From the NCBI GenBank assembly GCA_033182465.1, contig CP137327.1, positions 1,736,001-1,800,000 on the forward strand: a stretch of 64,000 bases of DNA, read 5' to 3'. Below the pieces are notes generated by a model. That model was given only the letters and a program-made list of their open reading frames with translations. It had not been told where the DNA came from and did no database searches. This DNA is from Sanghuangporus weigelae. Lineage: Eukaryota > Basidiomycota > Agaricomycetes > Hymenochaetales > Hymenochaetaceae. Of the stretch, positions 1-64,000 are shown one piece after another; within the stretch, counting starts at the first letter, position 1; the number at the start of each line of letters is the position of its first letter. The position numbers were made by a program, and so were the translations under genes.

Positions 1-741
1 TCAACAGCTGCATTCTTGAGAATCACTCTAGTGCCAGGTGCATACTTATTTCCAACTCATAAACAAACAATTTCCTGATAGTTGCATAGTGGGCTTGATT
101 TACGCTATCTTTTATCACGATTTCGGTGAAGAAGACCATGTTTTCATGCCAGTGCGTCTCAAGTTCATCTTCTTCTATCATCACTGTTTGTTGACAGTTC
201 CTTTAGCCTCGTAGATGGTTACAGAAGCAGAAAGACTCTTTCTTTGTATTGACCCCTGCAGAGAAAGATCTTGTTACGGACACCGAAGTTGATGACGGGA
301 AACGAAGACCTTAGATGGTTGTCCGGCTTAGATATGAGATCCCCGTAACAATTTTCGTTAGAATCTGACTATCACCAGTTTTCATGCACTCGTCGATCCC
401 ATCCAGCACACCATGGTGTTGGTTCTGGAACTTTCCCGTTTAGTCGCGTTATTTTTGCATGCAATCAGGACGCAGTTGACATCACGATACTATATGAACT
501 ATCAAAGCTGCGCTACCTATCCGTCAGTAAACACACCATCCCACGCCTCAACATCGGAGTTTGCGACAATCAGTTTATCAGCCATAGTGTGGAGCAAGAA
601 CAGTGATTCTTTCGCCGCTGGGTGATGCGCCCAAATCCGCGCATGTGATCCAAGTCGGTCGATATATCAACGCAAGCATCTCTTCAAGCGGACGTAGTCT
701 TCTGTCTTCACTTGTCAAATACAACAAATCTTGCATCCCGC
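1..741. other. Left-edge stretch, no gene supported
   Basis: Only short open frames on both strands, none with recognisable motifs or consistent splice sites. It may be the upstream region of the decayed DUF6533-type gene that follows. Confidence 0.4.
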
Positions 742-2391
742 ATGGCTCATTCTGCTCGACCATACATCGAACCCATTGAACCAGACGGAGTTCCGCTCAT
801 AGTGTCGGAGTTGAATATACAACAGTATCTTCAGGTTATTACTATTACCATCTTGTTTTTGATGCCAGTAAGCTCGCTGTTTGCAATTATGTATAAGAAA
901 TGCTGATTATCGTATAAGCCATCACAATGGACAAGGAGGTGAGCACACTGCGTCTCGTTGATTCAATGGTTGACGTGATTTTCAGGCAAGATACTTTTGG
1001 ATATGCTCGAGAGGTTTTTCTGTATGCCACCTAACGTGCATTGTTGACCTTGAGATGCCAAAAGAAATTTCCGCGGAGTGCTGTCGATCTTGTGTTTTTT
1101 TTTTTTTGGTGTGCAGAAGCTTCTTTACAAGTATCAGTCGACTGAGTAGTGTTTGTACGTAGAATCGTTACATTGGGATCTTCAATGCCGGTGTTTATCT
1201 GTTCTCTGTGAGTGATTCACCATTATGCAATATTTCTTTGATGCTAATTTCGTGCAATTTCAAGGGAAGACATATCTTACGGTATGTTCTTGAAGAGACA
1301 TTCTCCCACAGGTTCTAATCTCGGCATGCGAAGATGTAGGCTGTTACTTCTCAAGTAATCTGCGCATCAATGACAAGATATACATAGGCAACTTTCTTAA
1401 TGGACACTAAGCATTCCAAGTAAGAGCACATTGTCTTCTCGCTTTCGATGGGTTGATTGCTGAATAGATTGGATTAATGTCATTCTGATCGACTGTAAGT
1501 TGCGAAGCAGTTGTCCTTCTTTTCTTGAAGTGGCTCACAACATTAAAGACATTCTCATGATTCGAGTACTTGCCCTGCATTCACAAGGTATTTGGCAAAA
1601 CATTACACAGAACAATGCTCATCATCATGCAGATAGAAGGCTGGCAATATGCCTGATTACGTTACTTGTCCTCGAAGCAGTCTTTAAATTAGGCGTGGTC
1701 ATCTATTTCACTCGTCTAGAGAATAGTGCGCTGCAATTACTTGACCTACTACAGAAATCAACTTTAGCTTCAGTTGCGTTTGGAGGTCTCACCAGAGATG
1801 TAATAGTATGTGGTATTGACACAATTCCACCCTGGCGATGGGAGGTTGTTAGCTGGTCAGCAAAATGGCTAATCATGAGACAAAATTCTCACTCCAGAGT
1901 AGGACGATTCCAATGGTTTATGTACAATTATCCTTATGGTCCTAGTGCTCTACAAGGCCGCTGAGTATTGGAAGATGTCTGCCGGCTTCAGGGGATTTGA
2001 TCCACAAGGTTCTCGTAAAAGATCAATCAGATTTTATATTTTACCGTGTCAGTTCCAACCTCTTTGCATATGACTAAACCGACAACCAGCATTAGGGTCA
2101 TCGGTTGCTCCATGTTTGCTATATTAGGGATGAAGCAATTCGTCGAGCTTAATCTTGGCACATACTCTCAATGCCCTTGGAAACCCATCGTTCTTATGTG
2201 TCCTTGGTAGCCGAATGCTGATCAACCTCAAGGAGGTGGGTGAAAGGGGCCAAAACGTACGTACAAACTACAGGACGCCATCTGCAACGATGAGCGGGAT
2301 GGACTTCGCTGCACCAAGAAACGCTAGGAGGTCAATTTGTTTGCTTCTTTTCTACAGTCGTATGTATGAATCCGACTTTGATTGTCTTTGA
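742..2391 (+). pseudogene. Decayed DUF6533-type seven-helix membrane protein gene
   Basis: I recognise this as a relative of the genes at 39.5-41.2 and 42.3-44.0 kb by successive matching exon pieces in the same order: ITMDKE then ARYFW (about 933-1003), NRYIGIF (about 1163), DILMIRVLALH (about 1538-1575), a block ending in VVSW (about 1856), VLVLYKAAEYW (about 1940-1970), VKDQ (about 2020) and the C-terminal motif VLGSRMLINLKE (about 2198-2235). The family is a basidiomycete group of predicted seven-transmembrane proteins of unknown function. The frame changes near 1930 (before LMVLVLYK) and again near 1990 (before the VKDQ block), and a TAA lies just upstream of the ITMDKE piece. I therefore call it a pseudogene. 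The 5' end at the ATG at 742 is a guess. It is about 37 kb from its closest relatives. Confidence 0.6.
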
Positions 2392-4330
2392 TCAAGGCAA
2401 TGCGAGACAAGCAGCGATAGAACCAGGATTCAGGTTTGATAATTGTAGAATGTAAATGACGAGCCCGAAGAAACAGAAATCGCACTGTGCTGTGCACATT
2501 CTCATAACTTCACATGTGATGCACTTAAGAGACAGTGTAGTTAGTCTGGGCTACTATCTGGGTTTGAGGGATCGCGAACTCCTGATTCTTCTATTTTGCG
2601 CTTGTCAACGTCTTACACTGAACCTCTACTGTATCATGAAATCTCCACAATCTATTCGGTAACTTCTATCGGCGCTGATGCCCTCAATTGACTGGAGTAG
2701 GAGACCTGGATCTCCATAACCGACACTGTAGACTTGTTCTGATATCAGCCTTCTATGCTGATATGCTCAGAACATGTCAACTCGTCGGTGATAGAAGAGG
2801 CGGGAGGAACACTTCTGTGATTTGAACTGAACATTTGATTGGCCCCACACCGTGTCTCTCAAGATATTTTGTCTCCGATTACCAATTCCCGCAAGCGATC
2901 TTGGTCAAGAGAGCAAGAACCCAGGCAAGATTGGATGGAGGCAAATATTTATCTTGCCGTATATACTATACATAATCCCCCGACCTCAAGTCTTCCGTTC
3001 AACCCCTTAATCCAGCCGAGACAAGTTGATTGATTCCTGAGGCTAGTCCTACCTTCTTCTTGTGACTGAGACACTCAGGGAAGAGCACTTGACCGACTGG
3101 GAACCGGAGTCCGGTCCACACCGTCTACTCAATTAATCCAATCCGCTTTCCCCCCCTAGCCCCCTAGAATCTAACAAATTACACACCGAACGCGCCTGCA
3201 TGATACTGAAACAAGGGTGTGTTTCAATCCTACTCAAGCGCAGTTCCCGTGATGCTGTTCGTCCGTGTGCTCTGTGCACCCCCGGCGAACCACCAAGTCG
3301 CCCACTCGGATGTTCCCGAACCTTTTTGACTCGGAGAAAAAAAAAACTCGATCGATCAAGAGTCTCGACCGGAACACGAGACCACACATGCTCTTACACG
3401 TCTTCCGAAGCCGACTCCGAGTCCGGGTCTGAGTAGAATGCCAGGTTGATCTTCGATCAAGAATCCAAGATCTGCAGGGAATCCCAGAATATTGAGCGCG
3501 ACTCTTGTGGGAGGTTCTTCTGGTCGACCCGTCTCTCTCATACAATATTGGAGCAAAAAAAAAGGCAGGTTTGAACAAAAACTCATCGATTATATGATAT
3601 AAGATGAATAAGAAGTAAATGAAGACCAGGAGGTACGAGGCGATACGTATATGGCCCTATTGAGTGGGGTAAACGCAAGGGTAAACAGACAGTGATATCG
3701 ATAAGAAGGACAAGTATGACGAGATGAGGAACTTTCAGGTCGATTCAGGGTTTGTTTGGTGAGTGTAGGAATATAGGGGGTCAAAGAGATGAAAGGGACG
3801 CAGGCGGGAAGTAGGCACAAAAGGAAATAAGGCCGAAAGAAAGGGTTTCTTTCAAAAGACTCGAGGACTTCAAGGATCCGGAGGATGAATAATCTGCTGC
3901 GGTCCGAGTCCCAGCGTAAGTGCATGTATGTGTTTGAAATTGAGTCGGAATCGAATAATCATCGATAGATGTAAGGTGTAGAATGTAGGTATGAACGGAT
4001 AGATCGTGATTACTGGTCGCGGCGCGTTCGTTCATGTCTGCGAGCTCAACGTGATTGGCTCAACGCCGGTCGACGACGGAGTCGACTCGGAGCAAGACAG
4101 GCAGAGCAAACGAGCGCACACACATGGGGGGTGTCTGATCGAGCGGAAAGATTTGCAAGCGTACTACACTTGAGATTACTATAGCTAGGCTGGTGTCAGC
4201 ATCTCTTCAGCGGGAAGAAAAAGTGAAGCTCACCGTCTAGCTTAGAAAACCCAGGAAAATTCGGGTACCAAGAGAACCAGAAAACCAAAAGAAGAGATGT
4301 GTGAATAACGATATTTCGTGAATGAAATGC
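2392..4330. other. Intergenic region without a supported gene
   Basis: Several overlapping open frames on both strands between about 3130 and 4035 are rich in Ser, Arg, Thr and Pro, with no domain or splice pattern. The C/T-rich minus strand resembles fungal promoter or UTR sequence. The segment lies downstream of the lyase-like gene, so part could be its 3' UTR. Confidence 0.4.
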
Positions 4331-5203
4331 TTAGTCGCCGACGACACGTCCTAAAGTGGTGCCGTCCCAACCGTTGGAAAGGAGAACATATTCGCCAACG
4401 CGGACGTCAGACACGCGTATGGTCCCCTCCTTCATCATGCCTCGCTCCAGGAGGTATCTCCGCACTGTCCCAGCCAATCCTCCCGAACGTTCTGACGGAG
4501 TGACCCAACCACCTCCTTCACCTCGCTCGTTTTCGCCTCGCCAGAACGCAACGTTCCGAACGCTCCCCTCCATTACCTCCCCGCGCTCGTTATGAAGCAG
4601 CACCTCGCGAAGCTCACGCCGGTCCTTGATCCCGCGTCGTACGCGAGCGGCGTCATAGTGCCCACGTGCGGTTGTTTTGAAGGAGGTGAACGCGGAGGCG
4701 GGAGTTGCCTGCGTATCGAGATGGACGGTGAAGATGGGACCTGGTAGGTGCGTTGGTGGAGTGGTGAGTGGGTTGACGGATGCTGCAAGCAGAGGGTCCC
4801 TCGTCAGTGGACGTGTTGGGTGAGCATCTACACGGATGTTGCCTGAGCGGGAGAGAAGGACGCGCAGCTGAACGTGTCATCGGTCAGAAACAAAACAGAA
4901 CGCTAAGAAAAACAAGGAGACACTGACCCCTAGACCCTTCTCCTTGTCGGTCAAGACGGAATCCATGACTGCCTGGTCGCACACATGTCTTAAGCGCTCT
5001 GAAGCCCCGGGCGCCTTGAGCTGCGCCACGGCGCTTCTCCAACCAAAATAGGTTGCAGCGGCGAGGAGTCTGTCAAAGTGGTATTGAAAGAGGAGGTAGG
5101 GGAGCTCGATTTTGTTGAGCTGAGTGTTGAATTCGGATGTGAGGAGTTTTGGGTCGTAGCGTAACGAAGTGAAGAGTTCAAAGTCGGCAGTCGGGACGGG
5201 CAT
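4331..5203 (-). CDS. Class IV PLP-dependent enzyme, probable 4-amino-4-deoxychorismate lyase
   Basis: Two exons (5203-4928 and 4867-4331) joined across a 60-nt GT-AG intron give 270 residues. The fold is aminotransferase class IV. An N-terminal FELFTSLRYDP and YHFDRLLAAA block precedes FKTTARGHYDAAR, where Lys156 is the expected Schiff-base lysine. The hallmark NERGEVMEGSVRN (Glu193) follows, then SGGLAGTVRR and a C-terminal LSNGWDGTTLGRV. Enzymes of this type release pyruvate from aminodeoxychorismate to make p-aminobenzoate for folate; fungal Abz2 is the known example. The KTT-R-YDAAR and LSN-G endings favour the Abz2-like branch over branched-chain or D-amino acid aminotransferases, but substrate is inferred from motif resemblance only. 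The length is close to fungal relatives. It stands alone, with no folate gene nearby. Confidence 0.75.
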
Positions 5204-7385
5204 CGCTGCGGAAGACGAAGCGATGAAGTTGTTGAGGACGACGTTGTTGATGTCCGCCAGGATTGAGATGAGTATTTACTGAACTGAACAACAAAACGAA
5301 AGACGAAGAGAAGATGGTGGTCGAAGGACAAGAAATATTTTTATTTTTATTTTCTGTTTCCCTCAGATCTTTATGTCACGAGCCTGAGCCTCTTGAGTCT
5401 TAGTTGCCAACATTTGGACACCCATACTAATGCATTCCCTTTAAATTTCCCTTCAAATTTCCTTCGTTTATTTGACTGTTATTACTTTTCTCTCCATCCC
5501 GGGTCCCGACCAAGCATGACGATTCGAAGCTCTGGACTGTGCTATGCAGTGCTTCTGTAACTCTTCAGATCCAATTCTCAGATCCATTCTCGCGTATCCC
5601 CTCGTCGCCAGCCTCGTCTATCGACAAAATTGGGGACGACAGCCGGCGGGTCCTCGTCGCTTGCTCATATAGTCAAAATGCAACAAATATTCCTCGACCT
5701 CGAGATCAATATTACTTTTTTTTCCTCCTCCGGTCGGCATCGCGAATCGGCTAGCCAGTGTGCCTAGGGAAATGGGCGATAGACACGTGCTCCTCAGGTC
5801 CGATATTCGAGACGAAATTCTCAGTAATTTGTTTACTTGCAACAAATTGGATACTGGCAGCCATCTCTTTTCACTCTTTTCCACGTAGTCTTCTCCAGGT
5901 TATTCTTTGCACCTGTCGATCCACTTACTTCCGGCCCAGAGATCCGACCTGGCTTACTTATATCACACTCTCTCGGCCCTGTATCCATGTCTTCAGTCTT
6001 TGACCCATTCTGCTTGCTTACATTGTATCGTCGCCTCAGCTGCGTAATCATATCCATCTCATCATCTACCTATCCTGATCGCAGCCCTTCGTTCCTCGGG
6101 TCGTACATTTTCCCGGACGATTCACTTGAGCCAGGGCCTAGACCTCATGTCTCTGAAAATAGTACGAAAAGTACCCGAGACTCGGAAGAATAGGAGGCTT
6201 GTAATAACGCATACGGAGTCTCGCACAGCAAATTGGATCCAGACCTTTCGACTCAAATCCCTCTCTCCATTATATGTTCGAATCCGGAGTTCAGATGTGC
6301 CAGATTCTATCTCGTACGGAACTTGTATCCGATCGCATGACTAATGGTGGGAGCACAGACATTCTATAATAATTCTATTGGCATCAATCTCCTCTGCCGT
6401 CTCGCAGCCGACAACAACTTGAAGCCGTTCAAATCTCAATCCGTTTCCTCCTCTACGAGCGACGCCGCAATGCTTTGACATTTAAGGCAAAGCAGCGAAG
6501 GTTCGAACATTCATCCAACTTCGAATCCTCTCGCATCGCAGTTCGGAGTTTCTCAACCTCTACATTCCAGACCAATTTCTGTCAGGTGTCTTGGAGTCGG
6601 AAGAACTTTCGTCTATCGCATATACGCTGAAGCCTAAATCTTATCGCCAACACTGTCGAATGGGTCCTTGTTCTTTAGTCTATCAGAGTATTATCAGAGT
6701 CCATCGTGAGTCTCGAGCACTCAAATTTTTGCTTCCATTGCGTGTTAGTTGCTTGCATCAATCCGAACGTGTAATGCAAAATCGTTCCTCTCTCTTTCTT
6801 GAAGATGCAGGTGCACTGGTCTGTCTATCAAAGCAACGCTTTGGGATAGCCTTATTAGAACGTCCGGCCGCCGACGAGCACCTATCTTACTCATAGACTC
6901 CAGTTTGCATTCTTTCAGATATGGACTTGCGTTTGTTCAAGTATCGTTGCTACAGCTTCACTCAAGTCTGGCGAAGCCCGGAGTACAATGCATTTCTCCT
7001 AATGCGCTCGATCTGGTGCAATGCGATTGAGTTCTACTTAGAAAATGATGTAGATAACCGAATGGATCACAGGCCCCACGATGTGTTTTTTATTGGTCGC
7101 TTTACTGGTTCGACTTCGGGAGACTCGAACACGAGATACACATCGTTTCATAGAACGTTCCTTTCCAAACGCTCCGAATAAACATGGCCCTTGTATGGAG
7201 ACGAAATTGGATCAACATATGCATGGAAGCCAATATTGAATCTCGTATTTGGTTATATTTGGTGTATTACATAATACCATTTCCCCTCGAATTCTGCGGC
7301 GCGGCGGCTCTCTCACCACTTACGGATTGGACTATCCGTCATCATCAGCTCTAAAATAATTCATTCTACACGGTCATCAATCAAT
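5204..7385. other. 2.2 kb intergenic region, no gene supported
   Basis: Open frames up to 118 codons occur on both strands but lack domains, paired splice sites or similarity to anything else in the window. The composition looks like decayed or regulatory sequence. Confidence 0.4.
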
Positions 7386-9179
7386 CTATTGTATGAGCGC
7401 GTTTGTCCATTCCTCGAATGCTGCAGTCATCAAGGCCAACTCATCAGATGCTGTATACTCTCCACCGGCCATGAAATGGCACGTTATCTTCCCTCTGTAC
7501 TCCCAGAACAGGTTCATAATCGGAGGCATGCGTATTCGGATCCCACAGATGACGTTGTGAACGACTAAACGCGTCTTTGGCTCGTCGTCCGGAGAGGGCA
7601 CGAAGGACGAGAGCAAACCGAGTCTGCCTAGATCTCCCAAAGAAGAGACGATCAGAGCTGGTAAGTCGAATATCTGTGGCGTGAATGCGCCGAAAGCATT
7701 ATGAAGCACGTTCTCGCGTGCGGTGTATCCTTCCAGCGATTGCTTTTATTCTCGTCAGGATCAACCTTGCAACATTCCAGTCCAGGCAAGGCAGAAATCA
7801 TTGCTCACGTCAAGTCTCGCCCACGCATCTCTCACATCTCTGACAAGCACGTCCCAAAATGCTGACTCATCGACCATTCGGATGGTCGATTGTGCATCCT
7901 TGTCCACCTTGACACAGCTTCGGATACCGTTCATCGGAAAAGATATCGGAACACAATCAGCTGTGCAAAGCGCTGTGCTAGTTCTCGAGTAATACGAGTC
8001 GTACCCATTGGGTAGCTTGGGACGCTGAACACGAAATCAGGTCTGTTATGCTTTCCAACATCATCAAAGCTTACCTGATTGATAAAGTTCCAAGGCACTA
8101 GATAATGGGATGTGTCATAGAAGGCATTCGAAACCTCCTGGAATCGCTCCGATCCAGCTATAGCTGCGGTCTTTAGTGCTGTTTCTGTGTGCGCAAGAGC
8201 GGACAGTGCGGTAACAACTTGAGTGATCGTGTATCCTTTCTTCTTGCAGAGTGCATGCAACTTTGCCGACGTCTCTTCTGGAAACTGTACCAGTCGCGAG
8301 ACATCCCCCCTCTGACTGGTGGTACGGGTTGGATAAAGCCAATGGGTAATCGTTGGCTCTTCAACTGCGTTCTGTGAACGCGCAACAGCATGCGAGATTT
8401 CTGGAGAATAACCATCTTTCGCGAGCGTAGGAACAGAAGCGCTAGGAGGTGGAAGGCGTAAAATCTCATTTCCCCAATCAATAGTCGAGACTGCCGAGTC
8501 CTTCTGCAGTTCTCGATCGAGGAAACCTAGGAACAGATCCAGTATCGCAAACGAATTGCGTCCGTCGATACTGTTATGCGAAAAAACAAGACTACGAGAA
8601 GCTGTAATCACACCCAAGCCTTCCGTTTGGAAGCACTCACCTGAATGTCCAGTCATTCTCCATCTGCGAGATATGTAATTCAAGTACATAGTGGTCGTCG
8701 GAGCAACGCCACCAATGGCCGTCTTTCAATCGGCAATGCTCGTCATATAGTGTCGCATCCCTCTTCTCATCGGAAAAGAAGACAGTCTCATCTAGCCATG
8801 CCTGCACGTCCTCCTCTGTGCGCGGGACGGCGTACCTAAATGCAAAGCGCTTGTCTCCGGTTTGCAGTCTATAAGTCTTACATGCGATGGCAGGTGTGAA
8901 GTGACGGAATGCGGTCCAGGCAGACTTTACCCGCTTTTCTACATCTCTACGGGCTATCGAAGTTGGCAAGGAAATCGAGGCTGTGAGTGTAAGATGCGTA
9001 AACCCATCGCAATATTCCCTAGAAAAGAGTTAGTTGTCGTTATATTATAGGCGTATACTTTATTTCAAAGGCACGTACTCCATGTTGCTCACAAGCTCCT
9101 CAAGGCCATAACAATTCCTGGTGAAATTTCCTTCTCCAACCTCGTGGAAAACATATTCTTTCGCGTCGTCGAAGGACAT
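7386..9179 (-). CDS. CAT-superfamily (BAHD/Tri3-like) acyltransferase
   Basis: Five exons (9179-9079, 9018-8641, 8591-8075, 8024-7809, 7742-7386) joined by introns of 60, 49, 50 and 66 nt give 522 residues in one frame, starting MSFDDAKEYVFHEVGEG. The active-site HxxxD of the chloramphenicol-acetyltransferase/condensation superfamily is present as HNSIDG (His165, Asp169), immediately after the exon 2/3 junction. The later segment FINQRPKLPNGY and a Cys-containing strand precede a C-terminal half with a FEEWTNAL end. I do not see a DFGWG motif, which argues against classical BAHD and for the fungal alcohol or trichothecene-type acetyltransferases. The likely reaction is acyl transfer from acyl-CoA to a small alcohol; the substrate is unknown. 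No other biosynthetic genes flank it, apart from NmrA-like genes 1 kb away, so a metabolite cluster is not established. Confidence 0.72.
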
Positions 9180-10104
9180 CTGTACTCAACAATGAGGAAA
9201 AGTGCAAAGAAGGTTTCTCGTTCCGTGGACATGAAATGAATCCTTTTATACTGTCGCTGTGTTTATTCATATGAGACTGCCATCGGCGTCTACGAGGATC
9301 AACTTTGTAGTTTTGGAGCTAGACGTCTTTGATGAGTCTTACCCTTTATTGGTCCGGGTGTATAGTATCTCAATACAGCAATGTTCTATCTGCGGCGCGG
9401 ATCTTCTACTGTCAGCTAGATCTATATCCGAACTCATTCCCGAAGGCACTCCCGGGAAGAGCGGTCACTGAGTGGTCCGGATAACGGCATTCTTGACCCA
9501 ACGAAATACGTACCATGTGGTCCATGGGATAAAGCCAAGGGGGTATAATTCCTTCTGTACTTTTAGTCAATATATTGCAGCTCAATGCTAATTTCCTGGA
9601 ACAACCTCTTTAATGTTCTTGATCAAAATCCCTCGGCATTTGAGCCCCTCCAATTTGCAAGACTTTTGGGATCGTTGGCTTAGAATGACTCGAGTCGTCT
9701 AGTAAGTAGTAGGGGTCCTGTTTAAAGGTGTCCATTTTCTGTGAATGTATCACAGATGTTGCTTATGGAATAATTGAAGCCCCTAAACGACAGACAAGTG
9801 GTCAATAATAATTCCGCCTCCGGCGTCAAGGACTGGGCGAAGTGGGCAATCCATCCCAGCCGTTACTTTACGAATCTCCAAAGGAAAGAGAAACAGCTTC
9901 TGCAAACCAGAAGAAACAGAGCTTCTGAGTGTACGATGACTATGTGAGAATTTTGATTATTTAGTTGCAAATCATCACGCTTGCATCGTATCAAAAGCAT
10001 TTGACCCTATTGATTGCACGGAAAGGTTTGATCCAAATCTTTAAGGTCGTCCTCTGATAGCGTTCCCCATTCTCGTTTCCGAATGCAAGCAGGTGAATTC
10101 GCCA
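9180..10104. other. Intergenic region upstream of the acyltransferase
   Basis: Short open frames only. It presumably holds the acyltransferase promoter (minus strand) and the 3' flank of the first NmrA-like gene. Confidence 0.4.
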
Positions 10105-11735
10105 TACTATTTTCAGACAGCCATACACCTTCACGAAGGCCAATCGTACAGATATTCTTCTATTTCTTTCAGTTGTACCAGGTGAGTAACGTTTGACTAC
10201 CTTTCGTTATGAGGGTTTCAGCCCAAGAAATCTGTCTCGCCCTTCTTGATGAACGAGTCAAGAGCATCCTCGATTTTGTCATCTCCTCCCGCGATATCAA
10301 TAGCAAGACCCGCTGCATCCGGTCTGTCAGCGAGCAAAGCCAGAGTATAGGCGACGTCATCCCTCTGTTCGCATGATAGGTTTGGAATTAGGACAAAAAA
10401 TCATCAATACCAGGAGCTTACAGATATCGTGTTCTTCAGGCGAGCTTTACCAATGGACGCCTTTCCAGTACCAGGTTCGTTCGAGAGTCCGCTCGGGCGG
10501 AGAATAGTCCATTTGAAGGCGGTACGTTGGATGAGATTCTTGTCTGCATCATACTTGGCTTGCATATACACTGGTATGGCATTTCTGATCCTCTCCGAGA
10601 CTGCTTTATCTTCATCGTTCTTAATAGGTCAGCGTGACAAAGCATATTAGCGTAAGTACGAATTGAGCAAAGAGGAGACGCACATAGTGCGCAGGAATGA
10701 CGTTAGGATCTCTGACATCGATAGCAGAGACAATGATGAGCCTCGGCTTCTGTCCGCTGACCAATTCGATAGCATCAAAGACTTTGAGCGCGCCTTCATG
10801 ATCCACCTTGCGCGTCCTTTCTGGCCTTCCCTTCCCACCAGCGCCGGCAGAGAAGTAAACGATGTCCTTATTTTCGAAGGCTTCAGCAAATTTCTCTTTC
10901 GGATCATCCTCCAACGAGAGAACTAGTGGCGATGCACCGGTTCCTGAAATGTCCTCGGTATGTTGGGGATTCCGGAAGATTGAGAGGACTTGGGTGTTGG
11001 GCCTGGCTGAAAGTATGCGAGCAAGACGCATGGAGACCTGAACAATAATTTTGTTATCCATGTATATTCTATAAATTATATTCATACGTTTCCATGTCCG
11101 CCGACTATAGCAATCTTTAGCAAATTCGACATGATCGATCGTGCGTTGTTGAGCGTTGAGAGAGAGATCAACGATTGAGGCTGACACATACTTTGTGGTA
11201 ACAACGTGATCTTATCTAATCGGCATTCCTCGGTCGCAGCGCTGCAATTAATTAATAAATTATAGCTTTTCTCTTCATGCATGGCACAAAATATTACGCA
11301 ATTCTTTCTCTGAAGTTTTGTTCCTTCATTTGTAGAAAGCCTCAACATGCTTTAATACTCATGAATGCAACGGTGCAACCTCTGGTATGCTCATGATCAA
11401 TGGATATGCATAACCGAGCACGCCGAGCAGGTGTGTGCTCCCATACATCTAGGAAGCTTCGCAAGGAAAATCTTGAGGACAAAGCGGATTCAAGGTACTA
11501 CCTGAAAGCTTGATCGTACTGAACGCTTTTGTAAATGATGAGCCAACACGTAAACATCGTGGCATACCCGTGCATCATTGCCATGTAGGTACTCCCAAGA
11601 GGCGCGTCTATCAGTTGCTTGGCGATGCCAGATCGCTGCTGTATTCACTATGCACATTATCGCCGTGAAGAATCGCCACAGAATAAGGTCGGTATTTCCT
11701 TTGACTGGGACCTCGCAGTGTCGGACTACGAGTTA
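10105..11735. repeat. Tandem duplication unit 1 (NmrA-like gene plus flanks)
   Basis: The unit recurs at about 12260-13970. Besides the gene, the 3' flank (CTATTTTCAGACAGCCAT near 10107) and the far upstream flank (TTATCGCCGTGAAG near 11659 and GGGACCTCGC near 11706) are shared in the same order. The edges are estimated by eye. Confidence 0.7.
10218..11132 (-). CDS. NAD(P)-binding NmrA/SDR-like protein, copy 1
   Basis: Four exons (11132-11088, 11037-10684, 10619-10422, 10364-10218) with introns of 50, 64 and 57 nt give 247 residues. The N-terminal MSNLLKIAIVGGHGNV is an atypical-SDR dinucleotide loop (GGHGNV in place of TGxxGxxG). Further blocks are IVYFSAGAGG, IIVSAIDVRDP, a FKWTILRP segment after the strand that normally ends the Rossmann core, and GGDDKIEDALDSF near the C-terminus. 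The family (NAD(P)-binding domain, NmrA-like or YwnB-like) includes redox sensors, epimerase-like and reductase-like proteins, so a reaction cannot be assigned. A catalytic YxxxK is not obvious. Its tandem paralogue at 12365-13267 has the same exon phases. Relative to that copy it has three extra residues around GAGGKGRPER. Confidence 0.85.
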
Positions 11736-12259
11736 CGATTTATCTCTGGTGAAAGGGAGCCAGCTGAACTTGCACTTGAAGGGCTTTTCTATGAAGTTGA
11801 GTTTTATGCCGCTGCCTAGTAGGTGCCAAGACTTTGCCTCGCTCTGAGCTGAGGTTGCTACATCTCAAATTTCGCCTTATGAAGTCTATGATAAAGTTTT
11901 GAGAGATCTTCGGATAGTCGCCAACATATACAATAAAGAAACACAAATCGTTCGCATTTCACCAAGACTTCTCGTCTCGAATACAACTTCTCTAATGGGA
12001 CCTTGCCTTCAAGCAGTACCAGTGCTTAGAGTGCTCAAGAAGCAAGGAATCAACCACTACAAGCCTGAGGAAACAGATCTGTTAGATCTGAATTCTTCTG
12101 CGATAGCCAGTCCGGATGAGAATTCTAATTGCTCCTTGAGGATCATCGGAACTGCGTCACGTCAAAGGCTTCTGCTCTTACTGATTGAGCTGACAGGCTT
12201 GGCAACGATTCTAAGTTTGACTAACATTTTGGGGTACAAGCAAGTGATCTGATCTCGTC
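11133..12259. other. Spacer between the two NmrA-like genes
   Basis: It contains the upstream flank of unit 1 and about 500 bp not obviously shared with unit 2. A 117-codon frame on the plus strand (11899-12252) has no recognisable motif and I do not call it a gene. Confidence 0.4.
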
Positions 12260-13970
12260 ATGCTATTTTCAGACAGCCATTTGCCCCTTCGTGAAGGCCA
12301 ATTATACAGATATTATTTCTATTTCTTTCATTTGCACCAGACGAGTACCTTCAGTGCAAAGCGTTCATCCCAAAAAGTCCGTCTCGCCCTTCTTGATGAA
12401 CGCGTCAAGAGCATCCTCGATTTTGTCATCTCCTCCAACGATATCTATAGCAAGACCCGCTGCATCTGGTCTGTCCGCGAGTAAAGCCAGAGTATAAGCG
12501 ACGTCATCACTCTGTCCGCATAATAGGTTTGAAATTAGAACAAAAAACTTCAATATTTGGAGCTTACGGATATCGTATTCTTCAGGTGGACTTTACCAAT
12601 GGACGCCTTTCCGGTACCAGGTCCGTACGAGAACCAACCAGGGCGTAGAATAGTCCATTTGAAGGCGGTGCGTTGAACGAGATTCTTGTCTGCATCGTAC
12701 TTGGCTTGTATATACACTGGTGAGGATTTTCTGAGCCCCTCCGAGATTGCTTTGTCTTCGTCGTTCTACCCGCATGACAAAGCATATTAGTGTAGGCACA
12801 ATTTGGGCAAAGAGGAAACGGACATAGTGTGCGGGGATGACGTTCGGATCTCTGATATCGATAGCAGAGACAAGGATAAGCCTCGGTTTCTCTCCTCTGA
12901 CCAGTTCGATAGCATCAAAGACTTTGAGCGCGCCTTCATAATCCACTTTGCGTGTCCTTTTCAGTCCACTACCAGCGGCCGAGAAATACACGATATCCTT
13001 ATTCTCGAAGGCTTCAGCAAACTTTTCTTTGGGATCGTCTTCTAATGAAAGAACTAGTGGAGATGCCCCAGTTCCGCGCACGTCTTCGGTATGTCGAGGA
13101 TTCCGGAAGATTGAGAGGACTTGGGTGTTGGGCCTGGCTGAAAGTATGCGAGCAAGACGCATGGCGATCTGAATAATAGTTTGGTTTGTCATGCGTGTAT
13201 CTGCTATAAATTAACCTCTTACGTTTCCATGTCCACCGACTATAGCAACCTTCAGCAAGTTCGACATGGTTGTACGTTGTTGAGTTATAGGGCTACACAT
13301 ATCGACGACATATAGTACTTCGGAGAACGTGATATTACTAATTGGCATTCCGTCTCCCGCCGACAACTTCCAAAATACCTTTCCAGTCCAACGAAATGCT
13401 CCTCGTCGGGGATACTTCGGAAGAACATTTCCGTGCACCAAAGTAGACTTATTGATAAGGAGCTGAATATTAGTGCTTTGACTTTAGACCTGGCTTGTCG
13501 GTGGCGAGCGATCACATACAGCTGGTTCCAAAAAAGTGTTCCTGTTTGTTCGGCATCCCCGTATATACTATAGTACTAAATGATGGATGCGACCTCCTCA
13601 ATCTGCGAACTGAGCCTTTATCAGAAATAACCAAGATCAGAAATGTGCTATGAGTTCCCAGCACCAACTTGATGCAATTTGTGGTACATGTATCCATCCG
13701 CAAGGCAGATGCGTCGCCCAAAAGAGAATTTGAGAGGATGGGTCGACCATTTTCCATAAAGAGCACTTTTTTGAATCGCATATACATCACGGTGGCGTAC
13801 CCATGCCCCAGTGTCCAAGTAGTTTCAAGGGGTGTTGGCACATCTATGAGCTTTGGCATTGCCCAACGGCCACCGTACCTCAGTAGGTATCTTATCGCCG
13901 TGAAGGATTGTTACAGAGAATACGGATGGTATTTCCCCCAAACTAGGACCTCGCGGTGCCTGACGGTGAA
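12260..13970. repeat. Tandem duplication unit 2 (NmrA-like gene plus flanks)
   Basis: Second copy of the unit at 10105-11735. Exons are far more similar than introns and flanks, where only short blocks align, suggesting an older duplication with purifying selection on the coding part. Confidence 0.7.
12365..13267 (-). CDS. NAD(P)-binding NmrA/SDR-like protein, copy 2
   Basis: Four exons (13267-13223, 13168-12824, 12765-12568, 12511-12365), introns of 54, 58 and 56 nt, 244 residues. The intron positions and phases match copy 1 exactly. It shares the N-terminal VGGHGNV loop, the LSARPNTQVLSIFRNP strand-helix, VSAIDIRDPNVIPAHY and the final IKKGETDFLG. Differences cluster in the third exon (LRPGWFSYGPGTG versus LRPSGLSNEPGTG in copy 1), the region that lines the substrate pocket in this family, so the two may act on different ligands; that is inference. 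Both reading frames look intact. Confidence 0.85.
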
Positions 13971-14504
13971 TCATCGTTATTCAGTCTTGAAATCTGCTCT
14001 GATGTTCAAATTAATGTTGGGGAGAGACTCGTTCTCGTTCTAAAGGACATAGAATAAGGCTTTCTTTATATGTAATTTATGAGTTAATTTGGAGGCTAAA
14101 CGCCACTACACGTGACTTCTAGTATGGTTCCGAAAGTGGATTGTCCCGAACAACCATAACCTGAACTGCCCACCACATCTTCGTTAAAGGCGACATCAAC
14201 GGCAGCCAACAGAACGCTGGGGACGGCGTTGGCCGCATTCTTACAAAGGAGGAAACATTCTAGCACTCTATGTGGTTCATGCCGTGTCTCTAGAGTTCAA
14301 CTTTGTCTGGCAACTTTCCTAGTTGAAGGGCCGCAAAAACACTACCAATACCGGACAACAGTATAGCGAACAAAACGTTTTGTCGAAGAGTTCTGAAGGA
14401 CGGGCAGCTCATCTGAGCTGGTGGAGGGCGGTTTATTTGGGGATTGCGGTGCGTAAAACTCCCTCTTTGCCCTATTCTCTGACGCTCATGCAGCGTTTAG
14501 GACG
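13971..14504. other. Upstream region of the serine-rich gene
   Basis: A plausible GT...AG intron (about 14450-14495) ends 10 nt before the ATG at 14505, so a non-coding first exon may lie near 14320-14449. No protein gene is supported. Confidence 0.35.
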
Positions 14505-17500
14505 ATGGACGAGTTTGGCTTTCGCAGCACATCCGGAGACTCACTCTCAGTCTCATACACCCCGTCAGCTTCGTCACCTGCATCCCGAAAGACCTCGGCA
14601 TCTCGAAGCAATGTTTCTCTTTACCTTTCTCAACCCTCTCGCTTGCCTTCGCTAGGTGGGTCTTCCATTGGGCACAGCCCAGCTCCAGTTTCCTCTAGGG
14701 CAAACGGAAAAGGTCCAGTCACGCCTACTACCTCCTCTGGTTTGGGAAGTGTTGGCATTGGTAGACTTCGTTCATTGCGAAACATGCTGCCATTTGGTCC
14801 CAAGCAGCCGAACGACAACAGCAATGCCGCACCATCTTCCACGCCACTCTCTCGCAAGCCAACCAATCCACCTGTCTCGTCCACGCCAGCGCAGGCTGTT
14901 GATCTCAAACACAGGAGAAGTAGCTCATCAATCCCCACGTCATCCGGGGCGGGGGGTGCCTCAAAACATGGTTTCTTGTCAGTCGGTCGACGTACTTCCT
15001 TTTCTCTCCAAAAAGAGAAGACGCTTCCTGCTCTTCCATCCTTATCTCGTTCTCACTCGGAAGACCTTGGACCACATGGTGCACCTATAATGACTATATC
15101 ATATTCAACAACTAGTCCAAGCAAAGTCGACGATGCTCGAGGAGGATTATCTTTACCAGACGATCCCTTCAGGAAGCCTTCTCCAAGTGGTAAGTCAATT
15201 GCAATATTATGCGAACCTACGTCTTAAGACATCTAGTAGCCGCTGCTACCACGTTTTTCCAACGTGGTTCATCGCGCGAGGAATTTGGGACGGCAAGGTC
15301 TCGCGGCGACCTGTCGACTATCATCGAGTCAGAATTATCCAATCTGTCCATATTGAAGCATTCTCCGCCCTTGAATCCCTATCAGGAAGACTGCGTACAG
15401 GCGCAGGAGGACAACGAAAGCGACAAGCAGATGCTTGCCCAACTAGCCGAACAAGACGGTAAAAATAACAATTTGTCGATCATGCACGGTCAGGATACGG
15501 ACGTAACTGCTGCAACTGCCGACTTGAGTACTTCATGGGAGGCGGGAGTCAAAGAACTTCGACAGTCCCTTCATTTGCGTGTGCCAGGTGACAGATACTC
15601 GGAAGACGGTCGCATATCTCCTTCATCATTTTCTGTTTCGCCAGTTTCTGACCCTCCGTCTGCTCAAGAACCAACGCCTCCAACGTCAGTACCTGTGACT
15701 TCTAAGTCTGAAGTTCAGTTGGACTCTCCAGAGGCCGAACAGGAAGGCGAAGTAAGCTTCGAACTTTCAAAAGTCGATCCTGATCTCGCAGCTCTTCTCG
15801 ATCACGCGAAACGTTCATCACGCATCGAAGACGTCATAGTCGCTGCAGCGGACTTGATTGAACCCCCACCTCCCATGAATTCTTCTCCGTCAGCGTCTTC
15901 TTCTCCGGAGCCGGATGACCATGGTATCCGATTGAGTGCCGACCTTGAGGACAAGTGGGACGCGGAAACTTCGTCTCGCAGGGCTTCTACAAACTCTCGC
16001 AGGAGATCAGTCGGAATGCAATCATCGCCTGTTCGGAGGTCGCGGCCCTCCTCGCTCGTGCTATCATCAGACTCGCTTCCTATTGCTCACCGTCCGAGGA
16101 AGACGTCCATCGAAAGGACTCCCATGAATAGCAATGCACGGCAGTTTCGTCTTTCTCCCACACCTCGCTCAGGCTCCACATCGCCTCGAACGTCATATGA
16201 GGACCTCACTGAAACGATACGGAGACCTGGTGTACTTGGTACCTCGCACTCGGGAAAACGTCGTGCCCACGCAGCACGACTCTACGAGATGCCTTCCCGC
16301 CCGAGCACCGCTGGAAGTACTCACATGGGCCGTATATCCTCTGAGGGTGGCCGTCCGTTCCTCAACAGTGCACGGACTAGCGAAGGAAGACCTCCAAGAG
16401 TTTACTCACCGACTTCGCGTTCACGCCCTACTACCTCCCTCGGAATGTCATCGCGGACGCAAAACGCGACGGCCGGTGACCATCCTGAGAGACCTGCGAC
16501 GGCTTTGAGCTCTATTGGACGGGGCCCACCTCCGGTACCGCAAAGAAGCCGGAAGCGCAGCCTCAGTGCAACAACGGACCGGCGTCACCAGCACCCCAAT
16601 GCTCCAGATTGGATGGGTCCACGAACTGTTCGGGCATTCGCTGCTGCAGGTCTGCTCAATGGTAATACTGATCATACAAAAGAGCGGAATGTCCCTACTC
16701 CGATTCCTTCGCGTGCGGAGTCGCGTGTGCGAATGACGAACTCCCGACCAAGTTTTGACTGCGATCATCGTTCGTTGCAGACAGAAGGCGGTGCGACAAG
16801 TTCGTATGCTCCTTCCCGGGTTGGGTTTTCTGAGCGCAGCCAGCCGCCGCCTATAGGTCGTCGACGTGCCTCGTCACGCACTATGACGGTAGCAGAAGTC
16901 GCGTCGACCCGGGTCGAGAGTCCCGTGACGAGCATTACGTCGTCAAGTAATGCAAGAACCGTGTTTTCTTCGTCGACAGCTACATCGTTATCATGCAGTT
17001 CTCCGCATCAGCAATATCAGGTAGCTCATCTGGAGTCCGAAATGTCTTCCCTGAAGGACAAGCATTCAGCGGAAATGGCAGCAATCTTGTCAGCTTTGGC
17101 GGATTCCCAACGAACATCAAAATTGCTGAGAGACGAAAATTCTCAGTTACAGGGACGAATACGGGATCTTGAAGAGCAACTTGCCGATTTAGCTGAACTA
17201 CTAGAAGAAGCCCGTCGCCAGCCTCCGCCTCCGCCGTTGCCTAGTTCACTGACACGCTCTCTACTACGGCAACATCGGTCTAGTCCTCAAGGAAGCCCCA
17301 AAGGCAGCCCTTCTAGGAATAGCGCCTTCGTCAGGTCTCCCGTCGATTCGCTTGCAAGTGACTACGATGCTATAGACACTCATACGACCATGCGTGAAAA
17401 TGGTGGACTGCTAACTCCGAACTTCCTGCCGTCATCTTTATTGCAATCTCGCGAAAATAGGTCGCGAACGCGCGCGAGTACCACATCATCTGTTTTCCCT

Positions 17501-17839
17501 GTCCTTCCGAGTAATATGTCGATGCTGCTCCACGATGATGGAAGTGACTCGTATTCAAACTCATCGGGTGGGCTCGCGTTGCTGCAGTCAAATGCATATG
17601 CATCGTCCGCGGGTTCCCCTGCCGCATCACCTACTCTCAATGTCAATCGTCTGGTGACATCTTCCTCTATCCCTACCGAAAAGAGTCGGCACGCGACGAC
17701 GCTATCTTTGTCCTCTATTGAAATGTCCATGCTATCTTCTCTTCCAGGCTCACCCAAGAGTCTGAAGCTCAAGCCCGAGCACGAAAGGCATCTATGCGAT
17801 CTTAAAAGTCTTGATTTCAGTGTTATTGATTCTGATTAA
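14505..17839 (+). CDS. Long serine-rich low-complexity protein with a coiled coil
   Basis: Two exons (14505-15189 and 15237-17839) with a 47-nt intron give 1095 residues starting MDEFGFRSTSGDS. Most of the protein is Ser/Pro/Arg-rich and probably disordered, with many basic S/T-P sites. One heptad-like segment, from about residue 815 (VAHLESEMSSLKDKH) through IRDLEEQLADLAELLEEARR, is a likely coiled coil, followed by a proline run (PPPPPLP). I recognise no catalytic domain. The composition suggests a scaffold or cytoskeleton/polarity-associated protein regulated by phosphorylation, but this is inference. A degraded partial copy lies inverted at 55.88-56.87 kb, covering the middle of the protein up to the coiled coil. 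The start is chosen as the first ATG after a candidate 5' UTR intron. Confidence 0.82.
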
Positions 17840-18585
17840 TTCCTCCAGTTCATTCGTTTGATTTACTCTTTTTGGGATGTAATTTATCATATCGTTTTAT
17901 TCGCCGATTTGTTTGCACGCACATATATACCCCTCTCCGTCAATATCCCATCATTCCTCATCTTTACCTCTCTAGATACTGACTTGATAACTGTTCTAAT
18001 TGTTACTAGCCTGGGTGCTTTTGACGCTTGCTCATTTTGACTATTCTTTTTCAATTCGCTCTTTTCGTTCGTCCGCTCCTTTTCATTTCTTCTTCCTCCA
18101 GGGTCTTTAAGCTATATGAGATGGACAATATGTGCCCCTTTGGATGGATTATCGTCTCTCTGTCAATGTAACAATGCTATGCTATCATACTCTATGTGAC
18201 AATGAGGCTAGAGAGAAGAGAAGTGAGTTAGTTTGCTAATGTGAATTACCTAATGCAGTGTTCTATTCCGTCGATCCGGACTTCATTATATTCATTCTAC
18301 TTGTTCATTACCGTCAACATCTCCCGTCTCGTCGATTATCCTTGCACTTCGTCGGCTTCCATTTTCATGTGTCAATACTCCATCTAACTCTTCTGACTTG
18401 TTTGGGACTTTGGCCAAGCCTAGCGTGGGCCTGGGGTCGCTCTTTGTTGTTCATACCCGGGATAAACGACTGAAGTTTGCTATTTACTTTACGCGCTTAT
18501 AATCTCATCGCGGGAATCCTTGAGCATACTACCAGGATATTCTTCTTCATTAGGGATTTGGGCCCGAATATCCTAATCCGTTTTT
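17840..18585. other. 3' flank of the serine-rich gene and promoter of the Iml2-like gene
   Basis: T-rich and pyrimidine-rich sequence with no coding signal, as expected for a terminator region followed by a fungal promoter. Confidence 0.4.
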
Positions 18586-21203
18586 ATGAATTCTGTGCCC
18601 GCCCCTAAAGTATCTTCCGATTACACGCCGGAGAAGGCACTAGATGACCTTCCTGCTATCAGGCATGCCGAAGCTCTGTTCTTCGACTCCAAGATGGTTG
18701 AGTCTGAGCAGTATTGTCTTGAACTGGACTCTAGAAAGTATGCTTTCTTCAACCCCGAATGTTCTTCTGAAAAAGGGACTCACAATGCTTTTCTATGCAG
18801 GGAAAGACTCTACGTTACCTCGGGTTATTGCCTGATTCAATGCCTGAAGGCTGTTATGTCGAATGAGGATGATGTGCGAGGATTCAATCTCTGCCCCCCT
18901 TTCACTTTACTGATGGGATTATAGGACCTCCAAGAGGCCAGTAAACAGGTCAGACATGGCAATCAGATAGCTTATCAACATCGTGCACCTTCCCCTCCAT
19001 TGTTATCTCGTATTGTGGGCCTCGTCTGGGATAACTCGGCCACGGGCGTTTCGTTTGTCAAGAGTATGACTCCTGTGCAAAGACATGCCGAACTTTTGTA
19101 TGCTGAAACGTTGTTCGCTAAGGTCAGAAACTCGTCACACGGTAGTTCGATACTCACTCATATTCAACGCAGGCTTTGCTTGGTGTCATTCGTTCAGGGA
19201 ATTGGTTGAGCTTTCTTTCAGAAGCGTAAGTCCACGTGGTACCTCATCCGGGATGCTTTCTTATGACTTGTCGTAGGCTGAGCTTCAGGTCGATGATCAA
19301 CATCTACCTCCAACTTGGGAAGTATCTTGACGTTGTCGATGCGGAGGCCGAGGCACACGGAGAAGGTCCAGAAGACCGGTCTATCGACAAAGACTTCCGC
19401 TCAGGCGTTGAGCTCGGGGTAGGTGCGTCAAACCTGTTGCTGAGCCTGATGCCTGAACGTCTTCTCGCCGTCGCCGAGATATTTGGCTACAAGGGAGATC
19501 GGGAAGCTGGCTTAAAATTGCTGATGAAAGCCGGCGGGTGGGTAAAGGGCGAGCAGAATCCTCGTGTTGGTGTCGGTATGCATCCATACTTGTCCTTGTT
19601 GTTGTGCTTCCTTCCTGTCCTAAAATTACTTTAAGATCAAGAAGGGCTGCGGAGGACTCTCGCAGATATTTGCTTACTATGTTTCCATCTCGTTCTTTCC
19701 TCCGTGACGTATCTCGGCATCGACATTGAAATAGCACAGACGATCTTGGATTGGAATATGAAACGATTTCCAAATGGTACGCCAAAACAAGTTAACTTGA
19801 CCAGTCCATATCGTTGACAGAGCGCCGGATTTAAGGCGTTTTCTTCCTTTTCGCTCAAGGACGTCTGGCAGTTCTCCGTTCACAACCTACTCTGACCATC
19901 TCCAGTCACCATCGTGCTCTTTCCATCCAGTCACAGTATCGCAGTCTCCACTACATCTCGTTCTGGGAACTCGCAATTGCTCACATGAGTCTATGGGATA
20001 TCCCAGCATCTTTAGAACAATGGCGTGCTCTTGAACGAGAAGCAACGTGGAGCAAGGCTTGCTACATCTATGGTGTTGCTTCGTGTCTCTTGCAGATGGG
20101 CTGCGATGGAGAGGAAGGCAAGGCAAGACTAAAGGAGGCGGAGGTGTTATTAGATAAGATCCCGACTGTCGTGCATAAGATCGCAGGAAAGTCGATTCCA
20201 ATAGAGGCGAGTCATCTCATATCGCATTCTAAATTTACCATGACTCTTACGGCATGCATCCATAGAAATTTGTCGCACGGAAAGCACGAAAGTTCAAAGC
20301 TCAAGGCATTCGTTTACTTCTACCCGCTCTCGAGCTCGCATACATGTTTCTGGCAATAGACCATGCTCCCCGCTCTGTCATTCTTCAAAAGATAATACCA
20401 GATATTGAAAGAAGTCTCGATATAATTCGCAAGCACAAGGACAACGAGGACGAGTATCACGGCAGTGGCCAAGGTTATTGGGATGACTTTTGCCTTGCTC
20501 ACTTCTTATATGGCGTTTGCTGGAGATTTGTAGCCTATCTGGTAAGTTATTGTCACTATCTTTACGATAATGAACGTATTGCGACAGACAGTCTAGGATA
20601 AAGATGCTCTTGTTTCTCATGATGACGAGTTCGACTCGTTGTTGAAGAAGGACGCGGTGACCAAGGCTCTGATCTCGTTTGAGCAGGTCATCAAGCATGG
20701 CAAACTGATTAAACTGGACCATTACATCATCTATCATACGCGTACGTCAAACCGTAGCTTGGTTAAGACAGCGTCCATTGACAAGATTGTTAATCTGCGA
20801 AGATTACGAGCTGGGAAGGCTACAACACTGTATGGGAGACTATGAGAAGGCTCGGCGTCATCTTGACCTTGTGTTATCAGGTGAGAACCCGACGTATACC
20901 TTTATGTTTCAAGGTCGACTGACTCCAGATCAATTGACTGTGCATCATCTTCTATAGGAAAATCTCTGGAAGAGGATCCGTCTGCCAGAAAAGTAAGATT
21001 TCGAGCCCGATTGAAAACTACACCTAGTATCAAGGATACTCAATCAGCCAATCGCCCTAAGGGCAAATACAGCATGCAGGTGAGCCACGCCTGCATTTGA
21101 CTGAATGTGTGAATTTGACCAAGTAAACTCTCAGAGCCAACTGGAGATGCGCTCTGCAGCGGCTCTGGAGGCATTAGATCAACAATATCGTGCCAGTCGA
21201 TGA
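18586..21203 (+). CDS. Iml2/TTC39-family tetratricopeptide protein
   Basis: Twelve exons can be joined in frame to 658 residues: 18586-18737, 18801-18873, 18925-19122, 19173-19225, 19277-19575, 19636-19776, 19836-20206, 20266-20541, 20597-20741, 20803-20880, 20958-21079, 21135-21203. Family landmarks in order are an N-terminal helical pair (HAEALFFDS), LSFRSMINIYLQL, a segment around LLLSLMPERLLAVAEIFGY, FPNGVFFLFAQGRLA, HYISFWELAIAHM, WSKACYIYGVASCLL, KIAGKSIPIEKF, LPALELAYMF and a C-terminal HYELGRL repeat ending in ALEALDQQY. Yeast Iml2 acts in clearance of inclusion bodies with lipid droplets; TTC39 proteins are the animal relatives. The first intron (18738-18800) is 63 nt and in frame, so it could also be retained. 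The intron at 20207-20265 begins with GC. Confidence 0.82.
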
Positions 21204-21464
21204 AAGAGGATAGTGGGTGGAATTGATTGTGGCTGGACAGAGACATATCGATGTAAAGTAATTGTGATGAGGGAGGACCTTGGACTAATAACCTCCAAGT
21301 TATCATGTAATGTGCAAAAGTGTTTCAAGTTATAACTTACAAGTACAAATTCGAGTACATAGAAACTGGGCCACGTGACCGTTCCTTGTGACGCCGTTGT
21401 TAAATATTGAAATATAATTCACATTAATTGCTTCTTTCTCTCAGACCTCCATCATCATCTTACA

Positions 21465-24400
21465 ATGTCTGGTTGCCACGGACATGCGCATCCATCGTAC
21501 CCTGAACTGAATTTTGGCCCTGGAGAGAAATGGATCAAGAGCCTGACCCAGGACAGATTGAACCAGTTCACAGGCGGTCATTTCTCAAATGTCAACCTCT
21601 CTTCAGTCCTTTTCACTCACAGACTGGACGGTCCTCCACATGTAAAACTGCAGGTCTGGAGTCCTCCCGGACTCACAAAGCCGTCCTTTGAGGAGGCCAT
21701 GAAGCAGAAGTTCCGCCTCGCGAAGAAGGGCGATTCGTTTGGACCTTCATGGACGAACCATTGGTGGAAGGTCACGTTGAACATTCCGGCTTACTGGCAG
21801 CAGTATGAGCGCGTTCAGTTCGAGTTCGATCCGGGCTGCGAGGCTATGGTATTCATGACGGGTGGGACACCACTTCAGGGCATTACAGGTGGAAATGGTA
21901 GGTGCCTTGAGTTGATACAGCAGACTTGTTCACCCAAGCTTACGTGAATTTCGACCCCTAGGCGGCGATAGACGCGTCGACCATATCATTCCGCTCGAAG
22001 CGCGGAAGGCTGGTGTGTATGAAATAGTTATCGAGAGCAGTTGCAACGGAATGTTTGGCGTTCCCACAGGAGGGGATACTATCGCACCACCAGACATGAA
22101 CCGACGTTTCACGCTAGCTAGCGCAGACCTTGTAGTTCCAAATGAAGAAGCCTGGCGCCTCTTATGGGACTTCACAACGCTGCGCGAGATAGCAGGATCG
22201 TTACCTGGTAACACTGGCTTGCAGAACAAGGCTATTGTGACTGGCAACGCGATAATGAACGCCTTCAATGCGGGGGATCCGTCGAGCATTTCTCGCGCAC
22301 GAAAGATCGCGGAGGAGGTTTTCGGAGACGACTGGCAGGCGAAGGGTGCGAACATTTATGACGGGGATGTATCTAAAGTTGATATTTGGGGAATTGGTCA
22401 TTGCCATATTGATACCGGTCCGGGCCCTTTTGCTTTATTCCTAATATGAGTAACCGAGCGTTGTTTAGCATGGCTCTGGCCGTTCCGCGTTACCCAACAG
22501 AAAGTCGCGCGGAGCTGGTCGACGCAGGTAGACCTGATGGAGCGTTATCCAGAGCACCGCTTCGCAGCATCACAAGCGCAGCAGTACAAATGGCTTGAGC
22601 AGTTATACCCGAGGCTATTCGAGCGCGTGAAGGAAAAGATCAAGACAGGCCAGTTCCATCTCGTCGGTGGAAGTTGGGTTGAGGTAAGCTTGAAAATACT
22701 GACGCCACCTGTTGACTGAATGTCTATATTAGAACGATGGCAACATGCCCTCAGGCGAGGCGCTTGTTAGGCAGTTTGTTTTCGGACAGCGTTTCTTTGA
22801 ATCGCGTTTCGGAGTTCGATGTGAGACTGCTTGGTTGCCCGATTCCTTCGGCTTGACCGGCGCATATCCACAAATCATTCGTAGTGCTGGGATGAAATAC
22901 TTCTTCACGCAAAAGCTGTCTTGGAATAATATCAATGTATTCCCTCATTCGACGTTCAACTGGGTAGGCACGGACGGCTCACAAGTTCTTTGCCATATGA
23001 CTCCGGTAAGATTGTGATCTATCGTGTCTTGTATGAAATATCGACCAAGTACTGTGTGCAGGTAGACACTTATACGGCACAAGCAACAGTCGGAGACGTT
23101 CGGAAAGGAATTGCGAACCATAAAGTAAGCCCTTCCTCACCCACGTCATATATATTTTTTTCTAATCTTCTCCTAGAATCTTGAGTCGAGCAATACTGCT
23201 CTTCTTGTTTTCGGTAATGGCGACGGCGGAGGCGGTCCGCTCAACAAGATGCTTGAGAACGTGCGTAGCTGTATATATATTGTTTACATATTCATTTCGG
23301 CTGAGATTTTCGTCATAGTTGCGACGCATTCGTGCTGCAGCGAACCAATCTCGCGAGCTTCCGATTGTCGATATGGGACACTCCATCGAGGATTTCTTCC
23401 ATGATGTCGAAGGGAAGACTGAGCATGGCAAGAACCTTCCTGCTTGGCACGGAGAGCTTTACCTTGAGTTCCACCGTGGAACATACACCTCTCATGGTGT
23501 GCATATCAACTAACAGAGTACATTTGGAGGCTAACGGGCTTTCTTCTAGGCTCTATAAAGAAAGGCAATAGGAAATCTGAGATACTCTTGAGGGACCTTG
23601 AGGTAAGCGTTATCATGAGGTTGTGAGATGAGGGTGATCTGATTCTGGTGAAGATTGTAGCGACGCTGGCATCTGCGTTGCAGCTGAAAAAGTATGATTA
23701 TCCGAAGAAGCGAATCGACGACATGTGGGAAAAGGTACTTCTTTGTCAATGTAAGTCTGTCGTATTGGATTTCTTTTCGCTCGCTTAAGCTGACTGGGCT
23801 TTGCAGTCCATGATGGTGTGTGTAGATATCGATTAACTGTATCCCTTATTAAATCGAGTGCTTCCAGTCCTCCCTGGTTCCAGCATGTGAGTATTCCATT
23901 CAAGTGCTCATCATCGAAGTTCATGTTGACGAAAAATGCAGTGGCATGGTCTACGAAGACGCAGAGCAGTACTATGAGGAAGTGCGCAAAGAAGGCAAGG
24001 CACTCATCGACGATGCTGTTGGTTCTCTTCTGCAGTCCCAGTCCGTTGCCGTCACTTGGGAAGCACCGCTGGCAGCGCCAGGATCAGGAATGCTTGTAGC
24101 GCTCAATACAACTATGTTCCCCCGTTTGGACGTTGCGCGCGTTCCGCTTACTGGATCTAGTGGAGTGCGGCTGAAGAACGTCGTCGTGCAGGCAGCAGAA
24201 GACGGAAAGAGCGGCTACGCACTGATGCAAACCTACGAGGGGCTTGGTCTTTCAGTGCCACGCGGGCTTTACGCCGACTGCAGTGCGGCGTCAGGTAAGA
24301 GGGCCAAAAGTCTTTGTTGATTCTCGTGCTGATCGTCTTAAAAAAGTGATCAGCACATCCAATGGCGACTTGGTTCTACAAAACGCGTACGTTGAACTGA

Positions 24401-26013
24401 CGATCAGGGACGGCCGCATCACAAGTCTTGTCGACAAGCAGATTGGGTACGTTTGATCCATTAAAGGCGCACTTGACCGTTGTTGCTCACGCGTTACTCA
24501 AGCCGCGAGCTTATTGTCGGAGGTGAATCCGGCGGTATGGTCATCTTTGAAGACAGGCCTGGCTATTGGGACGCATGGGGTAAGCACCTCTTCATCTCAA
24601 TAATCATCTAGATTTCACTTATCCTGCGTAGACGTTGAAATCCATCACTTGGAGAAACGTACACCTCTTAAATTCTCGGATGTGAAAGTTGTTGCGAGAG
24701 GGCCACTGAGAGCGTCTGTGAGCGCTTCTGTGAAGTTCGGGAAAAGCACCGCGAGAATAAATGTGAGTTACGTCAATGCCATTTTGCAGCGAAGGCATGT
24801 CTAACTATGCCGTCGACCAGATATCTCTTGATGCAGTTTGTGGTGAGTATGCAACACACAAAGCGATTTGATCCATGCTGACTTCGGTGTCAGCAACGGT
24901 TGCACCACAGTCCCGACCCTATTTCCGTTTCGACACTCAAGTCGACTGGCACGAGAGGCACCAGTTCTTGAAATGTAATGAGTTTCTGTTTCCTATCCAA
25001 TAACAATTTATTTGCTAACTCCTTGTTTTAAGTCGAATTGCCGTTAGATATCCATTCTGATAACGCAATCTACGAAACACAGTTTGGATTTGTCCAGCGG
25101 CCGACTCACAGGAATACAACATGGGACGCTGCGAAGTTTGAGGTTTGCGGTCTCAAGGTAGGCGATGGAGTCATCTGCGCATTGAGTGTCATGTTTTCAT
25201 CACGCGAGCATAGTACGCGGATCTAAGCGAATTTGGATATGGCGTAGCCATTTTGTCCGAGTCTAAATACGGCTTCTCTTGTGTCGGGAACATCTTGCGT
25301 ATATCGCTGCTGCGCGGTGCGACAGCCCCCGATGCGGAACAGGATCAAGGCCAACACGAGTTTTCGTGGGCGGTGTTGCCGCACATCGGTCACTTCCTTC
25401 AGTCAGATGTCCCTCAAGCTGCTTATCTATTCAATTCGCCTTTGCACGGTATGTGAAATCCAAATTTTGGACAGGTCGCTTAGTTCAACCCAAATTCGTT
25501 ATTTTAGTTCGCTATGCGTCCGCGGATGCTGTGACGAAGGCAACTTTGTTGCTGAACAAGGCGCCTTTTAGCATCCGTGGGGCACCGAATGTTATTCTTG
25601 AAACGGTCAAGCGGGGAGAAGATGATGACTTCACAGGTTCTGAAAAGAATCAAGCAAAGACAATTGTTCTGCGTGTTTACGAGGCTTTTGGTGGTCACGC
25701 TAAGGCGTTCCTTCGAATCTTCGGGGCATTGCACATTGAGAAAGCATATGAAACGAACATCCTTGAGGATGAAGAAACTGAGTTGAACATCTTCCGAGCG
25801 GCAGAGGATGCTGACATTGGAGATGTGGAGATCAAGCTGGACTTCCGAGGCTTCGAACTCAAGACTGTAAAACTTGTCCTGGGCAATGCCGCTGAACCAG
25901 GCGCAAAGGACGAGTAAGTGGGTTCTTATGACACAGGTGTCAGCCACTGATGACTGTCGCCTTTGCTTGTGGATAGCAGGGCCGCGCGAAAGGATGACTG
26001 GATCAATGTTTGA
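21465..26013 (+). CDS. AMS1: GH38 alpha-mannosidase, vacuolar Ams1 type
   Basis: Twenty-one exons (first 21465-21897, last 25977-26013) give 1148 residues, in the usual range for fungal Ams1. It hydrolyses terminal alpha-mannose from free oligosaccharides and is normally delivered to the vacuole by selective autophagy without a signal peptide; none is seen here (start [14 protein letters not shown]). The N-terminal domain is followed by the zinc site GHCHIDTAWLWPF (His293, Asp295), the nucleophile region [12 protein letters not shown] (Asp405), [23 protein letters not shown], and FHDVLPGSS (His619, a predicted zinc ligand). The C-terminal beta domains follow, with [18 protein letters not shown]. 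Phases of all 20 introns agree. Exons at 23807-23815 (9 nt) and 23868-23886 (19 nt) are microexons. The final short exon adds a DDWINV tail. It is convergent with the MARVEL-like gene, 227 bp away. Confidence 0.92.
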
Positions 26014-26240
26014 AGATGAAATAAGCACTTTTGTTCCTCTGTTCACTGCTGTGAGACTGCTGGTTTTGGCCATGTAGAACATCATGTTTCTTCGACATCG
26101 AAATACATTTACGTCTTTTCATGGCTTGAGTCCCTCAACCGTTTTCGATCCTCACGGCGCTACATAAGTCTGTTCTCGAACAAACTGTTGTTTCCTTAAG
26201 CCAGAGTTTTCTGGCTGAACAACGAACTGACATAGTACAA

Positions 26241-26922
26241 CTAAGAATGGCCAGCAGTGCGTCTCTTCTCTATTTCGTTATAAATCTTCCTCGCACTTAC
26301 TTCCAAAACAGCAAGGTATCGCGCGAGTGTAAGCGTTCCAAATGCAGACCACGCAAGAACGACGATGGTTATCAGTATCCTCCCTTGTTCTCCGGGGCCA
26401 GCACTTGCGCGTGTGGGCCATTCGTGTGTGGCGATAGCGGCGCCGACGAGCCACATGACCCAGATGATAGAATTTAGAGAGATCAGGGTCCAGCGATTCA
26501 GAAGCACAGACTTCAGCGCGGCTCCAACGACACAGTAAACCTCATAAGCCTCATCTTGTGAAGTGGTGGTGTGCGCCATCTCTGCTTTACCAGCAGCAGG
26601 GGTGTGGGAGACGTACGTACTGCGACGCAGAAACAGGAAGATGAAGGGCATGAAGAGGACGGTGAGAACGGAGACCGCGAGAAGTTCTGCGACGATCGGC
26701 TCTGAGCGGAGCGGAATCAATGTATCACAAGAGTCAAGTCCGATTTGCATGACAACTGAATTCGCAGTGCTTACCATATGTGCTCGAGGTTGAAGTCGAT
26801 GAATGAATGCGGAAGGCAGTAAGACCAAGCTCGGCGGCAGCGATTGCCCAGACGACGATGTATAGGGCTTGACGCTCCGGGACAGTGATGAATTCTCGTA
26901 GGTAGGGCCGAGATTCAGACAT
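26241..26922 (-). CDS. MARVEL-like four-helix membrane protein, copy 1
   Basis: Two exons (26922-26775 and 26701-26241) across a 73-nt intron give 202 residues. Four hydrophobic segments are visible: ALYIVVWAIAAAELGLTAF, ELLAVSVLTVLFMPFIFLFL, a third containing IIWVMWLVGAAIAT, and ILITIVVLAWSAFGTLTL. The third segment is followed by the family signature HEWPTR...GPGEQGRI seen in all four paralogues of this window. Compared with the others it has a longer loop between helices 2 and 3. The helix layout resembles basidiomycete MARVEL-domain proteins, which sit in membranes and are thought to act in membrane apposition; I infer no specific role. A CTATAAA box lies about 60 bp upstream. Confidence 0.75.
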
Positions 26923-26980
26923 GAATATAGCGAGTTGTTGTGGTCCAACCTAGACACGATGGTAGGTAGATCGGGAGACA

Positions 26981-26987
26981 TTTATAG
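26981..26987 (-). promoter_or_regulatory. TATA box of MARVEL-like copy 1
   Basis: CTATAAA on the minus strand, 59 bp before the ATG at 26922. Equivalent boxes precede copies 2 and 3. Confidence 0.5.
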
Positions 26988-27319
26988 TGCGAGCTTAGTA
27001 GGAATAGGGAGGGAGTGCGAATGGAGAAAAATGGAATTCAGAGACGACTGATACATGTTTGAGCCTAAAGGTCACCTAAATCTTCCTGGTGCGCTGACGG
27101 GCTGCGAGGACGGGGATGCTGGGGATAAATTTAAAAATTTTGATGACAATGTTTATAGAGGGACTGCACTTTGCTGAGATGGATCCTGTGCTATAGAATG
27201 GGGAAAAACAGCACAGGTCCGAGTCTAGAACAACTCATCGCTATCACAATCTCTCTTTCCGGAAAAGCACTAAACCAGTGGCAATTGTCCCCAGTCGGAC
27301 CTCACTCCGTCTGAGCCTT

Positions 27320-27324
27320 ATCAT
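27320..27324. repeat. Target-site duplication of the copia element, left (ATCAT)
   Basis: The 5 bp next to the left LTR equal the 5 bp after the right LTR (34144-34148). Five-bp duplications are typical of Ty1/copia integrases. Confidence 0.9.
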
Positions 27325-27620
27325 TGTTGGAATCCAAATCGACGAAGTCCTGATCAAGGAATACCTGGAGCACGTGTCTCGGACTGATTTTCTTTCTCGG
27401 TTTATTTTACAGTCGCTATTCGACTTAATTGTTTCATACTTCCGCTTTGTTTCTGTTACTCCTCTATGATGTATTATATTCATCCGATAAATGTCTCGCG
27501 TCTACTTCATTTACAACATACAGAAAATCTATAAATATGTAGTCCATTCCTCATGTATTTCCTTAGTTACCGAATCAACTAGCTGCGTGCTCGAATCATT
27601 CGCTCGCTCCCCTGCTCAGA
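27325..27620 (+). repeat. Left LTR of the copia element
   Basis: Begins TGTTGG. It ends CTCAGA if the ATCAT duplication is taken at face value, so the terminal CA lies two bases in. Same sequence as 33848-34143 as far as I can compare. A TCTATAAATA box lies inside (about 27528). Confidence 0.92.
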
Positions 27621-27631
27621 GGTTATGAGCC
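27621..27631 (+). other. Primer-binding site matching the initiator tRNA-Met anticodon arm
   Basis: GGTTATGAGCC begins at the first base after the left LTR. It is the reverse complement of the GGCTCATAACC anticodon stem-loop of initiator tRNA-Met. Drosophila copia and yeast Ty5 are known to prime from a half tRNA cut in that loop. The assignment rests on sequence complementarity alone. Confidence 0.75.
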
Positions 27632-30600
27632 TTGGCTTTCACTGTGCTTGAGATCCGCTTTGTTTAGTCAAGACGAATTTGGTTTTCAAGAATGACTACC
27701 AATCAATATGCATACGACTTGCTTACCAGTGCTGTACCAAAACTTGAACCTTCGGGGGAAAACTGGGCTATCTTTTCGTATCGTTTCGAAGACGCTGTTC
27801 GTGCCAAACGCATCTGGGGCCATTTTGATGGCACTTCTACTCGTCCTGGACCTGCTGCAGCGACTGCACCTTCAGGGACGCAACTAGGGCCTCAGCAATG
27901 GCCACCTATAGGAACTGGGAGTGCGCTTGGCACAACGCAGCCCCCGGGCACTTCATCCTCGACCCCAGCTGCACCGCAAGCTCGTCGAGCAACGAGATCC
28001 CAGACCCAGCCAGCAGCAGCAGCAACAGCCGCTCCAGCTACTCAGACACAACCGCAGGTGACTGGAACAGTCCCTCCAGCTCAAATGCCCTTGCCGCCTT
28101 CTGCTCCATCTATGCCGATGCCTCCTACTGCAGAAGAAAAGAATGCTCAGCAAGATTGGGACAATAGCGAAGCCTTGTCCCAATACTTACTTTTGCAAAG
28201 GATTCCCGACTCAACTTTAATGCGTGTCTGCCAATTCCCCACTGTCACGCAACGATGGACCACAATTGTCATTGAGTACACAGACAAGTCTATGTATGCT
28301 CAAACGTCCCTCAAAGCCGAATTCCTTGAGTCGAAGTGTCCTAAAGGATCAAATGTCAAAACCTTTCTGTCAGATCTACGTTCTAAACGAGAAACACTCA
28401 CCCAGTCTGGTGTAACTGTTTCGGATGATGATTTCCACTCTACAATCATCTCTAGCTTGCCTAGACACCTAACCAAATTTGCATCAGTGCAAATAACTTC
28501 TGCTGAACTTACTACTAGAAATGCCGCTGCTATGTTTGGCTTGCAGCTACCCCCCGGTGCTCTTCAAGCTATGCGAACTGTCGATCCTGACGTCCTGATT
28601 CATATAGTCTCTGACGAATCTGAAAGAGAAGCCAAGGAACGCAAAAAACGAATTACGAATCGTGATCAGAAGCAGAATATGAACAGCAAAGTCAAAAACA
28701 AAGCACTCACTGTTCAAAATCACCCAAGAGACACTCAAACTTGCTATAACTGCAATAGAACTGGGCACATTGCAAAGTACTGCCGCTTGCCTCGCAAGGA
28801 CAGAAATCGTCAGAATGGTTCGAACAAACGAAACGAGCCAAGGAACTCGCCGAAAGAGAAGGAATCAAACGATTCTGCAAGGAACGCTGCCAATGCAGCT
28901 GTGGATTCTGATTCAGAATTGGATTGGGCCTGTTTTGCCCAGGATCGGTGGGAGAAATATGGAAATGAGCCTGATGAGGCTGTCGACTTGCACAGGCACA
29001 TTACATGTGCATCTGGATTCGAAGATTGGCTCAACAAGCCATTCGAGTACTGTGGAGGAAAGCAAGAGATCAGTGTAATAACTGAGCTAGCAAATAAAAT
29101 ATCAGACGCACCTGATTCTTCTGGAGAACTTGAGGAGTGCAAGGTTATCCTCGACTCTGGAGCTATGAAACATTTATCACTGTATAAAGAAGATTTTGTT
29201 GAACTTCGGCCCATTGAACCGAAGCCATTCGAGATGCTCAACAAGCCGATCCACATTGTAGGAATCGTGACACTTGCTATAGACATGCCAAATGGACATG
29301 CCGTAACCAGATTGAACATAGAAAATGTTCACTACACACCTGGTTCCCCTTACATGCTCTTGTCTACTGGTTCCTTTGATCGATCTGGCTTCACGTACTC
29401 TGGTGGAAATGGAACCTGCAGTTTTTCCGACTCAACTGGACGTCAGATCGCTTTGCTGAAGCTCACAAAGAATGGTCTCTACAAGTTTACTCATCAGCCA
29501 ATAAAGGATTGGAGGGACAAGGTTTTACTCACTGACGACAAGATGTCTGTAAAGATACTTCATGCTAGACTCGGACACATCTCACCTGTTTCTGCCATGC
29601 AAATGGTGAAGGATGGTGTAATTCTAGGAGTAAAACTTGACAAAGCTTCTCCTTGGTTGGCTTCTTGTGAATCCTGCATCTATGGACATGCCACTCGAAA
29701 GGAAATTTTGAAGACCAGAGCTGGTGAACTTGCGAAGAAATTTGGTGATGAGATCCATTCTGATCTCTGGGGGCCTGCACCTGTTCAGTCAATAGGAGGA
29801 AAACAATACTATGTTATCTTCACTGATGATTCAACACGCTACTCCGCGATTTTCATCCTTCGTTCCAAGTCACAAACCCTAGATGCATATAAAACCTTCG
29901 CAAATTGGTGTTTTACTCAGCATGTAGCAAGAATCAAACATTTTCATTCCGATCGAGGCGGCGAATTTACTGGAACCCAATTCGTCAATTTCTTGAACTC
30001 TCAAGGAACTGAACAAAAACTCACCACACATGATACTCCTGAACACAATAGTGTCACCAAATGCCTGAATAGGACCATCGGAGAAAGAGTTCCATTGATG
30101 CTACACGCAAGTAGCCTGCCGAAAAATTTATGGGCCGAATGTGCAAAGCATGCCATCTGGCTAAAGAATAGAACATCAATAAAAACTTTGGAAGGACAAA
30201 TGCCATTTGAAGCACTCACCGGTGTGAAGCCGAACCTATCTGGGCTTCAAGAATGGGGTACTAAGTGTTGAGTACATGACAACACCAATTCCAAACTTGA
30301 CAGACACGCCCGTGAAGGTCGTTGGCTCGGTTACGATCTCAATTCAAATGGCTCCCGCATTTATTGGCTCGAAACGAAATCTGTATCTGTCAAAAGGAGC
30401 ATCTATTTCTCACCTGAATCTGCAGAGTTGGACCATTTTGAGGGGGAGAACCCGCAACCGTCATTAACATCAAGCAGATTACGAAATTTTGAACCAAATG
30501 ACGCTCACCAAGACAAAATGGCCCCAACTCATTCAGACGACAATTCCCAACGTGAAGGAAGAGTCAGAAAGACATCTGCCTATGTGAGGCGAGTCATGGC

Positions 30601-31693
30601 TGGTGGTGGCGAGCTCTCAAGAGCAATGCAGACGAATGCCGCAGCAGTAGCTGCAGATGTGACCGATGAAAAGGAGGATGGTTTTGATGACGAATACGCC
30701 CTCGCTGCAGTGATGGATCTTGAGGATCCAGTGGAACCAAGGACGATTCAGGAGGCCAGAAGTCTATCAGAATGGCCCTTATGGGAGAACACTATAAAGG
30801 AGGAGCTGGGAGCTTTAGAAGCTGCTGAAACGTGGGAGGTTGGATATGCACCTAAAGGAGCCAACATCGTGGGCTCCAAATGGGTCTTCAAGGTCAAGAA
30901 GGACTCTTCGGGCAAGCCTGTACGCTATAAAGCGAGGCTAGTTGCACAAGGATTCAGCCAAGTACCAGGAGTCGATTTCTTTGGAATGTATGCACCTGTC
31001 GCAAAACTGTCCACCGTTCGAACGATCCTCGCAATGGCCGCCCAATTTGACATGGAAATTGAGCAAATCGATGTCAAAAGTGCTTACCTGAATGGGGAAT
31101 TCAAAGATGGGGAACAAATCTACATGAGGCTGCCTCCGGGATATGGGATGGACAAGATGATGGTGTACAAACTACAGAAACCAATTTACGGCCTAAAGCA
31201 GTCTGGTCGTAAATGGTACCAAAAAGTCACGTGGATTCTTGTCAATCAACTCGATTTCAAATGCAGTGATCTCGACCTCGGAGCTTTCTACTGTAGGGAT
31301 GGGGACGATCTTATTGTGATCGTCATTCACGTTGACGATTTTACAATCGCCACTGATCGACACAGTCAAATCTTGGAATTCAAGTTTCGCCTTTGAACTT
31401 TCGTAGAAATCTCAGACTTAGGTGAACTAAACTGGCTACTGGGCATCAAAATTAATCGAAATTGTCTTCAAGGAACTATCAGCCTCTCTCAGCATTCCTA
31501 CATTGAATCTATACTTTGCAGGTTTAATTTCGACCAACTCAAAACTGTCAACAGTCCTATGGATCTGAACATTCGTCTCAGTACAGCCCAGACGCCTTCC
31601 ACCTCGGAAGAACTTGGTATAATGCGCAACGTACCTTACAGGGAGTGCATTGGCTCTCTTATGTATGCTTCTTTGGCTACCAGGCCTGATATC

Positions 31694-33232
31694 TGTTAGG
31701 ACCAGTGTTTTTAGACGAGGTGGTCAGTCTAAGCGTACCGGAACAAGTCCCTGCTTATTCCTTCTGATGATAATTGATTGGAGACGGAACGAAGGTTATA
31801 GATGTACTACTTTAGAAGCGAGCGATAGGCTCAAGCTTGACCTCAGTAGTGGAACAGGGTTTCAATCAAAGGGTACAGTTTTCGATTGAGAGTACAAAAT
31901 AATTTTGCTGAGGGACAATGCCCCGCTCAGCTGGCCCTTAAATAACCTATTTACTAAATAGTACCGACTACCTATTACTACCGACTACAGCCTTGCTATT
32001 GGTCTAGACAATATGTTTTCTCTGACACCAGTACTCTACTCTGGTGCCAACACCGATACTTTCCTCTAGTGTTGAATCACAATACTTCTACCATATTAGG
32101 AGGGTTTGTTTGAGTCCTACTACCCCGATGCTTCGAGAAGCTTCTTCCGTGCTTCCTCCGATCTGCAATTGTTATCACATGTTAATCTCTCCTTATCTTT
32201 ACCCCGCGATCCTTCTCCGTTCCCAGACGGGTTCCCATGATAGTTGCCAAGCTATCGCTTCTCTGGCGCTCCGTTCCCGGGCCGAGCTTCTGCCGCTTAA
32301 TCCTCGATCATGGGGGAGATAGTGATATCAGGGTTAGAGATCGGCAGAGCTTGCCGATCTTCTCCCGGCGCATGAGTGTACTCCGCTACACTCCTTCTGT
32401 GCCTCGCCGCGACTTCGATGTCCGATAGTTGTAGTCCTGGGCCCGTGGTTAGCCGTAGCCTCTGTCCAAAGTGCTCGCGGCCATTCCACTCGTCAACTGT
32501 AATTACCCCTGGCTCTGACGCTCGCCAAGCCTGCATCAAGCGTTCTATCGCTTCTTCCGTAAGATGTTCAATGTCCGAAGGTGGCCGCTTGTAAACTGGC
32601 CAATCTACTTCCACTGCCGTGTGACTGCACAAGGTCTGGTGCCGATGCTGATTGATCCAAGCTCGCACGCCGACCTTTAATGCATAGACATCCCTATCGC
32701 TAAGCCATATGGATACCTCATGGTCGTATGCACTCATTCCGTGGTTCGGTAATGGTTGGTCTTCTGTTCGTTCCGAGGGTCCGGGCTTATGCCGAATCTT
32801 GACATCGGCTGCTTCCCTTGACACTAACCGTTCCGTGAAGTTCTTCATGAGCCATTCCGCAAGTACCCAGCTTCGTTGGTAGGCCAAGTAACAATTGGCG
32901 CACACCAAGCTCTCATGTACAAATCTTCTAGTTGCACCACGCCGATAATGTCTTCGTTGCAGGAGTTCCGTATACCTTGCGATATTCCTTTCTTCCATCG
33001 CCGCCAGACTGCGTTCCGGCGGTGGAGTATGTCCAATGTGCATATTAGTTAGTCCTAATTGCAAATCATTAGAGTCCTCCGTGTCTTCTCCAGACGATCC
33101 GTGGTTTGCTACTCTTGAGTCGCCACCACTGTTCTGCCGTAGTAGCCTTTCGAAATAGTCTTGATTTGGCATCGCAACTCGGTGTGTAAAATTTAGCCCA
33201 CGCCGTATTAGATAACCACAATTTTCGTAACA
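31694..33232 (-). mobile_element. Nested 1539-bp LTR-like insertion with 5-bp target duplication
   Basis: It interrupts the copia reverse transcriptase within its RPDI(A)FAV motif. The 5 bp ATATC are repeated at 31689-31693 and 33233-33237, and removing insertion plus one copy restores the reading frame. The ends are TGTTAGG and CGTAACA, the TG...CA form of LTRs, forming a short imperfect inverted terminal repeat. I see no internal direct repeat, so it is either a solo LTR of a large element or a non-autonomous LTR-type element. It contains a 291-codon open frame on the minus strand. The given strand is that of the open frame; the element's own polarity is not known. Confidence 0.85.
32297..33172 (-). 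CDS. Intact 291-codon ORF inside the nested insertion, function unknown
   Basis: The frame starts with an ATG 60 bp from one end of the insertion (MPNQDYFERLL) and runs without a stop for 876 nt, occupying 57 percent of it. The product is hydrophilic. It has an acidic Ser/Asp-rich N-terminus, a central CANCYLAYQRSWVL segment with a CxxC pair, and helical charged stretches (HLTEEAIERLMQAW). I recognise no Gag, protease, RT or transposase motif. An open frame this long in a solo LTR is unusual. It may be an LTR-borne accessory gene, or a chance frame in a young GC-balanced element. Confidence 0.4.
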   Translation of the reverse strand: MPNQDYFERLLRQNSGGDSRVANHGSSGEDTEDSNDLQLGLTNMHIGHTPPPERSLAAMEERNIARYTELLQRRHYRRGATRRFVHESLVCANCYLAYQRSWVLAEWLMKNFTERLVSREAADVKIRHKPGPSERTEDQPLPNHGMSAYDHEVSIWLSDRDVYALKVGVRAWINQHRHQTLCSHTAVEVDWPVYKRPPSDIEHLTEEAIERLMQAWRASEPGVITVDEWNGREHFGQRLRLTTGPGLQLSDIEVAARHRRSVAEYTHAPGEDRQALPISNPDITISPMIED

Positions 33233-33838
33233 ATATCGCTTTTGCGGTCACCTTGCTCTTGAAATTTTCTATTAAACCTGGTTTGCCTCACTGGGAAGCT
33301 GTTAGGCGTGTATTTGCCTATCTGAAGGGTACCAAAGAACTTTGGTTAACTTACGGAGGTGTGGATTACAAGGAACTGAAGGGTTTTACCGATGCGGATG
33401 GAAGTGTTCAAGAAGACTGTTGTGCGATCTCTGGAAATGTTTTTCTAATTAACAGGGGCGCTGTTTCATGGTACTCGAAAACTCAGGAGCTTGTTTCTCT
33501 CTCTACTACGGAATCCGAATACATCGCAGCCGTTCATGCTGCGAAGGAAGCGATCTGGCTCAAACAACTTATTACTCAAATCTTCGAAGCATCGCCAGAA
33601 CCTACAACAATTTATTTGGATAATAAATCAGCTATACATCTTACCCAGAACTGTCAATTCCGTGCAAGAACAAAGCATATCGACGTCCGCTACCATTTCT
33701 TACGCTGGGCTTGCGAAAACGGCAAAGTCAAACTTATTTATTGTCCTACCGAAGATATGACAGCCAACGTCCTTACGAAACCTCTTCCTGGCTTCAAGGT
33801 CAAACATTTTGCATTCGAATTAGGACTCCGCACGATTT

Positions 33839-33847
33839 GAGGGGGAG
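33839..33847 (+). other. Polypurine tract of the copia element
   Basis: GAGGGGGAG abuts the right LTR and overlaps the pol stop codon. This is the plus-strand primer position in LTR retrotransposons. Confidence 0.8.
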
Positions 33848-34143
33848 TGTTGGAATCCAAATCGACGAAGTCCTGATCAAGGAATACCTGGAGCACGTGT
33901 CTCGGACTGATTTTCTTTCTCGGTTTATTTTACAGTCGCTATTCGACTTAATTGTTTCATACTTCCGCTTTGTTTCTGTTACTCCTCTATGATGTATTAT
34001 ATTCATCCGATAAATGTCTCGCGTCTACTTCATTTACAACATACAGAAAATCTATAAATATGTAGTCCATTCCTCATGTATTTCCTTAGTTACCGAATCA
34101 ACTAGCTGCGTGCTCGAATCATTCGCTCGCTCCCCTGCTCAGA
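33848..34143 (+). repeat. Right LTR of the copia element
   Basis: 296 bp, apparently identical to the left LTR, followed by the ATCAT duplication at 34144-34148. Confidence 0.92.
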
Positions 34144-34543
34144 ATCATTTCCCTCCGTCATCCTTTAGAAGAGACCTGTGTTGGACCTTCGAAGGACATA
34201 AACGTTTTGCGTCCTCCCCAAAATCGCACAGAAAATTGAGCTGCTGCAATCCACCTTAAAGTAAACTCAGTTCTACTTACAGTATGCACAACTGGATTCG
34301 AACAAAGAGGTAAGAAGATTTTGATAATAATAACGAAAGCAATACGCATTGCTACCGAACTTCTATTACACACGCAGACAAATTGAAATTATCAGAAAAG
34401 CTAATCTGTAAATACGAGCTGAAATTGCACGCGAATATTACAAACATTGTCTATCGCTAGATAAAAGATAAAAATAATTTTTGAAGTGAAAACAGTAACT
34501 AAATCGGATAAAAAGGGAATAATGGCAGAATAACATAAGAACT

Positions 34544-35173
34544 CTATACATTCTCCGCAGAAGCAGTTGCAGCGCCACTGTGCGCGCCGCCACTGGCAGA
34601 ACCCCCGCTCGTGGAGGACTTCTCCCGAGCCTGAGCCGATCCGAGTCCTCCGCCTCCACTTCCAGCGTTCTTGGCTGCGTACTCCATCGCCGAAAACACT
34701 TTGACAAGGGTGAGCAAACCAAACTCGATCCACGCGAAGGCTATGATTGTTGTGAGGATTCTTCCCTGTTTACCCGGGCCTGCGAAAGAGCGTCTGGGCC
34801 ACTTGTGCGTTGCGATTGCTCCACCGACGAGCCACATTATCCAGAGGATGAGGTTGCGCACGCTTTCGCTGTGCAAGAAACCGAGACGTTTCCTGGAAGG
34901 ACGGAGAATGCCGCGAAGAGTAAGGAGGATGACGGGAATCCATGTGATGGTCAGAATTGAAGTGACGAGAAGCTCGACAATGATTGGATCTGCGGAAGGA
35001 TAAATTAATAATTAATAAGGAAGGAAATAGACCTAAAATGGCTGACCATATGTGTCAAAAGTGTCATTTGTGTAGCGTATGCGGTACGCTGTTAGGCCTA
35101 GTTCGATGACGGCGAAGGTCCAAAGGAGGCCGTACAAAGCTCCACGGTGAGGAACATAAGAGTCCCGAGCCAT
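34544..35173 (-). CDS. MARVEL-like four-helix membrane protein, copy 2
   Basis: Two exons (35173-35047, 34989-34544), 57-nt... intron (34990-35046), 190 residues. It starts MARDSYVPHRGALYGLLW. The hydrophobic segments correspond to those of copies 1 and 3: LLWTFAVIELGLTAY, IIVELLVTSILTITWIPVIL, LILWIMWLVGGAIAT and ILTTIIAFAWIEFGLLTL. The WPRRSFAGPGKQGR loop is conserved. The C-terminal tail is Gly/Ser/Ala-rich and presumably disordered. It is closest to copy 3, with the same first-exon length (127 nt) and phase. The copia element inserted 396 bp downstream of its stop. Confidence 0.78.
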
Positions 35174-35274
35174 TATGCTAGAGAATCCGCTCATCGGTGA
35201 AAGTATCGAGATTGCAGAGAAGGATTAATGTGAGGTGAGAGAGATAGGGCAGAAGCAGACCAGAATTGAACCGG

Positions 35275-35283
35275 TTTTTATAG
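35275..35283 (-). promoter_or_regulatory. TATA box of MARVEL-like copy 2
   Basis: CTATAAAAA on the minus strand, about 100 bp before the ATG at 35173. Confidence 0.5.
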
Positions 35284-35738
35284 GCTCACAGTCCAACTGC
35301 TGTCTCTGTCTCGGGCGGGATGGTAGTGCCAAAAGGTGGCGCACGCATTGTGACATTCTGAGAGGTCGGCATGTCCACCGCTGAACAAGGTTGACGGTGC
35401 CGAAACATCGTATCCGAGACTAACCACAGTGCCGACTCGACCTGAGACCTGCGGACGTCGGGCATCGGTGGTCTTATTACTCACGTAAGCAAGAGCATTG
35501 ACTCTCATTACATAACATTGAGACACTGACGCCGTGCACTTCCCTAGACATTTGCATTGGGACGCCACTACGTAAATAGTACAAAACAACACCAAGATCG
35601 ACGAAGTACAGAAAGTGGGATATGAGTGAGAAGAAGAATTACATCGATATCGGTATCATATCATATCAGTGATTGCGTATATAACTCGATAGTGTTTGGA
35701 ACACAGAGATTTCATTTGCAAAGTTCGTTCATCATCAT

Positions 35739-36332
35739 CTAAACAGTGCCAGCCGCACCGCGATGCAAGGGTTTGTCCCTCGTCGCATAGCCCGATCCGG
35801 AACCCCCAGCTGAATTGCGAGCGGCGTACTCCATAGCGGCGAACATCTTCGCAAGCGTTAACAGCGCAAACTCGACCCACGCCAAAGCGATGATCGTCGT
35901 GAGGATTCTTCCTTGATTCCCTGGACCTGCGAGCGCACGAGTTGGCCAATGGTTCGTTGCGATGGCTGCGCCGACGAGCCACATAATCCAGAGTAGAAGG
36001 TTACCAGAGGTCTCGCCGTGCAGGAAACCGAATCCACGGTGCTGGTTTCCAGTAGCACCGGCGGAGCCGAGTGCGCTACGGTGGAAGAGCAGGGTCAATG
36101 GAGCCCACAGAATGGTGAGGATAGAGACTACGAGGAGCTCTGCGATGACTCGGTCTGCGAAAGAATGAGCTTAGGTTGCAGATAACATAAAGATGAGGTA
36201 CTGACCATAAAAGCCGAATAAACTCCTTGTATGATGGATGCGATAGGCGGTGAGACCGAGTTCGACCACCGCGATCATCCAAAGGAGAGCGTACAATGCA
36301 CGGCGGTGAGGAACATAAGAGTCGCGACCCAT
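35739..36332 (-). CDS. MARVEL-like four-helix membrane protein, copy 3
   Basis: Two exons (36332-36206, 36154-35739), 51-nt intron, 180 residues, starting MGRDSYVPHRRALYALLW. Segments LLWMIAVVELGLTAYRI, IAELLVVSILTILWAPL, LLLWIMWLVGAAIAT and ILTTIIALAWVEFALLTL give four predicted helices. The NHWPTRALAGPGNQGR loop is the family signature. It shares exon structure and N-terminus with copy 2, so the pair is a recent tandem duplication on one strand. The function is unknown beyond membrane location. Confidence 0.78.
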
Positions 36333-36803
36333 CGTGTCAGTCAGAAATAAGCGTAGTTACAAAGTGGTTATAGAAGAGGGATTGGAGAATGATATGAAAG
36401 AGGGGGCGATTTATAGGAGACATCGTGCTCCAAGCGTGATCTATAGCCATGACGCGAGGAATGTGGCGCAGAGACCAAGAGAGAATGCGGACTACCGAGA
36501 GTAAGCGAGTGACGCAGAGCGAGGAGAGCCATGTCCTCATTGATGATGAAGGAGGTCCTCAGGAGGAGCTCGGCGGCATGACTCGCGGCATGACTCGCGC
36601 ACAGACTGGATTGGATTGAATATTAATGATGCTATTGCCAGAGACTGATCGAGTGTTAGAGTTTCGATTATTATTTGATCGCGGATCGACCCGGTAAATT
36701 ACATAACTTACGCTTATCAATAATTCCCGTGACGTCTGCCCGTAAACTTGAGGAAAATCCGAATTTCGTCCTTCTTTCCCGTTCGCGTTGGGGTCCATTC
36801 GAT
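36333..36803. other. Divergent promoter region between MARVEL-like copy 3 and LPD1
   Basis: 470 bp between two divergent genes. A minus-strand CTATAAA at 36410-36416 lies about 80 bp before copy 3. No clear box is seen on the plus side. Overlapping minus-strand open frames here are not supported. Confidence 0.45.
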
Positions 36804-38681
<1,878 letters not shown>

Positions 38682-39531
38682 GGGACCCGATATGTGAAGC
38701 TCGGGGTCGCCTCTGCAGCATTTGTAGCTTAAATCGGCATTTTTATAGACTCTCCAGTTTTGCTGTATCCAACGCAATGCATTAATTCTTTCGCTTATGC
38801 GTATTCTCTTAACGTGCTCGGGTGGGGGGTTGAGAGAATGGGCGACTTTCTGTGTTGCTTGTCAGACTATTGACTCTGGACATCAACAAGCGGGCATGAT
38901 CACAAGTAGTTGACGAGAATGCAGGTCGCGGTTCAAGAAGTCCCACAGCAAGAGTGAAAACAGCCCATGCCTATCCAATACTGTGCTTCGACAACCATTG
39001 CCATTGTACACGATGACACGCTTCGCAGGAAGAGGGAAGCAGTCGCTTCTTCGAAAGAAACAGGTCGTGTCAACGATCACTATCATTTCGTTGACAAACA
39101 TATCTAACTCGATTCGAATCGCCTCGGCACTCAGTAAAATTAACATTTTCCTGCTGAGGCACAGGCTGACCAAGTCGTTTATTGCTGCGGTTGATTTTAT
39201 TTTCAGATCCACCTCTTTTCGCCCACTTTGGCATGCATATGTACTAAGCTTATCCTCAGCGGTAACACTCGCTATTCTCAGGGAGATCTGGCCCTGGCAA
39301 CATAACGACGCCTCTTCTTTGGGTTGTAGTGCGTGTTCCTAACTGCTCACGTTGGGTCTAAATAATTCCGATCATGTAGATTCTCCGTTATCGGAAACCC
39401 TGGGTCGCAACGATCTTCTCAGATTCGCGCGCACCGTCTCTGCGCAACAAGATTTCGCGCCGTGAATTGATATATAAGAGCTGGGTTACTTCCGCAAACT
39501 TCTCTGTGCTTACTTACTCAGTGACCTCCAG
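38682..39531. other. Intergenic region between LPD1 and the DUF6533-type array
   Basis: No supported gene. A TATATAAG box at about 39471-39478 lies about 55 bp before the next start codon. Confidence 0.4.
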
Positions 39532-41189
39532 ATGACCAACTTAGTTCAGCCTCGCTCTGGCTCTGAAGTCCTTGATCCAGCTCTCTTGGCTCAGGTCCTG
39601 TCAATCATTGCAATTGAGAAATACTTCAAAGTGCCTATCGTGGTTATCTCAGTCTACTATTCAAGTACGTCCTTCGAGACATAATCTGTCAGACAGAATT
39701 CTCAACGCCTTAAAGTAACTACGTTTGATGACGAGGCATTATCAATTTTAAATAGTGTGTTTTGCGAAAATGTTCTTATGCGCCATTTCTAGATAAATCA
39801 CTTTTGGGTAAGCTTCCGTTTCGGACCACCCCGATGATTACTGCGCTGAAAGAGCGAAGACAACGCCACGTAGCTCAATTAGCATGATTTTTATTGCAGT
39901 AAGACTCACCTCCGAAAGCTCATTAGCTCACGTCCTGACTTCCACGAGCCAGAATCGTTACCTTAGCCTTTTGAGTGCTATTCTCGCCTTACTTTGTATG
40001 TCATTTACTCGTCTCAGTGGACACCGTTTCAAGATTCTGTTCACAACACAGTGGAGAACACATCGCAAAGTCTGATCTCGTACGTAACAAACATTCATCT
40101 AATAGACCGAGACTTATACCATGCTCGCTGCCCAGATGTATGTATGTCCTAATGGATCGCAAACTATGCTGCCGCTCTTCATATCCGAGAAATAGGTCAA
40201 CTCATTTACTGGATCGATGGGATTTTGGGTGTGTGATTTGGTCTCTTCACCAGTATTCAGCTTATGTAGTTGACAGGACTGATTATATTCTTGCTAATTG
40301 ACTGTAAGAAAAGTACTGTACATGGGCCTCGTGAAATGTTTCACGAGTGATATTTGCAGACATCTTACTCATCCGATGTTTAGCATTGTATCATCAAAGT
40401 GGGGATATCTTTTGAATGAGCCGCTACTAATTTCTTAACTTCAACAGATAGGAAATTATCTATGTGGCTCGGATCGCTCCTCGGATTGGATGCCGCTATT
40501 GGTCTGGGTGTTCTCATTTATTCAAATATAGTACAAGGGTGTATGTCTCCCATCTTTCGGTCGGCTTATCTATCACTGAGCCGTGTTTTGCCGTAGTCAC
40601 CGTACTTGGTTTGGCAGAAGGGCTCACAATCTGTGCAACCAGGAATGTTGCTTTGCGGCAAATCACCATATTTTCATGGTAAGCGAAAAGTACCGTGTGC
40701 AGCGCTATTTCTAACTAAGATACAGAGCCGTGCCATTAACATTTGGATTAATTTTATTCATGCTAGCACTGTATAAAGCAGTGGGATATTGGAAACTATC
40801 ATTCGGGTTCAAAAGTTCTCAACTGATTTGGGTGGTCGTCCAAGACCAGATCTTGTATTATTTCTTGTAAGCGAGGAAAGTTGTTTATTCACTTTAGCAA
40901 GAGCCTGACTACATTCAGTGTCGTTCTTTGCTGCACTCTGAGAATTGTAGAGCTCAACCTCATAGGCATCAGTCCTGTTGTGGCAGCCGCGCTACATGCA
41001 GTCGCTAGCCCGACACTCCTGTCGGTTCTTGGAAGTCAGCTACTGATCAACCTGAAGGATGCCGGAAGAAGAGGCCAAAACGATGGTATAAACGACTCAC
41101 CAGGTAGCATAAGCATCATTCAGTTCGCGCGAGGTAAGCGTTTATTTAGAATCAATTTCCCGGTTTATGCCGAATATTCGCGATCTTAG
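39532..41189 (+). pseudogene. DUF6533-type seven-helix protein, subfamily I copy 2, probably inactivated
   Basis: Starts MTNLVQPRSGSEVLDP and follows the exon plan of the intact paralogue at 42347-43965: KYFKVPIVVISVYY, a microexon ending TFDDE, INHFW, ISMIFIA, NRYLSLLSAILALLC, LTICATRNVA, LILFMLALYKAVGYW, VVQDQILYYF and LGSQLLINLKDAG. Two positions look damaged. The donor after TFDDE is GC (39736), where the paralogue has GT. The codon split by the intron after TIFS would read TGA instead of TGG (exon ends TG at about 40678, next exon begins A at 40728). Unless splicing differs, the protein is truncated before helix 6. The family is a fungal seven-helix group of unknown function, possibly receptor-like; that is inference. 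Confidence 0.55.
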
Positions 41190-42295
41190 GAGATAGATAA
41201 AACCGTGAAGTATCGTTGAAGGCGGGTTAGCATCACTATTAGTTGTACTGTACTTCAATCGATTTGTATGGCGGCGGAAACGAACATGCTAAATAAGCCC
41301 ATGATACTTGCAATGCTTAGAAGACATCTGGCGCTTAGAATATATTATTCATAAGTACACGTGTAACTCCTGTTTCACAACGAGACCTGGATCAGGACAT
41401 ACAGACATACTATGTCGTAAGTCCCGCATTCTTTACCAGCTGCTTCATGATTTATGTTGCTGTAGTTTATTTGAAAAGATCTGTGGCGTCTGCAACGGGA
41501 ATCTCATTTCAAGAATAGATGCGACCTTTGAAAATCGTCTGGTCGGGGGCGAACTCGACGAATGACAACGGCGTTGAAAACACAACGGGCTCTGATTTGA
41601 CAAAGCAACGCGATAAGTGTTCATGTCCGATTTATCTCAGCTTAACGCCGATGATGGTGTTGGGCGGCAAGAGTTACTTCTTCAAGCACGATAAAATAAA
41701 ATAAAACTTTGTCGATTTGTCACGTGACGCAAAGTCCCTACTTGGACGAAAAGGGGGAGACCGTACAATGCAAGTACAGTACAGTACCATACTGCGCCTT
41801 CTGCTTAATTTAGTCCTCCGGTGTTTCCGTGGCGTGGCCATGTCCACATCACAGGAAGGTGATCCTTGAGCTGAGCTCGATACGAACCGTTACCACCTCC
41901 GAGTCGTCAAGATGGTTACTCTGCAAAATTAATGTTCCCTTGAGACATGGGCGGCTTTCGATAGATCAAATTCCTTTCAGGTACATTCTTTCTTAGATCC
42001 CTCATTTTCGGCAAACAATAAACTGACCTGAGAATAGTTGACTGTACCGCTTCCCGTTCTGGGATCATCAAGTTGAGCAGTGGCGTCTCGCGATTATCAT
42101 AGAGCAATACCTAAGTATGCCATTTGCCTGGCAACACACCTGTACGTACATATGTGTCATCGTGTGTCCTAGCTACCTCAGTCCACATCCCAACAATCCC
42201 GATCATGTTGATTCTCCATCGTCATAAACACCACACCATGACAGCCTTCTCGGTTGCCGCCTCTGCTCGGCATGTCCTTTTCGCCATGCACAACA

Positions 42296-42301
42296 TATAA
42301 A
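42296..42301 (+). promoter_or_regulatory. TATA box of DUF6533-type subfamily I copy 3
   Basis: TATAAA about 46 bp before the ATG at 42347. The upstream block is partly shared with the gene at 39532, which has TATATAAG in the same place. Confidence 0.45.
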
Positions 42302-42346
42302 ACTACGTTACTTCCGAACGCTATCTGAGTAACTTCTAGTATTAAG

Positions 42347-43965
42347 ATGATCTCTTTGATCCAATCCCGCTCTGATTCTGAAGCCCTTGATCCAGCACTC
42401 GTGCTTCAGGTCGTCTCGATAATCGCAACGCAGAAATATTTCCTGGTGCCCGTCTTGGTTGTTTCAGTCTATCACTCAAGTAAGTCATTCGAGACTTAAT
42501 CTAACAGCTTGAATCCTGAGTACAACCTACATTTTCTGAAGTTCTCACGTTCGATGATGAGGTGTGATCATCTTCAGAATGGCGCAGTTCATGAAGGTTT
42601 TTTACACGGCATTTTCTAGATCAGATATTTCTGGGTGAGCCTCTACTCTGGACCATCTCGCTGATCATTTCAAACTTCAACAAACAAGCACAGTCAACAC
42701 CACTCAGCTTAATTAGCATGCTCTTTTTCGCGGTGAGATGCATACTGCCGAAAACCAAGTAGACCATTTCCCAACTGAATGTTCATGACGCAGAATCGCT
42801 ACTTTGGCATTTTGAGTGCTATTCTCGGGATACTTTGTATGTCTTCGAATTCAGTCGCTTCAGTGGACATCGTTTCAAAAGCCGCTTCTCGATAGTGGAG
42901 AACACTTCGCAGAGTCTGATTGCGTATGTGATAAGCAGCTATTCGATATTCGGAGATCTAATGTTTACTGCCTAGCTGTATGTCCTAGTAGATAACAAAT
43001 TATGCTCCCAATTTTTCACATCCGATACCTAGGCCAGCTCCTTTACTGGATCGATGGATTTTGTGGTGCGCCATTCGTCTCCTTTATCAATTATCCAGCT
43101 TATTTGGATGTCAGGATTGATTGTATTCTTGCTGATTGACTGTAAGCAAAATACTGTACATGACCCGATCAGATGCTTCACGAGTCTTGATTGCAGACAT
43201 CCTGCTCATCCGTTGTTTGGCATTATATCAGCGGAGTGAGACTACACGTTGAACGGGTTCACACTGATTTCTAAGCTTTAGCAGACAAGAAACTATCTAT
43301 ATGGCTTTTATCGCTTCTTGGATTGGAGGCGATTAGCGGTCTGGGTGTCCTCATTTATTCAAACATAGCGGAAGGATGTATGTCTTGCACCTTTCAGCCG
43401 GTTCATTAATAAGCTACATCTGTTTTAGTCACCATCTTCGGCTTGGGAGAAGGGTTCACACTGTGTGCAACCAGTAATATTCCTGACCGGAGAGTTACCA
43501 TATTTTCATGGTATGCGAAAATTATCGAGCACAGGGCTAGCTCTAATTACATAGGTTCCAGGGCTGTGCCATTAGCATTTGGACTGGTTTTACTGATCCT
43601 CGCACTATATAAGGCAGTGGAATACTTGAGTTCGTCATCAGGACTCAGAAGCTCTCAACTGGTTCAAGTTGTTGTCCAAGACCAGATATTGTACTACGTC
43701 TTGTAAGCCCCAAAATTGCTTATTCAGTAGACCAAGGTCTTGGCTATTTTCTAGTGTTGTTCTTTGCTGCACTCTCAGAATCGTAGAGCTTACCCTCATA
43801 GGCATCAGTCCTGTCGTCGCCGCACTGCATGCAATAGCCAGCCCAACGCTTCTGTCGGTGCTCGGAAGTCAGCTACTGATCAACCTGAAAGAAGCTGGAA
43901 AGAGAGGCGAGCACGGGGGAACAAACCACACGCCGAGAAGCATAAGTGACATGGAGTTTACGTGA
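42347..43965 (+). CDS. DUF6533-type seven-helix membrane protein, subfamily I copy 3 (intact)
   Basis: Starts MISLIQSRSDSEALDP. Small exons join in frame through VPVLVVSVYHS, ILTFDDE, IRYFW, STPLSLISMLFFA, NRYFGILSAILGILC, IWMSGLIVFLLID, YILLIRCLALYQR, LSIWLLSLLGLEA, GVLIYSNIAEG, VTIFGLGEGF, a VPLAFGLVLLILALY helix, VVVQDQILYY, VVLCCTLRIVEL and the C-terminal LGSQLLINLKEAGKRG, ending at 43965. About seven hydrophobic segments are visible. The L-[TF]-DDE and NRY motifs near the N-terminus and the LINLKEAG tail are hallmarks of the DUF6533 group. The middle exons around 42850-43060 are the least certain. Of the three subfamily I copies, this is the only one that looks intact. Nothing indicates its ligand or role. 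Confidence 0.7.
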
Positions 43966-44765
43966 GGTCAGTACTAGTATTTCGAGTCTTTCTCTAGCTC
44001 TATACATAAAATTCACAATTGCAGAACAAAGAAGTATCGTAAGCATCGATATTGAATCTCATTCGATTAGTATGGTTGTAGAAATGTACAGGCTTAAGGA
44101 GCCCATGATACTTGTACTGTTTACGAGATATCTATGAAATATCCAAGAGTGCATAAATATATACGCGTAACTCCTGTTTCATAGCGATACCGGGATCAGG
44201 ACAGATACACACCATAAGTCCCACATTCTTGCGCTGGCTGCTTCATACTTTCTGTCGATTTTTTTTTTTTGAAGAGACATGTGGTTGCAAGATATGGAAG
44301 CGAGCTCCGAGTCTGAAATCGTTAGTGATATCGGGGGCGAACTCGAAGAATGATAGTGGCGTTGAAAACACAACGGGGCACTACAGTAATAGACAATGAC
44401 AAAGCTTCAAACACAAACCACGATATGTTTTCATGTCCGTGTATAGCCGGCACAATTTATCTCAGCTTCACGCTGGTATTGGGCGGCGAAAACTTGGACC
44501 TTTGATCGATTTGCCACGTGACGCAAAGTCCATCGCTTTCAAGTTCTTCCAGCTGCTAACTTGAACAAGTTTCGGTGGTAAAATGATCTATGTCTACCGT
44601 GAACCTCAGACCATCAGCGATACTACGTGATTTCGAGATGGCGCTATTCCCGAGCGTACAGCCCACTCCACTATGATGCGCTAGAAGTCTGACGCTTTGA
44701 TCGGCTGAGCCCAGTGTATCTGCGATTTGTTCTTAAAGCCGCCTAGTTTCCGAATATGAAGAGAC
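43966..44765. other. Spacer between DUF6533-type subfamilies I and II
   Basis: No gene. The segment around 44100-44530 resembles 41270-41720 (shared phrases such as GCCCATGATACTTG, TGAAAACACAACGGG and CACGTGACGCAAAGTCC), so the tandem duplication of subfamily I copies 2 and 3 includes their 3' flanks. Confidence 0.55.
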
Positions 44766-46506
44766 ATGGCACCCTCTAAGACCTCCCAAGTTGCAGCTCA
44801 GTCAGTTGCTCTCCAGTCCTACGCTTGTGCCTGTAACTGATACTCTGAAATACAGTTTCTTGCAATTTAGAATACAATATTCCAGTATCGGTGGGCATTA
44901 TCGTCACCCTGCCGCTTGAACGATCTCTCAGTTGTAAAATAGCTCTGCTTTACTATGACTATGCATTGACTTTTCCATCCGAAGGTGAGTTCTTCATTCG
45001 TCATTTTCAGATCCATAGTATTTGTTGATATCGTGTATAGTCAGATTCATGTGGGGTCAGAAATTTCGTTTCTCGACCGTTCTCTATGTTTTCTGTCGAT
45101 ACGCAATGATAGCGAATGTTTTGTACGTGCTAGCTGTCACGGGAAAATTTCATTCAGCTTCAAGGGCAAGTGTCAATCATCAGCTAGCAGTTTCGTAGTC
45201 TAATATTCCAACAATCATTAGTGCCATCCGATTGAACTATCTTTGTTAGCTTATTGTATTGAAGTACTTCTTTTTAAAGCTGTGATGCAGTTTATATTTT
45301 CGATGGCGTGCTTAGCGTTTTGGGGAGAGCAGCTGTAATCGGTGAGTGTCAAATATAATCTCTCTTTCTTGCATCCCAATCTTCCTTCTAGCGACTCTTA
45401 CTGGTCGAACGTACGCTGTATTCGGATGTAGCCGACTTGTTTTGATTCTACTGGGTACTCTTGGATTAGCTTGCATTGTGCTGGACGTTGTGGGTTGCGT
45501 TTCAATCTCTTCTCCGCTTCGAAAATTCACAGAATCGGCCAAAAGATGCATGTCCCGGGGCTCCGATGCGTAGGATCTTCAACTAATAGACTGTACGTCA
45601 ATACGGCATGCTACAATATCATACCTTCTAATGACATTTTTTCATTCAGAAGTCCGTCTGAGCGATGCCTCTCGCAGATACGTTGTACTAATCGACTTTC
45701 TTGGTCACTCCTTGCGCTAGCCTCTGATCTGCTCTCTATCCTAATGCGTGTCTTTGAGCTACTGGCCGCTGTTCTGACGACTGTTCGGAGTCTTTTAGAG
45801 TTCCGGATCGGAAGAACGTGGAAATTTGAACGAGGCAGTTTCATTATTGTCATATTCAACCAAGGCTTGTTGTCTTCGATTTCGATTGTAGACAGACATC
45901 TTGATGGCAAATTATTACTTCTCGTCCACAGGTGTTATTTATATAATATTCTCGACAGCTTTCTCCGTCGCAGCTGCCTTATTGCAGTTTGTAAGCTCCA
46001 GTCGCACTCGATTTTGATTCAGTTACTGACAAGATTCATAGCGCGCCCCTGTATGTGGATCGAAATTATGCCTTTTTCCACAAGCAATAACTAATGATGA
46101 ACTAGTCGGGATCTTTGTTCGAGCGTCTCCTGAACTCACTGAGTTTACCGTGCGTCACTATCATCTTTTGCTTCGGCGACCTGAGATGGATTACTGCAAC
46201 AACAGATTATCATGCTTGCTTACTGCGCGATTTCTACTGCAATTGCGTGAATGGCAAGGAAAAGGCTCGGTAGTATCAGCGCGTAACAATCATGACGAGA
46301 TCTATACACAGCAAGCTGAGACGCTGTCTGCATTTCGTGCCATCGAGGCGTTCGATGTTGCGGTTATGGATGACTTCGGCGACGGCAACGGACCGTATAC
46401 CTCTCATGTGCACAGCAGTTGGGGATCAACTGATAGTGGAACTGACATGACCAGGATAGACAACGGCGTAATGGAGATGGAACACCGGTTGACTGTTGAT
46501 GAGTAG
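44766..46506 (+). CDS. DUF6533-type seven-helix membrane protein, subfamily II copy A
   Basis: Starts MAPSKTSQVAA and continues after the first intron with FLQFRIQYSSI, LLYYDYALTFPSE, VRFMWGQKFRFSTVLY, CRYAMIANVLYVLAV, VLGRAAVI, LTGRTYAVFGCSRLVLILL, MHVPGLRCVG, LLSILMRVFELLAAVL, the loop EFRIGRTWKFERGSF, VIYIIFSTAFSVAAALLQF and LPLSCLLTARFLLQLREWQ. A hydrophilic tail of about 90 residues ends at 46506. The YDYALTF and MWGxKF motifs are DUF6533 hallmarks, and the ARFLLQLRE end is typical. The seven-helix topology is inferred from hydrophobicity. One intron (45865-45931) has a GC donor. It is the first member of a row of four. Exact borders of exons between 45590 and 45710 are uncertain. Confidence 0.72.
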
Positions 46507-47736
46507 TGATGGATGGTGGAGGACATAGGAGGATGTCACGAAACGCGGTGAATAATCGGTGTCTAGATAGATGTCCTTCTCTTGATATTTCTTAGTACGA
46601 TTACTTATGGGGGTTGCTGATGGACGCAAGAGCTAAAATTCATCAATGATAAAGCCTTACCCCACGTCCACATCGCGGGATCCCACAGCATTGAATGATA
46701 TCGCCATCACGAACCTGATCGCGCAGCAAAGGTATGTACTTCCATTTCTTCTTTGCCCACACAATGCACACGTTTGGGATACAAACTCCGTCGTCTTCGA
46801 AATTCTTCGCATCATGATGGATGGAAGACTCGTTGAGATATGAGCCCCTGAAGACGTACGCGGTATACGAAGCTCCGGCAGTGCTCGGGCGTCTAAATAT
46901 ACGATGGTTAATCCCATGACCCTGCAATTGCTGTACCTTATAGAAGTCTGGGGCTGGGAGATTTGGAGGATTGATGAAGGGTAGTGCATATGTAGCAGAA
47001 AGCAAAAAAGCGAAAGCATAGAGAGTAGAACGCTCAAACGGCGTTTGCCGAATATCCCCAACGCCGAGTGCACTTGACCGAGTGCATCTTCTAGTCTAGG
47101 GCACTGCTTGGCCAAATAAAGCTTCACATTTCCTCTTGGTTCAACTCGTTAACCCCATATACCGGCATCGGAAGATCCGTTCGACTAGCAGCGTCATTAC
47201 AGTTTCCTAACAACCTAGCGTTGGCTCCGACATCTGTTGCATCCTCATGCATCATGCTTCTACTAATGTTCTCATCAGAGGAACCACAAGTCAAATAAGC
47301 ACCGAGGGAATGCTTATCTGGCTCTCAGCCTTGCTAAGACGAAGAGATCTTGGCTGTTCATGCAGCTTGTTGGCATACAAAATGTTCAAAACTTAGCTTT
47401 GTGTGTTCGTTGCGATCATCGCATCTTCGTGAACTCTTTCTACAGATAATATTAATATTGTTGACTCTTTCCATGTTTGACTTCTACTATCCGAGTTTGG
47501 AAGCGACATTCTTCTCTTTCGAACACGGCAATATTCTTGGTCGGCTTTCGGAACAGAACGTGCGACGGTGCGGAATAACCTTATCCTCGCGGGCGATATG
47601 GTTTTGCATCCGTCTTTTTGTCAATGTTCTGTGCCATTGCCATCGATATTGTTAGATGCGCGGTGGAGATATATACTTATTCGCCGCCGCAGCGCAGATA
47701 GCCTGCCATTTACCCCGGAACGGCATCTCATTCAAC
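46507..47736. other. 1.2 kb spacer between subfamily II copies A and B
   Basis: Two overlapping minus-strand frames of 120 and 156 codons (46643-47127) lack an ATG-led, spliced model and were not accepted. GGAGATATATAC near 47665 could be a TATA element of copy B. Confidence 0.4.
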
Positions 47737-49498
47737 ATGGCCTCCAAGGCTGCAGCGCAGTATGTCATCATATCTTACCCGTCGGTGGAGAGGAACTCAG
47801 TCACTCATCGCTCAACCTTACAGTTTTCTACAGTTCCGAATTCAGTATTCAAGCATCGGTACGTGTTATCTGTGCTACTCTTTCCGATAATCGCTCAACG
47901 AGTCTGCTCAGCCTTTTTGTATTATGACTATGCCTTGACGTTCCCTGCGGAAGGTTCGTGCACATCACCGGCCTTCACTCCTTCTGACAGATCTGACTCC
48001 CATGAAATTTACTTGACGATTAGTCAAATACATGTGGAAGATGAAATGGAAGACCTCGACTCTTCTCTACATTTGTTGCCGCTACGCGCTGGCCGCGAAC
48101 GTGCTTTACGCCCTTGCTCAGATGGGCAAGCTGGGTGCAAGGGTGAGTTCCTTCCATCACTGATACAAACTCATAAATAATTCGAATAATCACAGTGAGA
48201 CCTCCGTTAAAGTACACTTTGCTTGTCTACTCAAGTATGAGGTAGTTGTGATGCGTGGTATAAGATAATCGGCGTAATCAGTGTCCTAGGAAGAGCAGCA
48301 GTCATAGGCATGCAGTCATTACTTCCATACTCCTCCGGCTAATGTTTAGTAACTTATCCTAGTTGCACTTACTGGAAGAACATATGCTGTCTATAGCTGC
48401 AACCGAGTCATACTTGCATTACTAGCGGCTCTCGGAATTACGTGTATCGTCCTTGACTTCGTAAACACTCTTTTTGTTCTCGTGTAGAACAAATGTTTTC
48501 TCACTGGCTTTTCGTATAGATGCATGTCCCTGGACTCAGGTGTAAAGGGTCATCTGGAAGCCAAACGTACGTGTTCTCGTTATTCCTTTGCTCCTCTTGC
48601 TAACTCATTCACGCCAGTGGTTTGCCGTCCTTTGCACTTTATACGCTTTCGAATTGATTGAGATTCGTCGTTCCAGCCGCTACTTTACTTTCTATTCTGA
48701 TGGTTATCTTCGAATTCTCTGCGGCCATTCTCCTCACCGTACGGAGCATGTTGGAGTTTCGCATCGGCGGTGCGTGGAGATTTGATAGTGGAAGTTTCTT
48801 CACTGTGGTGTTCAAGCAAGGTATTAGTTATTGCACTTTCAAGCTCGTATTCTGACGATGAATGCTTTAGGCATCATTTACTTCGCCGTCGTATCCATAT
48901 TTACTATGGCGGCCGTCGTCTTGAACTTTGTAAGTTTCATTGCTCTCTACGAATACTTACTTATGGACGATATCTCGTGTTTAGGAAGCGCCTGTAAGTG
49001 GATACATAGTAAAGCCTCTGCATTACTGTGCCGTATCTTATATCGAACCTTTTGATCTAGGCTGGCACGTTCTTTCAACGTCTCCCGAATGCCTACACAT
49101 TACCGTAAGAGGCACCTCTTATCTTCAGTGATTCTGCGCTCATGGAATTATGCAGGCTATCATGCACTTTGATAGCAAGATTTCTCCTCCAACTCCGTGA
49201 ATGGCAAGAGAAGACGTTCGTAATGACAGGGGATGGAGGTCAAGATTTAACCACGCAAGATCATCCACAAACGTTAACTTCAATGCGAGCCAACACAATT
49301 GTTGATTCGATCATTCTTAGCGACTTTGGGGATGGGTCACCTGCTGTGACCGGCACGAGTCGCAGTGCCTGGGACACAGATACTCACGAAGGAAAGGATG
49401 AGAAAACTCATACCGATGGTAGGCCGGAGGCTATAGCGTTGCATGATATTCATGTTGAGATTGGAGACGAGGAAAGCAGGAATGGAGTGAAAACATGA
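47737..49498 (+). CDS. DUF6533-type seven-helix membrane protein, subfamily II copy B
   Basis: Starts MASKAAA, then FLQFRIQYSSI, FLYYDYALTFPAE, VKYMWKMKWKTSTLLY, CCRYALAANVLYALAQ, a SCDAWYKIIGVISVLGRAAVI helix, VALTGRTYAVYSCNRVILALL, MHVPGLRCKGS, LLSILMVIFEFSAAILLTV, the loop EFRIGGAWRFDSGSFF, IIYFAVVSIFTMAAVVLNF, FFQRLPNAYTLPLSC and ARFLLQLREWQE. An acidic hydrophilic tail ends at 49498. The order and spacing of blocks match copies A, C and D. The intron after GRAAVI (48308-48362) starts with GC. The family function is unknown; a surface receptor-like role is only a guess from seven predicted helices. The tail is the least conserved part between copies. Confidence 0.72.
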
Positions 49499-50461
49499 TA
49501 GAATGATTATAATATATATATATTTCTCCGTGTGTGTTTCTTATATAATATGTATGAGCGCCTGTGTCGACCTTCTTTATCCTCCTCAAGGATGCACGTC
49601 TTGTTGCACTGAAATCGTGAAACTGACTTGACTTTACAGCAGGCCAAGAAGGTGAAGTACGAAGGGTGTTGATGCGAAAGGAAAGCCCGTCTCATGAAAG
49701 GAGAAAGTTCTGGTGACGACTGTTCGCCAGTCTTCAGCTGGTTGGTTCTTGTCCCTCAGGACCATCAAGACTTCGCGCAAATTTACATCTGACAGCATCA
49801 TTCGGAACTTGCAAATCACCTCTCTGCAGTACTACTATCATTCTGTTCTCGTGGATGCGGTTGTGTTCTCTGCCAAGGATGAAACGATGATTTGAAGATA
49901 TGAGCTTTCGGTTTTTGACAGCGGAGAACTCAAATAGGAAAAAAAGTTGGCATTCCCAGAAATGCTGCTGTGTGTTTCTGTTGACCACACTTGAAGCAAC
50001 CACGCTCATCCTTACCTATGCTCTTCGGCCTCGTGCTATGGTTTATCGGATGTTGGCAAATCGGCGGCGAGTCTCCTTTTCCTTTCGGGAGTCTATGGAA
50101 GCATATCCATACGCTGTCAATGATCGTTTCGACCTGCTCAACTCTTCGATCTGTCAATAGGATATCTCCGAACTTCATCTGCCGTTTTCTCCAGCTCATT
50201 TTCCGTAGTTTGCACTTCGCTCATCAACGGCACAAAAAAGGCTCTTACGTGCTCTTATTTATAACTATGAGGACGACGTGTCCTTCTGAGTTGGGCAAAG
50301 GTACACGATATTAATCGTGCCTTGACTTCTGTGACAGCGAATCCTGATTGAAAAAAATGCGAAAGGAAGATTAATCCTCATGTGTATAAAACGCTCACTG
50401 CTCTTGGCCAAGGCGACTAGTGGATGTGCTGAAAGCGTCCTAGATACACAAACCGCCCGAT
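49499..50461. other. Spacer and promoter between subfamily II copies B and C
   Basis: No supported gene. TATAAAA at about 50385 lies about 75 bp before the start codon of copy C. Confidence 0.45.
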
Positions 50462-52237
50462 ATGAAGTCTCTTGCTGCCGCCGAGTCCGCTGCCATTACA
50501 CAGTGAGTCTCGCTAATTTTGCGTCTTGGAAACAACTGATGATTGTTCTCCGAGTCTAGTTTCCTGCAATTCCGTATCCAATGGGCCAGCATAGGTGGGT
50601 ATTCTGTACTGCGAGCAATTCGATGTAGCTCACAATCGCAATATTCCACTAGTCCTGCTTTATTATGACTATGCATTGACCTTCCCCGCCGAAGGTTAGC
50701 GATACCCAATTTATAAACCGTACGAACTCACTGGCTGTTTACTCCAGTCAAGTATATTTGGGGAAAGAAATTCCGATTCTCGACCGCGCTTTACATCTGT
50801 TGTCGATACGCCTTGATTGCGAATGTCTTGTATCTAGCTGCCATCGCAGGTAGAATCCCACATGTCAAAAGGGTGCGACAAGTCCCATTGATTCGGCTGG
50901 AAGTTGCTATACGAATTATATTGATGATATGTTTATAGTACGCCTGGAAACATCGAAGCTAAATCGGTATGTTCTGAGAGATGCGATTTGCAGCTGCGAT
51001 ACTTGGTACAAATTCGATGGTGTCATCAGTGTGCTCGGAAGAGCGGCAGTGGTTGGTGAGACAATTCTTCGTGCTTGATGGATGCATCATGGATCCTCAG
51101 CTGACGTTCGATAGCTACGCTTACCGGTCGGACTTACGTCGTCTACGGGTGCAATCGTATTGTTCTTGTTCTACTCGGCTCTCTCGGTTTGACATGCATC
51201 ATTCTTGATATTGCGAGTATTTGTGGAATCGAGCTAATCAGAGACATGCAATTAATCTATTGACTTTTGAAGATGCACGTACCCGGGCTTAACTGTATCG
51301 GTGGTACTACGGACAGAATGTACGTTGGGTTTAAGACATCTTGAATGAACAATGCTGATGTAGTATGTTTATCTGTTATAGTGGTAAGCCATCCGTCTGG
51401 GTGTAGTAAACTATTCAATCAATTCAATCAATCTATTCATAGAGGCAGGCTTGCTCGCGATTCTGATGTGTGTGTTTGAGTTTCTCGCTGCAATACTCAC
51501 CATCGCGCGCTGCATCCAAGAACGTCGTGTGGGCGGCTCGTGGAAAATGGATGGAGGGAGCTTTCTCGCAATGATCTCGGAGCAAGGTACGGGTCTCAGT
51601 TCCTTGACAAACATTTCTTGTTTGATTTGCGATATCATAGGAACAATCTACTATTGTATAATTTCAGTCTTTACCACTGCCGCCGTGGTCTTGAGTTTCG
51701 TGAGTGACGACGCGTAGTTTCACGCGTCGGCCTGATACTGAACTCCAAATTCCCCTAGCGCGCTCCAGTCAGTGATTTTGATCGGAAGTAGTCTAATTCA
51801 ATTTTAACCGTTCCTTCTCACATAGACCGGCTCATTCTTTCAACGCCTTCCCAATGCGTTCAATCTTCCGTGCGTCTCGTTTGATGCCCTTTTCGACATA
51901 GACTCATATCATGGCGTATTTCTGTAGAGTGTCTTGCCTATTGACAGCACGCTTTCTCCTGCAGCTACGTGAATGGCAAAGTATGGATCACGTGTCAGCG
52001 GATGCGACTGCAAACGGGGTGGAGACAAGACAAGCGCAGACTCTCTCTACTCTGCAGGCTGTTGCTGTTGTAGATGCGGCATTACTTGACGACTTTGGCG
52101 ATTACGACCTTTCCACTCAATCATCGTGGGAAACGGAGAGCACTCGTGCATATGATTTTACGGCCGAGAATAACGAGATTGCGATGGATAGCCTGGGATC
52201 TACAGGTCAAAACACGAGTATAAAAGAGAATGCGTAG
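50462..52237 (+). CDS. DUF6533-type seven-helix membrane protein, subfamily II copy C
   Basis: Starts MKSLAAAESAAIT. After a 5' intron come FLQFRIQWASI, LLYYDYALTFPAE, VKYIWGKKFRFSTALYICC, RYALIANVLYLAAIAG, a GVISVLGRAAVV helix (about 51010-51054), LTGRTYVVYGCNRIVLVLL, MHVPGLNCIGG, LLAILMCVFEFLAAILTIA, the loop ERRVGGSWKMDGGSF, IYYCIISVFTTAAVVLSF, FFQRLPNAFNLPVSC and LLTARFLLQLREWQ. A tail with LLDDFGDYD ends at 52237. All introns I could place use GT-AG. The VDAxLLDDFGD tail motif is shared with copies A, B and D and may be a cytoplasmic interaction site. Convergent with copy D, whose stop lies 162 bp away. Confidence 0.75.
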
Positions 52238-52399
52238 AATACTCGTGTTTGCAGTTCGCTGTATGCTGACTGGCTCAATACGTCATGGTTGTATATACTA
52301 TTCGCGTCAAATATTTTCTAGTTTCGAAAACGCAGGTAGAGATAAAACCGATTATCTATGCAGATCAAGTACATTTTGGGGTCATTTTAAGACGTCCTC

Positions 52400-54058
52400 C
52401 TAAAGTGTAACAGAACAAGTTCTGTCCTGGAGTGGAACGGAGGCATTTTGGTCGTGATTGCCAAAATCATCCAGCAACATTGCATCGAAATTCGCGACAA
52501 AGCTTAGGGCAGGAAGCGTGCCTGTAGGATCCATGTTTGTTGTCGCGCATCCAGATGCATCTTTTTCCTGCCATTCACGAAGCTGGAGTAGGAACCTCGC
52601 AGTCAGAAGACACGATAAGCTACATTAAGTACAATCCGATGAGACTTGTCTTGTGTATATATGGCGAAACAGAATCATACGGTAAAGTTAATGCATTAAG
52701 GAGTCGCTGAAAGAACGTGCCAGACTAGAGACATGACACATTTAGCAAACCAGAAGTCAATGAAAACGTAAGTTGCTCACCGCTTGTGTCTGCTCGCAGA
52801 GAAACGATCAGTACATTCGCTCGCTCGAAGATCGAATGATTGACACTTACGAAGTTCAGAACGATAGTGGTAATCGTGAACACCGAAGTGATGCAGAAGT
52901 ATATAATGCCTTTGATGGAGCTCGGAGCTTAGAGTGGTGTCAAGTTAAAGAGGCATATGGATACCTTGGTCAATTAGCAATGACAGGAGGCCATGGTCGC
53001 TGCTTTTCCATGAACTATTCGTGCGATATTCTTGGAGAGCACGAAATAGAGTAAGGGCTGCTACGAGTGTTTCGTAGAAAGCGGTTAGTATTGCATTTGC
53101 ATCACTCGCTGAAATGCCGTGAAAAGGGAGACGATCAGGTTTCCTGTATTATACGAAAAAGGCTGCAGACCTCTATCCTCATGCAGTGTAATTTAGTACT
53201 CCATGAATTTGGATACGTAGGGACGCGACATACTTTTCGTTATCATTAGCTCCTACGCATTTTGCTCCCGGAACGTGCACCTACCAAGATGTTATGCACA
53301 TGTGATCAACAGCAGAAGTGATTCGAAAGAAGTCCAATGAACTCACGATAGAAAGGCCAATACATGTAAAGGCTAAGATGCTTATAATTACCAGAATAAT
53401 CCGATTACAAGTGAACACGGCATATGTCCTAGCGCCAAGTACGACTGGGAACACATAGTTGATACACAATCAGGAAAATCCCTTCGCAACTTACAAATGA
53501 CAGATGCTCTCCCGAGTAAACTTATTGCAGCGACAAACTTGTACCACGTATCACAACTATCAGAGTCAATACGGGCGCGAGGAAAGCGAATGGTATACAT
53601 ACTACAGTTAAAGACCTTCTATCAGTATAATAATAACTCTACATTGATGGGGTAACTATATCTCACCTTGTGCGTCAGTTTCTTAGCAATAGCGAGTAAA
53701 TAGACAACATTCGCGACAAGAGCATAACGACAGAATACGTATAATACTGTCGACATGCGGAATTTTCCCCTCCACACGAATCTGACTGGGTACAAGTGAG
53801 CATATCAGACAGACAAAGGAAGATGAAGAAAGTAAGAATGACCTTCCGAGCCAAACGTCAATAAATAATCGTAGTATAGTAGAGCTTGTCACTACAGGTC
53901 AGCAACTTCGTTGAGTCATCAATAGCCTGATAGTACCCACCAATGCTTGAGTATTGGATTAGAAATTGCAAATAGCTGGTACGCGCGAGAAGCATAAGGA
54001 CGTCCATCATAGGGATTGGTTGGAATACAACTCACTGGGCTGTGGCTGAGGACGACAT
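52400..54058 (-). CDS. DUF6533-type seven-helix membrane protein, subfamily II copy D
   Basis: Read on the minus strand it starts MSSSATA at 54058. It continues with YLQFLIQYSSI, YYYDYLLTFGSE, VRFVWRGKFRMSTVLY, CRYALVANVVYLLAIAKK, a SLLGRASVI helix (about 53500), LGARTYAVFTCNRIILVII, and a short exon with VPGAKCVG (about 53265). The segment 53060-52780 is where helices 5-6 should be; I can place only part of it. The C-terminus is clear: LLTARFLLQLREWQEKD and MLLDDFGNHDQ, ending at the stop 52402-52400. It diverges most from copies A-C and is inverted. A minus-strand CATAAAA lies about 55 bp upstream. It may be intact, but exon joints in the middle are unresolved. Confidence 0.6.
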
Positions 54059-54447
54059 GGTAGGTCAACACGAGAGGTGGTTCCTATGTACGCATTGACC
54101 GGGAGGTTTTATGCACATGAGTCTGTTCTTGAAAGCTAGAATGGGCGATATGCCCTGACGATTGATGGGACAAACTTGCGACGCGAAACGAAGCTTTGTC
54201 GGCAAAACGTCTTATGTCGCGCCGGAAAATTGTGACACTTACTTCTTCTGGCAAGGTCCAAAGGCATAACATGGAGATTACGGAGACTTCGGGTACAAGC
54301 GGACACAAGCATCGAGTATCATAAGGTATCATATCAGATGGGCAATCCGTCGAGCCGATACTGATAGTTTCATGTAGTAAGACAGAAATCAAATCATACG
54401 TTTTGATCGTCTTTGTGAGATCGAGACCCATTCTGCGCTATTCCTTA
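54059..54447. other. Upstream region of copy D
   Basis: No gene; a 115-codon minus frame is not supported. Contains the likely promoter of copy D next to its start. Confidence 0.4.
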
Positions 54448-55532
54448 CAGCTAGTTGCAAAATTGTTGGCAATCACGTGATTTCACCACTTTTCTCGCCA
54501 TGAGAGCCTCAAAACACAGATAAAATCATATCTCACCCAAATCTCAACGGTTTCACATCATCCAAGTTGCTAAATTCATCTTTTCGAAAGGGCTTTCGTT
54601 TAGGAAAAACAATCGAGAAAATAGAGCAAAAAAGGACCCCAAAATGGCGAAAATATCGTTTTTTGCCTCTTCCTTGTATGTGCATTTTTTTTCTGTGATC
54701 CCTGCTGATCCAGCACCTCCCCAAAGCTATCCAGAATGATAATATGATTATAAAATGAATTTACAGACTGAATTTGAGTTGAATTGTGTACCAGAATGTG
54801 CTGCTTTGAGGCATGCCTGAATCACTCAAAACTCATCATTTCCCCCTAGCCTCCCAGGCTGCAGGAAAAATTCTTACAGGCCAGACTCATGCATGTAAAT
54901 TCATTTCAGGTGTAATAGACTAGGTTTGTGCACTAGCTAGGGCCTCAGCATCCACTGGTGAGCTGGGCTGAACAAGTGTTTCTAGTTGTATGCACTATTC
55001 TAGACAGCATCTCCCCAGCTTACCAGTGGATGCTGAGGACCTAGCTAGTGCACAAACCTAGTCTATTACACCTGAAATGAATTTACATGCATGAATCTGG
55101 CCTGTAAGAATTTTTCCTGCAGCCTGGGAGGCTAGGGGGAAATGATGAGTTTTGAGTGATTCAGGCATGCCTCAAAGCAGCACATTCTGGTACACAATTC
55201 AACTCAAACTCAGTCTGTAAATTCATTTTATAATCATATTATCATTCTGGATAGCTTTGGGGAGGTGCTGGACCAGCAGGGATCACAGAAAAAATTGCAC
55301 ATGCAAGGAAGAGGCAAAAACCGATATTTTCGCCATTTTAGGGTCATTTTTCGCTCTATTGTTTCTACAGTTTTCTTTAAGCGAAAGCCCTTTCGAAAAG
55401 ATGAATTTAGCAACTTAGATGATGTAAAACCGTTGAGATTTGGGTGAGATATGATTTTATCTGTGTTTTGAGGCTCTCATGGCGAGAAAAGTGGTGAAAT
55501 CACGTGATTGCCAACAATTTTGCAACTAGCTG
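54448..55532. mobile_element. 1085-bp fold-back (MITE-like) element with TA target duplication
   Basis: The two halves are nearly perfect reverse complements over about 520 bp each: CAGCTAGTTGCAAAATTG begins the left arm at 54448, and its complement ends the right arm at 55532. The unpaired centre is about 45 bp (around 54970-55015). TA flanks both ends (54446-54447, 55533-55534). The arms differ by only scattered substitutions. TA duplication and CAG termini resemble Tc1/mariner-type elements. No transposase is encoded; each arm has a mirrored frame of about 60 codons that I take as non-coding. Confidence 0.85.
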
Positions 55533-55880
55533 TAAGTGGTCATGTATAAACACCTCTCTGGAACGTGCTCTGATTGTGATCGTGCATTGCGCAAATTTCA
55601 TTGTGAGAAAAAAAACTCTAAATTAGTATCCTGACCAGCGAGTTTTCAATGTTCGATAACAGGTATGGCGAATGAACTCACAAGTAGCGTATGGATTATT
55701 CGGCTGTCCAATGCCCGTCCCGCTATCTATAGTTTTTTGCTTCTTCTTCTTCTTCTTTTTTTCTTGACATCCTTCAGGCTTGGCGAACGCATGTGACGCT
55801 TGCAACGAATAATGCACCATGTGGTTATGCGTCTTACATTCATTCCTCCGAAAATTGCAGTCGCTCATGATATTCGGTGG
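55533..55880. other. Spacer with a CTT simple repeat
   Basis: Holds a pyrimidine run of CTT/TTC units around 55738-55762. No gene seen. Confidence 0.5.
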
Positions 55881-56870
55881 GAGGAAGGCACGACTTTTTT
55901 CAAAGGCACGAACCTAGATGATCCAATCCTTTGTTGAGAGCAGAGGTAGCCATGAACTTCGCAGAGTGGGCGGTCGCTACAGGTCTCATCTGATTTTTCG
56001 CAGCAAATTTTCTGTGTTCGCTGAGAATCCGCCAATGCTGATATGATCGTCGCCATTTGCATGACAGTACTGTAGCTGCCGAGATGTAATTAGGGCTCTT
56101 GCTTGTGGTAGAGGACAATTTCTGCTCGTCGCGGTCCTAACTTCCTAAACCGGGAAGGCGAAATTTTTACAACCGTTGCGGTACGCGATGATGCATGTCG
56201 ACGGACTATCGTGTCTGCGGCCACTGTCAGAGATTCCGGCTCGAGTAGAAGAACACAAACTTGCCGTAGCGCAGTCTGAAACGAACGATGGTCCCAATCA
56301 CAGCTTAGTCGAGAATTCGTCCTCTGCGTATGCGAGTCCATGCTAGAGAAAATCAGAGAAGAATTTCCTTCTTCTCCTTCTTCTGCATGGTCATTATGAC
56401 CGTCAAGCAAGCCCGCAGCAGTAGCGAATGCCCGAGCAGATCACGGTCTCATCATACTATGGCACAGTTCTGGTGACGCATGTCCATTGTGGCAATCACG
56501 CTGACTTCCAGATTCTTTGAGATACCGGAAGCAGATATCATCCAACGGAGATCAAGGCTGCCGCGGTCAGGATGCGGACCTTGGGGTGCCATGACGTTTC
56601 GACCCGCGATGACAGTCCGGATGAAATAGCAGGACGCGAACGAGTTGTTCACTTGTTTGCGCACCGCTGAGGAGCAAACGACCACTCTTCCAGGATACAG
56701 GGCCGATGTGAATTCTACCGGCGGTGCTAGGGAGGGAGAGCACCTCGCAGAGTCGCGCTTCAGAGAAGCGACTATTTCCCAAGTCAGGGTCTCGCTTCGA
56801 CAAAAACCAGATGCGCGAAATAGTCATAGAGCAGCCCGAAAGAGTTGAAAGTCCTATTTGAATTTTTCGA
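55880..56870 (-). pseudogene. Degraded partial copy of the serine-rich coiled-coil gene (14505-17839)
   Basis: On the minus strand, blocks of the parent protein appear in the same order but in shifting frames: an RLCEVLSLPSTAG-like block (about 56750; parent ARLYEMPSRPSTAGS), MDMRHQN (parent DRRHQH), ARAFATAAGLLDGHNDHAE (parent VRAFAAAGLLNGNTDHTK), RTNSRLSCDWDHRSFQT (parent MTNSRPSFDCDHRSLQT), ASSRTATV (parent ASSRTMTV) and ISALADSQRT (parent LSALADSQRT). Stops and frameshifts separate the blocks. Both ends of the parent gene are missing. It corresponds roughly to parent residues 490-850. It ends where the coiled coil would begin. Confidence 0.8.
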
Positions 56871-56978
56871 AATAGACACCGAAATAAAAGCAGACACAAC
56901 GGATAATCCTGGCGGATCGACTGAGTCTTACCATCAAAACACCGTAACCAGCACGAAGACGAATGCAGACGCACCAAT

Positions 56979-59560
56979 GTCAGCACAAGATCGCTCAAAT
57001 ACCAGCCGTGAAGTGAGTTTTCCCAGGTCACAGAAGACCTTGTATGTTGTCTGATCCTTGCGTCAGCCTCCACCTCGAAGGTAACGAAATATTTTCCATT
57101 TGAAGGCAAATACTGATAATCATCGACAGAAAGCACAAGAATAAGAACTGAGTGCCCTTGCGATGAAGTTGGGGCTTGCCAGTGCAGGTGATCCCCCGAG
57201 CTACTATATTAGGCAAAACGATCCGCGCCATGACTCGGATGCGAGTATTGATTTTACATAGCACTTTTTCATCTCATCAACAGCGCCTGTGAAGCCAATA
57301 TCACAGCCTCTTATCGTGAATTAAGATACCTTGAAGAACAGTCTTTGTCTACCGCAAGTCTTAAAAACAAGATCTCGGTTTTTACAGTCCCCAGCATACC
57401 ACACGAACGGAAACAGATTCATCCATCAGCAATTTCGCGCTAATTACTTGTCCCTCCGTCGCTGCTCTTCTGACCTATTGACCATTATGCATGCAGATTC
57501 GAATATAACTCAGATGGCTGAAGAGGTGAGTCATCCGTCTAGCACCCGACAGAATTTCGGCCCCTCTGACTGTAGTATCACTCAGCACGCACACTTAGAG
57601 CAGACCATTGCGAGGTATGACCACGCTCCGGCAGAGCTGCGTGATACAACGGACTTGCTTGAGGGTTTAGAGAGAGATTTGAAAGTACGAGAGTCGCGTA
57701 TGGAGAAGCTAATCAGAAAGCGGTAAGCCGTCATGCATCTTTTACGTCAATCGAGGATTCAAAGGTGCCCGTGAGTAGGAAAGCAGAACATAAAGATCTC
57801 GACAAGCTGCAGCGCAGCAGCACCAAACGCTTCTTGGTACGCATGAAGTATGGAGGCAAAGAGGGTCTGGAACGGAAGTTAGAAAAGGAGGAACGCGAAT
57901 ACATCGAAGCCGCACAGAATGAGCATAACGAAAACCTAGCCATCTCGGAACTCAAAGAAGCCGCGGAGCAAGCAAGATTGAAGGCAAGAGCCCTCTCCAA
58001 TTGATTGTTTTTATTGAGCTGAATGACTATTTGTATAGAAGGCCGATCTTGAGTCTCAGGTTGTAATTCGCGAGGAAATGCTTCGGAGGCTGAATGAGTT
58101 GTACAAATCAGCTTTCGAGGGGCCATCTCCAGGTGCGGTCTCATAACCCGTAACGAACAGTATTATTGGATGCTTATGAAAGATCAGATTTTCCGGAAGA
58201 AGACGCAGCCGAAGAAGAGCTGAGAGAAGCTGAGACGCACTTTGAGAATGCGAGTCTTCTGCTTATGACACTCTTGGTGATACTGACAATCAAGCCTTCA
58301 GGTGCAAACACGGCTGAGTCACGAGAAGAATGTATTTAGCATACTTGATCAAGCATCAACGTGTGCAAATCAAGCACAGTCTGCCTTGAGGAGTGTAAGT
58401 CCTGCTGCTTCAAAGTTATATCTTCATGCAAATTCTAACACGTTTTATCAGGCAAACTCAACAGCGTCATACGAGGCGTATCAATTCCAAGGCAGTATTT
58501 GGGCGAGAATGGATGAAGCAGATGACTTGATTCGTGCCCAGACGATGGCAACCCAGGCTCAGCGACTCCTAGATCGTGCACGAAGATTGCAGCCCTTGGT
58601 GAATTCGATCGAACCTGGTAAAATAGCCAGTCCGTGAGTTGAGTGACGATCTGGTGGGAAAGGGAATATAACATTCTTTTCATAGTGATTTTCTCCTTTC
58701 CGTCTTCGATAACATGTACACTGTGAGTCACATTCATCTAAAGACACGGTTTACTCTGACTTGTCCTTTCCAGGATTTGATGTTCCAACGTAAGCGAACA
58801 TCAGTCTTCTGAATCTGGCACCTTTGAACGGCATTTTATAGAAGAGATAAGGAAATCGATCGACTCCGTACGCAACTATCAGGAAGGGATTTCTGCGGAA
58901 TGCTCAGCAAGCGAAGAACGTATCAAGAATCTCGATCGAGAAGCAAAAGACGCAAGAGAATTTCTCAAGTCACGGCGTCGTCAGCTGGTGGCAACGAGGC
59001 GGGAGATTCTCTCACAGATCCGTGAAGATGGCGGAGTTCGAGTGTTTATACGACCCGATGCTGATCCATCAGGGATTCCACAGCTGCCTGCGTATGCATC
59101 ACAGCCTGAAGAAGGGTCGACAGTGCTCGCTATGGGACAGAGTATCACTTCTATCTCTATACCTGCTCGCGAAGAGCAATGTATGCCGCCCCAGTTCAGT
59201 CTGCATGCCGACTCTCCACCATCTTTTCCTGTGATCGCGGAGACCATTCACTTTCCTCCGCCGGAAGGACCGCCTCCGAGTCGATCCGGGAATGAATCGT
59301 CTGTGAATACGCCCGCGCCTCCGCCCGTTTCGCCGCCGCGATTGCCCTCCGGACCAAGAATCCACGAAGTTGGTTCTGACTCGCCCTTTATAGATGCCGG
59401 GACCGAAGGAATTCGGACCGATGGATGCTCGGCAGCGTCGGGATCACTCGAGCCGCCTGACTCCGCACCGATGCAGTCCGTGCAGAATAAAGCCAGTCGG
59501 AACGAGACACAATTTGCATCAAATAATCCGTTCAAGGGTGCTGTTGACTCCGCGGATTAG
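56979..59560 (+). CDS. Coiled-coil protein with a proline-rich C-terminal tail
   Basis: I recognise a conserved, uncharacterised basidiomycete coiled-coil architecture: SSTKRFLVRMKYGGKEGLERK (about 57816), EEREYIEAAQ, a LNELYKSAFEGPSP segment joined across an intron to DFPEEDAAEEEL, ASYEAYQFQGSIWARMDEA, ATQAQRLLDRARRL, FLLSVFDNMYT, DLMFQQEIRKSI, and a long helix with KNLDREAKDAREFLKSRRRQL. The last exon (58842-59560) ends in a Pro/Ser-rich tail with PPPEGPPPSR and a C-terminal SNNPFKG. NPF is the tripeptide bound by EH domains of endocytic proteins, so a membrane-traffic link is possible but inferred. One intron (57984-58038) is GC-AG. The start is uncertain: the ATG at 56979 is a candidate, and coding is clear from about 57284. 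The joint near 58265-58302 is unresolved. Confidence 0.6.
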
Positions 59561-60378
59561 TATGACGTAATACCGATTTTCGTACAGAAAACTGTGTACA
59601 ACAGCTCTCGAGACTATTCCTCTCCGATACACCCATACGTCTGGTGTTCTGGAACTTTTAGATCGGATGTTCAGTACTATGTATGACGCTATCGGCCGAC
59701 AGAGTACCAATCTCTGTAATACATCGAAGATCACGGAATGAGTGAACATAGGAGGCCCAATATCCGTCTGACCGGAGTGAACGGACCTGCATTTGTTCTG
59801 TGTAATCGATGTTTCGCACCAATTCTGTTTCCACAGCATCGGAGACAGAGTCTATGCCATTACCGAGGAAATCGAAACCTGTCCACCGCTCGCCTGGCTG
59901 CTTTCTACTTCATTTATGCGCGTCCAGTGAGCGCATGACGTACGTTGGACTTGTATTGACCATATCATCTTATTCTTTGAGAGAAGTTGAGATCCGAGAG
60001 AAATACAGTTTGATCTGACTAAGCTTCAGTATCGTCTAAATACGCACAAACAAATGGTACTTCTTTCCGTTATGAACCGAGATGAACGACGAATCGAATC
60101 ACTCTGGATTGAGTGACTTGTTGCTGATAAGTAAAGTTCCAGGATGGTAGTACACCCCGACTCACCTCCGATTTCATGATTCATCTGACCTCCGAGGCGT
60201 CGGCATTCCAGAGCTTTCGACTCTGTGCTCTCAGTCATCCTCAAGGTCCTTCCGACCATATTTAATGGAGCGGCGACTGGAGTCAGCGCAGTCGACAACC
60301 CCTGCAAATATCACCTCTCGAAAGCATCGCCTTCCGCAGCTCATCTAGTTTCGATTCAAACACACCATACATCTCGTC
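59561..60378. other. Intergenic region before MARVEL-like copy 4
   Basis: No supported gene on either strand. It should contain the 3' UTR of the coiled-coil gene and the promoter of the next gene. Confidence 0.4.
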
Positions 60379-61072
60379 ATGCCATCGGGTGCCGCATACG
60401 CTTTGCACCGCACGCTTCTTTACACATTCCTGGTATGCATGATCATTCCAATTTGTTCAACGATTGTGTTTAACCCGCGATTCAGTGGACTGCCTCTGTC
60501 GTGGAGCTTGGCCTGACTGGATGGCGTGTCCATCACACCGAAAGCACTATTGGAGACTATGGTATGCATGAACTTACCGTGGTTGAGGACGAGTTTTCAA
60601 GAGTCATTGACGATTTCATCAAGACCCGATTATTGTTGAGCTACTTGTGACAGCCGCATTAACCATCCTCTGGATTCCTGTCGCTATTGTAGCTCCAGTT
60701 CGGAAGTCCAGAGACCTGCTTCCGGGCTCCGGCTATGGTACTCTCGGCATTGAAACCTGTGGCAATTTCGTCCTCTGGGTTATGTGGCTCGTCGGCGGTG
60801 CAATTGCTACTGTATGTTACTATTTTGTCCTCGCTTGACCGGTCGGATATTAACCAATCCTCCTTGAATTACAGAACGATTGGCCGACAAGAGCGATTGC
60901 CGGGCCTGGAAGGGACGGACACATTCTAATCACAATCGTCGCGTTCTCGTGGCTCTGCTTCAGTGCTCTTACAATAGTCAAGTTCCTCACGGGCCTGCAC
61001 TATGCTACCCTTAAAGGTGGTGAAGACTCTGCTCATGCTCCAATCCAGGAGAAGCGCGCTGGAACCGCATGA
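60379..61072 (+). CDS. MARVEL-like four-helix membrane protein, copy 4
   Basis: Four exons (60379-60432, 60486-60561, 60624-60811, 60875-61072) give 171 residues starting MPSGAAYALHRTLLYTFL. The helices are LLYTFLWTASVVELGLTGW, IIVELLVTAALTILWIPVAIV, FVLWVMWLVGGAIAT and ILITIVAFSWLCFSALTIV. The signature NDWPTRAIAGPGRDG follows helix 3. It has two more introns than copies 1-3 (one after residue 18, one after AIAT) and lies 24 kb from them on the other strand, so it is an older paralogue. The shared intron after the first helix is in the same phase in all four copies. Confidence 0.78.
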
Positions 61073-61111
61073 ACCGTTTCCACTGCTCGCATGAAGTACG
61101 ACGATTCGAAA

Positions 61112-61168
<57 letters not shown>

Positions 61169-61176
61169 GTGATGAT
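61112..61176 (+). repeat. ATG/GAT trinucleotide microsatellite
   Basis: About 21 tandem ATG units with one GGT interruption, starting 40 bp after the stop codon of the MARVEL-like copy 4, hence in its likely 3' UTR. The frames through it read as poly-Asp or poly-His and are not genes. Confidence 0.9.
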
Positions 61177-61730
61177 GGAACGTCAACTCTCTTGAGTCTC
61201 TATATGGAATATACTTCTCTTCTCTTATGCTCATTTCTCATTTGCTGTTTAATTCCGATTCCCTTCATCACACCGCGTTCTTCTGACTGCGCTTTTCAAC
61301 GACTCGTATACGATAATGTTCTCGACTTTTATGCTTTAATGTACTGGAATATTTTCTTTGTATACTATAATGTGACTGTGCAACATGATCTCTTCTTCGG
61401 ATGCAGTGACGTTGACCAAAGAAGATATTCTACTGATTTACTTCCGTGTTGAACGCAGTGGGTTGATGAAGCTGAAAAACTCGCATTCCTTTCAAACATA
61501 TTCGTAATCAGAAGGACATCAAAATATCCCAAGGGTCGATTCAAAGCCGAACTCTATCGTGTTGCGTCCTTCTTTGTCGGCATTTTTCAACGGTATCTCG
61601 AAGCCACAAAGTTTATGCTTGGTCATGGTCCATATTTTACACGCGGAATTTGACACATTAATGTTGCTGGGATCATCCAGAATTCGAGGCATGCAACTGT
61701 TTGGAAAGCATGCCGACTGTTAAAGCAAGA
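61177..61730. other. Intergenic, no gene seen
   Basis: AT-rich sequence between convergent genes, no coding support. Confidence 0.4.
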
Positions 61731-62085
61731 CTAAGAATGAGAGAAGATCCCAGCTTTCTTGCGAGCCTTCATCATTGCTACAGTCCAGGTGCAGCAAAAT
61801 CAGATAATATCAGAAGAAAAGTGAGTGAGTGGCAACATACCAGCAATGATATCTGAAGGCCCAAGTAAAGCGAGATCATTATCAGAGATTTTTCTCAAAA
61901 GGTTATTGACCTCGGTGGGAGTGAAGGGGCGCCTATCTAGTTGCGCTGCCTTGAACTCTTCATCCTTGTCTTCTTCGACCTCTTATATTGCAGGAGTAAC
62001 ATTAGACCCTCCTTCCGAATCTATGGCCGAAGATACCCGCAACCGCCATGGCACCATTTTGGAACCTAGGGTTGCTCTGAATCAT
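61731..62085 (-). CDS. Small spliced gene of unknown function (about 78 residues)
   Basis: Three exons (62085-62037, 61981-61841, 61777-61731) with GT-AG introns of 54-63 nt join in consistent phases to 78 residues, starting MIQSNPRFQNG. The central part is acidic (EVEEDKDEEFK), followed by RRPFTPTEVNNLLRKISDNDLALLG, an amphipathic helix-like stretch, and a basic C-terminus MKARKKAGIFSHS. I do not recognise the family. The frame stays open upstream of the chosen ATG, so the true start, or an additional 5' exon, may lie further out toward 62150. Confidence 0.5.
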
Positions 62086-63643
62086 CGGCCTCATCAGAGT
62101 TAGCACCAGCTTCGCACACCATTTTCCCTCTGAAATAGGACCACACGGCGCTTTGGATCGCAAGCCAATCATATTCTATACGAGACTGTGGGGTCTGAAT
62201 GGTATTGAAGGCATGACGTGTGAGTAAAATATCATGACAGATCGATACAACATGAACGAGTAAAAGCAGTAGCATTTGTCTCTAAGTTATCGCATGATGC
62301 AGACCAGAGCATAGTGAAATAAGGATACAATGGAACAGGGGTAGATACACAAAGAGAGAAGTGCACATGTCAGAGCGCGACCTGAAGCTGCGATGCAGCG
62401 AGGTTCATCTCATACCATCCATCCCAAGCTGGACTACAGCGTTCCATGTCTAAAATCCTTATACTCTTATTTCGCACTCCTCGTTTTGCCCCCATTTACC
62501 CACGTGCTGTGGACCGACATCGCGCTAGCATGTGCAATGGCGGATGCGGTCTGAGAGTGAGAGTGATCAAAGGCACGCATTGACCGAAGTACGAGAGGAG
62601 AGGAAGGATACCCCATCGTCGAAGACTACACTGCGATATACGTTTGTGGTTCTCCACTGTTTGGAGAGAATTTCGAGAAAACTTGGAGTGTAGGATGCAA
62701 AACAAGCAATGGGTGTTACTGCCGTTTCCAGAATTGTTTAGTGTTTTGCTCTCCGCTACAGATGATGGATAACGGAAAATTAGGTCCGGATTACCAGAGT
62801 GCATATTGAAATTCCAGCCAAAGATCGTCAAGACTTCTGTTGCGAGATCATGTTTCTGGATACAAGATCGACAGGCACCAGTTATCCTCTGTCTTCCCCG
62901 GACGCTTGAGCCAGAGATTAGAGTCAATGCTGCATCTCACCAAGTCGGCCAGGGCTTCTCCCTGTCCAATGGGAAACCAAGAAGTTCAGCTATGCGTGCT
63001 TCAATTGATGTAATGACTCAAATTCCAGAACCAATCAGAGCCGCATTTGCGGATGTCCGCTGTCGGCCGTTCCACACCGAAGAACCGCTTGCCCACCAGC
63101 TCTCCTCGACGCGAACCCAGCTCAGAAGAGCAGGGCCGTACGTCAGAGCATGGTTCGTACTGACTTACTTAATCGGCGATCCATTCGATCGGATTGAGGC
63201 AGAAATAGCTGTAAGGGAAATACCATTAGGATTGCTCGGTGATGGAGGAGTTGACGCGGGTAATGGCAACAAAGACGTCGGAGGATGCAATGCAGAACAA
63301 GTATCCGCATTCCTGGCGTTCTCGATACCGCGAATAGAAAATGACGGAGAACAAAAAAAGACACACCACACATAAACTTGGCCTGACGTCGTGATGGCTG
63401 CTGGCGGCACCGAGAAATACCAAAAGTGAACCCAGCGTTAACGTAGGGACAAGCCTAGCAGATACTAAGTAAAGGGATAGGAAGAAAGCCAAGCAATTGC
63501 ACGGTTTTTTCCTTTGAACTGAAGAAATATTATCTCGGGGGGCTCTGATAGAGCATTGCAGAATAGTCAACCACTTCCGTCGTCTGAATCTCGCACCTCG
63601 AGTATATCCCCTGTCTCCATTATGCATTCAGACAGGAACGTCT
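62086..63643. other. Region without a confidently supported gene
   Basis: A 189-codon plus-strand frame (62806-63375) and a 143-codon minus frame (62496-62927) overlap. Neither has recognisable motifs or splice evidence. A real minus-strand gene with several introns is possible around 62800-63400 but I cannot build it. Confidence 0.35.
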
Positions 63644-64000
63644 TCAAAATCGGCGCAGATAGACGGCCATAACCTGTCTCAGGTGCCAGGTGCAAAATTA
63701 CTGGATGACGGCATGCCAACATCCCGCAATCCAAGGGTGTCGACATGCGCTCTCCTAATTTCGCGTATTTCCTTCTCGCATTGATCCCATCCCTCACGCG
63801 ACTTCCACGAAGTGTATGAGTCTTTGGGTAGCTTCCCTTCTTCGTCGCCGAAGGAGACTGTATTGTGTTGCCCTACCACGCCGTCCACGCGTATCAAGAG
63901 TGCTTATAGGGACGATCATGTCCGACCCGAGGTCGTTCTTGTTCTCGATATCCATTCCGCCGTAGCCACCGCCACTCATGCCGAAGCCAAAGCCGGTGAA
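63644..64000 (-). CDS. 3' end of an unidentified gene running off the window
   Basis: Read on the minus strand from the right edge, TGFGFGMSG is followed by a plausible 71-nt GT-AG intron, then ALLIRVDGVVGQHNTVSF, a KLPKDSYTSWKSREGW segment and EKEIREIRRAHVDTLGLRD. A second candidate intron of 51 nt leads to VMAVYLRRF and a stop at 63646-63644. Phases agree for both. The N-terminal part lies beyond position 64000. I do not recognise the family, and the last joint is less certain than the first. Confidence 0.4.

What the first reader, a model, noticed from the sequence alone, without database searches (positions are those of the whole stretch)
31689..33237. Nested LTR-like insertion with an intact 291-codon reading frame
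A 1539-bp segment with TG...CA ends and a perfect 5-bp duplication (ATATC) sits inside the copia reverse transcriptase. It lacks Gag-Pol and internal LTRs, yet 57 percent of it is one uninterrupted ATG-started frame on the minus strand with a CxxC-containing, otherwise unrecognisable product. A protein-coding solo LTR, or a non-autonomous LTR element carrying its own gene, would be unusual. The insertion boundaries are seen directly; the coding status is inference.
Basis: partly seen in the sequence, partly recalled or inferred. Interest (0 to 1): 0.75.

Follow-up and report, generated by a model that had tools for sequence, protein, structure and literature searches.

The report
Retrotransposon end-repeat carries a protein gene
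A lone end-repeat left by a large fungal retrotransposon contains an intact, evolutionarily constrained protein gene, a layout best known from a mouse retrovirus, so remnants usually thought inert may each keep a working gene.

Summary
In detail: window 31694-33232 is a 1539-bp solo LTR (TG..CA ends, perfect 5-bp duplication) inside a copia element, with an intact 291-codon frame on the minus strand. It does not come from a non-autonomous element. It is the LTR of a ~12.2-kb Ty3/Gypsy chromovirus with 13 clear two-LTR copies plus many solo LTRs in this 33.9-Mb genome. The frame is sense to gag-pol. An 11-nt match to the primer-binding site and a TATA-like box predict the mRNA start at LTR nt 1324, so the frame (nt 61-936) lies in U3, like the sag frame of mouse mammary tumour virus. 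Codon evidence shows purifying selection: 62 of 62 full-length copies at ≥97% identity lack stops; variants shared between copies are 31 silent to 22 replacing; 12 older copies give dN/dS 0.11-0.30. A second LTR family has a homologous frame at the same place. A third, abundant, pol-related family has its own selected U3 frame, sharing only a CxxC...Hx2-3C pattern. Best reading: a U3-encoded accessory, perhaps zinc-binding, protein. Its transcript and function are inferred, not shown. The paper searches made here found no such gene described in a fungal LTR element.

The parts
31694..33232 (-). Solo LTR (family 1, 1539 nt); sense strand of the element is the window's minus strand
   Evidence: TG..CA ends, 5-bp duplication, 40 scored genome copies at 99-100%
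31689..31693 (.). Target-site duplication, left copy (ATATC)
   Evidence: Read directly
33233..33237 (.). Target-site duplication, right copy (ATATC)
   Evidence: Read directly
32297..33172 (-). U3 protein gene, 291 codons plus stop, LTR nt 61-936
   Evidence: Open in 62 of 62 full-length copies at 97% or more; codon-level selection
31910..33232 (-). Predicted U3 (LTR nt 1-1323)
   Evidence: Inferred from the self-priming match and TATA-like box
31899..31909 (-). Predicted mRNA 5' end and self-primer (LTR nt 1324-1334), complementary over 11 nt to the primer-binding site found 2 nt past the 5' LTR of full elements
   Evidence: same pairing and same 216-nt distance to the LTR end in an older element
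31937..31944 (-). TATA-like box (LTR nt 1289-1296), 35 nt before the predicted start
27325..34143 (+). Host copia element into which the LTR inserted (LTRs 27325-27620 and 33848-34143)
   Evidence: LTRs 100% identical; RVT_2

Best explanation
Shown: the segment is a solo LTR of an autonomous, recently active Ty3/Gypsy chromovirus; its LTR carries a 291-codon gene in sense with gag-pol; that gene has evolved under purifying selection. Well supported: the gene lies in U3, upstream of the element's own core promoter, so each transposition copies it into both LTRs, LTR-LTR recombination leaves it in the solo LTR, and in the genomic RNA it is the last gene. Inferred: it makes an accessory protein, perhaps zinc-binding through C91, C94, H178 and C182, that works in trans for the element, most likely by regulating its expression or countering host silencing (about 0.35 for that role). 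Also inferred: its mRNA starts from a separate promoter just upstream of the 3' LTR or early in U3, not from the main start; an MMTV-style splice over about 9 kb would be unusual in a fungus (recalled). The stated confidence is for a selected protein gene located in U3, not for the role.
Against: No transcript or protein evidence. No promoter for the U3 gene was found, and the first 60 nt of the LTR are its most variable part (13 of 60 columns, against 82 of 876 and 66 of 603). Private variants are less skewed (20 silent:28 replacing, p 0.047), as expected for copies no longer under selection. Overall diversity is no lower in the frame than downstream (0.0098 against 0.0093 per site). One match to a young copy had 0 silent and 3 replacing differences. 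Several old copies have stops or frame breaks. The comparisons share one reference and related copies, so p-values are rough. No homologue outside this genome was seen; other fungi could not be searched.
Confidence: 0.87

Rival explanations
1. The frame is coding but not in U3: the real mRNA start lies within the first 60 nt of the LTR, so it is a 5' gene of the genomic RNA translated before gag.
For: The ATG lies only 60 nt into the LTR, and two further frames with signs of constraint lie between the 5' LTR and gag.
Against: 11-nt self-priming match at nt 1324 with a TATA-like box 35 nt before it, kept in an older element; a 12-nt match at nt 1243 with a TATA-like box at nt 1210 in family 3.
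Confidence: 0.08
2. A chance open frame in a young non-coding LTR; copies are intact only because they are recent.
For: Most copies are 98-100% identical, so few stops are expected from age alone.
Against: Codon-position bias and dN/dS 0.11-0.30 against older copies; silent excess in shared variants; a homologous frame in a second family; no simulated frame as long.
Confidence: 0.02
3. A non-autonomous LTR element, or a captured host gene moved by gag-pol from elsewhere.
For: The window copy alone has no gag-pol.
Against: 13 two-LTR elements, with gag-pol in the one read in full. A remote host origin of the gene is not excluded: no cellular homologue was found in Pfam, but other fungal genomes were not searchable.
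Confidence: 0.03

Closest known systems
Mouse mammary tumour virus sag/naf frame in the LTR (passages of PMC9412291)
   Same: A protein frame within U3 of a long LTR, sense to gag-pol, present in both LTRs; MMTV uses a second U3 promoter (P2) for it, a model for expression here.
   Different: Retrovirus of mice, not a fungal chromovirus. Sag was not compared by sequence here; the superantigen role makes no sense in a fungus (inference).
Fungal chromoviruses with additional ORFs (PMC2864245, passages and section 5)
   Same: Chromodomain Gypsy elements of fungi, 4.4 to over 13 kb, some with an additional ORF of unknown function in the figure legend.
   Different: The section read places no ORF in an LTR; the figure itself is not held, so the position of the 'add. 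ORF' was not seen.
Self-primed Tf1/Tj1 elements (passages of PMC4600332)
   Same: Primer-binding site complementary to the mRNA 5' end; chromovirus-type pol.
   Different: No LTR frame is mentioned in the passages seen.
crapaud of Podospora (passages of PMC10787394)
   Same: U3 varies as a module relative to the rest of the LTR; L021 here is a mosaic with a divergent stretch of about nt 300-1000.
   Different: crapaud LTRs are 339-443 bp and no coding frame in U3 is mentioned in the passages seen.

Membership tests
Ty3/Gypsy chromovirus | Gag with CCHC knuckle | tested here: met
   Retrotrans_gag and zf-CCHC above cut-off
Ty3/Gypsy chromovirus | Protease, RT, RNase H, integrase in Ty3/Gypsy order | tested here: met
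   gag-asp_proteas, RT_RNaseH, Integrase_H2C2, rve; RVT_1; order read
Ty3/Gypsy chromovirus | Chromodomain after integrase | tested here: met
   Chromo, E 9e-14
Ty3/Gypsy chromovirus | TG..CA LTRs and 5-bp target duplication | tested here: met
   24 of 60 fetched copies are solo LTRs with a perfect 5-bp duplication
Self-primed (Tf1-like) elements | Primer-binding site complementary to the mRNA 5' end | tested here: inconclusive
   11-nt and 12-nt complementarity to the LTR in two families and in one older copy; the mRNA 5' end itself is not known
MMTV-type U3 accessory gene (works like) | Protein frame wholly in U3, sense to gag-pol, under coding selection | tested here: met
   the U3 border is predicted, not measured
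MMTV-type U3 accessory gene (works like) | Sequence homology to Sag/Naf and superantigen activity | not tested
   Not compared; no Pfam family above cut-off for the product
One protein family across LTR families 1, 2 and 3 | Significant sequence similarity | tested here: inconclusive

The most novel reading that the evidence does not exclude
A lineage of fungal chromoviruses carries fast-evolving U3-encoded zinc-binding accessory proteins (three LTR families here, over 200 scored matches). Because the gene sits in the LTR, recombination that deletes gag-pol leaves a gene-bearing solo LTR, so the genome keeps a dispersed supply of a trans-acting element protein, which could help or restrain the remaining full elements.
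Probability: 0.45. Interest if true: 0.85.

Novelty: new variant of a known kind. Interest (0 to 1): 0.72.

Why it matters
LTRs are usually treated as non-coding promoter repeats and solo LTRs as inert scars. Protein genes in U3 are known to me mainly from vertebrate retroviruses (recalled; MMTV seen). Codon-level selection on U3 genes in fungal Ty3/Gypsy elements would mean this layout exists outside retroviruses, that solo LTRs can carry genes, that LTR divergence in such families is not a neutral clock, and that repeat masking can hide a protein family present in many copies.

Tried and rejected
Structure: AlphaFold of the window protein alone gave mean pLDDT 37.9, unusable, so no fold search was made. 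PDB sequence searches gave weak hits, mainly p53 at E 0.016 and above and a designed scaffold at E 0.013 (single sequence) and 0.0015 (profile); p53's zinc residues (recalled) do not correspond and I take these as chance. Pfam: DUF7419 at E 0.05 over 16 residues, below its cut-off, rejected. IMG/VR: 20 stretches matched a pattern, none confirmed; that collection does not sample fungi. Splicing: one GTAAGT 71 nt after the family 1 LTR, no such donor pattern in the first 2000 nt after the family 3 LTR, so no shared splice model is supported. Homology of family 3's frame to family 1's by profile: not shown.

Literature: nine searches, eight of them on this question (all but 44). In the listings I saw no fungal LTR element with a protein gene in U3; hits for 'LTR ORF' were mostly MMTV, and the Talaromyces paper uses the phrase for gag-pol frames (passages). 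A grass paper hit (PMC1560396, passage) concerns a gene inside an element, not in an LTR. Most subscription papers are not held, so absence in print is not established.

Full report
The observation. The 1539-bp segment 31694-33232 has TG..CA ends, a perfect ATATC duplication and a 291-codon ATG frame on the minus strand at 32297-33172. None of 2000 first-order Markov simulations of the LTR held a frame that long; the longest was 230 codons. It lies in a copia element whose own 296-bp LTRs are identical, after its RVT_2 domain.

What it is. The segment occurs at 40 scored places at 99-100% identity (113 candidates, 40 scored). In the protein search, 13 pairs of copies lie in one orientation as element ends: 12 at 10,663-10,665 bp and one at 12,006 bp. 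I fetched 60 of the 62 full-length copies at 97% identity or more. Of the 60, 24 are solo LTRs with a perfect 5-bp duplication (the window's among them) and 26 are the ends of the 13 pairs. Of the other 10, three (L039, L054, L079) are cut by a family 3 LTR; two (L052, L067) look like the two ends of one more element about 39 kb apart, both with AGCAC at the outer edge; four (L063, L069, L078, L080) are ends next to internal sequence without a matched partner; one (L043) has no matching flanks. LTRs are identical in 8 of 13 pairs, so the family moved recently. The element at C5:854073-866274, read in two pieces, encodes frames of 308 and 628 aa, then Gag, protease, RT, RNase H, integrase and chromodomain, on the same strand as the LTR frame. 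It is a Ty3/Gypsy chromovirus and the LTR frame is sense.

Where in the LTR. The sequence 2 nt past the 5' LTR is complementary over 11 nt to LTR nt 1324-1334. In self-primed Tf1/Tj1 elements the primer-binding site is complementary to the mRNA 5' end (passages of PMC4600332). A TATA-like box lies at nt 1289. An older element, 84.5% identical over LTR nt 757-1539, keeps the 11-nt pairing and the same 216-nt distance to the LTR end. Family 3 shows a 12-nt match at nt 1243, also 2 nt past its LTR, and a TATA-like box at nt 1210. The frame at nt 61-936 is therefore predicted to lie wholly in U3. The mRNA start itself is not measured.

Selection. All 62 copies at 97% or more that cover residues 1-290 or 1-291 lack stops. 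Among 59 full frames (45 distinct), variants found in two or more copies are 31 silent to 22 replacing (expected silent share about 0.29, one-sided p 1e-5) and private ones 20:28 (p 0.047); none of the 101 is a stop, where about 4% would be expected. Older copies: 12 matches of 149-291 codons give dN/dS 0.11-0.30, with silent differences up to 0.59 per site; a 53-codon piece gave 0.32, a 23-codon piece was saturated, and one match to a young copy had 0 silent and 3 replacing differences. Of the 12, some have stops or frame breaks today, as expected of dead copies; two (L020, L021) are open throughout. Codon-position differences in ten comparisons are 319/224/597 inside the frame and 206/227/200 in the same phase downstream. 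Position three is highest in 10 of 10 for family 1, 5 of 5 for family 2 and 5 of 5 for family 3. For family 3 the small downstream control was itself uneven (21/5/20, p 0.005), though not toward position three. All comparisons share a reference within a family, so p-values are rough. Overall diversity is not lower in the frame (0.0098 per site) than downstream (0.0093): the signal is in the codon pattern.

Mechanism. The best reading is an accessory gene embedded in U3, as MMTV's sag/naf frame is (passages of PMC9412291). Each transposition copies it into both LTRs, and LTR-LTR recombination keeps it in the solo LTR. Within one LTR it lies upstream of the core promoter, so it needs a start of its own, just upstream of the 3' LTR or early in U3; none was found, and the first 60 nt of the LTR are its most variable part. 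C91, C94, H178 and C182 suggest zinc binding. A regulatory or anti-silencing role is my guess at about 0.35; no family, fold or transcript evidence tests it.

Novelty. In its core the element is an ordinary chromovirus. A survey of fungal Gypsy elements mentions additional ORFs of unknown function; the section I read places none in an LTR (PMC2864245). In the searches named in Tried and rejected I saw no fungal LTR element with a U3 protein gene. I rate it a new variant of a known kind.

Noticed in passing
L018:3683-4606 and L018:2379-4259 (minus strand): Two extra frames (308 and 628 aa) between the 5' LTR and gag of the family 1 element, no Pfam family above cut-off; against an older copy dN/dS is 0.22 (no stop) and 0.31 (3 stops).
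   Followed up: partly
L021:2-1540 (C1:1175901-1177439): Mosaic LTR: of 64 differences to the window copy most lie at about nt 300-1000, with few elsewhere, as if a frame segment from a diverged lineage had been swapped in.
   Followed up: partly
G000:C6:1181508-1214483: Family 3 LTR frames in a row of four at exactly 10,779-bp steps, suggesting tandem elements sharing LTRs.
   Followed up: no
L039, L054, L079: Family 3 LTRs inserted into family 1 LTRs, so family 3 moved after these family 1 insertions.
   Followed up: no
window 27325-34143: Copia element with 100% identical LTRs whose coding frame is nevertheless broken by stops at about 30271 and 31396, before the inserted LTR.
   Followed up: no
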